Assembly (NCBI GenBank): GCA_944323365.1
Contig: CALUSG010000034.1
Span: 1 to 39,535 of the forward strand
Direction: 5' to 3'
Origin: Candidatus Gastranaerophilales bacterium
GTDB taxonomy: Bacteria; Cyanobacteriota; Vampirovibrionia; Gastranaerophilales; Gastranaerophilaceae
DNA: 39,535 nucleotides
In this document: positions 1 to 39,535 of the stretch, one piece after another
Layout: the number at the start of each line of letters is the position of its first letter
Numbering within the stretch: position 1 is the first letter of the stretch
Notes under the pieces: model-generated
Database searches by the model: none
What the model saw: the letters and a program-made list of their open reading frames with translations, nothing else
What the model was told of the DNA's origin: nothing
Translations under genes and position numbers: made by a program

Positions 1-1
1 A

Positions 2-598
2 GCAGATGTTGCTGCTACTGGTGTTGCACCTACTGCCAATTCATTAGGAGCTCTTTTACAAGAACGGTTGCAATCCGCAACTGAGGCAACATCAACTTAT
101 TTTGCAGCAAATACAAATGGGTTTAAAGAAGGAACGGGTGAGAGTGCAACAACACCAAAATTAACATATAGTGCAAATTGTACAGGAGCTGACAAAAATA
201 CAAAACCTACTGTTCAGGGTGCTACTGTAGGTAATTGTCAGGGTGGTAAAGCTGAAGTAACAATAGCTATGACTGCTCCAACTGCAACTAATTCAAAAGT
301 ATTTAACTTGGCAGATGGAACAACGTTTATTTATATGAGTGGTGCTACAGGAGCACACGCTTGTACAGAAGAAGATGCAGTTGCTAATTTGTGTTATGGC
401 TTTATTGACGTTAATGGTGAAACAGGTCCAAATACGGTCATCTCTTGTGATGAAGGTACCAACACCGGTACCGGCGATGATTTTGTGGCCTGCGATGTAT
501 CTTCTTCTAATGTAAAAGATATTTATCCTGTAGTATTTTACGGACAAACTGTTGAACCTGCTTCTGATGCAGCTAGAGCAGTATTGTTTGGTAAGTAA
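2..598 (+). CDS. Type IV pilin-like / pseudopilin-like protein, 5' end outside window
   Basis: The frame is open from base 2 to the TAA at 596-598, so this is the C-terminal ~198 residues of a gene beginning before the window; an internal TTG at 68 could be read as a start but has no reason to be one. The visible part is rich in Thr, Ala, Gly and Asn with paired cysteines, as in extracellular pilin domains. Near the C-terminus it has a GFIDVNGETGPN segment, and the gene at the other end of the window, which has a clear prepilin leader, has a comparable DVNG...PN segment. A pilin or pseudopilin head domain is therefore inferred; the hydrophobic N-terminal helix is not visible. A strong terminator follows. 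It could be another secreted Cys-containing protein. Confidence 0.6.
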   Translation, partial: ADVAATGVAPTANSLGALLQERLQSATEATSTYFAANTNGFKEGTGESATTPKLTYSANCTGADKNTKPTVQGATVGNCQGGKAEVTIAMTAPTATNSKVFNLADGTTFIYMSGATGAHACTEEDAVANLCYGFIDVNGETGPNTVISCDEGTNTGTGDDFVACDVSSSNVKDIYPVVFYGQTVEPASDAARAVLFGK

Positions 599-618
599 TT
601 TACATTTAAATATTCATC

Positions 619-647
619 AAAAAGGCAGCGAAAGCTGCCTTTTTTTA
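619..647 (+). terminator. Rho-independent terminator after the pilin-like gene
   Basis: The inverted repeat AAAGGCAGC / GCTGCCTTT with a GAAA tetraloop is followed by a T run. It lies 20 bases after the pilin-like stop codon and before the next promoter, so it separates the two transcription units. Confidence 0.92.
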
Positions 648-655
648 TAAAGTAC

Positions 656-684
656 TTGTGTTAATTGAAAAAATAAGCTATAAT
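656..684 (+). promoter_or_regulatory. Sigma-70-type promoter for the YD-repeat-like gene
   Basis: TTGTGT (656-661) and TATAAT (679-684) are separated by 17 bases, about 20 bases upstream of the ATG at 706. The transcript leader would be short, with the ribosome binding site AAGGAG (693-698) almost at its 5' end. Confidence 0.7.
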
Positions 685-705
685 TATTTAAAAAGGAGTT
701 TAATT

Positions 706-1407
706 ATGGGTTTTGAATACACAGTTAAAGAAAACGACAGAGGTTTAAGTTATATATTTCTTGAACAAGCTAAAAAACAAGCAGGTTTTGATGCTTCAAA
801 AAGTATTGATTGGAATAAAGTATGTACTGTTTTTGATGAAATACAAAAAGAGAAAACCGAAAAAGGTGATTCCCGCTTATTCTTTGGCGGAACTGATAAA
901 ACTGAAAAAGGATACGGCTCAAGCTATCAAATTAGAGCAGGACAAAAAATAAGCTTGTCTGATGATCAGATGAATAAAATTTATGGTGCTATGGGACTTA
1001 ATCTTTCTTCTCAAGTTTCATCTAAAGATAATAATGTTCCTGCTCAAAATAGAGCCGTCCCGGCTTTTGATGCTAATGCACCTTTAAAAGATGAGCAGGG
1101 CAGAACAATTAGAGATTTTATCAAGATTCAACTTGAATCGGGTGAAATTATTGAATGCCCCAGAGATATGCAATACGACGAAAATGGTCGTGAATCAATC
1201 CGTATTCTTAGAAATCCTGATGGTACGGTTAGAGAATTCTATGAATTTCAGTATGATGAAAAGGGTAATAAAGTAAGAGATATATTTAGAAAACCTAACG
1301 GTGATATTGATTGGTATAGAAACCATGAATATAATGATTCAGGCAAATTAATCAGAACGGAAGATTGTAATCCTGACGGTCAGGTAACTAATTTCTATAA
1401 TTATTAA
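706..1407 (+). CDS. YD/RHS-like repeat protein of unknown function
   Basis: A 233-residue soluble protein with no signal peptide or membrane segment. The ATG at 706 is chosen because AAGGAG lies 7 bases upstream; an in-frame TTG at 658 sits inside the promoter. The N-terminal half is lysine-rich and has no recognised domain. The C-terminal ~90 residues contain about three imperfect repeats of the form Y(D/N)E(N/K)G...-R-(N/K)PDG...-F/WY, for example YDENGRESIR, YDEKGNKVRD and YNDSGKLIRT, similar to YD/RHS repeats or YwqK-type antitoxin repeats. Its stop codon overlaps the convergent galM stop by four bases. Function is unknown; a short effector-like or ligand-binding repeat protein is possible. 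Confidence 0.75.
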   Translation: MGFEYTVKENDRGLSYIFLEQAKKQAGFDASKSIDWNKVCTVFDEIQKEKTEKGDSRLFFGGTDKTEKGYGSSYQIRAGQKISLSDDQMNKIYGAMGLNLSSQVSSKDNNVPAQNRAVPAFDANAPLKDEQGRTIRDFIKIQLESGEIIECPRDMQYDENGRESIRILRNPDGTVREFYEFQYDEKGNKVRDIFRKPNGDIDWYRNHEYNDSGKLIRTEDCNPDGQVTNFYNY

Positions 1408-2582
1408 TTATAAAATGAATAAATAATTTCCCGTCGGTATTGATTACCTTTTCTTAGAATCGGTTTTTCATCGAATGAATTTATTGCATTTGGAAAAAAT
1501 TGCGGCTCAATACATAATGCCGAATGCTTTTCGTACCTTTTGCCTTCTTTTCCGAAAGGTTGTTCGGTTTTACCTAAATTATTTGCTGTGTAAAATTGAA
1601 ATCCAGGAAGATTTGTGATTACATCCATATTTATCTTATCTGATTTGACCTTTGCTGCTAAAATCATTGATTTTCCATCATAGCCGTCAATACAGTAATT
1701 TTGGTCGTATCCGTCAGGGTTCATCTCAGATAATTTTTTCGGTGTTCTAAAATCAAATATTGTGTTTTCAACGTTTGCCATTTCGCCTGTCGGTATTCCG
1801 TTTCCATCAACAGGGGTGTATTTTGTGGAGTTCGGTAGTTGTACTATATGATTTTTTATTGATCCTGCTTCGGCATTTTCTGTGCCGTTTAAGTTGAAAT
1901 ATGAATGGTTTGTTAAATTTAAAATCGTATCTTTATCTGTTTCTGCCTCATAAATGATGTGTAATTGATTTTTATTGTCTAATTTATATATTACTCTAGC
2001 CGTTACATTCCCCGGATAACCGTTTTCCATATCTTTTTTTAAATATGTAAATTTTATCCCGTCTTTTAGTATTTCAGCTTCCCAATTCTTTCGGTCAAAT
2101 CCTTCTTTTCCGCCGTGTGAGTGGACATTCCCTTTGTTGCATTCTAATTGGTATTCTTTGTTGTCCAGCTTAAATTTCCCTTTGTCTATCCGATTTGCAC
2201 AAGGTCCGATTGTCCCGCCGGCATGACCTATTGAGGATTCTTCATATGGGGTTAGGGTATTGTAGCCTTGTGCTACATCTATGATTTTGCCATTCTTATC
2301 AGGAATTTTGATTGATGTTATTGTCGCTCCATAACTCGATATATCTACGCTAGCACCGTTTTTATTACTTATTGTATAAAGGTATGCGTCTTTACCGGTT
2401 TTTTTTATCTTTCCAAAAAATTTTTTCTCTATTTTTATTCCGTCATAATTACTGTCGGTATTTGTTATGGTTTTTTCAAAAATATCTTGTGATAACAAAT
2501 TCCCGCGGATTGTTTGTTGTTGTATTATTGGTGGTATAAATGGTTTGTTTATCCAAAAATTTGTATTAAAATCTATTGGCAT
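1404..2582 (-). CDS. galM: Aldose 1-epimerase (mutarotase)
   Basis: This enzyme interconverts alpha and beta anomers of hexoses such as galactose and feeds the Leloir pathway. The family signatures are present: the NRI segment near residue 130, HSHGGKEGFDRKNWE holding an active-site His, NLTNHSYFNL with the second catalytic His, and CIEPQFFPNAIN near the C-terminus with the catalytic Glu. At 392 residues it is about 50 longer than typical GalM; the extra part is an N-terminal stretch of ~55 residues rich in Pro, Asn and Gln with no signal peptide, so an internal start is possible. No other galactose genes are adjacent. Its stop overlaps the upstream convergent gene by four bases. Confidence 0.9.
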   Translation of the reverse strand: MPIDFNTNFWINKPFIPPIIQQQTIRGNLLSQDIFEKTITNTDSNYDGIKIEKKFFGKIKKTGKDAYLYTISNKNGASVDISSYGATITSIKIPDKNGKIIDVAQGYNTLTPYEESSIGHAGGTIGPCANRIDKGKFKLDNKEYQLECNKGNVHSHGGKEGFDRKNWEAEILKDGIKFTYLKKDMENGYPGNVTARVIYKLDNKNQLHIIYEAETDKDTILNLTNHSYFNLNGTENAEAGSIKNHIVQLPNSTKYTPVDGNGIPTGEMANVENTIFDFRTPKKLSEMNPDGYDQNYCIDGYDGKSMILAAKVKSDKINMDVITNLPGFQFYTANNLGKTEQPFGKEGKRYEKHSALCIEPQFFPNAINSFDEKPILRKGNQYRREIIYSFYN

Positions 2583-2595
2583 TTAGTTACTACTC

Positions 2596-5463
2596 CTAAA
2601 ATAAACTTAGCTGGTTTACCGGATCTTTTTCCTGTATTTTTTTCTCGGATTTCGAGTATGTTAAAAGATCTTCCTTTATTTGTTCTAAAAACGGCGAAAT
2701 TTCAAAATTTGCCATTTCCCCGTAAAGAAATCTCTTTGTTGCATGACTTAAAAATAATTTCTGCTTTGCTCTTGTCATTCCAACGTATAAAAGCCGTCTT
2801 TCTTCTTCTGTTTGTTCGGGTGTTTCGGCTTTATATATCGGTATTATACCATTTTCTAATCCGGTTATAAAAACTACGTTAAACTCCAATCCTTTTGATG
2901 CGTGCAGTGTCATTAAAGCTATTCTGTCCGCACGTGTATCCAGTGTATCAGATTCTTTTAATAGGGATACTTCATGTATAAATTCATTTTTGTTTTTACA
3001 TTTTTCTGCCAAATTTTTTAGGTATTTCAATATATAATCTTCAATTTCTATATTATTTAATTGCTCTATTACTGGTTTGTCATCGTTTAGGTTTTTGAGC
3101 AATTCTCTTATTGATTTTTTATCAACAAGCATGTCATCGGAAAGTTTTGCATAGGGCATACCGGATCTTTCAAGTGCTTCTATAAGTGTTTTTAGCTGGG
3201 CGGATGTCCTGTATAATATTGCAAAATCAGAAAAAGATAAGTCTTTTTTATCGCCGTTTGATCTGTCTGAATCAATTGAGAAAAAACTGTGTCCGCCTAT
3301 TAAATTCTCTATTGTGCTTACTACAAATTCAGCTTCTGCTTTATCTGATAATGCGGTATGTATGGTTATTTTTTCACAAATATCATCGTCTGCGGATATT
3401 ATGTTATATGAGTTTATCATTTGATTTGACGCATTTACTATACTCTTTGTTGAGCGATAATTATTTCTTAAATTGATTTTTTTGGTATTTTTATAGTCAT
3501 TTTCAAAGTTGTTGAAAAATCTTGAGTCCCCGCCTCTAAAACCATATATCGCTTGATTTGGATCTCCTATTACACATATATTCCCATCAACGGGTACTAA
3601 TAATTTTATAAGATTATATTGATTTTCGTCTATGTCCTGATATTCGTCAACAAAAACATATTTAAACTTTTCTTGGTATATCTTTTTTATTTCAGGATAA
3701 TTGTTGAACAATTTTACAGTTAATGTTATTAAATCATCAAACTCAATGACGTTTTCAGGAAGTGTGTCATAGAGAGTTTTTTCCTGTTCGCTTATTACTT
3801 GAAAATCTTCACTTAAACCGGCTTTTTCTTTATTCTCTTTTAAAATTGAAAGACATAGTGCATGAAATGTATAAATATTCACTTTGTTTTCGGGAACAAG
3901 TTTGTTTAATCTATCTCGCATTTCTTGAGCTGCTCTGCAGGTAAAAGTTATGGCTAAACAGTTCTCGGACGGAGTTATTTTTTCTTTTACCAAATGAGCT
4001 ATACGATTAGTTAGTACGGTTGTCTTTCCTGATCCGGGGCCTGCTACTATTAAAAGTTGATTGTTTTCTTCATAAATAGCTGATTTTTGATATTCGTCAA
4101 AATCTGTCGATTTAGTTTTGGTTGCATCATTCAATAAATTATTATTTATTACGGCTTTGCTTTTGGTGAATGTCTTTAACGGCTCTTGCTTGGTTGTTTG
4201 CGGGATATCAATATTTAGTTTTAGATTAATGAAATTTTTTTTTATTAGTTCATTGTCTTCAAAAAGTTTTATAACCCCGTATTCTCCGTCAAAACCGGCT
4301 TGCTTTATTACTTTCCCTTCTCTCAATCTTGTTATGGCTTCTGCTATTAAAGGATTGTCTAAATCTTCTGCCGGTAAATGTTGTAAAATTGTAAGTTCTG
4401 AGCCGAATTTATTAATTAATCTTTCATATTCTTTTATTACGGATTTACTTGTTGAGCCTACCTGCATTGTTTCTGCAATTATTTCTGCTAATGGAACCAG
4501 GCTAAAAACTTTTCCGCCTGTTTCAGGAATATATGTGGAATCCCTATCCGCAAGCTCATTTACTCGGTTTAAAACGCCGATTGTCAAAGGCCTTCCGCAT
4601 ACCGGACATATCCCGTTAAGTTTTTTAGTTTCTTCGGGTGTAAGACAAACATTGCATTTCCTATGACCGTCTTCGTGATATTTCCCTTCTTCAGGGAAAA
4701 ATTCTACTGTACCTACATATCCATTCCCTGTTTTTAATGCTTCCATTATGCTGTAATAATCAGGTTCTGTGTCAAAAACAGTTGCTTCACGTGCTAATTT
4801 TGATGGCGAATGGGCATCAGAATTAGATACAAGCCTGTATTTGTCCAGCTTTGAAACTCTCCAATTCATCATTGGATCAGAGGATAACCCCGTTTCTACT
4901 GCAAAAATGTGGTCAGACAAATCTTCATAACATTCTTCTATTGAATCAAATCCTGATTTCGAACCTAAAACCGAAAACCACGGGGTCCATATATGGGCCG
5001 GAATTATGCATGAATTCGATTCTAAAGCTGTTTCTAATAAATTCCTTGAATCCAGCCCTAATATTGGCCTTCCGTCTGATTTTATATTCCCGATTGCATC
5101 AAGACGTTCTCTGAAATTTTGGGCTGAGTCCATGTTTGGACTAAAAACTACATGATGAACTTTTCTCGTTTTATCACCTTTTTTATATATTGTAGAAATT
5201 TCAACGGACAATATAAATCTTACAGGCGATGAATTAATAAATATCTCTTTTTCAATTTCAGGTTTTAATCTGTATACGCCGTTTCCTGCAGGTATTAATT
5301 TCTCTGTAATTTCTTTAAACCATGCCGGATGTGTAAAATCACCGGTCGATATAACGGTTAAACCTTTTTTCTGTGCCCATAATGCCAGCTGCTCAAGGTT
5401 GCAGTCTTTGCTCGTTGCTCTTGAATATTTTGAATGTATATGTAAATCCGCATAAAAAAACAT
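2596..5463 (-). CDS. Endonuclease Q (PHP domain)-UvrD helicase fusion
   Basis: This 955-residue protein joins a DNA-repair nuclease to a helicase. Residues 1-~400 match the endonuclease Q type of PHP domain: DLHIHS (metal ligands H8 and H10), GDFTHP (D42, H45), SNSDAHSP (D216, H218) and a zinc-finger-like C270-x2-C273 ... C286-x2-C289. Archaeal EndoQ nicks DNA 5' of deaminated bases. Residues ~455-905 are a superfamily-1 UvrD/PcrA helicase: Walker A AGPGSGKT (474-481), VFVDEYQDID, GDPNQAIYGFRGG, LRNNYRS, LMTLHASKGLEFN and EERRLLYVGMTRAK. The last five residues are QLSLF, a classic beta-clamp binding motif. All listed helicase motifs look intact. It lies alone between galM and a GNAT gene. Fused activity on deaminated DNA is inferred from domain families. 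Confidence 0.92.
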   Translation of the reverse strand: MFFYADLHIHSKYSRATSKDCNLEQLALWAQKKGLTVISTGDFTHPAWFKEITEKLIPAGNGVYRLKPEIEKEIFINSSPVRFILSVEISTIYKKGDKTRKVHHVVFSPNMDSAQNFRERLDAIGNIKSDGRPILGLDSRNLLETALESNSCIIPAHIWTPWFSVLGSKSGFDSIEECYEDLSDHIFAVETGLSSDPMMNWRVSKLDKYRLVSNSDAHSPSKLAREATVFDTEPDYYSIMEALKTGNGYVGTVEFFPEEGKYHEDGHRKCNVCLTPEETKKLNGICPVCGRPLTIGVLNRVNELADRDSTYIPETGGKVFSLVPLAEIIAETMQVGSTSKSVIKEYERLINKFGSELTILQHLPAEDLDNPLIAEAITRLREGKVIKQAGFDGEYGVIKLFEDNELIKKNFINLKLNIDIPQTTKQEPLKTFTKSKAVINNNLLNDATKTKSTDFDEYQKSAIYEENNQLLIVAGPGSGKTTVLTNRIAHLVKEKITPSENCLAITFTCRAAQEMRDRLNKLVPENKVNIYTFHALCLSILKENKEKAGLSEDFQVISEQEKTLYDTLPENVIEFDDLITLTVKLFNNYPEIKKIYQEKFKYVFVDEYQDIDENQYNLIKLLVPVDGNICVIGDPNQAIYGFRGGDSRFFNNFENDYKNTKKINLRNNYRSTKSIVNASNQMINSYNIISADDDICEKITIHTALSDKAEAEFVVSTIENLIGGHSFFSIDSDRSNGDKKDLSFSDFAILYRTSAQLKTLIEALERSGMPYAKLSDDMLVDKKSIRELLKNLNDDKPVIEQLNNIEIEDYILKYLKNLAEKCKNKNEFIHEVSLLKESDTLDTRADRIALMTLHASKGLEFNVVFITGLENGIIPIYKAETPEQTEEERRLLYVGMTRAKQKLFLSHATKRFLYGEMANFEISPFLEQIKEDLLTYSKSEKKIQEKDPVNQLSLF

Positions 5464-5534
5464 TGTTTAGCTTTCTTTTTAATCATATTTTAATATAAAA
5501 AAATATTAAATTAAGTAAAATGTTACAATAAATA

Positions 5535-6053
5535 TTATTTTCTTAAAGTATAAATATTGTGTTTTATTTGTTTGGTATTAACTAATTTTTCAAATGTTCC
5601 TTCAAATTTTGCTCCTAATTTTGTTGCAATATTTATTGAAGATTTATTATTTGGTGTAATTTCAAAAATAACTTTATTTAACTTTAACCGGTTAAATGCA
5701 TAATTAACCATAAATTTAGCACCTTCGGTTGCATATCCGTTTTTTATATATTCTTCTTTTAAAATATATCCTATTTCATAATAATTTTTACCATCAATTG
5801 TTGCAGGCATTATACCAATTTGTCCTACTATATTCCTATTAATTTTTTCTGTTGCAATAAAATAACCTGAATTATATTTGTTATATAAATCTAGATTTTT
5901 TTTAATCCAATTTTTTACATCAATATCTCTAAAATAATATTCCCAAATATCTTCAACATTTTTCCCCCGCATTATTCGGGCAATTTCATCAAAATCTGAG
6001 TATGACATTTGGCGAAAAATTAGTCTTTGACTTTCTCCAAAATAATCATCCAT
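5535..6053 (-). CDS. GNAT-family N-acetyltransferase (RimJ/RimL-like)
   Basis: A 172-residue acetyl-CoA-dependent acetyltransferase of the GNAT fold. The pattern is that of RimJ/RimL and related enzymes: an N-terminal RLIFRQMSYSDF segment, a central strand GQIGIMPATIDGKNYYEIGY, the acetyl-CoA pyrophosphate-binding region KNGYATEGAKFMV, and a C-terminal NKSSINIATKLGAKFEGT that ends the fold. The substrate (protein N-terminus or small amine) cannot be told from sequence. Its ATG lies one base after the atoA stop (TAATATG), so it is probably cotranslated with the CoA-transferase genes, although no functional tie is obvious. Confidence 0.85.
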   Translation of the reverse strand: MDDYFGESQRLIFRQMSYSDFDEIARIMRGKNVEDIWEYYFRDIDVKNWIKKNLDLYNKYNSGYFIATEKINRNIVGQIGIMPATIDGKNYYEIGYILKEEYIKNGYATEGAKFMVNYAFNRLKLNKVIFEITPNNKSSINIATKLGAKFEGTFEKLVNTKQIKHNIYTLRK

Positions 6054-6054
6054 A

Positions 6055-6735
6055 TTATATATCCATTTGCTTTAAATTTTCGCTTACTATGAAATCTGCA
6101 GTAACTGATGATCTTATATCATCTATGGTAAACATAGGGTTAATCTCGGTCATAACAAGTCCGTTATCTGTTACTTTAAAAACACAACGTTCTGTTATTA
6201 TTAAATTTACTTCCCTGTATGCGGTCAAAGGTAAGTTACATTCTTTTACTATTTTTACTTGGCCTTTTGACATGTGCTCCATTGTTACAATAACTTTTTT
6301 CGCTCCGACAACTAAGTCCATTGAACCACCCATTCCCGGAACAAATTTCCCCGGGATAAGCCAGCTGGCAAGATTTCCTCTTTCATCAACTTGCAATGCT
6401 CCTAAAACGGTCGCATCTATATGACCGCCCCGCATCATTGTAAATGCCATTTGTGAATCGTAAAAACTTGCTCCTTCTTTTGCTTCTACATATCCCCCTC
6501 CGGCATTTATTATTCTTTTGTCAATATTTTCGCCTTTTTGGCTCTTTCCAACTCCTAATAAACCATTCTCCGATTGAAATATTACGTTTATACCTTCAGG
6601 AATATAATCTGCAACTGCTGTTGGCAGCCCTATCCCTAATGTTACTATATCACCGTTTTGAAATTCTTTTGCTGCTCTTTTTGCAATAATTTCTCGTATT
6701 TTTTCTTTTGATAACTCCTCAAATGCTACTACCAT
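6055..6735 (-). CDS. atoA: Acetate/acetoacetate-type CoA-transferase, beta subunit
   Basis: Subunit B of a class I CoA-transferase that moves CoA between a short-chain acyl-CoA and a carboxylate such as acetate, butyrate or acetoacetate, in the cytoplasm. At 226 residues the length is normal. The catalytic glutamate is E56 in FQSENGLLG; GIGLPTAVADYIP, WLIPGKFVPGMGGSMDLV and VKECNLPLTAYREV are typical of the AtoA/CtfB/ScoB group. The ATG immediately follows the TAG of the alpha subunit with no spacer, and GGGGAG in the end of that gene serves as ribosome binding site. The preferred substrate cannot be decided; a ketone-body or butyrate role both fit a fermenter. Confidence 0.92.
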   Translation of the reverse strand: MVVAFEELSKEKIREIIAKRAAKEFQNGDIVTLGIGLPTAVADYIPEGINVIFQSENGLLGVGKSQKGENIDKRIINAGGGYVEAKEGASFYDSQMAFTMMRGGHIDATVLGALQVDERGNLASWLIPGKFVPGMGGSMDLVVGAKKVIVTMEHMSKGQVKIVKECNLPLTAYREVNLIITERCVFKVTDNGLVMTEINPMFTIDDIRSSVTADFIVSENLKQMDI

Positions 6736-7386
6736 CTAGTTCTCCCCATTTACAACAACATAATCTATAAATAGTCCAGGAATTATTACGTCATTTGGAT
6801 CTAAGCAATCAACAATTTCATCCGCCTGAACTATTACGGTTTCTGCTGCTGTCGCCATGATTGTGTTGTGGTTTCGTGTTGTACCGTAAAATGCAACGTT
6901 CCCGTATTTATCTACTTTTGAACCGTATATTAATGCAAAATCAGCTCCTAATGGTTTTTCAAAAATATATTTTTTCCCGTCAACTTCCATGGTTTCTTTA
7001 TTTTGTTCTATTATCGTTCCTACTCCGGTCGGCGTTAATATCCCTCCTAAGCCTGAACCTTTTGCCCTTATTTTTTCTATTAATGTTCCCATCGGAATGA
7101 GTTCTACTTCTATTTCTCCATCGTGCATCTGTCGCCCTGTTTCAGGATTTGTTCCTATATGTGAGGCGATAACTTTTTTTACTTGCTTATTCTCTATAAG
7201 TTTTCCTCTGTCTGTTCCGGGAAACGATGTGTCATTGCATATCATCGTTAATTCTTTTACATTTTGGTTTATTAATTCATCAATTAAGTAGTCAGGAGTT
7301 CCGCAGCTTAAAAATCCGCCTATCATGATTGTAGAACCATCATTTATCATATTTACTGCTTCTTTTGCCGATATTATTTTTTTCAT
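6736..7386 (-). CDS. atoD: Acetate/acetoacetate-type CoA-transferase, alpha subunit
   Basis: Subunit A of the heteromeric CoA-transferase, 216 residues and complete. The glycine-rich GGFLSCGTPDYLIDEL binds CoA in this family, and VKKVIASHIGTNPETGRQ and GSGLGGILTPTGVGT are characteristic of AtoD/CtfA. It is the first gene of an apparent atoD-atoA-GNAT operon. The resemblance is closest to the clostridial acetate/acetoacetate (butyrate) transferases, which supports a role in fermentative acyl-CoA exchange, but that is inference. No thiolase or other beta-oxidation gene lies beside it here. Confidence 0.92.
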   Translation of the reverse strand: MKKIISAKEAVNMINDGSTIMIGGFLSCGTPDYLIDELINQNVKELTMICNDTSFPGTDRGKLIENKQVKKVIASHIGTNPETGRQMHDGEIEVELIPMGTLIEKIRAKGSGLGGILTPTGVGTIIEQNKETMEVDGKKYIFEKPLGADFALIYGSKVDKYGNVAFYGTTRNHNTIMATAAETVIVQADEIVDCLDPNDVIIPGLFIDYVVVNGEN

Positions 7387-7447
7387 AATTCCCCTATTAC
7401 AATTTTATTATAAAAATATCTGTTTTGTAAATCTTGTGCATATTCTG

Positions 7448-8056
7448 TTACAATTGAAGATCGGTTTCGGATGTAGGGTTTTTTTCAATAACCCAATTTG
7501 GGTTATAATATAGTTCAATTTTTTGGCCTTTCTTTAATTTAGCATGGCCGCCTTTAATAAAATTTGTTAGGGAACCTGTCGGCGGTAAAATTGTTAGTGC
7601 CCATTTTAAAGGAAAGACCCATAAGCTTAAATCTAAACCTCTGATTTCATGAAAATCAGTCAGTTGCCCTTTTCTGATATTCTCAATTTGAAAATTACCT
7701 ATTATTAGACTGGCTGGAATACCGTTCATTCCATTTTTTACTATGGTTTCTATTCTTGCGGGGACAATTGTACCGCTTTTTACGATTAATTCACCTTTAT
7801 AATATATATTGTTATCTGTTATGAAATTAACGGTTTGTCCTTCGTATGCTTTGGTTTCGGATGATATTTCTTCAAGAGATTTTAGTCGGAGAATATATCT
7901 TTCTGTACTTTGAAAATCATAATTCAAATTCGCTTCAGGTTTTTCAATATTTTTATCTTTTAATATATTATCCGCTAGATTATCCGAAAGTATTTCTGCA
8001 GATGTTACACTGCATATTAGAAATGACATGAATAGTGACAAAATAATCCTATTCAT
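7448..8056 (-). CDS. Secreted protein of unknown function
   Basis: A 202-residue protein with a cleavable signal peptide (MNRIILSLFMSFLICSVTSA, cleavage likely after residue 20). The mature part looks like beta-rich structure: alternating hydrophobic strands in ~75-125 (VNFITDNNIYYKGELIV, GTIVPARIETIV) and a C-terminal KLKKGQKIELYYNPNWVIE. No family is recognised with confidence. Its start overlaps the end of the upstream pseudo-peptidase gene by eight bases, so the two are cotranscribed and probably translationally coupled; they may act together in the periplasm or at the outer membrane. Confidence 0.75.
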   Translation of the reverse strand: MNRIILSLFMSFLICSVTSAEILSDNLADNILKDKNIEKPEANLNYDFQSTERYILRLKSLEEISSETKAYEGQTVNFITDNNIYYKGELIVKSGTIVPARIETIVKNGMNGIPASLIIGNFQIENIRKGQLTDFHEIRGLDLSLWVFPLKWALTILPPTGSLTNFIKGGHAKLKKGQKIELYYNPNWVIEKNPTSETDLQL

Positions 8057-8744
8057 AGTCGAGTTCCTCTGTCGATTTGTTTTTTATTTTTTCTTCAAGC
8101 AATTTTCTATTATATGAAGAATTTAGCAAAAAGTTTTGATAACTTTCAGAGTTTTGGTATATATTATTTGCTATAAAATATGGGTATTTTGTATAAATGT
8201 ATTCATATATTACCGCAAGCCTTTTTGATGTTAGATTTTGATATGAGAATGTATCAAATCTTTTTTGTGGAAAGGCTTTATTAATAAAAGTTATTAATCC
8301 TATTGGATTATAACCGGCATTGACCATAAAGTCTACAGCCCTTTTATCTGCATACATTTCATACATTTTAGGTGCTGCTTTTATTTGTATTGCTGATAAT
8401 CCTCCATTCCATATCCCGCCATATGACTTTAATGCAAGAGATATCCCTCGTGCAAGAAATGCTGCAAGTTCATCTTTGTTAGTAATATATTTTATGTCAT
8501 TCTCGTATAAAACGATTTGTCTTTTGGTTACGTCTTCTGTGGATTTTAAAAGGGAGGCTCTTTCTGATTTATCATATACAAATATTATTCTTTTATCTAT
8601 TTTATTTGCATTTAAAATTTTAAAGCCTACGTCATTAATTTTTTCTTGTATAGTCTGTTCTCTTTCTATTACAGAATCTTCTATAGCAAATACATTGGCA
8701 TTTGAAATTATCAATGTCATAATTAATAATAAAATTTTTTTCAT
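8049..8744 (-). CDS. Secreted M48-peptidase-like protein lacking zinc ligands
   Basis: A 231-residue secreted protein with signal peptide MKKILLLIMTLIISNANVFA. Residues 89-104 (NKDELAAFLARGISLA) align by eye with the M48 metallopeptidase segment N-x-DELAAVLGHEIAH, but the HExxH zinc motif has become RGISL (99-103). Residues ~128-146 (YEMYADKRAVDFMVNAGYN) match the M48 E-A-D third-ligand segment with Tyr131 in place of the Glu. All three zinc ligands thus appear lost, suggesting a catalytically dead, possibly chaperone-like or scaffolding protein. Six bases separate it from the upstream small gene; it overlaps the downstream secreted protein. The M48 relationship is an inference from motif spacing. 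Confidence 0.75.
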   Translation of the reverse strand: MKKILLLIMTLIISNANVFAIEDSVIEREQTIQEKINDVGFKILNANKIDKRIIFVYDKSERASLLKSTEDVTKRQIVLYENDIKYITNKDELAAFLARGISLALKSYGGIWNGGLSAIQIKAAPKMYEMYADKRAVDFMVNAGYNPIGLITFINKAFPQKRFDTFSYQNLTSKRLAVIYEYIYTKYPYFIANNIYQNSESYQNFLLNSSYNRKLLEEKIKNKSTEELDYE

Positions 8745-8750
8745 ACTTCC

Positions 8751-8951
8751 TTAGCTTTCAGCGACTATTGTTGTTACTAACTCTCCATAACTATTAAAAT
8801 GTCCGTCAGTTTCTTCAACAATATATCTTAATTCCGGTTTACCTTCCACTGCGTTTTCTGCACAATCCATTGCGTCATCATAATCTTTGAATTCTCCAAT
8901 CAAAGTTTTTGTAAGACTTGAATGATTTTTTTCTGTGTAAACGCTATACAT
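8751..8951 (-). CDS. Small conserved-looking acidic protein, unknown function
   Basis: A 66-residue soluble, acidic protein (MYSVYTEKN... ending TTIVAES) with an alternating strand-helix pattern such as DYDDAMDCAENAVEGKPELRYIVEE, suggestive of a small alpha/beta fold. It has an excellent ribosome binding site (AAGGAGA, about 8 bases before the ATG) and a TATAAT box just upstream on the minus strand (near 8970), so it is well supported as a real gene and as the first gene of a three-gene operon with the pseudo-M48 protein and a second secreted protein. No family recognised. Confidence 0.75.
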   Translation of the reverse strand: MYSVYTEKNHSSLTKTLIGEFKDYDDAMDCAENAVEGKPELRYIVEETDGHFNSYGELVTTIVAES

Positions 8952-9043
8952 ATATATTCTCCTTTCTTATTATATAATAGCACATAATAACTAAATAACC
9001 GGTGGGTTTTAATATTTTTTTTACAGTTTATTATTATAACAAT

Positions 9044-9349
9044 ATGATTGTAGAATTAAACGAAGAAAATTTTGAAGAAAATATAAAATCAGGGCTAAAA
9101 CTTGTTGAATTTTATGCTGTTTGGTGTACCTTTTGTCAAAAACAAAGACCTGTTTTAGAAGAATTATCAAGAAATAATATTTGGATTGGAACGGTTGATG
9201 CTGATAAAAACCCATTAATTACCGAAAAATATGAAATATCCGGCTTCCCTACATTTGTATTGTTCAGACAGGGAAAAGTTTTGTCTAAGCTCGCAGGTTT
9301 TCACGATAAATCTGATCTGTTAACAAGGCTTATGGAAAACTTAGGTTAG
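9044..9349 (+). CDS. Thioredoxin-like protein with WCTFC active site
   Basis: A 101-residue thioredoxin-fold protein. The redox motif is W27-C28-T29-F30-C31 rather than the usual WCGPC; the cis-proline motif GFPT and the following strand FVLFRQGKVLSKLAGF are in their normal places. It has no signal peptide, so a cytoplasmic disulfide reductase is expected. The ATG at 9044 gives the normal N-terminus; an in-frame GTG at 9002 would add 14 residues with no support. No clear ribosome binding site is visible. Its TAG overlaps the stop of the convergent efflux-channel gene by four bases. Confidence 0.9.
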   Translation: MIVELNEENFEENIKSGLKLVEFYAVWCTFCQKQRPVLEELSRNNIWIGTVDADKNPLITEKYEISGFPTFVLFRQGKVLSKLAGFHDKSDLLTRLMENLG

Positions 9350-10734
9350 ATATTTTGTGTTGTATTAATTGTATATAAATCAACGCCGCCTACAGCTTTA
9401 TATAATGATATTGTTGAAATTAAATAATTAATTTTATTTGATATTTGTTCTTTTTCTATTAATAACAAAGCTTCTTTACTGTATAAAATATCTATATTTG
9501 AGGCTGCTCCGATATTTTTTCTATCAACTATTAAATCAAATATTTGATTTTGCATTTTTAATCTTTCAGAGCTTTCGTTATAATTTTTCATTGCGGTTTT
9601 GTATTCCGCAAGCCCTAAGTTTATTTCTTTTATGGAATCTAAAATTGTTTTTTGATAACTATTTAGTGCCTCTTCATATTGGAATTTTCTAAGTTTTAAA
9701 ATGGCTATCTTACGTCCGCCGGAAAAGAAATCAAATGACGGTAATATTCCGGCATTAAATAATTGTGAATAGCTGTTAAATAATTTGCCCAAATCATATG
9801 CATTTAAGCCTATTTGTCCATATATTATAAATTTAGGTAAAAATTCTTTTTTGGCAATTCTAACGTCAAAACCCATTCGTTTTATATTGGCTTCTTCTTG
9901 AATATAATCAGGTCTATTCTCTATTATGCTTGTGTCATATTCAACAGGTATATCTGTTAATAGTGTTAAACTTTCATATTTTGATCTTTGCGGATCTCCA
10001 TCACGCATTGATAAATATACTCTTAAACTGTTAATTAATGTATCTTGTTTTTCTATCAAATTGTTTTTTTCTTCTTTTAATTGCGTAAGCAATTTTTGTT
10101 CGGCTAAAACTTCATTTATTGTACATAATCCGGTGTTGTATTTTATTGTTGTTTTATCAACTATTTCAGTTTGTAATTTTATTAATTCATCTTGTAGTTC
10201 TAAAAATTTGTCAGCTTTGATTAAATTAAAATAATCAGATGTGAAATCAGAGGTTAATGAAATATAGGTGGCTCTTTCGGCTTGTTTTACTATATTGAGC
10301 TGTTGTTCAATACTCTTTGTTTTAAGTCTGTTTTCTCCCCAAATATCTATTTCGTATGACATTGTTAAGGGTAGTTGAAAGTTATATTGTGCAAAACTCG
10401 GAATCATCATTGAGCCAAATTGTTGGTTTGATGAACGAAATTGTCTGCCTAATGAGCCGTTAAAACCAAGTGTTGGTAATTCATTTGCAAATTGAACTTT
10501 TACGATTTGTTCATTTTCTTTTATTTTTAAATCTGTGTTCTTTAAATCGTAATTTTCTTCGTAAAGTTTCTTAATATTCGTTGTTAAAATTGGATCTTGA
10601 TATTTTTCCCACCATTCAATATTTAAATAGTGAAGTTTGTTTTGTTCATGTTCTATATCTTTTTTTGTTTGTTTTGCAGATGCCGCAGGCATAATAATAG
10701 CTAGGGTTAATAGTATAATTAAAAATTTCTTCAT
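9346..10734 (-). CDS. TolC/OprM-type outer-membrane efflux channel
   Basis: A 462-residue outer-membrane factor with a signal peptide (MKKFLIILLTLAIIMPAASA). The two long alpha-helical hairpin regions rich in Lys, Glu, Asn and Gln, and the internal duplication typical of the family, are visible (for example QAERATYISLTSDFTSDYFNLIKA around residue 150 and the C-terminal half SFDFFSGGRKIAILKLRKFQYEEALNSYQ). No lipobox cysteine is present. It is divergent from marR-emrA-emrB across a palindromic operator, so it most likely forms the exit duct of a tripartite EmrAB-type pump and is regulated together with it. Confidence 0.9.
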   Translation of the reverse strand: MKKFLIILLTLAIIMPAASAKQTKKDIEHEQNKLHYLNIEWWEKYQDPILTTNIKKLYEENYDLKNTDLKIKENEQIVKVQFANELPTLGFNGSLGRQFRSSNQQFGSMMIPSFAQYNFQLPLTMSYEIDIWGENRLKTKSIEQQLNIVKQAERATYISLTSDFTSDYFNLIKADKFLELQDELIKLQTEIVDKTTIKYNTGLCTINEVLAEQKLLTQLKEEKNNLIEKQDTLINSLRVYLSMRDGDPQRSKYESLTLLTDIPVEYDTSIIENRPDYIQEEANIKRMGFDVRIAKKEFLPKFIIYGQIGLNAYDLGKLFNSYSQLFNAGILPSFDFFSGGRKIAILKLRKFQYEEALNSYQKTILDSIKEINLGLAEYKTAMKNYNESSERLKMQNQIFDLIVDRKNIGAASNIDILYSKEALLLIEKEQISNKINYLISTISLYKAVGGVDLYTINTTQNI

Positions 10735-10751
10735 AATTCTCTTCCATTATT

Positions 10752-10783
10752 TTTTCTTGTGTTATAATTATAACACAAGAAAA
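10752..10783. promoter_or_regulatory. Perfect 32-bp palindrome: predicted MarR operator over two face-to-face promoters
   Basis: The left arm TTTTCTTGTGTTATAA (10752-10767) is followed directly by its exact reverse complement (10768-10783). The centre contains a TATAAT on each strand: plus 10763-10768 and minus 10772-10767. On the minus strand TTTGCT (10795-10790) lies 17 bases from its -10 box, a good promoter for the efflux channel. The plus-strand -35 box is weak (around CTTCCA, 10741). One dimeric regulator bound here would block both transcription units; the adjacent MarR protein is the obvious candidate. Confidence 0.85.
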
Positions 10784-10805
10784 TTTTAAAGCAAAGATAA
10801 AAAAT

Positions 10806-11261
10806 ATGAAAAATAACCCCTTAAGAAAAAGAGTAGGAGCAATGCTGGTTGCAACGGGAGTATTTTCCCGGGGGCTGACATTGCAGACATTTGCGGAAAA
10901 GGGTTTTGATATAACTCCCGAACAATATTTAATATTGTCATTGCTTTATGAAAACGGGGAATTATATCAAAGACAAATTTCTGAACTAACATATAAAGAC
11001 AGACCAAATGTAAGCCGTTTGATAAATATTCTTGAGCAAAAAGGTCTTGTGCAAAGAATAAATGACTCTAATGGCAGACAGATTAATAAGATTGTAGTAA
11101 CAGAAAAAGGGAAAAAATTACGTGAAGAAATTCATCCGGTATCTGTTGAAATCAGAAAAATGGTAACAAAGGATATTCCTGTTGAGGATTTGGAAAAATG
11201 TTTATCAATTTTGGGACAAATGCTTGACAATATGAAAGACAAAGTTAATTTACAAATTTAA
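10806..11261 (+). CDS. MarR-family transcriptional regulator
   Basis: A 151-residue winged-helix repressor. The MarR fold is seen as an N-terminal dimerisation helix, a helix-turn-helix around residues 55-80 (LYQRQISELTYKDRPNVSRLINILEQKGLV) and the wing RINDSNGRQINKIVVTEKGKKL. It starts 23 bases after the 32-bp palindrome that covers both divergent promoters, so autoregulation and co-repression of the efflux channel are likely; family members of this type usually release DNA on binding phenolic or hydrophobic drugs. It is the first gene of marR-emrA-emrB, 14 bases before emrA. The ribosome binding site is weak. Confidence 0.93.
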   Translation: MKNNPLRKRVGAMLVATGVFSRGLTLQTFAEKGFDITPEQYLILSLLYENGELYQRQISELTYKDRPNVSRLINILEQKGLVQRINDSNGRQINKIVVTEKGKKLREEIHPVSVEIRKMVTKDIPVEDLEKCLSILGQMLDNMKDKVNLQI

Positions 11262-11275
11262 TATGGAGAATAAAT

Positions 11276-12265
11276 ATGGAAAATATTGATCATCATGGGA
11301 CAAATACATCAGAAGAAAATATAGACACACGTCCTGAATATATGAAAAAGAGAGTTATAGTTCCATCTGTAACCGCTGTAATATTTTTATTATTCGGAAT
11401 TTATTTTACAATACATTCAATATTTTATCAGTCAACAGATGATGCATTTGTAGAGGGTCATATTATATCTATAGCTCCTCGTGTTGAAGGGCCTGTTTTA
11501 AATTTATTGATTGATGATAATCAACTTGTTAAGAAAGGTGATTTATTGCTTGAAATAGATCCTAAGGATTACGAGGTAAAACTCGCTCAGGCAAAAGCGA
11601 AACTTGAAGAGGCTAAAGCATCTCTTGTCAGTACTGAAAATCAAGTTACAAAAACTTTATCTGATTTAGAGTTTGCACAAAGAGATTATGAAAGATATTC
11701 TAAAATGTATGAAAAAGGAATTTCATCAAAACAGGATTATGATTCAAGTTTGAATAAATTAACTTCAGCACAATCAAACAGTAATTCAGCTAAAGCTAGA
11801 TATGATGAAATTTTAGCGTCTATTAAAAGACTTGAGGCAGAAGTTGAACAGGATGAGTTAAATCTTTCTTATACAAAAATTTATGCTCCTGAAGAAGGTT
11901 TAATAACAAATCGTTCGGTAGAGCAGGGAAATTATGTTCAAGTTGCACAGCCTATGTTTGCAATTGTTCCTGAAAAAATGTGGATTGTTGCGAATTTTAA
12001 AGAAACTCAGCTTGCAAATATGAAGCCTGGACAGCCGGTTGAAATAAAAGTTGATACATATAGAGGAAAAAAATTCCAGGGTAAGGTCGATAGTATTCAA
12101 AGGGCAAGTGGTGCTAAGGCAAGTCTTTTTCCGCCTGAAAATGCTGTTGGAAGTTATGTAAAAATTGTACAAAGAGTTCCTGTAAAAATTGTATTTACAG
12201 AAGATATTTCAAAATACAATATAGTCCCTGGAATGTCTGTAGTGCCGGAGGTAAAAGTTAAGTAG
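11276..12265 (+). CDS. emrA: EmrA-like membrane fusion protein (HlyD family)
   Basis: The periplasmic adaptor of a tripartite drug pump, 329 residues. One N-terminal membrane segment (about residues 22-48, VIVPSVTAVIFLLFGIYFTI) anchors it in the inner membrane. The lipoyl-like half TDDAFVEGHIISIAPRVEGPV is followed by a long coiled-coil hairpin (about 100-190) and the second lipoyl half IYAPEEGLITNRSVEQGNYV, then beta-barrel domains. GGAGA stands 7 bases before the ATG. It lies between marR and emrB and would link EmrB to the TolC-type channel encoded divergently. Confidence 0.92.
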   Translation: MENIDHHGTNTSEENIDTRPEYMKKRVIVPSVTAVIFLLFGIYFTIHSIFYQSTDDAFVEGHIISIAPRVEGPVLNLLIDDNQLVKKGDLLLEIDPKDYEVKLAQAKAKLEEAKASLVSTENQVTKTLSDLEFAQRDYERYSKMYEKGISSKQDYDSSLNKLTSAQSNSNSAKARYDEILASIKRLEAEVEQDELNLSYTKIYAPEEGLITNRSVEQGNYVQVAQPMFAIVPEKMWIVANFKETQLANMKPGQPVEIKVDTYRGKKFQGKVDSIQRASGAKASLFPPENAVGSYVKIVQRVPVKIVFTEDISKYNIVPGMSVVPEVKVK

Positions 12266-12267
12266 TA

Positions 12268-13818
12268 ATGACTGATGCGGTTGCCCAAAATCAAAAAAGA
12301 CCTCCTGTATGGCTTATTGCAATATCTATATTGATTCCAACTTCATTTGCCATGCTTGCTACATCTGCAACTAACGTTGCAATACCGCATATTGCCGGAT
12401 ATTTTGGTTCAACGGTTGATGAGGCTAACTGGGTTATTACTTCGTATATGATTGCAAATGCTTGTCTTATTTTAATGACCGGATGGCTTGAAAATCTTAT
12501 GGGACGTAAAAATTTCTTGAAAGTTTTTATTTCTATTTTTACTGTTGGTTCTTTGATATGTGCTGTTGCTCCAAATCTTAATTTTCTTGTATTAGGCCGT
12601 TTAATACAAGGTATAGGCGGAGGTCCTATGATGCCTATATCTCAGGCAATTTTGTTGGAGAGTTTTCCTTTTGAAAAAAGAGGATTTGCTATGTCATTAT
12701 TTGGACTTGCAGTTATGGTATTTTCAATATTAGGGCCTTCGTTTGGCGGTTATATTGTTGATAATTCCGCTTGGCAATGGATTTATTATATCAATATTCC
12801 GATTGGTATAATTTCGGTTATTATGGTGCACTGTAACATTCCTGAATTAGAATTCCGTAAAAAAATTGAAAAAATTGATTTTCCTGGTATGGTTTCACTG
12901 GTCGTATGGCTTTTGACAATGCAGGTTGTTCTTGATAAAGGTCAGCAATACAATTGGTTTGACTGTGCTTGGATTTCCTGGCTTTCAGGAATTTCTGCAT
13001 GTGCTATGGCATTTTTTATTGTATGGGAGTTGGAATGTAAACATGCTTTAATTAACTTAAGGATTTTTAAAGATAAAAACTTCTTTATAGGAACAATTCT
13101 CGGCTCATCTGTAAATATAATTATTTATGTAACAATTCTTTTACTGCCACAATTTTTGCAAAATATGATGGGCTACACTGCTATGATAAGCGGTTTTTCT
13201 CTTGCTCCAAGGGTTATTTCATGTGTAATTATGCTTTTGATTATTGGACCTTTAATGAATATTGTTGATAACAGATTTTTGATTTCATCAGGATTTTTCT
13301 TTTTGGGACTTTCAACAATAATGTTTATGAATTTAAACCTCAGTGTTTCATTTGCATATGTTGCAATACCTAATGTTATTATGGGTATTGGGGTAATTCT
13401 TGTTTTTATACCTGTTTCATCTCTTGTTTTGGGGACTTTGCCTAAAACTGAATTATCAAACGGTGCAAGTTTACATAGTTTGTGTAAATGTGTTGCTACT
13501 GCATTTGTAATTTCTATGTCATCTACTCTTGTTGCAAGACATTCCCAAATGCATCAGGTTTATCTTGTTAGACATTTGTCAAATTTTAATCTTGTTTTTC
13601 AGCAAAAATTTTCTGCTATGGTTCATACTTTTATGTCTTCTGCCTCAAGTGTTTTTGCTCAACATAAGGCTAATGCTTACTTTTATAAACAACTTGTTGC
13701 TCAATCACGCTTAATGGCATTTGTTGATGTTTTTGAAATCTTTGCTTTACTTGCATTTATTTTGATACCTTATGCTTTTGCCCTAAAGGTTAATATTAAA
13801 GGTCGTAGAGAAAATTAG
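12268..13818 (+). CDS. emrB: EmrB-like MFS drug exporter (DHA2 family, 14 TM)
   Basis: A 516-residue proton-driven multidrug transporter of the inner membrane. The DHA2 pattern is visible: about 14 hydrophobic helices, TM1 with TSATNVAIPHIAGYFG, the antiporter motif region around TM5 (GLAVMVFSILGPSFGGYIVD), and the loop WLENLMGRKNFL. Length is normal for EmrB. The ATG begins two bases after the emrA stop, so the pair is translationally coupled. Typical substrates in the family are hydrophobic uncouplers and antibiotics; in a gut organism bile compounds are possible but not shown here. Confidence 0.93.
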   Translation: MTDAVAQNQKRPPVWLIAISILIPTSFAMLATSATNVAIPHIAGYFGSTVDEANWVITSYMIANACLILMTGWLENLMGRKNFLKVFISIFTVGSLICAVAPNLNFLVLGRLIQGIGGGPMMPISQAILLESFPFEKRGFAMSLFGLAVMVFSILGPSFGGYIVDNSAWQWIYYINIPIGIISVIMVHCNIPELEFRKKIEKIDFPGMVSLVVWLLTMQVVLDKGQQYNWFDCAWISWLSGISACAMAFFIVWELECKHALINLRIFKDKNFFIGTILGSSVNIIIYVTILLLPQFLQNMMGYTAMISGFSLAPRVISCVIMLLIIGPLMNIVDNRFLISSGFFFLGLSTIMFMNLNLSVSFAYVAIPNVIMGIGVILVFIPVSSLVLGTLPKTELSNGASLHSLCKCVATAFVISMSSTLVARHSQMHQVYLVRHLSNFNLVFQQKFSAMVHTFMSSASSVFAQHKANAYFYKQLVAQSRLMAFVDVFEIFALLAFILIPYAFALKVNIKGRREN

Positions 13819-13820
13819 TC

Positions 13821-13849
13821 TTGCTTTTTTCGATCTTAACTTTTATAAT
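13821..13849 (+). promoter_or_regulatory. Promoter for the ferredoxin-nitroreductase gene
   Basis: TTGCTT (13821-13826) and TATAAT (13844-13849) are spaced by 17 bases, 20 bases before the ATG at 13869. The box begins two bases after the emrB stop, so the nitroreductase is transcribed independently of the pump operon. Confidence 0.8.
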
Positions 13850-13868
13850 CATAGAAAAGGAGTTTTTT

Positions 13869-14750
13869 ATGGTAGAAATGAATCTTAAGATAGATAGTGA
13901 AAAATGTGTGCGTTGCGGACAATGTATTAACGATTGTATGGCTTGTGCATTGGAATTTGACGAAAATAAAATCCCAAAAGTTGCTTTGGGCGGTGAAAAT
14001 AGATGTATTAAATGTCAGCATTGTCTTGCAGTTTGTCCGACCGGTGCTTTATCTATTTTCGATAAAAATCCCGAAGATTCTGAAATAAAAAAAATATGTA
14101 ACCCGGATGAAGTTTTAAATTTGATAAAAAATAGAAGAAGTTACAGACATTTCAAGCAAGAAAATATTTCGCCTGAAATTATGTATAAATTAAAAGATAT
14201 GCTTAACTGGGTTCCAACCGGAGTAAATGACCATAGACTTCACTTTTCATTTATTGATGATATTGAAGTAATGAATGATTTTAGAAATTATACTAATAAA
14301 AAGATTATTGAATTTGCATCAAAACCTGTTTTAAATGTAATGTTTAAAAAATTTGAGCGATATAAAAAAGCTTTATTAAGAGGGGATGACATAATTTTCC
14401 GTGGTGCACCGCATATGGTTGTAGTTTCATCTCCAATTAATGCTCATTGTAAAGATGTTGATCCGATGATAGCATTAAGTTATTTTGAACTCTATGCTCA
14501 AAGTCTAGGTATTGGAACGTGCTGGTGCGGTTTGGCTTATGGTGTTTTAAGAATTATGCCCGAACTTTGTAAACAGTTAGAAATTCCTAATACTCATAAA
14601 ATGTCTTATGCGATGCTTTTCGGGTTACCGGATGTTAATTATAAAAGAGCTACTCAACCGGAATCTTGTGAATTCGTGTCCGTTAAGCTCGAAAATAGGG
14701 ATATGAATTTTAAAGAAAAATTAATCAGATTTTTGATTAATTCTTTATAA
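13869..14750 (+). CDS. Nitroreductase with N-terminal 2x[4Fe-4S] ferredoxin domain
   Basis: A 293-residue flavin-dependent reductase. The N-terminal ~65 residues form a bacterial-type ferredoxin with two four-cysteine clusters, C13-x2-C16-x2-C19-x3-C23 and C46-x2-C49-x2-C52-x3-C56-P. From about residue 85 a nitroreductase-fold FMN domain follows (IKNRRSYRHFKQENISPEIM, then GAPHMVVVSSP and LGIGTCWCGLAYGVL). The ATG at 13869 has AAGGAG eight bases upstream. The fusion lets ferredoxin clusters pass electrons directly to FMN, as in anaerobe nitroreductases; the substrate is unknown. It has its own promoter directly downstream of emrB. Confidence 0.92.
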   Translation: MVEMNLKIDSEKCVRCGQCINDCMACALEFDENKIPKVALGGENRCIKCQHCLAVCPTGALSIFDKNPEDSEIKKICNPDEVLNLIKNRRSYRHFKQENISPEIMYKLKDMLNWVPTGVNDHRLHFSFIDDIEVMNDFRNYTNKKIIEFASKPVLNVMFKKFERYKKALLRGDDIIFRGAPHMVVVSSPINAHCKDVDPMIALSYFELYAQSLGIGTCWCGLAYGVLRIMPELCKQLEIPNTHKMSYAMLFGLPDVNYKRATQPESCEFVSVKLENRDMNFKEKLIRFLINSL

Positions 14751-14815
14751 TAGTTGAATATTTAAATATATTATAGTATATTGATTTATATATCAAATAA
14801 ATTGATGTAAGTATT

Positions 14816-15643
14816 ATGGTAAAAATAAAAAAGATAAAAGTAGATAATATATTTACAAAATCATCGTTTAAGGGATATAGTTATGTAATAAATCCGTATA
14901 CCGGCTGTAGTTATGCCTGTAAGTATTGTTTTGCATGTTTTATACAACAGTTTACGAATCATATAACTGAGAAATGGGGTGATTTTGTTGATTTTAAACA
15001 ATGGAATGGTCATATTAACAAAAATTTAGAGTCTAAAAATATTTTGATGGCTTCTATTACGGATCCTTACATTAATGAAGAAATTAAATATGAAAAGACT
15101 AGATTTATATTGGAAAAGTTAAAAGATACCGGTTGTAATTTAACAATTTGTACACGTTCTGATTTGATATTAAGGGATTTGGATATTATAAAAAATATGA
15201 GGGCAAGAGTTTTAATTGCGGTTAATACTTTAGATGAAAATCTTGTTTCTAAAATCGAAAATACTCCTTCAATTGAGAGAAGGTTAAATGCTCTTCAAAA
15301 ATTACATGATGAGGGAATTTATACTATTTTATGTATTTCACCGATATTTCCTTATATTACTGATTTTAAAGAAATAATAAATAAAACAAGTCATTTTGTA
15401 AAAGAATATTGGTTTGAAAATTTAAATTTAAGACAACCTTATAAAAATAATATTATGGATTTTATTAAAGATAATTATAAAGATTTATATGACCTGTACG
15501 CTGACATTTTTATTCATAGTGATAATCAATACTGGCATAATTTAAAAGAAGAAATTATTGAATTTTGTGATAAAAAGGAATTAAGATATAAAATAGATTT
15601 TAGATTTGGACAAAAGCGTCTTCCTTTAATTCAAAAATCTTAA
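14816..15643 (+). CDS. Radical SAM protein, SplB-like family
   Basis: A 275-residue radical S-adenosylmethionine enzyme. The iron-sulfur cluster motif is C31-x3-C35-x2-C38 within NPYTGCSYACKYCFA, a signature of the spore-photoproduct-lyase-related group that is widespread in non-sporulating bacteria. Residues ~75-85 (MASITDPYINEE) and ILCISPIFPYITD around residue 175 fit the TIM-barrel core. The biochemical role of these short homologues is not established, and true SplB activity should not be assumed. The last 44 bases overlap the convergent phosphopantetheinyl transferase gene, an unusually long tail-to-tail overlap. Confidence 0.88.
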   Translation: MVKIKKIKVDNIFTKSSFKGYSYVINPYTGCSYACKYCFACFIQQFTNHITEKWGDFVDFKQWNGHINKNLESKNILMASITDPYINEEIKYEKTRFILEKLKDTGCNLTICTRSDLILRDLDIIKNMRARVLIAVNTLDENLVSKIENTPSIERRLNALQKLHDEGIYTILCISPIFPYITDFKEIINKTSHFVKEYWFENLNLRQPYKNNIMDFIKDNYKDLYDLYADIFIHSDNQYWHNLKEEIIEFCDKKELRYKIDFRFGQKRLPLIQKS

Positions 15644-16136
15644 ATTCTTTTTCGAAATTTCCGGCAACAGTTAGCATAAAATTATTTAGAAAAGTAAAAG
15701 ATATTTTAGTTTGAGGTGTTCCTTGTAATTTTATCCCTGCTTCATATTCTGTCCAAAATTCATAGAATTGTTCTTTTGACGCATTCGGATTTTTAAAATT
15801 ATATCTTTTTAATATTTCATAAAAATTTCTTTGTTTCATAAATTCAATATCAACACCAACCGGATTTTTATCAAATGCTGCAAGTACAATGTTTTGACTA
15901 TGAGATATACTAAATTGAATATTTGAATATTTAAATCTAGGTTTATTGTTTATAATTTTTAATTCTGTGTTTTCAATTTTAAAAAAATCTTTACCTGCCT
16001 TGGCAATTAAATAACGGCCCAAAAGGTGTTGTTTTTCTTTTTGGTAGGATAGAAATTTTTTGTCAGAGTTAACCATAGACCTTAAATCTGCATTTTCAAT
16101 ATTAAAATTTTCTATATTAATGTAAAAAATATTCAT
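15600..16136 (-). CDS. 4'-phosphopantetheinyl transferase (Sfp-like)
   Basis: A 178-residue enzyme expected to transfer phosphopantetheine from CoA to a carrier protein serine. Motifs: FSISHSQNIVLAAF (about 75-88) and VGVDIE with D96 and E98 binding magnesium, then FWTEYEAGIKLQG (127-139) with E132 and K136, the W-(S/T)-x-x-EA-x-x-K motif of the Sfp/Gsp group. It is shorter than Sfp (about 220) but has all key residues. Its ATG overlaps the TGA of the upstream toroid glycosidase-like gene (ATGA), implying translational coupling to that protein. No carrier protein gene is nearby; it could be the sole PPTase for fatty acid synthesis. Confidence 0.87.
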   Translation of the reverse strand: MNIFYINIENFNIENADLRSMVNSDKKFLSYQKEKQHLLGRYLIAKAGKDFFKIENTELKIINNKPRFKYSNIQFSISHSQNIVLAAFDKNPVGVDIEFMKQRNFYEILKRYNFKNPNASKEQFYEFWTEYEAGIKLQGTPQTKISFTFLNNFMLTVAGNFEKEFKIFELKEDAFVQI

Positions 16137-17974
16137 AAGTTTTCTGCCTGATATAGTCTAATAAAAAAGCAAGCAACGTGTTGTATGGAATCAACCCTTA
16201 CCCATTGTCTTGTTATTTTAAATCTGAATGTGTATAAAGATTTTTTCGGATTTTTGTGAGCATAAGAATTTTGTTCACAGTTAAAAAGGTAAAATTGGCT
16301 TTTAGCAGCTTTTTTACAAGCTTCAAGATATTTTTCAGCTAAATTCATATGTCCCATTTTTTTTGCAAGATAATAAGCGGATATTAATCCTTCTGAGCGT
16401 GCCCCGTCAGGATAAAAATGGTCACCATATTCATAATAATAGCCTCCTTCATAATCAAGATACGGGCTATTATTATTTGTATACATTCTTTCAACCATTA
16501 TATTTGCATCTTGATAAACAAAGTTTAAATAGTCGTCTTTTATAAATTTTTTGTTATTTGTCCATTCATCAATAGCTTGCATAAGCCAAGCATCTGAAGG
16601 AAGTGCTGTAAAAAGTTCTTTATAAATCTTCGGACGTTCATTTACTATCCAATCTAGTGCTATTTCAGATTTTTCACAAACTTCTTTGACAAGATTTTCA
16701 TCGTCATCAAAATGATTAGCAAAGAGTCCTAATCCTAAAAGAGCTTCTCCCGGATAATAAAACGAAAAAGTTTCTTTGCGTTCTTGGTCTGACATTTTTA
16801 TTAGCGGTTTTCCTTCATTGTAACCGGGGTGTATATAATAACCAAGGAATTCGCCATTATATATACGTGATAAAAGATGTTTTACATAGCCTTTTATGAA
16901 TTCATCGTATGATTTATCACCTGTTGCAATTCTATATTGCATCATTGCGGTTAGGGCAAGACCTGTTCCGCCCAGTTTTGCTTTTTTATTGTAAAAAACA
17001 TATAAAGCGTTGTCAGATTGTTTTTGGGTTACAGAAACTGTATAATCAATGGATTTTTTTGCAGCGAGAAGATATTTTTCCTGTTTTGTTTGAACATAAG
17101 CTTTCAAAAGGGTTATAGTTCCGCCGCTGTGTCTGATAATGTTATAATAAAGATTAGGCTCTTTGCGAGTGGGATGTTCATGGTCTATATAATTATCTTG
17201 AGCAGCATCGTAGTAGTATAGAAATCTGCCATCTTCGTGCATATTTTCAACAAGCCAGTCACATGATTTTATAAATTGATAAAACACAGTTTCATAATTA
17301 AAATCTTTGTATAAAATATTCCCACGATATAAAGGAATTACTTTGTCTTTATAAGAAATAAACGCATGACTTTCAACTAGAGAACATTTATATTCATTAG
17401 AATTTCTTAGTATTTTTATTCGTTCATGAATTTTATTAGTCAATTTTGCAATGGGGGTCTTTTTTACCAAATGTTTTAAAGACGAATTCAAGCCGTTATG
17501 ACTATAAACATATGAATCTGTTGGCATATAATAATATGATTGATCTTTTGTTCTCAAAAATATTCCGGTTATACCGGGTTCAAAACGAGTTTTATTAAAA
17601 ATTTTAGTATGTATATCGTTTATATTTTCTACAGGAGTTTCTTTTGTTATATATTCAATCATAATCCTGCATTTGTCCGGATTTCCAATGTCAAAATTTT
17701 TGAAATTTTTATTTTCTCTGAGTTTTTCAATATCTCTGTTTAATACAGATTCAAAATCATTTCTTTTACTACCGTATCTTATAGAGTTTATTCCCGGTTG
17801 AAATAAAGTTAAATACGTTAAAGATAATTTAGGATCATAATTTATTATATCTAAATTTAATTTTGATAAATTAAGTTTTTTACCGTTAATAAGAGATTCT
17901 CGAATTTTTTTAATTAATTCGGTTTCTGTTGTAAAATCTTTTTCGTAATATTTCTTTTCAATATTAAATATCAT
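16133..17974 (-). CDS. (alpha/alpha) toroid glycosidase-like protein, unknown substrate
   Basis: A 613-residue cytoplasmic-looking protein with no signal peptide. From about residue 225 the repeating helix pairs with aromatic- and acidic-rich loops (YQFIKSCDWLVENMHEDGRF, YNIIRHSGGTITLLKAYVQT, AKLGGTGLALTAMMQYRIAT, YPGEALLGLGLFANHF, DGARSEGLISAYYLAKKMGH) fit a six-hairpin toroid as in glucoamylase-like and epimerase-like sugar enzymes. The N-terminal ~220 residues are a separate unrecognised domain with two FxPGI(N/T) motifs. Catalytic residues cannot be assigned. It is the first gene of a pair with the PPTase. A sugar-polymer or sugar-lipid role is inference only. Confidence 0.7.
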   Translation of the reverse strand: MIFNIEKKYYEKDFTTETELIKKIRESLINGKKLNLSKLNLDIINYDPKLSLTYLTLFQPGINSIRYGSKRNDFESVLNRDIEKLRENKNFKNFDIGNPDKCRIMIEYITKETPVENINDIHTKIFNKTRFEPGITGIFLRTKDQSYYYMPTDSYVYSHNGLNSSLKHLVKKTPIAKLTNKIHERIKILRNSNEYKCSLVESHAFISYKDKVIPLYRGNILYKDFNYETVFYQFIKSCDWLVENMHEDGRFLYYYDAAQDNYIDHEHPTRKEPNLYYNIIRHSGGTITLLKAYVQTKQEKYLLAAKKSIDYTVSVTQKQSDNALYVFYNKKAKLGGTGLALTAMMQYRIATGDKSYDEFIKGYVKHLLSRIYNGEFLGYYIHPGYNEGKPLIKMSDQERKETFSFYYPGEALLGLGLFANHFDDDENLVKEVCEKSEIALDWIVNERPKIYKELFTALPSDAWLMQAIDEWTNNKKFIKDDYLNFVYQDANIMVERMYTNNNSPYLDYEGGYYYEYGDHFYPDGARSEGLISAYYLAKKMGHMNLAEKYLEACKKAAKSQFYLFNCEQNSYAHKNPKKSLYTFRFKITRQWVRVDSIQHVACFFIRLYQAENL

Positions 17975-18100
17975 ATAAAGTTTATTTTATCATATTTTTG
18001 CAAAATAGTCCACAATTCCCCATGTATTTATATCCAATCGGGCAATTTTGTTTTAGCCACATGCATTATAAGATATTCATACTTTCAGAAAGGCGGATTT

Positions 18101-18880
18101 ATGTTTAAAGATACACAGCTTAATAGCTCAAATTTGTGCACCGGTGTTATTAGTAATTCTGATACTAAAAGTTTGAAAAAAGGATTTATTGAAACTTTAA
18201 ATCATGATTTGAAAACGCCTATCATTGCACAAATTAGGGCATTAGAATTGATGCTTCAAGGAAGTTTTGGAAGATTAAATAATGAACAATTTGAAATGAT
18301 TCAGCTTACACTAGAATCTTGTAATTATATGTATGAAATGGTTGCTAATCTTATTTCTAATTATAAGTTTGATAATGAAGAGATTGAATTAAATTACTCA
18401 TATTTTAATATTATTAATTTAATAGATGACAATATAAAAAAAATGGAGAATGATTTAAAAAATAGTAACATAAAAATAGTGATTATATCTACACTACATA
18501 ATCCCTTAATTGCTGCAGATTTTATACGTATTGAAAAAGTAGTTCAAACATTGTTGTTTAATTCTGTAAATGCTGCTTTTAAAAATTCAATTATGAAAGT
18601 TTATTTGAAGGATAAAGAAGGAATGTTATCAGTAAAAATAGAAAGTCATAGCGGCTATATTTCACCTGATAAAATTGAAAAAATGTTTGCAATACATACA
18701 TATAATACTGATAAATTTCATAAAATAGGTAAAGGAATAGGCTTATATTTTGTTAAAAAAATAATAGAAAAACACGAAGGCAAAATTATCGCAGAAAGTT
18801 ATATTGAGCAAAAAAATATTTTGGGTTTTGAATTGCCACGTGATGTTTCTGAGAAAATAGTTTATCAAGACTGCGGTTAA
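18101..18880 (+). CDS. Soluble sensor histidine kinase
   Basis: A 259-residue orphan kinase without membrane helices or a recognisable sensor domain. The dimerisation/phospho-acceptor helix has H35 in LNHDLKTPI; the ATPase domain has the N-box LLFNSVNAAF, a weak G1 box (ESHSGYI lacks the usual D-x-G-x-G) and a good G2 box GKGIGLYFVKKII followed by EKHEGKIIAES. No response regulator is adjacent. AAAGG lies 8 bases before the ATG. Input may come from a partner protein through the 28-residue N-terminus. Its stop overlaps the convergent prmC stop by four bases. Confidence 0.88.
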   Translation: MFKDTQLNSSNLCTGVISNSDTKSLKKGFIETLNHDLKTPIIAQIRALELMLQGSFGRLNNEQFEMIQLTLESCNYMYEMVANLISNYKFDNEEIELNYSYFNIINLIDDNIKKMENDLKNSNIKIVIISTLHNPLIAADFIRIEKVVQTLLFNSVNAAFKNSIMKVYLKDKEGMLSVKIESHSGYISPDKIEKMFAIHTYNTDKFHKIGKGIGLYFVKKIIEKHEGKIIAESYIEQKNILGFELPRDVSEKIVYQDCG

Positions 18881-19710
18881 ATATTTCCATAAATAACACG
18901 ATCAATATTTGCCAAATCTTTTATTATTTTTATGTTTTTAAAACCTGAAAATTCCATTAAGGATTTTACTTCTTTTGCTTGATCAATACCTAGTTCAAAG
19001 ATTAGATATCCATTTTGGTTTAAAATTTTAACAGAGTCTTTAGTAATTTTTTTATAGAATTCTAATCCTTTTTCGTCATTGGTAAATAATGCAATTTCAG
19101 GATCATATTTTACTTCTTGTTGTAAATTAGGTTTTTCTTTTTGGGGAATATACGGAGGATTAGAAATTATTATATCGAATTTTTCATCAGATTTAACATT
19201 AGAGAAAATATCAGATTTTCTGAAAATAGCTTTGTTATAGAGATTTAATCTTGATGCATTATCAAGAGCCGTGTTTAAAGCTTCTTTTGAAACATCAAGT
19301 CCGATTATTCTGCAGTCTGTATATTTTGCTATCATACAGGCAATGCAGCCTGAGCCGGTACCTACATCCAGTGCTGTTTTAAAGTTATTTTCTTTAATTA
19401 TTTCAATAGCTTTGCCAACTAATATTTCTGTTTCATCACGTGGAATTAATACATTTTTGTTCACTAAAAATTTTTCACCCATAAAATCTGAATAACCTAT
19501 TATATGTTGTATAGGCATACGGGTTTTAGCTCTTAGTTCAGCTTTTTCTTTTACTATGTCAAGTTTCTTATTGTCAAGTTTTTTCCCCATTATAATATCT
19601 TTGAAACTAAAGTCAGCAAAATATTCTAAAAGCATTTTTACTTCGATATTTGCTTCATTAGGTTCAATTCCGCTTTCGATTAAAATTTTTACAATGTCTT
19701 GAATGGTCAT
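18877..19710 (-). CDS. prmC: Release factor glutamine N5-methyltransferase
   Basis: PrmC/HemK methylates the Gln of the GGQ motif in release factors RF1 and RF2 using SAM. At 277 residues it is full length: helical N-terminal domain, PRDETE (90-95), SAM-binding DVGTGSGCIA (115-124), and the catalytic NPPY at 184-187 in IISNPPYIPQ that binds the glutamine side chain. It is usually encoded beside prfA; here the upstream gene, overlapping by four bases (ATGA), encodes a coiled-coil protein instead. Confidence 0.94.
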   Translation of the reverse strand: MTIQDIVKILIESGIEPNEANIEVKMLLEYFADFSFKDIIMGKKLDNKKLDIVKEKAELRAKTRMPIQHIIGYSDFMGEKFLVNKNVLIPRDETEILVGKAIEIIKENNFKTALDVGTGSGCIACMIAKYTDCRIIGLDVSKEALNTALDNASRLNLYNKAIFRKSDIFSNVKSDEKFDIIISNPPYIPQKEKPNLQQEVKYDPEIALFTNDEKGLEFYKKITKDSVKILNQNGYLIFELGIDQAKEVKSLMEFSGFKNIKIIKDLANIDRVIYGNI

Positions 19711-20192
19711 ATCTGTGAATGTTCTGTTAAAATTTTATCTATTTCATTACGTGCGTCTAGTTTTGAATTTAACTCTTTTTTTTCTATATTATATTTTTTA
19801 CATAAACGATCATAATAGTAAAGTTGTTTTTTTGTTGGTTGCTCTTTGGACATTTTTACTTCTTGTAAAAATTTTCGTTTTCTTTTCTCAAATTCTTTTT
19901 GTGCTTGAATTATCGGTTCTTGTGATTTTTTGTAATCATAATATTTTTTACATTCTATTAAATATTTTTCAGTATCTTTTATAAATTGCTCATTATCAAT
20001 TAATTCGTTTAAAAATTCAAATCTCGAATTGTTGATTTCCAGGTAATATTTTTCGTCTTCTATAAATTTTTCCAATATTTTATTAACGTCTAATTCAGGC
20101 GATTTTTTAACTAAAGCACGCAAAAAATTACACAAAGCGGATTTTTGTGTTTTTGTTAAATTAATATAAATCTGTTTTTTAATTTCGTACAT
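19707..20192 (-). CDS. Charged coiled-coil protein, unknown function
   Basis: A 161-residue, strongly lysine- and glutamate-rich protein predicted largely helical. The N-terminal ~30 residues (KKQIYINLTKTQKSALCNFL) may pack as a small domain; residues ~80-115 look like a coiled coil. Near the C-terminus, MSKEQPTKKQLYYYDRLCKKYN resembles the short Q-x-x-Y-x-x-x-L-x-K motif found at the ends of some helicase- or phage-associated proteins, but no family can be named. Its TGA overlaps the prmC start, so the two are coupled. The start codon lacks a clear ribosome binding site and follows a GC-rich leader. Confidence 0.7.
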   Translation of the reverse strand: MYEIKKQIYINLTKTQKSALCNFLRALVKKSPELDVNKILEKFIEDEKYYLEINNSRFEFLNELIDNEQFIKDTEKYLIECKKYYDYKKSQEPIIQAQKEFEKRKRKFLQEVKMSKEQPTKKQLYYYDRLCKKYNIEKKELNSKLDARNEIDKILTEHSQI

Positions 20193-20215
20193 AAGAATAA
20201 CGAAGTATAACTTTC

Positions 20216-20280
20216 AAGATTTCACAAACCGGCGGATCATTATGCCCCCGTGCGGTCCTCATAAAACCGTGTGCATATCT
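20216..20280 (-). other. GC-rich, hairpin-forming leader-like stretch (candidate structured RNA)
   Basis: About half of these 65 bases are G or C, against roughly a third in the surrounding DNA. On the minus strand, complementary pieces include CACACGG with CCG...TGTG as an outer stem and CGGT...ACCG inside it. It lies 24 bases before the start of the coiled-coil/prmC operon, whose first gene has no ribosome binding site, so a cis-acting RNA element is possible. I do not recognise a known riboswitch class. Confidence 0.35.
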
Positions 20281-20463
20281 CTAACGTGTGAACAAATCTT
20301 TGACCGAAAATTTGTGTGTTAATTCGGACTTCCCAAATTTCAACAACTTTCTAACAATAGGATTTGTTTGGCGAGACAAACGAATTTGTTCAGAAACTTC
20401 ATTACCTCTCGTCTCTTGAGAATTTTCTATTACTCTTAAGTTTTGATCGTTTCTCTCATCCAT
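20281..20463 (-). CDS. Possible 60-residue hydrophilic protein
   Basis: An open frame of 60 codons starting ATG with GAGG 12 bases upstream, which is a poor spacing. The product is highly charged (MDERNDQNLRVIENSQETRG..., ending SVKDLFTR) and has no recognised domain. Codon use is not obviously different from neighbours. It may be a real small gene or simply the 5' part of a long leader before the GC-rich stretch and the coiled-coil gene. The remaining bases 20464-20626 up to bioD are very AT-rich; I see no gene there. Confidence 0.35.
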   Translation of the reverse strand: MDERNDQNLRVIENSQETRGNEVSEQIRLSRQTNPIVRKLLKFGKSELTHKFSVKDLFTR

Positions 20464-20626
20464 AACGTAATTATACCTCGTTATATTCTATTTAAAAAAT
20501 TTGTTAAGAGAAAATTGCCTAGAAATTATATAATCTTTATATATTGTTACAATTAATTATTTGAATATGAAAATATTGGAATTCGCAATAAAATAGTCAA
20601 TTTTTCAAAAAAGAATTTTAAATTAA

Positions 20627-21346
20627 CTATAGCTCTAATTTTGCAATTTTAACGTCAAATACGCTTTCGATATCAATACCGGTTAAAACATTTGAAATAA
20701 GGTCATTGGGATTAACGTTTTTGAGGTTTTCAATGTGTGGCATAATTCCTAAAATTTTTGTATCAGTATATTTTTCGATTAATTTGGGCATTGATTTTAT
20801 ACTAATGTCTTGAATAATTTCAGGACAATCATTTATGATAACTCCTCTAATTTTGATACCGGCTGAAACAGCTTGATTTATATTGGCAATAGTATTATTC
20901 ACAGAATTTTCAGTAGGATAGACTACTATAAGAACAGGAATGTCAAGCATTTTGACTAAATCTTGTTCCAAAAATTTTTCTCCCAATGGTGTTGAAAGCC
21001 CCATAGTTCCATCAGTTAACACACATTCATATTTTTGTTTAATAGTTTTATAATCTTGAAAAATATTTTCTTTATTTATAAAGGTATTTTCAAGTTCAGC
21101 GGCAATAGCCGGCACAGCATCTTTTTTTAATAAATAAGAAAAATATGTTTTTATATATGGGTCAATAAATTTTATGAAAGCTAAATCAGGGGCTTGAATA
21201 AATCCATTTTTTTCAATGGCTCCTGTTTGGACAGGTTTGTAAACACATGTAGAATATCCTAGACTTTGCATAGTCGCAGCAAGTCCAGCTGTGATAAATG
21301 TTTTGCCGCTGTTTTTTTCTGTCCCGGATACAAATAACTCTAACAT
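20627..21346 (-). CDS. bioD: Dethiobiotin synthetase
   Basis: BioD closes the ureido ring of dethiobiotin from diaminopelargonate, CO2 and ATP, the penultimate step of biotin synthesis. The 239-residue protein has the P-loop GTEKNSGKTF (8-17), KPVQTG (37-42, substrate-binding) and TDGTMGLSTPLGEKF in place of the usual EGAGG segment. The P-loop and second motif differ a little from the E. coli form, so a BioD-related P-loop enzyme cannot be fully excluded. No other bio genes lie beside it. Confidence 0.87.
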   Translation of the reverse strand: MLELFVSGTEKNSGKTFITAGLAATMQSLGYSTCVYKPVQTGAIEKNGFIQAPDLAFIKFIDPYIKTYFSYLLKKDAVPAIAAELENTFINKENIFQDYKTIKQKYECVLTDGTMGLSTPLGEKFLEQDLVKMLDIPVLIVVYPTENSVNNTIANINQAVSAGIKIRGVIINDCPEIIQDISIKSMPKLIEKYTDTKILGIMPHIENLKNVNPNDLISNVLTGIDIESVFDVKIAKLEL

Positions 21347-21481
21347 AGTTTTATAGTAACATAAAAGATTTTTATATAAATTTTAATAATATTAATAAAT
21401 GTAAAATTTCGATGAATATTATATCAATTTTAAATGATATAAATATTTAGTATATATATAGGATATTAGGATATAATAAAT

Positions 21482-22156
21482 ATGGTAAAAAAAATTAGCT
21501 ATGAAGATTATATTAATAGAGAACGAAGATTTCCAAATTACGGAATAGGCATTGGTGCAGGTATATATCATGGGCATAATGTTAACTCTTTGGTAGCAAA
21601 GGGAAAAGTTGATTTTTCATATCCGATTGGTGAAAATTCTAGATTGGGAGGAAATATAAATTCTATAGCAGGAACAGAGGTTTTAGGTTTCGGTACTGAA
21701 CTGGAGTATAAATATGAAATTGATTCTAAATTATCTATTAATACTAATTTAGGTGCTAATTATAATAAATTATTGCAAAAGAAAAATGTTGAATATGTTC
21801 CCAAAGAAGATATATTAAATCAATTTTCAGAAGGATGTATATCCAATCCATATAAAAAGATTAAAAACCCTAATGAGTCAGAAACAACAATTTTTACTGG
21901 AGTTGGCACAAATTATAAGCCTACAGAAAAAGTACAGTTATTTGGGGATTTAAATATTGGTTGCAAATTAATTGAACCATCTAAGGGAGCTAATAATAAA
22001 GAAAAAGAGTCTATGAAGGCTGCATTCAGCGGAAATATTAATTTAGGTGCAACATATGATATAGGACAAGATTTTGAAGTTGGAATTGAAGGTCAAATAC
22101 CTTTAAGCAAACAATCTGATGCCTATATTGGTGCTACTTTGAAGCTAAAATTTTAG
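21482..22156 (+). CDS. Beta-barrel-like protein without a visible signal peptide
   Basis: A 224-residue protein composed of alternating strands typical of outer-membrane barrels (GIGIGAGIYHGHNV, KVDFSYPIGENSRLGGNIN, FGTELEYKYEIDSKLSINTNLGANYN, QVQLFGDLNIGC-type hairpins) and ending in IGATLKLKF, a plausible C-terminal barrel-assembly signal with terminal Phe. However the N-terminus MVKKISYEDYINRERRF is polar, with no signal peptide and no better upstream start. A TATAAT lies only 6 bases before the ATG, so the transcript may be leaderless. Export route and function are unknown. Confidence 0.7.
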   Translation: MVKKISYEDYINRERRFPNYGIGIGAGIYHGHNVNSLVAKGKVDFSYPIGENSRLGGNINSIAGTEVLGFGTELEYKYEIDSKLSINTNLGANYNKLLQKKNVEYVPKEDILNQFSEGCISNPYKKIKNPNESETTIFTGVGTNYKPTEKVQLFGDLNIGCKLIEPSKGANNKEKESMKAAFSGNINLGATYDIGQDFEVGIEGQIPLSKQSDAYIGATLKLKF

Positions 22157-22167
22157 TTATTTAAATC

Positions 22168-23842
22168 TTATATTTTACTTATAATTTCTTCTGCAATTTT
22201 TTGAGATCTTTTTGTTAAAAACAGATCATAATTATTATTATTTATGCCAAATTCATTAATATCGTCTATTAAGTGACTTTTTAGAGTTTCCGCCAACTGA
22301 TGATTATCTTTAGCAAAATCATTTATATATTCAGATGGTGCTTTGGCCCTTATTTCATTTTGATTTAAATATTTATCTATTAGTACAATATTAACTATGG
22401 AATTTTCATTTTGAATACCTCTTTTGGCTAGATATGCTCGAGGGAAGAAATGGTGATAATTAGCACTATTAGCTCTCATTAAATAAGAGTTATCTAATAT
22501 AACATTTCCATTATTTGAAAATTTCTTTGGAAATTTGTTTACCATTATATCTAAAATCCCAATACAAAATCTGTTTGAGGTACTAAAATTAATATTTTTT
22601 ATCAATTTTGCAAGTTCTTTTTGGGTACGAGGCAGAGTCAAAGGTACCAGCTCATCAAAATTAAATTTTTCAGCATTTTTTATTTTGTTCATTACCTTTA
22701 AATCTGCACTTAATTTTGTTTCTGTTGCACTGGAAAATCTTTGAGAAAAAGCTACTCTATACATATATTTTTCAAAAATTTTTGTTTGTTCATGTGTTAA
22801 ATTTGGATTCAGGTTATTGATGAAAAATAAGTAACTTAATGGTACTATTAACGAATCATAAGGTAATAATTTTGATACAGGAATATTGTAGACAGATTTG
22901 AAAGTGTCTACTGCCAGTTTAATAGCTTTGATTCCAGCATCCCAAATTTTTATAAAATCTTTTTTATTGATATCTAATATATCTTTTCTTTTACAATCTT
23001 TACCAAGGCAGGCGGACATAACTTGGAGAATAACTGTGCCATGCTCAATTAAATCTTCATAGCCTGTACCTTCTAATTCCTTTTGTAAAATTTCACATTT
23101 ATCGCTAAGTATAAATTTTTCTTTTTCATCGTATACTTTTGCATTCATTATTTCAAATAAAGTAAGCTCTTTACCAGAAGTATTTATTCGTGTAAAGATG
23201 TCAGAAATTACATCAATAGGTTGATTTTCAACTTCTATAGTAGAAAATCGATAGTCCTTTATACGTTTTTGAAGGATTTCTATTTTTTGGATTATTTCAA
23301 AGTTGTTATCAAATCTTTTAAGAATTTCAGTTATACTTAAACTCATTAAATCTTTAACCGTAATGAAACATTGTGGTTTATCTGTGACACATATATTTTC
23401 ACATGAATCTATAATAAGTTCATTTTTCCCTTTTAATTCCATAATTCTAGCTTTTTCTAAATCAATATATAATTCTGAATAATCTTCATCTTCTGTTTTT
23501 ATGCCATTTATTGCCAAATATAAAGAGGTCATCCTTTGTTGACCATCCAAAACATAATAAATATAATCGTCTTCAGGGGGATCATTAAATATTGTATTTC
23601 CGATTTTTTTTTAGAGAGTTTAACTTATCTTTTGTTTTCCATAAAATAAAAGTTCCTACAGGATAGCCTTTTAAGATACTGTCAATTAGAAGAGCTACTT
23701 TTGATTTTTCCCAAACAAAGTTTCTTTGAAATTTAGGTATTTGATATTCTCCATCTTCTAGTTTTGAAAGTAATTTATCATAGGATTTTGGTAATGGTTC
23801 AGGTTGAATAAATTGTTTTGTTTCTTCTAATATAGTATTCAT
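22168..23842 (-). pseudogene. DUF262/HNH (GmrSD-like) protein, split by a frameshift at an A9 tract
   Basis: Two frames make one protein. The first (23842-23585) encodes the DUF262 N-terminus, including YQIPKFQRNFVWEKSKVALL and LKGYPVGTFILWKT; GAGG precedes its ATG. The second (to 22168) continues with VLDGQQRMTSLYLA, the ParB/sulfiredoxin-like DGQQR motif, and ends with an HNH-like YHHFFPRAYLAKRG. The break is at nine A residues on the minus strand (23612-23604); removing one A joins the frames as LKKIGNTIFNDPPEDD and gives about 557 residues, a normal length. GmrSD-type proteins restrict modified phage DNA. It may be inactivated, mis-sequenced, or expressed by transcriptional slippage. Confidence 0.85.
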
Positions 23843-24016
23843 ATATCCTCACTTGGTTAGATCTATTATGTTTATAACTAATAATAACATAAATATTATT
23901 TAAAAAGAGGACAAGAATAAATTCTGTTTTTTTTTATTTGCGTTTGGTACGTTTTGGTTTATTGCATTTAACGAATCTATGGATTTAGAAGACACTTTCA
24001 TAGCTACCCTATAAAA
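23843..24016. other. AT-rich intergenic stretch with a 33-codon open frame
   Basis: Between the DUF262 gene and the tRNA island. It contains a minus-strand open frame of 33 codons (24001-23900, MKVSSKSIDSLNAINQNVPN...) with only a weak AGGGT upstream; the product is unrecognised and could be the truncated start of a gene displaced by the neighbouring insertion. No RNA gene or other signal is evident. Confidence 0.3.
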
Positions 24017-24049
24017 TAAAAAAGACGGGTTAAAACCCATCCTTTTTTA
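24017..24049 (-). terminator. Terminator that originally followed tRNA-Arg
   Basis: GGGTT / AACCC with a two-base loop, flanked by A and T runs that extend the stem (works on either strand). On the minus strand it comes 5 bases after the duplicated tRNA-Arg 3' end (24070-24055), where the native terminator of the tRNA gene would be expected before the island was inserted. Confidence 0.7.
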
Positions 24050-24054
24050 TCATC

Positions 24055-24070
24055 TACCCTGGATGCGATT
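24055..24070 (-). repeat. Distal attachment-site copy: 16-bp duplicate of the tRNA-Arg 3' end
   Basis: TACCCTGGATGCGATT is identical to 26455-26470, the discriminator base, acceptor 3' strand and T-arm edge of tRNA-Arg(UCU). The copies lie exactly 2400 bases apart in the same orientation and bracket toxin-antitoxin genes and recombinase debris, which is the usual outcome of integration into a tRNA 3' end with the tRNA restored on one side. Confidence 0.85.
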
Positions 24071-24320
24071 GTTTTGGTCGCTCGCGTTTAACTGGTCTGC
24101 GGACTTTTTTTCTAGAAGCTATGCTTCTTCCAAAGAAAGCTCCTGCACCCTCAGTGTGCTCCCGCTGTCTTGGATTCCCTCCACGCTCGAATAGTTTCGC
24201 TATTGAACCTGCGGTTCAACTTTGCTCAATATTCTCGCTATCCGGACTAACTCGTTTCTCTCGTTTCGTCCGTACGGAAATCCGCTCGAACGCATAAGGT
24301 TGTCTCATCGCTATCGCACA
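24071..24320. other. GC-rich cluster of small hairpins, no coding frame
   Basis: This 250-base stretch is roughly half G+C in a very AT-rich neighbourhood and has no convincing gene on either strand. It contains several short perfect inverted repeats: AGAAGC/GCTTCT with a 3-base loop, AATAG/CTATT, TTGAACC/GGTTCAA with a 3-base loop, and the palindrome TCCGTACGGA. It sits immediately inside the left attachment repeat. It may be a structured RNA, a recombination or nicking site of the element, or foreign DNA of different base composition. Confidence 0.5.
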
Positions 24321-24360
24321 TAAATAAGACAGGATAACAAGAGTCATCCTGTCTTATTTA
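24321..24360. terminator. Perfect 15-bp stem hairpin, probable terminator of higA
   Basis: TAAATAAGACAGGAT (24321-24335) and its exact reverse complement (24346-24360) are separated by a 10-base loop. On the minus strand it follows the higA stop by about 50 bases and ends in a TTATTTA tail, so it could end higA transcription; it is symmetric and could also act on the plus strand. Confidence 0.6.
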
Positions 24361-24412
24361 CCCTCTAGCACTTAAGATTCGAACTTGGGCAATTATGAAA
24401 AATGCTGCATAG

Positions 24413-24721
24413 TTAGATAGCTTTCTTTTGTATGTCGTAATTAAACGGAATAATATTTGAAAGGTCTGTTTTTTGTTCAGCGGCTAACAACTCAAAGTTA
24501 TTCTGCAGTCGTAGAAAATACCCCTTTGAAAGCCCAAAATATTTTGTCAATCGCAAATCCGTATCCGCTGTTATTGACCTTTGTCCTCTTATTATGGCAT
24601 TAATTCTGTTTGATGGCACACCAATTGCATTTGCAAGTGCATTTTGTGAAAGTCCGAGCGGCTCCAAAAATTCTTCCTGCAAAACTTCTCCTATATGCGG
24701 TATGTTTATATATTGCGGCAT
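24413..24721 (-). CDS. higA: HigA-family antitoxin (XRE DNA-binding)
   Basis: A 102-residue antitoxin of the HigA/VapI group. The N-terminal IPHIGEVLQEEFLEPLGLSQNALANAIGV leads into the helix-turn-helix PSNRINAIIRGQRSITADTDLRLTKYFG, the usual family signature. The 141-base gap between the toxin gene and this ATG is unusual for higBA, where genes are usually a few bases apart; the gap contains a short hairpin (AACCCT/AGGGTT near 24818) and a TATAAT on the minus strand, so the antitoxin probably has its own promoter. AAAGGAA precedes the ATG. Confidence 0.92.
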   Translation of the reverse strand: MPQYINIPHIGEVLQEEFLEPLGLSQNALANAIGVPSNRINAIIRGQRSITADTDLRLTKYFGLSKGYFLRLQNNFELLAAEQKTDLSNIIPFNYDIQKKAI

Positions 24722-24862
24722 TATATATTCCTTTATGTAAGTTTATCTGAGTTTACTAGAATGTATGTAACTTTATTATACTTATATTATGTATTACGTA
24801 CAACATAAAATCAACCCTTCTTGAGGGTTATTTTTACATAAATTAAATTTTACAGCTAGATT

Positions 24863-25144
24863 TTAGTGATAATCTACAATTTCAACATCATAGGCATTAT
24901 TATCTGCCCATACAAAACAAATGCGGTACTGCTGGTTAATCCGGATTGAATGCTGACCGACTCTATCTCCCTGTAATTGTTCAAGAAAATTTGCAGGCGG
25001 TATCCGAAGGTCTGTAACATTTTCCGCAGCATCTATCAAGTGCAGTTTAATCAATGCCCTGCGTTGAATATCTGCAGGAAGTTTCTTTGAAAAAATACCT
25101 CTAAAAATCTTTTCCGTTTCCTTGCATTTGAATGACTTTATCAT
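24863..25144 (-). CDS. higB: HigB-family toxin (RelE-like mRNA interferase)
   Basis: A 93-residue toxin that in this family cleaves mRNA at the ribosome. It begins MIKSFKCKETEKIFRGIFSK, has LQGDRVGQHSIRINQQYRICF with the conserved basic and aromatic residues, and ends with ADNNAYDVEIVDYH, the typical C-terminal DYH of the HigB/RelE group. It is intact and precedes higA, the normal toxin-first order of higBA. It lies 13 bases after the broken DUF4177-like gene. Confidence 0.92.
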   Translation of the reverse strand: MIKSFKCKETEKIFRGIFSKKLPADIQRRALIKLHLIDAAENVTDLRIPPANFLEQLQGDRVGQHSIRINQQYRICFVWADNNAYDVEIVDYH

Positions 25145-25157
25145 ATTATCATAGATA

Positions 25158-25399
25158 CTATTTTTGTTTTCTAAAAGTTAGAATATTATAATTTTCCATA
25201 TTTGGTTTTACTCCAAATAAAGAGGACAAGCAACCTAAGGTTTCTGAAATTGAAAAATTATCCGCCCTATAAAACTCCCAACCATCTTTAGCCATATTGT
25301 TTATAATATTTTGGATATAATTTGCCAATTCTTGTGCTAAATCACGACCTTCTTGGTAGCTAAATGACTAGGAACAGTAACAGTTTTGTACTCATACAT
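25158..25399 (-). pseudogene. DUF4177-like small protein gene, one-base frameshift
   Basis: A strong ribosome binding site (AAAAGGAGG) precedes ATG at 25399, and the frame starts MYEYKTVTVPSHLATKK but stops after ~20 codons. One frame over it continues EGRDLAQELANYI...MAKDGWEFYRADNF...LGCLSSLFG...NILTFRKQK to the TAG at 25158. Adding one base in the GCTACCAAGAAGGTCGTG region joins the halves into an ~80-residue protein like the DUF4177 family, which often accompanies mobile or stress loci. The 242-base span is one base short of a whole number of codons. Confidence 0.6.
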
Positions 25400-25419
25400 A
25401 AATATACCTCCTTTTATTC

Positions 25420-25647
25420 TTAAAGATATCTTAACATCAAATTAAATAAATTCAATATATAAAATTTATCAAAATCTTTCTTCCTTTGTTGCCAATACTT
25501 CTTTTTAGCAAGTTTATACTTTTTTTAGGATCAAGGTTAATATATTGATTCGGGCAAAATTCATTCCACTGTGGCTTGAAATATGTATTTCCAAACGCAG
25601 GCAATATTATTCATAAGTAGTCCTAATAAAATACTATATTTCTTCAT
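25420..25647 (-). pseudogene. Small secreted-protein gene, frameshifted
   Basis: GGAGG lies 8 bases before ATG at 25647, with a start MKKYSILLGLLM that looks like a signal peptide. The frame then ends early, but a neighbouring frame carries PAFGNTYFKPQWNEFCPNQY and, after a further slip at an A run, KKYKLAKKKYWQQRKKDFDKF to a TAA at 25420. Two indels suggest real decay. The family is unknown; such short Lys- and Trp-rich secreted proteins can be lineage-specific. Confidence 0.4.
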
Positions 25648-25665
25648 AAATAACCTCCACTAATA

Positions 25666-25842
25666 CTATTTTAAAATTATTTTATCAGTTAACATTGATA
25701 ATTTTTTAGCAAAATTTATAACGTTAACATCAGTTTCATATCCGTCAAATGTAAAAACAGGCTCATACCAAGAGCCTTTTGAGTTACTTGTAAGGTCTGC
25801 TGTAAAATTAAATAATGGTATCCCGCCGGACTGATAAAAACT
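25666..25842 (-). pseudogene. 3' fragment of an unrecognised gene
   Basis: An open stretch encoding KELKTILSFYQSGGIPLFNF, then TADLTSNSKGSWYEPVFTFD...KKLSMLTDKIILK and a TAG at 25666, with no start codon or ribosome binding site. The composition looks like real protein (Trp, Tyr, Gly-rich), so it is probably the C-terminal end of a gene truncated where the recombinase remnant was joined on. Function unknown. Confidence 0.35.
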
Positions 25843-25846
25843 CAAA

Positions 25847-26454
25847 ATGGTCTTTAGTTCTTTTCCAACTATAAAACTAAAACAAAAATATATATACTAC
25901 CATTGTACGTGGGCTTATGGCAAAAATAAACGTACTAATCTTAAGTATTATAAAGAACAAGAATTTTTAGAACAATTAGCTGAGGCTGTAAAAGCAATTC
26001 AAATTGATTCAAAATTTAAGAAAAGAATCTTGAAAGCTATACAGGACTTAAATATACAAGAACAAGATTTTCAAAAAGAAAATATAAGCCGTCTAACGGT
26101 TGATGCTGAAAAAATCCGTAATAAAATAGGGCAATATATCAGGATAAACTTGATGGAGTGCTGACAACTGAACAATGGAAAGAAGAAAATGAATACAGGC
26201 AGTAAAGACTTATTGCAATTAAAGCACGTATTGAGGCACTTGATGAAACCAATCAAAAGTTTATGGATGATGTTAATTCAACTTTAGAACTGTTGGATAA
26301 CTTATACGATAAATATTTACAGGTTTCAGATGAGATAAAGGTCGATTTGTTAAAAACACTACTTTCGAACTGTATTCTAAAGGGCGGAAAATTAAGCTGG
26401 ACATATAAAAAGCCGTTTTCTTATATCGCAGAAACGACTGATTTCAAAAAAATT

Positions 26455-26481
<27 letters not shown>
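25847..26481 (+). pseudogene. Large serine recombinase, C-terminal remnant
   Basis: From about base 25868 the translation KQKYIYYHCTWAYGKNKRTN...YYKEQEFLEQLAEAVKAIQI matches the end of the zinc ribbon and the coiled-coil start of large serine integrases, and KARIEALDETNQKF...LYDKYLQVSDEIKVDLLKTLL matches their C-terminal helical region. The N-terminal catalytic resolvase domain is absent. A one-base deletion near 26140 and a TAA at 26203-26205 interrupt DKLDGVLTTEQWKEENEYRQ. The last codons read into the 3' end of tRNA-Arg. This is the dead integrase of the island. Confidence 0.8.
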
Positions 26482-26528
<47 letters not shown>

Positions 26529-26686
26529 TTGTTTGCCTTTATCCTAATATTATCATAAAAATTTTTTCTTGCAACTTTATTTAATAATAAAAAATTTATA
26601 AATTTATTGCCCTGAATTATATGTTATACATATCAAAATGTAAAAATGAAATTAAAAATTATGGCGGTTAATAGGTTTTTTATGCA

Positions 26687-26715
26687 TTGTCTAACGGTTT
26701 TGTTTAAGGTATAAT
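26687..26715 (+). promoter_or_regulatory. alaS promoter
   Basis: TTGTCT (26687-26692) and TATAAT (26710-26715) with a 17-base spacer, about 34 bases before the alaS ATG. No T-box-like leader is present. The rest of 26529-26686 is AT-rich and empty. Confidence 0.75.
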
Positions 26716-26748
26716 TTTTTTGCACTAACACTAAATAAGGAAAAGATT

Positions 26749-29358
26749 ATGCTAACGGGAAATCAAATTAGAAAATTATATTTAGATTATTTTAAAGATA
26801 AACATCAACATACAGTAGTAGAAAGTTCTAGCCTTGTGCCGGATAATCCTACGGTTTTATTGACAACAGCAGGCATGCTGCAATTTTTACCTATATTTTT
26901 GGGTATTGTTAAATCTCCGTACAATCCGCCGAGAGCAGTTTCCTGTCAGAAATGTGCAAGAGCTGGAGGTAAAGACAGCGATATTGAAAATGTTGGTCGT
27001 ACTCCAAGGCATCATACCTTTTTTGAAATGCTCGGGAATTTTTCATTTGGTGATTATTATAAGAAAGAAGTTATTCCCTGGGCATGGGAATTTGTAACTG
27101 AAGTATTGAAACTTGATAAAAATAGACTTTGGATTACTATTTATGAAACTGATGATGAGGCATTTGAAATATGGCGTAGTGTTGGTGTGCCGGCTGATAG
27201 AATTAAAAGAAAAGGTAAAAAAGATAATTTTTGGGGCCCTCCGGGAGCTTCAGGATCTTGTGGCCCATGTTCTGAAATTCATTATGATTTAGGCGAACAA
27301 TTTAAATGTAATGACCCTAGAGGCTGTGGTATTGATACTTGTGAATGCGATAGATGGGTTGAAATTTGGAATCTTGTGTTTACCGAATTGTATCAGGATG
27401 AAGAAGGTAACCAGTCACCTTTAGATAGTAAAAATGTTGATACCGGTATGGGCTTGGAACGCATAACTATGGTTTGCCAGGGTGTTGCATCCACTTTTGA
27501 AACGGATCTTTTAAAACCTATCATGGATGAAGTTTCAAAAATGTCCGGTGTTCCTTATAAAAAATCTGAAAAAACAGACATTTCTCTTCGTATTATTACA
27601 GATCACGCAAGATGTGTAACGTTCTTAATTTCTGATGGTGTAATTCCCGGAAATGAAGGCAGAAGTTATGTTTTGAGAATGATTTTACGCCGTGCATTGC
27701 GACATGGAAAAATGCTCGGGTTAGATTTGCCATTTTTGTATAAGCTTGTTGATGTTGTTGTACAGCATTATGGTGAAGCTTATCCTGAGTTAGTAAAAAA
27801 TAAGGCTAAAGTTATTGAGGTTATTAAAAAAGAAGAAGAAAGATTTGCGAAAACCCTTGATAGAGGTTATAAACTTTTAGATGAATTTATTTCTGAGAAA
27901 AAAGATATCGACGGCGAAAATGCATTTAAACTCTACGATACATTCGGTTTCCCGTTTGAATTGACTAAAGAAATAGCCGAAGAAAACGGATTGAAAGTCG
28001 ATGAAGAAGGTTTTAAAGTAGCTATGCAAGAGCAAAAAGATCGTGCAAAAGCTGCAACGCAAAAAATCAGCGTAACAGGCGATATCAAATATGCTAAAAT
28101 AGAGGAAAAAGTCGGTTCAACTGAATTTGTCGGTTATGAATTAAATGAATGTGATGCAAAAATTCTCGACACGGTTGAAGGTGACGGATACGTTGATATA
28201 ATTTTAGATAAAACTCCTTTTTATGCTGAATGCGGTGGTCAGGTCGGTGACAGTGGTTATATCGAAAATCAAAATATGAAAGCTGAAGTTTTGACAACTT
28301 TTAAAGTAAACCAGCTTTTTGTACATCGTTCAAAATTGATTAACGGCGATATTACAATCGGTGAAACAGTTCATGCGGCAATTGATGTTCCACGTCGTGA
28401 AGAAATTAGGCTTCATCATACATCAGCACACTTGCTTCAGGCAGCTTTGATTAAGGTTTTGGGTGATGAAGTTCATCAGGCAGGTTCTCAGGTTGAAGAA
28501 AACCGTATGCGTTTTGACTTTACCTTCTCTCGTGCAATGACGCCGGAAGAATTATTCAAAGTTGAGGAAATTTTGAATAATTGGGTTTCAAAAGGTTTGA
28601 AAGTTTCAACTGAGGTTATGGATATTGAAAAGGCTAAACTTACCGGTGCAACTGCGTTATTTGGCGAAAAATATGATGACGAAGTCAGAGTTGTTTCAAT
28701 TGGTAATGAAACTTGTATTTCTAAAGAATTTTGTGCAGGTACTCATGCTAGAAATACTAGAGATTTACGTTTAGTTAAAATAGTTTCCGAAAGTGCAATT
28801 TCAGCGGGAACAAGACGTATAGAGCTTGTTGTTGCACGTTCTGCGTTTGAGTTTATGAATGCAAAAGTTAAAGAAATGGATAAATTGTCTTTGATGTTCA
28901 AAACTCATTACGATGAAATTATTGAGCGTGTTGAAAAACTTCTTGACGAAAATAAAGAGCTCCAAAAAGAACTTACAAAAGCAAAAGAAGAAAATGCAAG
29001 AAGTAAATTTTCAACGTTTATTTCACGTGCTCAGGATATTGCAGGCGGAAAATTATTTATCTCTAAAATTGAGGATTACGATTCAGATGCTGTTAAAGCC
29101 GGAATTGAGCTTCTGGCAAATAAACTTGGCGAAAGCGTTATTGTGCTTGCAAATTCAAAAATGGTTATTGCAAAAGTTTCTGACGGTTTTGTGAAAAATG
29201 GCTTAAATGCAGGTAAAATCGTAGGTGAAATTGCAAGAGCTACAGGTGCAAATGGCGGCGGACGTCCGAATTTCGCTCAAGGCGGTGTAAAAGATTCTTC
29301 AAAACTTGATGAAATTTTGGCTAAGGTTGATGCAGAAATTAAAGCTGTTAAGATTTAG
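26749..29358 (+). CDS. alaS: Alanine-tRNA ligase
   Basis: A full-length 869-residue class II aminoacyl-tRNA synthetase. The N-terminal catalytic domain shows GMLQFLPIFLG, RTPRHHTFFEMLGNFSFGDYY (motif 2 region) and GMGLERI (motif 3). The editing domain has HHTSAHLL near residue 556 and CAGTHARNT near 662, the zinc ligands that hydrolyse mischarged Ser- and Gly-tRNA. The C-terminal coiled coil (LLDENKELQKELTKAKEE) and DHHA1-type domain (GGGRPNFAQGG) are present. AAGGAAAAG precedes the ATG. Its TAG directly abuts the TAA of the convergent Cys-rich gene. Confidence 0.98.
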   Translation: MLTGNQIRKLYLDYFKDKHQHTVVESSSLVPDNPTVLLTTAGMLQFLPIFLGIVKSPYNPPRAVSCQKCARAGGKDSDIENVGRTPRHHTFFEMLGNFSFGDYYKKEVIPWAWEFVTEVLKLDKNRLWITIYETDDEAFEIWRSVGVPADRIKRKGKKDNFWGPPGASGSCGPCSEIHYDLGEQFKCNDPRGCGIDTCECDRWVEIWNLVFTELYQDEEGNQSPLDSKNVDTGMGLERITMVCQGVASTFETDLLKPIMDEVSKMSGVPYKKSEKTDISLRIITDHARCVTFLISDGVIPGNEGRSYVLRMILRRALRHGKMLGLDLPFLYKLVDVVVQHYGEAYPELVKNKAKVIEVIKKEEERFAKTLDRGYKLLDEFISEKKDIDGENAFKLYDTFGFPFELTKEIAEENGLKVDEEGFKVAMQEQKDRAKAATQKISVTGDIKYAKIEEKVGSTEFVGYELNECDAKILDTVEGDGYVDIILDKTPFYAECGGQVGDSGYIENQNMKAEVLTTFKVNQLFVHRSKLINGDITIGETVHAAIDVPRREEIRLHHTSAHLLQAALIKVLGDEVHQAGSQVEENRMRFDFTFSRAMTPEELFKVEEILNNWVSKGLKVSTEVMDIEKAKLTGATALFGEKYDDEVRVVSIGNETCISKEFCAGTHARNTRDLRLVKIVSESAISAGTRRIELVVARSAFEFMNAKVKEMDKLSLMFKTHYDEIIERVEKLLDENKELQKELTKAKEENARSKFSTFISRAQDIAGGKLFISKIEDYDSDAVKAGIELLANKLGESVIVLANSKMVIAKVSDGFVKNGLNAGKIVGEIARATGANGGGRPNFAQGGVKDSSKLDEILAKVDAEIKAVKI

Positions 29359-29574
29359 TTAATGTTTTACGGTACAGGTTATTTTCAATATGCCGGTGTA
29401 TTTCAAGCATAGGTCACATTTTTTGCAGATAATTTCAGCCAGCGGCAAAAGATAAATACAATCATCTTTATTTTTGAGATTTGATTCAAATGTTTTGTAA
29501 AAACATTTTGCAAGACAGCTTGTTTCGTATATATTGTCGCCTAATTTATCGCATATTTCGGTTATTTCCTGCAT
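29359..29574 (-). CDS. Small cysteine-rich protein, possible metal binder
   Basis: A 71-residue protein with eight cysteines (C8, C20, C24, C39, C50, C53, C56, C67), including C-x3-C and CKKCDLC, which would suit a zinc or iron-sulfur site. No signal peptide. GGAGG lies 6 bases before the ATG, and a perfectly consensus promoter (29676-29648) drives it. It diverges from a small XRE regulator with an overlapping promoter, so it is likely that regulator's target. Family not recognised. Confidence 0.75.
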   Translation of the reverse strand: MQEITEICDKLGDNIYETSCLAKCFYKTFESNLKNKDDCIYLLPLAEIICKKCDLCLKYTGILKITCTVKH

Positions 29575-29647
29575 ATTGCCTCCGGTTTAGGATGAGTATA
29601 CTCCCAACCTACTTAATTATTTCTTAAGTTTACTTGCGTTTTTCTTA

Positions 29648-29676
29648 ATTATACACTATTGAATAATTCTTGTCAA
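29648..29676 (-). promoter_or_regulatory. Perfect consensus sigma-70 promoter for the Cys-rich gene
   Basis: On the minus strand TTGACA (29676-29671), 17 bases, TATAAT (29653-29648). Two direct copies of CTTAATTAT (29612-29620 and 29644-29652), 32 bases apart or three helical turns, flank the start region and could be operator sites for the divergent XRE protein. Confidence 0.85.
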
Positions 29677-29687
29677 TAAGTGATAAT
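29659..29687 (+). promoter_or_regulatory. Promoter of the XRE gene, overlapping the opposite promoter
   Basis: TTGAAT (29659-29664), 17 bases, GATAAT (29682-29687). Transcription would begin at about the ATG at 29694, implying a leaderless mRNA. Its spacer contains the -35 box of the divergent promoter, so RNA polymerase cannot occupy both at once. Confidence 0.6.
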
Positions 29688-29693
29688 AATTAA

Positions 29694-29903
29694 ATGAATA
29701 TCAAAGCATTGGGATTAAATATAAAAGCTGAAAGAAACAGAAAAGACATGTCTCAGGCGGAATTAGCCGAGATGGTTGATTTAAGTCCTACTTCAATCAC
29801 ATCAATAGAGAAAGGCAGACAAATTCCTAATGCAATAAATCTTTATCGAATTGCAAAGATTTTGGAAGTTGATATTAATGAATTATTTAAAGACATAGAA
29901 TAA
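29694..29903 (+). CDS. Small XRE-family regulator
   Basis: A 69-residue Cro/CI-type DNA-binding protein that is only a helix-turn-helix domain: IKAERNRKDMSQAELAEMVDLSPTSITSIEKG, then RQIPNAINLYRIAKILEVDINELF. No Shine-Dalgarno sequence is present, consistent with the leaderless transcript predicted from its promoter. Divergent from the Cys-rich gene, whose promoter overlaps its own, so it probably represses that gene and itself. A REP-like repeat follows its stop codon by three bases. Confidence 0.9.
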   Translation: MNIKALGLNIKAERNRKDMSQAELAEMVDLSPTSITSIEKGRQIPNAINLYRIAKILEVDINELFKDIE

Positions 29904-29906
29904 ATC

Positions 29907-29937
29907 CTGATTGCTTCGCATTCGCTCGCAATGACAT
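29907..29937. repeat. Short REP-like palindromic repeat
   Basis: The 31-base stretch contains ATTGC (29910-29914) and GCAAT (29928-29932) around a GC-rich TTCGCATTCGCTC core. It resembles the dispersed bacterial repeat of the form TGTCATTGCGAGCG...GCGAAGCAATC (read on the minus strand). It lies between the XRE stop and the dut ribosome binding site, and is unlike its AT-rich flanks. Only one copy is in the window. Confidence 0.6.
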
Positions 29938-29974
29938 ATATTTATGTTAATAGTTTTATTACCGGAGGAGTAAG

Positions 29975-30415
29975 ATGATGACCATATTAAAAATAAAAAG
30001 ACTGCCGCATAACAAAAGTGTTCCAAAGTATCAGACAGAAGGTGCTGCAGGAATGGATTTGTGTGCAGCAATTGAAGCTCCTGTTACATTAAAGCCGCTT
30101 GAGCGTGCACTTATTCCTACAGGTTTGAAAATTGAGTTAGAACATGGCTATGAAGCTCAGATAAGACCTCGTTCGGGACTTTCCATAAAGCACGGCATAA
30201 CACTTATTAATTGTGTTGGAACAATTGATGAGGATTACAGAGGAGAAGTTTGTGTTCCTGTTGTGAATTTGTCGAATGAAACTTACACAATTCAACCGGA
30301 AGAAAGAATTGCACAGATGATTATTGCTAAAGTTGAGCAGGCTCAAATAGAGGTTGTAACGGAATTATCTGAAACAATTAGAGGAACAGGCGGATTTGGG
30401 TCTACCGGTAAATAA
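29975..30415 (+). CDS. dut: dUTP diphosphatase
   Basis: Converts dUTP to dUMP and pyrophosphate, keeping uracil out of DNA and feeding thymidylate synthesis. The 146-residue trimeric dUTPase has all five motifs: GAAGMDLCAA, PRSGLSIKHG, GTIDEDYRGEV with the catalytic Asp, ERIAQMII, and the C-terminal P-loop-like RGTGGFGSTG that closes over the active site. GGAGGAG precedes two adjacent ATG codons (29975 and 29978); either may be used. Confidence 0.97.
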   Translation: MMTILKIKRLPHNKSVPKYQTEGAAGMDLCAAIEAPVTLKPLERALIPTGLKIELEHGYEAQIRPRSGLSIKHGITLINCVGTIDEDYRGEVCVPVVNLSNETYTIQPEERIAQMIIAKVEQAQIEVVTELSETIRGTGGFGSTGK

Positions 30416-30419
30416 TTTT

Positions 30420-30605
30420 TTAGTGTTCTCTTTTTTTAAATATTGATATTTCGTTTGTAATATCTTCCAAGCTTGATTTTACAGCATTATCGAAGATGTT
30501 ATTGCCTAAAAATTGTTTTTCATTTTGTTCAGTGTTTTGTGATTCCCAATAGTTATCAGGAAGTTTTGGAAAGCCGTTTGGAATTTTATCTGAAAAGTCA
30601 ACCAT
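30420..30605 (-). CDS. Small hydrophilic protein, unknown function
   Basis: A 61-residue acidic, Asn-rich protein (MVDFSDKIPNGFPKLPDNYW...) without signal peptide or membrane segment, probably partly disordered. GGAG 8 bases before the ATG supports translation. It lies 72 bases downstream of the GH57 gene on the same strand and four bases from the convergent dut stop. Family unknown. Confidence 0.55.
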   Translation of the reverse strand: MVDFSDKIPNGFPKLPDNYWESQNTEQNEKQFLGNNIFDNAVKSSLEDITNEISIFKKREH

Positions 30606-30677
30606 TATTTTTCTCCATAAATTTTAACGGATAAATTGATTTTAAACTTTAGAATTTTTTTACAAAAAGTTACATTT

Positions 30678-32912
30678 TTACATTCTAGAAACAGTAAGCA
30701 GCATATCATAAGGTATACAAAATTCTTTTATACCGATATTTGCTGTTACAAACAAGAATTCAAGAGTTTCGGAATGTGAAATTTCTAAAAGATCAAAAGG
30801 TATACTAATATCAACGACTTTGTTATAAACAAATTGAATATTTTTTGCGGATTGTAATGTCCAAATATTATCGGGAATGGATTTAATTAATCTTATTAAT
30901 TTTAATTCATCATCTTGAATTGATATTTGTAATTCGTTATGGAATTTTTCTTTTAAAAGGGGCAGAACGTTTTCAGTTTTATTAATTAATCTTATAGGCG
31001 ACAAATTTTGTTGTTTATTGGCATTTCTTGTGTAAACATACATTTGGTAAGTTCTTTTCCCTAATTCAGAATCTTCAAGTATGTATTTATTCAAATAAAA
31101 TCTTAAATAGAAATTTTGTTTGTCGTATCCGTAACAAATTCTGTCAAATAATTTTGTATCTTTAAGAACAGGTCCATCAGGGATATCAATACAACCTGCG
31201 TTTAGCCAGGAATCATCATTTTTGTTTCCATCAATTGCTGGTGTAAATTCGCCTTTAGGATATCTTGAGGGTTTTGTAAAAGCGGATATTAATGGAATAT
31301 CGAGAAATTCAGGTGTTTTGAGCCCTAAGTACAAATAAATATTTTTTAAATGTTCTCTGAAAAGATAGTCAAAGATATTGTCCCGTCCTGAATCGTTTGG
31401 TTCTCCATACCACCAAAACCAGTCACTGCCTTCACAAATAAATAATTCTCTTTTAGCAAATTCAATGTTGGGATTTAGAGGATTTTTCTTTACATTTGCG
31501 GAAAAATCATCACGTACTTGTTTTAAATATGTCCAGGCAAGGTTTTTTAAAGGTTCATCTATCCAAAGTTTAAAATTTCGGTTAATCCAAGAGCCGGAAC
31601 TTATCTTAGGTAATAATTTAAGGTTTTTATCTTTGTCTAGATAATCACTAATTAAGACAGTTTCTAATGATTTATCTTCTTCTATTAAGCGGTAAATGGT
31701 TTTTAAAAACGTCATACCGTCTTCTATATAATTTTCCCAACAATTTTCTCCATCCATAGCAATCGTAAGAAGATGGTTTTCATCAGGAGAAGACAGCAAT
31801 TTACTTTGAATAACTTTTATTCTGTCATACAAGTCATTTGCCGCAGCTACAGGATTGTGGTTAGGATATTCAAAACTAATTAGGTTTGGTAAGCTGCTGT
31901 CACGAAATATTATTTTTATATCCTTATTCTTTGTTTTATATAAGTAAGGTTTAACAAGATGATAAGGGTCTTCTAAATAACCTTTAAAATCTCTTATAAA
32001 TTCAAAGTTAATAGAATTTGACAAAACACCTTCATCTGAAATAGTCCACTCTACACCGAGGGTTGAAAGCATTTCAAGAGTTTTTGCTCCTACACATTGT
32101 TCAGAAGGCCATATTCCTCTTGGTCGTTTGTCAAATATTTCTTCTATTCTATCGAGGGCCATTTCTGTTTGAATTTTTCCATCCAAATATGTTTTTAGAT
32201 ACTGCGGAGCTCCTTCAGTTGTTTTTTTAATATTTTTATAATCAAGAAGTATTGGAAGTATTGGATGGTAATACGGGCTTGTTGTTATTTCAATACGGTT
32301 TTCAAATAAATATTTTTTATACGTTGGAATAATTTTGCCCATTATATCACGTTGAATTTCAATTATTTTTATTCGGTCGGAATCTGTATAATTTTTTCCT
32401 TTTTTATATAATTGTTTTAGCTTAGAGTATTTATTTTTATATACAGGATCAAACCAGGCAAGATTAAATAAAGCCATTAAATCAGAGTATTCTTGATCTG
32501 ATAAAATATCAATTCCTGCGTTCGGATTGCTTTGAACTTTATGATAAAGTCTATTGTATTCTTCATATGGGAGAATCATAGTTTGATAATTTGCATCAAA
32601 AAAATTATTTAATATAAATAATTTTCCATCATCAGACAATTCTTTAACAGGGGTAATTGTAAGCCTGGAATGGATGTCGTGCATTCCATTTTCTGTATAA
32701 TCAATTAATGAATCTAAAAGTACGGGTACTATGTTAAAATTGAGTTTAAGTTTTTTGAATTCAGATAAAATTTCTACCATATCTAAATAATCTTTTATGG
32801 CATGTAATCTTATCCACGGCATAAGATAGTCACCATCCGGAGTTAATTGATAAACCGGTTGGTGCATATGCCAATAAAAGGCAATTGATAATTTTTTAGT
32901 CTGACTCATCAT
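30678..32912 (-). CDS. GH57 glycoside hydrolase (alpha-amylase/glucanotransferase type)
   Basis: A 744-residue cytoplasmic enzyme acting on alpha-glucans such as glycogen. Family GH57 motifs: HMHQP (H15, H17), IWPSEQCVG with the likely nucleophile E271, and AMDGENCWENY with the likely acid D387. Residues from ~560 (AIDGNKNDDSWLNAGCIDIP, YDKQNFYLRFYLNKYI) form a CBM9/DOMON-like beta-sandwich, as in glucodextranase C-termini. No signal peptide, so it likely degrades or remodels stored glucan. The exact linkage specificity cannot be told. MM start; the second ATG is three bases later. Confidence 0.92.
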   Translation of the reverse strand: MMSQTKKLSIAFYWHMHQPVYQLTPDGDYLMPWIRLHAIKDYLDMVEILSEFKKLKLNFNIVPVLLDSLIDYTENGMHDIHSRLTITPVKELSDDGKLFILNNFFDANYQTMILPYEEYNRLYHKVQSNPNAGIDILSDQEYSDLMALFNLAWFDPVYKNKYSKLKQLYKKGKNYTDSDRIKIIEIQRDIMGKIIPTYKKYLFENRIEITTSPYYHPILPILLDYKNIKKTTEGAPQYLKTYLDGKIQTEMALDRIEEIFDKRPRGIWPSEQCVGAKTLEMLSTLGVEWTISDEGVLSNSINFEFIRDFKGYLEDPYHLVKPYLYKTKNKDIKIIFRDSSLPNLISFEYPNHNPVAAANDLYDRIKVIQSKLLSSPDENHLLTIAMDGENCWENYIEDGMTFLKTIYRLIEEDKSLETVLISDYLDKDKNLKLLPKISSGSWINRNFKLWIDEPLKNLAWTYLKQVRDDFSANVKKNPLNPNIEFAKRELFICEGSDWFWWYGEPNDSGRDNIFDYLFREHLKNIYLYLGLKTPEFLDIPLISAFTKPSRYPKGEFTPAIDGNKNDDSWLNAGCIDIPDGPVLKDTKLFDRICYGYDKQNFYLRFYLNKYILEDSELGKRTYQMYVYTRNANKQQNLSPIRLINKTENVLPLLKEKFHNELQISIQDDELKLIRLIKSIPDNIWTLQSAKNIQFVYNKVVDISIPFDLLEISHSETLEFLFVTANIGIKEFCIPYDMLLTVSRM

Positions 32913-33035
32913 TTTTCTTATTATACCATTTTTTTCTAGAAAAAGATATAATAGACTGATAGCTACTTAAATTAAGCTTTTGGCTGTTAACAATTCTAAA
33001 TCTTTATAAGCGTTATAATAGTTTAATGTTTGTGT

Positions 33036-33041
33036 TATAAT
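33036..33041 (+). promoter_or_regulatory. Likely -10 box upstream of rseP
   Basis: TATAAT lies 31 bases before the rseP ATG; a second TATAAT at 33014-33019 is nearer its -35 position (TTATAA at 33013, weak). The 160-base gap to the divergent GH57 gene contains no gene; a further TATAAT faces left near the GH57 start. Confidence 0.45.
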
Positions 33042-33072
33042 TTTTATAAATAAGATTAACTAGGGGAACTTT

Positions 33073-34440
33073 ATGTCAATAATTATAATGATACTATTAT
33101 TGAGTGTACTTATTTTGGTACATGAGGCGGGACATTTTTTGGCTGCAAAAGCTTTTAAAATGAAGGTGGCAAAGTTTGGTTTTGGTTTGCCGATAGGTCC
33201 TACATTGTGGGAAAAGCAAATAGGCGATGTAAAAGTTTTAATTCATGCTTTTTTGCTTGGCGGTTATGTTTCATTTCCTGATGACGATAAGGATTTAAAT
33301 TTGCCGGCAGATTCTCCTGATAGATTTTTAAATCGTCCTATTTATCAAAGATTGATAGTTGTTTCGGCAGGTGTATTTGCAAACGTTGTTTGTGCATTTG
33401 TTCTTGTATTTTTATGTGCATCAATTTGGGGGCATATGCCTTCAGGAAAATATGATGTTTTTGTTAACCAAATTGTTGCCGAAAAAAATCAATCTGTTTG
33501 GAGTTCAGGTTTACAAAATGGTGATAAAATTATAAAGATTAACGGAACAGATATTAATTCTAGTTATGGATTATTAACATATGTTCAGTTAAGTAAGAAA
33601 AATGACGGTAAAGTTGATGAAGAATTAGTTGAACAAAACTATCAAAATTTAAAAAAACTTAATCCGGCATATATGAAAGACGAATTAATTTCTAAAGATG
33701 CAGTTATCAGACTTCCTGAAAAAGTTGATGAAAAGCCCGTTTATTTATCTGAAAATATTATAAAAGGGCTTGAAAAATATAAGGATAATAGATTGGTATT
33801 AAATGAGGCTCAAAAAAAGCTGCGTGATAATATCGAAGGTAAAAAAGTAATAACTTCCGATGGAACTTTTACATTAAATGATATAGCTTATGCCCTTTCA
33901 GATGGTGTAAGACCTGTTACTTTAACTGTTATGAGAGAGGATAAAATGATTGATTTGAAACCGATTTATCCAAATGAAAACGGACAAATTGGTATTCAAA
34001 TGAATGTTAAAGAAGTTTTAGTCCCGACAAAAGGTATAAAATCTGCTATTATAGCTAGTAATAAATATTTATATGATCAGACCTCAATGCTTTTAGTAGG
34101 GCTTTATCAAATTATTTCAGGTAAAATACCTCTAAAAGACCTACATGGAATTATTGCTATTACAAAAGTAGGCGGTGATATAATTGATACGAACGGTCTT
34201 TTTTCAGGGTTACTTTTGACAGCTATAATTTCTCTTGATTTAGCTATAGTAAACTTTTTACCTATACCAGCATTAGATGGCGGGCATGTCCTATTCTTGA
34301 TTATAGAAAAATTACGAGGAAAGCCTTTGGAAGAAGAAACTATTGACAAAATAGGTACTGCAGGATTCTTATTTCTGATATTATTGATGATTTTTGTAAT
34401 CTTTAATGATATTTTTGCACTGATAACAAAACAGATTTAA
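33073..34440 (+). CDS. rseP: RIP metalloprotease (site-2 protease, M50)
   Basis: An intramembrane zinc protease of 455 residues that cleaves anti-sigma factors or signal peptides within the inner membrane. The zinc motif HEAGH is at 17-21 in the first membrane helix and the third ligand is in NFLPIPALDGGHVLF near residue 400. A PDZ domain lies between, with an insertion rich in Lys and Glu (about 170-260) that makes it longer and more polar than short homologues. AGGGGAAC precedes the ATG. No isoprenoid or bam genes, the common partners, are adjacent. The stop overlaps the convergent YihY-like gene by four bases. Confidence 0.93.
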   Translation: MSIIIMILLLSVLILVHEAGHFLAAKAFKMKVAKFGFGLPIGPTLWEKQIGDVKVLIHAFLLGGYVSFPDDDKDLNLPADSPDRFLNRPIYQRLIVVSAGVFANVVCAFVLVFLCASIWGHMPSGKYDVFVNQIVAEKNQSVWSSGLQNGDKIIKINGTDINSSYGLLTYVQLSKKNDGKVDEELVEQNYQNLKKLNPAYMKDELISKDAVIRLPEKVDEKPVYLSENIIKGLEKYKDNRLVLNEAQKKLRDNIEGKKVITSDGTFTLNDIAYALSDGVRPVTLTVMREDKMIDLKPIYPNENGQIGIQMNVKEVLVPTKGIKSAIIASNKYLYDQTSMLLVGLYQIISGKIPLKDLHGIIAITKVGGDIIDTNGLFSGLLLTAIISLDLAIVNFLPIPALDGGHVLFLIIEKLRGKPLEEETIDKIGTAGFLFLILLMIFVIFNDIFALITKQI

Positions 34441-35333
34441 GTTCCTGGTTTTTTGAGTTTTGCAAAATCTTCTTTTATTTCATTTGCTTTTCTTTCAAGC
34501 TGATTGTATACCTGTGAATTTATTTCGCCTCCGATTAAAAGTAAAATCGAGGTGTAATAAAGCCAAACCATAAGTACAGCAAATGCTCCAATTGTTCCGT
34601 AAACCATGTTGTATGTTCCAAGATTGTTTACATAAACTGAAAATCCCCATGAACCTACAAGCCAAAAAGTACAAAAGAATAAACTCCCCGGTAATGCACT
34701 TGTACGTTTAAAAGCTTCATTACCTCTTAAATCCGGTAAAATATAATAACTTAAAAATGCCATTAAGTATAAAGCCAAAAAGGCAACAGGCCATCTTAAT
34801 GTCAATAGCATAATTGCAATTTGATGTGACATATGAAAATGTTCTACTGCAAATTTGATAATTACTTTACCAAATACAATGAGGTTTATGCTTAAAAATA
34901 ATACCAGCGTATTTACTATTACCATTATAAAAGATAAGATTCTTGTATATACAAAATTCCTTGTTTCCTCTACTTTGTAAGCCCTGTTCAATCCTTTTAA
35001 TACAACAGCAACTCCATTGGTTGATAAAATAAGTGTTACAATAATTCCAATTACTGCCATTAAATCTCCTTTTTGGAATATCATAACTTCCGATAAAACC
35101 GTTAAAATTAAATTCATTGCTTGCTCAGGCATTATATTTGATAGGGCAAGTAAAATAGGATCCATATATGATTTGTTCCCCATCCAGCCAAAAATAGCCA
35201 TTAAAAATAACATAAATGGAAATATACCTATTACCATCATAAAACCCATTTCTGCAGCCATGCCATAAAAATCATTTTTTATAACAGAAATAACTAATCG
35301 TTTTAATGCTCTAATAAAACTGTTATGTTTCAC
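34437..35333 (-). CDS. YihY/BrkB-family inner-membrane protein
   Basis: A 298-residue integral membrane protein of the YihY/BrkB (RNase BN-named) family with six predicted helices. Typical segments: MAAEMGFMMVIGIFPFMLFLMAIFG, GVAVVLKGLNRAYKVEETRNF, and the C-terminal MVYGTIGAFAVLMVWLYYTSILLLIGGEIN. The old label ribonuclease BN is wrong for this family; the molecular function is unknown, possibly transport or lipid-related. It starts with GTG, overlapping the nrnA TGA (GTGA), so it is coupled to nrnA. Confidence 0.92.
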   Translation of the reverse strand: MKHNSFIRALKRLVISVIKNDFYGMAAEMGFMMVIGIFPFMLFLMAIFGWMGNKSYMDPILLALSNIMPEQAMNLILTVLSEVMIFQKGDLMAVIGIIVTLILSTNGVAVVLKGLNRAYKVEETRNFVYTRILSFIMVIVNTLVLFLSINLIVFGKVIIKFAVEHFHMSHQIAIMLLTLRWPVAFLALYLMAFLSYYILPDLRGNEAFKRTSALPGSLFFCTFWLVGSWGFSVYVNNLGTYNMVYGTIGAFAVLMVWLYYTSILLLIGGEINSQVYNQLERKANEIKEDFAKLKKPGT

Positions 35334-36295
35334 AATTTGTATTTCCTAATTTCTTGTAAGATTTTTTTAACAGATTCATCAATATTACATTTCATAGTAC
35401 AGCCAGCAGCTAATTTGTGTCCGCCTCCGCCAAAGACGCCACAAATTTCTGATACGTCAATGGATTTGCTTCTCATAGAAATTTTACATCCGCCGTTTTT
35501 CATTTCTTTTGCAACAAATGCAACTTTCGTTGTTATCATTGCTCTTAATCTTTCTGTAAGACCTTCTGCAAATTCATCCTCTACATTGTATTTTTCCATA
35601 TCTTTTTTGTAAACGGTAGTGTAAACAATTTGGTCATTATCTAAAAATACTGCTTTCTCAACACAATAAGCCTGACATAATGCCATTCCTTTTGTATAAG
35701 TTTCATAGCAATGTCTGAACATTTCATTAGGAAGAATACCTAGCTCTATCATTTCTGCTGCAAATTGCATAGCTCTCGGTGTTGTATTATTGAATCTAAA
35801 TGATCCGGTATCAGTTAGTATCCCAACATATAGACAAGTTGCAGACTCTAAATTAATTGTCCAATTAAGCTTTTTTGCAATTGAATAAATTACTTCTGAT
35901 GCAGAGCTGGCGTCTCCTTCCACAAAGTTTAAGTCGGCATAGCCTATATTTGTTTTATGGTGATCAATGTTTACAGTTTTTTTCGCTTTTTCAAAAAGAA
36001 TTTTACCGTCACAAATTCTATCAATTGCTGCAACATCAACATTTATAACCAAATCGTATTCTCGTGATTTGTCAAATTCATCTATGTGTTTTGCTATCTT
36101 AATATTTGGGATAAATTTATATTTTTCGGGGATTTTTGATACAGCGAGCATATCACATCTTTTTTTAAAGTTTTCTTTGATAAGTGAATACATCCCACAC
36201 ATAGAACCCAAAGTATCCCCATCAGGGTTTACATGAGAAGTTATCAATATGTTTTTAGAAGATTTTATGATATCATTTAATTGTTCAACTTCCAT
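35330..36295 (-). CDS. nrnA: DHH-family nanoRNase / pAp phosphatase
   Basis: A 321-residue DHH/DHHA1 phosphoesterase that degrades 2-5-mer RNA and often removes 3'-phosphate from pAp. Metal-binding motifs: HVNPDGD (21-27), VNVDVA near 90, VNIDHH near 118 and GILTDTGSFR near 170. The DHHA1 substrate-binding loop GVFGGGGHKLAAGC is near the C-terminus. It is the first gene of a pair with the YihY-like protein and divergent from the DUF721 gene. It could also act on c-di-AMP breakdown products, as related proteins do. Confidence 0.92.
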   Translation of the reverse strand: MEVEQLNDIIKSSKNILITSHVNPDGDTLGSMCGMYSLIKENFKKRCDMLAVSKIPEKYKFIPNIKIAKHIDEFDKSREYDLVINVDVAAIDRICDGKILFEKAKKTVNIDHHKTNIGYADLNFVEGDASSASEVIYSIAKKLNWTINLESATCLYVGILTDTGSFRFNNTTPRAMQFAAEMIELGILPNEMFRHCYETYTKGMALCQAYCVEKAVFLDNDQIVYTTVYKKDMEKYNVEDEFAEGLTERLRAMITTKVAFVAKEMKNGGCKISMRSKSIDVSEICGVFGGGGHKLAAGCTMKCNIDESVKKILQEIRKYKL

Positions 36296-36334
36296 TCTTA
36301 AATTTTAGCATAAAAACTGCGAGGATTCAATAAC

Positions 36335-36676
36335 GTGAAAAAAGTGTTATATACGGACTTTGTTTCAACTGAAGAAATTATATTGGATATGCTTGAGAAC
36401 AAAGACATAAAAAAAGCGATAACACGTAGTAATTTGTATAAATTTTGGTCTAAAGTTGTTGGAGAAAAGTTTCAAGAAAAATCAAAACCATATTCAATGC
36501 TAGGTGGTGGTATTATGGTAGTTGCTTGTGAAAATGCTATTGTAGCTCAGGAGTTGATGCTTCAGAAAACACAAATCCTCGTAAAACTTCAACCATATTT
36601 AAAATCTTTAAAAATGAAAGTTAAGGATTTAAAATTTGACCCTAAAAAGTGGCATTTAGAACAAAATGAAGACTAA
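36335..36676 (+). CDS. DUF721 (DciA-like) protein
   Basis: A 113-residue protein of the DUF721 family, whose bacterial member DciA loads the replicative helicase DnaB. The core FWSKVVGEKFQEKSKPYSM, then GGGIMVVACENAIVAQELML and LKDLKFDPKKW-type C-terminus match the KH-like fold. The start is GTG with GAGG about 9 bases upstream. It is short compared with DciA of proteobacteria but normal for DUF721 of other phyla. No replication gene is adjacent, so the role is inferred from family. Confidence 0.8.
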   Translation: MKKVLYTDFVSTEEIILDMLENKDIKKAITRSNLYKFWSKVVGEKFQEKSKPYSMLGGGIMVVACENAIVAQELMLQKTQILVKLQPYLKSLKMKVKDLKFDPKKWHLEQNED

Positions 36677-36682
36677 TAAAGT

Positions 36683-36955
36683 TTAAATATTATGCATTTT
36701 ATCGAACAAATCTTTTCTTTGAACCCAAACTTCCATTCCGAGTTCTTGACCGATTTGGGTAAGATTTTCTTTAATTTCTTTGAACGTAAATTTAGAATTT
36801 GCAATATTTCCGAGTAAAAACATTACAAAATGACCTTGCATGGTCGTTTGTTTAATATCTTCAATATTTACTTCTAATAAAGCAAGAGCCGTTGCAACTT
36901 TTGCAACGATTCCTACTTTATCAACACCTGAAACTGTAACAATAATTTCTGACAT
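36683..36955 (-). CDS. ACT-domain protein (UPF0237 type)
   Basis: A 90-residue single ACT domain protein: IIVTVSGVDKVGIVAKVATALA at the start is the classic ligand-binding ACT strand-loop-helix with its glycine, followed by NIEDIKQTTMQGHFVMFLLG. UPF0237 members are thought to sense small ligands such as amino acids. It lies nine bases downstream of the AGCS amino-acid symporter gene on the same strand, so a role in sensing or controlling amino-acid uptake is suggested by position only. Confidence 0.9.
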   Translation of the reverse strand: MSEIIVTVSGVDKVGIVAKVATALALLEVNIEDIKQTTMQGHFVMFLLGNIANSKFTFKEIKENLTQIGQELGMEVWVQRKDLFDKMHNI

Positions 36956-36964
36956 AAGAGTTTT

Positions 36965-38497
36965 CTATGCCTCAACTTTTTTATTAAACAAAGTGCCGTT
37001 AACAAGTTTACCTACATTATGTCTTTTGCAATACTCATTGAAGTCACGTTTAATCTCCGGAGCCATAATATATAAAGCAATAATATTAGGTACACACATT
37101 GCAATCATCATTGCATCTGTAATATATATTACAGACCCTACGTTCATAGCAGAACCGATTACGATAAATATACAATATATAATATCAAACGTTAAATTGC
37201 GTTTTTTACCTTCACCAACAAGGAAGTTCCATGCCTTTTGTCCATAATAAGACCAGGAAATCAATGTTGAAAGTGCAAACATAATTACAACAAGTGATAA
37301 AATATACGGGAAGAAAGAAATTACTGATTGGAATGCAGTTGATGCAAGTTCAATACCGGAAATTCCCTGTGCTCCCATAACAAAAGTTCCTGAAAATAAT
37401 ATTGCAAAAGATGTCAAAAGACATAAAATACCGGTTAAAAATGTTTCAATTAAGGCAACGAAACCTTGAGAAATCGGCTCGTTAGTTTTAACGGTTGCAT
37501 AAGCAATAGCTGCCGCTCCGGTACCTGCTTCGTTACATTGTACTGAACGTCTTAAGCCGATAATTATAGTTCCAAATACACCTCCGGCAACTGCTTGCGG
37601 ACAAAAAGCTTCTTTTACAATGACCATAAGGCCGTGCGGAATAGCCGCATAATTTGCTAGAATTACAACCAATGAGGCACCTATATATAAAAAGCACATT
37701 GTCGGTACTAAAATAGTTGTTATTTTAGAAATACTTTTAATACCGCCAACAACACTCATCCAAACCAAAATAGCTATTATAAGCCCGAATACCCAAGTAT
37801 AACCATGCATAAAACTATTTGCACCACCGGTAATATGGACAAGTTGATGTGCAGATTGGTTAATTTGAATCATGTTACCGCCGGATATTGCACCACCAAT
37901 ACAAAGAAGAGCAAATATAGCTGATAAAGGCTGTCCTAACCAGCGTAATTTTTTTCTAGTAAGCCCGTGTGCAATATAGTGCATCGGACCGCCGGAAACT
38001 GTTCCGTCAAGGTTAAATCTTCTGTATTTAACAGCCAATGTTGCTTCAACAAATTTGATAGACATACCCAAAAGTGCACCTACAAAAATCCAAAATGCAG
38101 CACCGGGACCGCCTATTGAAATTGAAATCGCAACACCTGCAATACTACCAATACCGATTGTTCCTGATAATGCGGTTGCTAAAGCCTGAAATGATGAAAC
38201 TTCACCATTTGAGTCGGAGCTTGTATCTGCTGGTTTTGAAACATTTTCTACAGCATGTTTTAATCCCCATAAAGAAACTCCTTTAAAATATATTGTAAAG
38301 AAAAATCCTGCAAACAATATCCAAAATATTATTAGTGGAACATTTGATCCTGCAATTGAAATCGGGAAAAATACAAGATCTGCAATTCTATCACAAATTG
38401 GAGCAACGTATTTGTCCATCATTGCATCAACATTCACTGCATGAGCATATTGAATATTGAATAAAAGTGTAAAAAGTACAAGTAAAAATTTTTTCAT
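36965..38497 (-). CDS. AGCS-family sodium:alanine/glycine symporter
   Basis: A 510-residue multi-spanning transporter of the alanine or glycine:cation symporter family. Signature stretches: SFQALATALSGTIGIGSIAGVA, FWIFVGALLGMSIKFVEATLA, GGPMHYIAHGL, GLRRSVQCNEAGTGAAAIA and ALSTLISWSYYGQKAW. The ATG at 38497 is chosen because AAAGGA lies 7 bases upstream; an in-frame ATG at 38617 would add 40 residues with no ribosome binding site. The N-terminus MKKFLLVLFTLLFNIQYAHA looks like a cleavable signal peptide before the first transport helix. A TTCAGC-17-TATGAT promoter lies at 38584-38556. Confidence 0.93.
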   Translation of the reverse strand: MKKFLLVLFTLLFNIQYAHAVNVDAMMDKYVAPICDRIADLVFFPISIAGSNVPLIIFWILFAGFFFTIYFKGVSLWGLKHAVENVSKPADTSSDSNGEVSSFQALATALSGTIGIGSIAGVAISISIGGPGAAFWIFVGALLGMSIKFVEATLAVKYRRFNLDGTVSGGPMHYIAHGLTRKKLRWLGQPLSAIFALLCIGGAISGGNMIQINQSAHQLVHITGGANSFMHGYTWVFGLIIAILVWMSVVGGIKSISKITTILVPTMCFLYIGASLVVILANYAAIPHGLMVIVKEAFCPQAVAGGVFGTIIIGLRRSVQCNEAGTGAAAIAYATVKTNEPISQGFVALIETFLTGILCLLTSFAILFSGTFVMGAQGISGIELASTAFQSVISFFPYILSLVVIMFALSTLISWSYYGQKAWNFLVGEGKKRNLTFDIIYCIFIVIGSAMNVGSVIYITDAMMIAMCVPNIIALYIMAPEIKRDFNEYCKRHNVGKLVNGTLFNKKVEA

Positions 38498-38555
38498 AAA
38501 TGTTTCCTTTCGGGGGTTAACTGACATTTCGGCTAATAAAAACCAACCTGTTACT

Positions 38556-38584
38556 ATCATAGCAGAAACATTTTTTATGCTGAA
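38556..38584 (-). promoter_or_regulatory. Candidate promoter of the AGCS-ACT operon
   Basis: On the minus strand TTCAGC (38584-38579), 17 bases, TATGAT (38561-38556), about 60 bases before the chosen ATG. The -10 box is good, the -35 weak. Confidence 0.45.
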
Positions 38585-38627
38585 TTTTTTTGACAAAATG
38601 TTAAAATATCGTTGCAAAAATAATATG

Positions 38628-39377
38628 TTACTGCCAAGGATAATCGTCTTTAATTTCCCAGCCGTCTAACAAAATCAAATATCCACATGTATATGAATTA
38701 CCGGTTGCACAGTTAGAAAGTGCCGACTGTCTAGTTGAAGCATAACGATAAAATTCAACGACACGCGAATTCAAATTAAAACGCATTACAAAAATATCTT
38801 TTCCCAATGTATTAGGCTTTTGAAAACCATTAACATCTACATAGAAAACAGGATGCAAATATCTATCAACACACGTACCATCCTCAACACTTGTACCAGA
38901 TGCACACCCCGATGTTTCTATGACAATTGAAATAAAAACATTATTAGATAACAACAAAAAATATTTCAATGAATCTTTTCCGGAAGTATAATTACCTGTA
39001 AAAGGTAGTCTTGGACCATCATATTTAATAGATGAAACCGACGTATATCCATAATCTTTTGAAACATTTAAATATGGAATAAAATATTTTTTAACAAATG
39101 TTTCCAATGCTTCTTTTGATGAAAAATTAGCATCATCTGTAGGTGTCCCGTAAATACCTGCCACATCCCACGTTGTTGTATCACCATGTTCTGCCTGTGC
39201 CATGGTTAGCGCTTGAGATATTATTGAATACGTTTGTTTTAATTTGGATACAGTCTGCTTTTTCTGATAATTCGTTATAAGCGTCGGAATTGTCATTGCT
39301 GCCACAATACCGATGATGGCAAGGGTGATAAGCACCTCGGCGAGGGTAAACGCGGCACAACGAATGTTGCCTGGCAT
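38628..39377 (-). CDS. Prepilin-type (type IV pilin/pseudopilin) protein
   Basis: A 249-residue protein with a class III signal: after MPGNIRCAA comes FTLAEVLITLAIIGIVAAMT, with Glu at mature position 5 and the long hydrophobic pilin helix. Prepilin peptidase would cut before Phe, although the usual preceding Gly is Ala. The C-terminal domain has paired cysteines and FYVDVNGFQKPNTLGKDIF, matching the pilin-like gene at the left end of the window. ATG at 39377 lacks a ribosome binding site, and the frame remains open upstream to the window edge through a palindromic repeat, so the true start may lie outside. Predicted surface or secretion-system fibre subunit. Confidence 0.85.
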   Translation of the reverse strand: MPGNIRCAAFTLAEVLITLAIIGIVAAMTIPTLITNYQKKQTVSKLKQTYSIISQALTMAQAEHGDTTTWDVAGIYGTPTDDANFSSKEALETFVKKYFIPYLNVSKDYGYTSVSSIKYDGPRLPFTGNYTSGKDSLKYFLLLSNNVFISIVIETSGCASGTSVEDGTCVDRYLHPVFYVDVNGFQKPNTLGKDIFVMRFNLNSRVVEFYRYASTRQSALSNCATGNSYTCGYLILLDGWEIKDDYPWQ

Positions 39378-39427
39378 GTCTACGTGCGTAGCACCGGCTT
39401 TCTTTTTAAAGTCGTTAAGTTCTTTAA

Positions 39428-39488
39428 TGTCATTCTGAGCGCCAGCGAAGAATCTCCGCAGATCCTTCGGCTTCGCCTCAGGATGACA
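39428..39488. repeat. 61-bp REP-like imperfect palindrome
   Basis: The arms TGTCATTCTGAG (39428-39439) and CTCAGGATGACA (39477-39488) are reverse complements but for one base, and the inner parts AGCGAAGAATC and GATCCTTCGGCTTC continue the stem with few mismatches around CCGC. It is GC-rich and of the kind TGTCATCCTGAG...CTCAGAATGACA widely dispersed in bacterial genomes. It is in frame, without stops, with the prepilin gene downstream on the minus strand. Confidence 0.8.
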
Positions 39489-39535
39489 GATATCCGCAAA
39501 ACCCTTGCTATTTCTACTTAGGAGAGTCGCCCCCC

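Follow-up and report, generated by a model that had tools for sequence, protein, structure and literature searches.

The window, a stretch of 39,535 nucleotides, comprises the entire contig C34 of a genome assembly of Candidatus Gastranaerophilales (G000; 1.70 Mb, 97% complete) and ends within a type IV prepilin gene on its minus strand (Table 1). The encoded protein scores above the cut-off of the N-terminal methylation family PF07963 (26.3 bits; cut-off, 21.2) and also above that of TIGR02532, and the prepilin peptidase family PF01478 is represented in the same genome (C58:29936–30328). Cleavage of the window prepilin is predicted between positions 39351 and 39350 (A↓F). An earlier note on this DNA had described a frame that continues upstream of the ATG at 39377 through an imperfect palindrome to the window edge; this frame, including its reading across the palindrome (CHPEAKPKDLRRFFAGAQND), is confirmed and extends from the stop codon at 38628 over 301 aa with an open 5′ end.

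Table 1. Features of the prepilin locus at the end of contig C34 (↓, predicted cleavage site).
Feature	Position	Strand	Properties and basis
Entire gene with leader	38517..39535	-	1,019 bp, identical to contig C28 of G011 but for one base (39444)
Prepilin gene	38628..39377	-	249 aa counted from the ATG at 39377; PF07963 N-terminal methylation motif at residues 6–29
Leader 3′ part and N-terminal coding cassette	39200..39419	-	GC content above that of the gene body; 82–92% identity at several loci of G010, G002, and G009
Translated prepilin leader, visible part	39351..39535	-	GATLLSRNSKGFADI-[palindrome]-IKELNDFKKKAGATHVDMPGNIRCAA; frame conservation
In-frame ATG (MPGNIRCAA↓FTLAEV)	39375..39377	-	No Shine-Dalgarno-like sequence
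REP-like imperfect palindrome in leader, in frame (CHPEAKPKDLRRFFAGAQND)	39427..39488	-	62 nt; arms, folding, copy search
Poly-G tract stump	39530..39535	-	GGGGGG, the last six bases of the window; G9 in the G011 orthologue

Both the start codon and the Shine-Dalgarno sequence of the window gene lie beyond the end of the contig, and the full tract is also missing from the assembly. The orthologue on contig C28 of another species (G011) has a G9 tract that is preceded by AAGGAGG and ATG AAG TTG AGC GGA AAC AAC, with the Shine-Dalgarno sequence and the ATG 21 nt upstream of the tract. The main feature at the window locus is a poly-G switch truncated by the window edge; the ATG next to the cleavage site is a candidate internal start but unlikely to serve as the main one.

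The near-identity to G011 covers the gene and its leader, whereas the adjoining symporter gene shows mostly 83–92% identity (150-bp windows). This points either to a recent exchange of a whole pilin gene between species or to a chimera at the contig end. A chimeric or contaminating terminal kilobase from the co-occurring G011, in which case the palindrome would not be native to G000, accords with the drop in identity at the neighboring gene and with the position of the only palindrome copy of G000 within this very block. However, the two genomes agree in gene order across the junction, as would also be expected if the gene had been exchanged by homologous recombination. We consider a chimera fairly unlikely, an estimate that stands apart from those for the readings discussed below and is compatible with the preferred one. 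Even a chimera would leave the nature of the feature unchanged; it is intact in G011 and in two further assemblies (G002 and G010).

Homopolymer tracts and coding phase

The window prepilin, used as a protein query against G000, yielded 61 matches, some of which are several pieces of one gene. Among the best matches read, nearly all close paralogues carry a run of about nine Gs upstream, and another group carries a C run. Runs of at least eight Gs occur 30 times in G000 (either strand), and all but two are located just upstream of a prepilin gene (28 of 30), either in an open frame that precedes the prepilin (25 runs) or in a separate short ORF (three runs; C28, C44, and C68). In each of the latter cases (L080, L084, and L089, respectively), the prepilin behind the tract-bearing ORF has its own Shine-Dalgarno sequence and ATG. 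The tract-bearing frame at C28 terminates in an ATGA that overlaps the start of the pilin gene, an arrangement suggestive of phase-variable translational coupling.

Of the two other runs, one lies elsewhere (C50). The other (L444, C46:32350–32784) is an in-frame G10 tract close to the N-terminus of a gene whose product resembles a radical-SAM protein (CNCDCDFC), possibly a phase-variable enzyme unrelated to pilins. Several contigs of G000 end in or near prepilin genes with G tracts (C29, C34, C54, C56, C58, C59, C68, and C85), so that such repeats probably break the assembly.

In a family-wide pattern search, 40 of the 191 genomes (11 of the 41 genera) showed this architecture; the control with the reversed pattern gave no match. 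The GTDB records with such a locus belong mostly to Candidatus Gastranaerophilales, among the matches listed. Together, G000, its relatives, and the GTDB scan provided 160 distinct tract-bearing leaders (again among the matches listed). Start codons were picked by their Shine-Dalgarno match, independently of frame; such a start is present upstream of the tract in 150 of the leaders collected, at a distance of 18–69 nt.

The resulting phase calls, which rest on single consensus assemblies whose homopolymer lengths may err by a base, place six prepilins of G000 in the ON and 19 in the OFF state. The ON group consists of four G10 copies, one C10 copy, and, on C17, a G9 copy whose flanks differ; the OFF group consists of fifteen G9 and four C9 copies. 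One paralogue on C54 (L091), in which the tract is interrupted (GGAGGGGGG) and FTLAEV is replaced by FKLAEV, looks from its sequence to be locked OFF and decaying. In G011, one prepilin is ON and 37 of the 40 scored tracts are one base short of ON. Over all leaders, the three phases are unequally represented, with 95 one base short, 30 in the third phase, and 25 ON (of 150; p = 6e-14).

The shortest tracts have 8 or 9 bases and the longest 15. The bias toward one base short is found at both of the modal lengths (G9 and G10), with each length fitted to its own downstream frame. From the one-base-short state, translation would meet a stop codon at a median of 9 nt past the tract. The bias at both lengths and the early stop make this state look like a selected ground state. 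The excess is larger than simple random switching predicts; it fits a phase variation that is mostly OFF but leaves room for programmed slippage.

Variation in tract length is also evident among close relatives. The leaders of L090 and L092 are 99% identical and differ by one G, and two syntenic pairs (L072/L434 and L097/L427; synteny judged from 82% identical upstream DNA) are ON in G000 and OFF in G011. The family shows two characteristics of phase-variable simple-sequence-repeat loci, namely a mutable homopolymer between start and gene and the occurrence of ON and OFF alleles among close relatives.

Alternatively, the tract might be a programmed slippage site, at which −1 ribosomal frameshifting or slippage of RNA polymerase on G9 or G10 would provide a fixed, low in-frame yield from the one-base-short state without any switching of the DNA. 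Such a site would account for the dominance of this state at both modal lengths, each in its matching frame, and for its prevalence in G011. The early stop past the tract fits as well but would equally serve a tight OFF state, and the existence of tracts in the ON and third phases, the spread of tract lengths, and the single-G difference between near-identical leaders speak against fixed slippage, which we regard as unlikely.

Translation of the leader

The pattern used for the GTDB scan did not select for an open frame. Nevertheless, the prepilin frame is free of stop codons after the tract in 152 of the 160 leaders, whereas the other two frames are stop-free in only 3 and 2 leaders and contain on average 3.4 and 5.0 stops per leader. 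Clustering of the leaders at 75% similarity gave corresponding counts of 99, 3, and 2 (of 104). The open frame in the window is therefore not a matter of chance. Of 281 substitutions between similar leaders, 133 fall on the third codon position, which is thus favored (p = 1e-6). An in-frame ATG, GTG, or TTG downstream of the tract is lacking from 34 of 157 leaders, whose translation must therefore pass through the tract. The scored leaders are 18–118 aa long (median, 50 aa), and the residue at position −1 of the cleavage site is A or G in all 160.

A promoter-like element (TTGAN-N16-18-TATAAT) is located between tract and pilin in 55 of 157 leaders, compared with 2.1 expected from codon shuffling. 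An ATG follows the −10 box at exactly 6 nt in 40 of these 55 leaders, a spacing that is possibly that of a leaderless transcript, and 18 of the 23 TTGAC-TATAAT-ATG elements in G000 are located in prepilin leaders. The arrangement TTGAC-N18-TATAAT-N6-ATG is conserved inside translated leaders of G000 (e.g., C12:8240–8277 and C9:22007–22044). Some pilins may therefore have a second start that is independent of phase.

These elements would also be in agreement with another reading, according to which translation begins only after the tract, for example, at the ATG at 39377 or at a leaderless ATG behind an internal promoter, and the leader with its palindrome is an untranslated 5′ region. However, a single frame is kept free of stop codons even in the part of the leader upstream of the element (55 of the 55 leaders with room to test it, versus 3 and 15 in the other frames), substitutions show the third-position bias of coding sequence, and a considerable share of the leaders offers no in-frame start after the tract. 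Moreover, the ATG at 39377 lacks a Shine-Dalgarno-like sequence, and no match to the TTGAN-TATAAT pattern was found by eye in the window leader. A start after the tract is thus quite improbable as the general mode of expression.

The palindrome as part of the leader

The arms of the palindrome comprise 12 nt and are 92% complementary, and its predicted RNA folding energy (−32.3 kcal/mol) is far below that of shuffled sequences (−17.5 ± 3.0 kcal/mol; z = −5.0). A search of Rfam gave no match other than a tRNA. A phage origin was also rejected; phage records gave no match, and viral contigs gave no match to the exact N-terminal pattern.

REP elements are short imperfect palindromes that occur in many dispersed copies and are associated with a RAYT (Y1_Tnp) transposase. 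The palindrome of the window is likewise short and imperfect, and it is dispersed and clustered in some relatives (54 matches in G010 and 24 in G002). Unlike REP elements, it is present in G000 only as the window copy, which rules out a multi-copy element of this genome, and also in G011 as a single copy. Y1_Tnp was absent from G000, the copy-rich G002, and G011, with one found in G010, so that a RAYT-driven mobility in G000 was rejected. In G010, half-palindromes form clusters with a spacing of about 100 bp (C8:36551–36915, C16:63–289, and C6:77371–77598).

Almost half of the copies in G002 (11 of 23) are located between the G tract and the prepilin cleavage site, in the same orientation throughout and free of stop codons; in G010, the share is about 2 of 38 (duplicate removed). 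The earlier note had regarded a lack of bias toward prepilin genes as evidence against its interpretation, and such a bias is present in G002. In-frame copies were seen exclusively in prepilin leaders, with the remaining copies checked just for a nearby prepilin. The leader copies of G002 read [CR]HPE...RFFA.AQ[ND]D or parts thereof and mostly follow an SKGF[AE]xI-like motif; several have further palindromes nested inside but remain in frame. The common preceding motif suggests a single insertion that was copied along with the leader, and we infer from these sequences that one ancestral palindrome probably travelled together with its leader cassette. Other relatives have long leaders with repeats of other kinds, in which the frame stays open over as many as 196 codons.

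Three palindrome-bearing leaders of G002 (L143, L340, and L341) have no in-frame ATG, GTG, or TTG between the palindrome and FTLAEV, so that the palindrome must be translated if these genes are made. Neither the window nor the G011 orthologue shows a start codon backed by a ribosome-binding site between repeat and prepilin leader, which the earlier note would likewise have counted as contrary evidence; in the latter genome, ribosome-binding site and start lie upstream of the G tract and not between palindrome and pilin. Together with the stop-free prepilin frame, this lends good support to one half of the earlier interpretation, namely that the palindrome is a translated leader extension. The other half, in which the palindrome would be a handle for the recombination of pilin cassettes between loci, is not supported and very improbable: although leader and N-terminus are indeed mosaic among paralogues of G000 (96% and 92% identical, respectively, versus 56% for the body) and the whole window gene matches that of another species with one mismatch, the mosaic copies lack the palindrome, the near-identical block spans the entire gene instead of ending at the palindrome, the single copies in G000 and G011 leave no partner for recombination, and the leader copies elsewhere are few (G010) or mostly share the same preceding motif.

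A proposed phase-variable prepilin repertoire

We propose that the locus belongs to a large phase-variable prepilin repertoire, in which a slipped-strand switch is placed in a long, cleavable leader and the palindrome is an in-frame passenger; on the strength of the comparative sequence evidence, we assign this reading a probability of roughly 0.74. The assembled genomes themselves contain the tract, the upstream start, the conserved frame, the ON and OFF alleles, and the in-frame palindrome, from which we infer switching within populations, cleavage of the leader, and a role at the cell surface.

In most members of the family, a Shine-Dalgarno sequence and an ATG are followed by about 6–23 codons, a poly-G or poly-C tract (usually 9–11 bases), roughly 70–300 nt of translated leader, the cleavage site ((A/G)↓FTLAEV), and the pilin. 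The gain or loss of one base by a slipped-strand event in the tract would bring the start into or out of the pilin frame. In the commonest OFF state, the frame would stop about 9 nt past the tract; in the ON state, a leader of mostly 45–118 aa would be synthesized, and the prepilin peptidase would presumably remove it. Because the leader is presumably cleaved off, its sequence would be nearly free as long as the frame stays open, and a palindrome inserted into such a leader would survive there as a passenger because it can be translated.

A tentative and somewhat doubtful extension is a coordinated switchboard, in which almost every pilin would sit one base short of ON with an immediate stop and only one or a few of some 25–40 would be made at a time, through either a rare +1 slippage of the DNA or, on the G run, programmed frameshifting or slippage during transcription.

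Phase variation by a poly-G tract is documented for pilC1 and pilC2 of Neisseria (Jonsson et al. 1991, as summarized in PMC5953494 and PMC4471445), where changes from G10 to G9 turn expression from on to off (PMC5231331). The prepilins resemble pilC in that a run of at least nine Gs lies inside the frame of a pilus gene and the gain or loss of one base truncates the product. However, Neisseria has one or two such genes, which encode tip adhesins and not pilins, whereas in the present case the number of prepilin genes with such a tract is about 25 or higher per genome, and the tract is located within a long leader that is presumably cleaved off. The number of poly-G-switched genes per genome is reminiscent of the contingency loci of Campylobacter, in which many surface genes are switched (e.g., PMC6321876 and PMC8437040). 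Those studies concern mainly surface-modification genes (capsule and LOS), whereas nearly all tracts described here serve prepilins, at one position.

For class III (type IV prepilin) signal peptides, the published leaders measure 6–26 aa (PMC4471445). The present family shares with them A or G at position −1, the FTLAEV motif with Glu5, a hydrophobic N-terminus, and a prepilin peptidase in the genome but differs in its long, mosaic leaders, which carry other repeats. It is an outlier in leader length, which is no reason to deny its membership in the type IV prepilin family. Palindromic elements that are inserted in frame and translated are also known from Rickettsia, where elements of about 150 bp encode a conserved peptide in unrelated genes (Ogata et al., as summarized in PMC10969869); by contrast, the palindrome of Gastranaerophilales is only 62 bp long, and its in-frame copies were found in prepilin leaders only.

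Poly-G switching across tens of prepilins with leaders of mostly 45–118 aa was not found in the literature searched, which also yielded no account of phase variation or of poly-G pilins for Gastranaerophilales or Melainabacteria (the search covered few subscription papers). The same literature does describe pilus genes switched by a poly-G tract within the reading frame (Neisseria pilC) and palindromes that stay in frame (Rickettsia).

The cleaved leader would represent a tolerant location in which repeats, palindromes among them, can accumulate in frame, and gene callers may misplace the starts of such pilins. If the model is true, it would help to explain why contigs end at pilin genes in these assemblies, and the tract lengths found in metagenome reads would directly reveal the pilin repertoire. 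The surface of a widespread, uncultured gut lineage would then be diversified by tens of independently switchable pilins.
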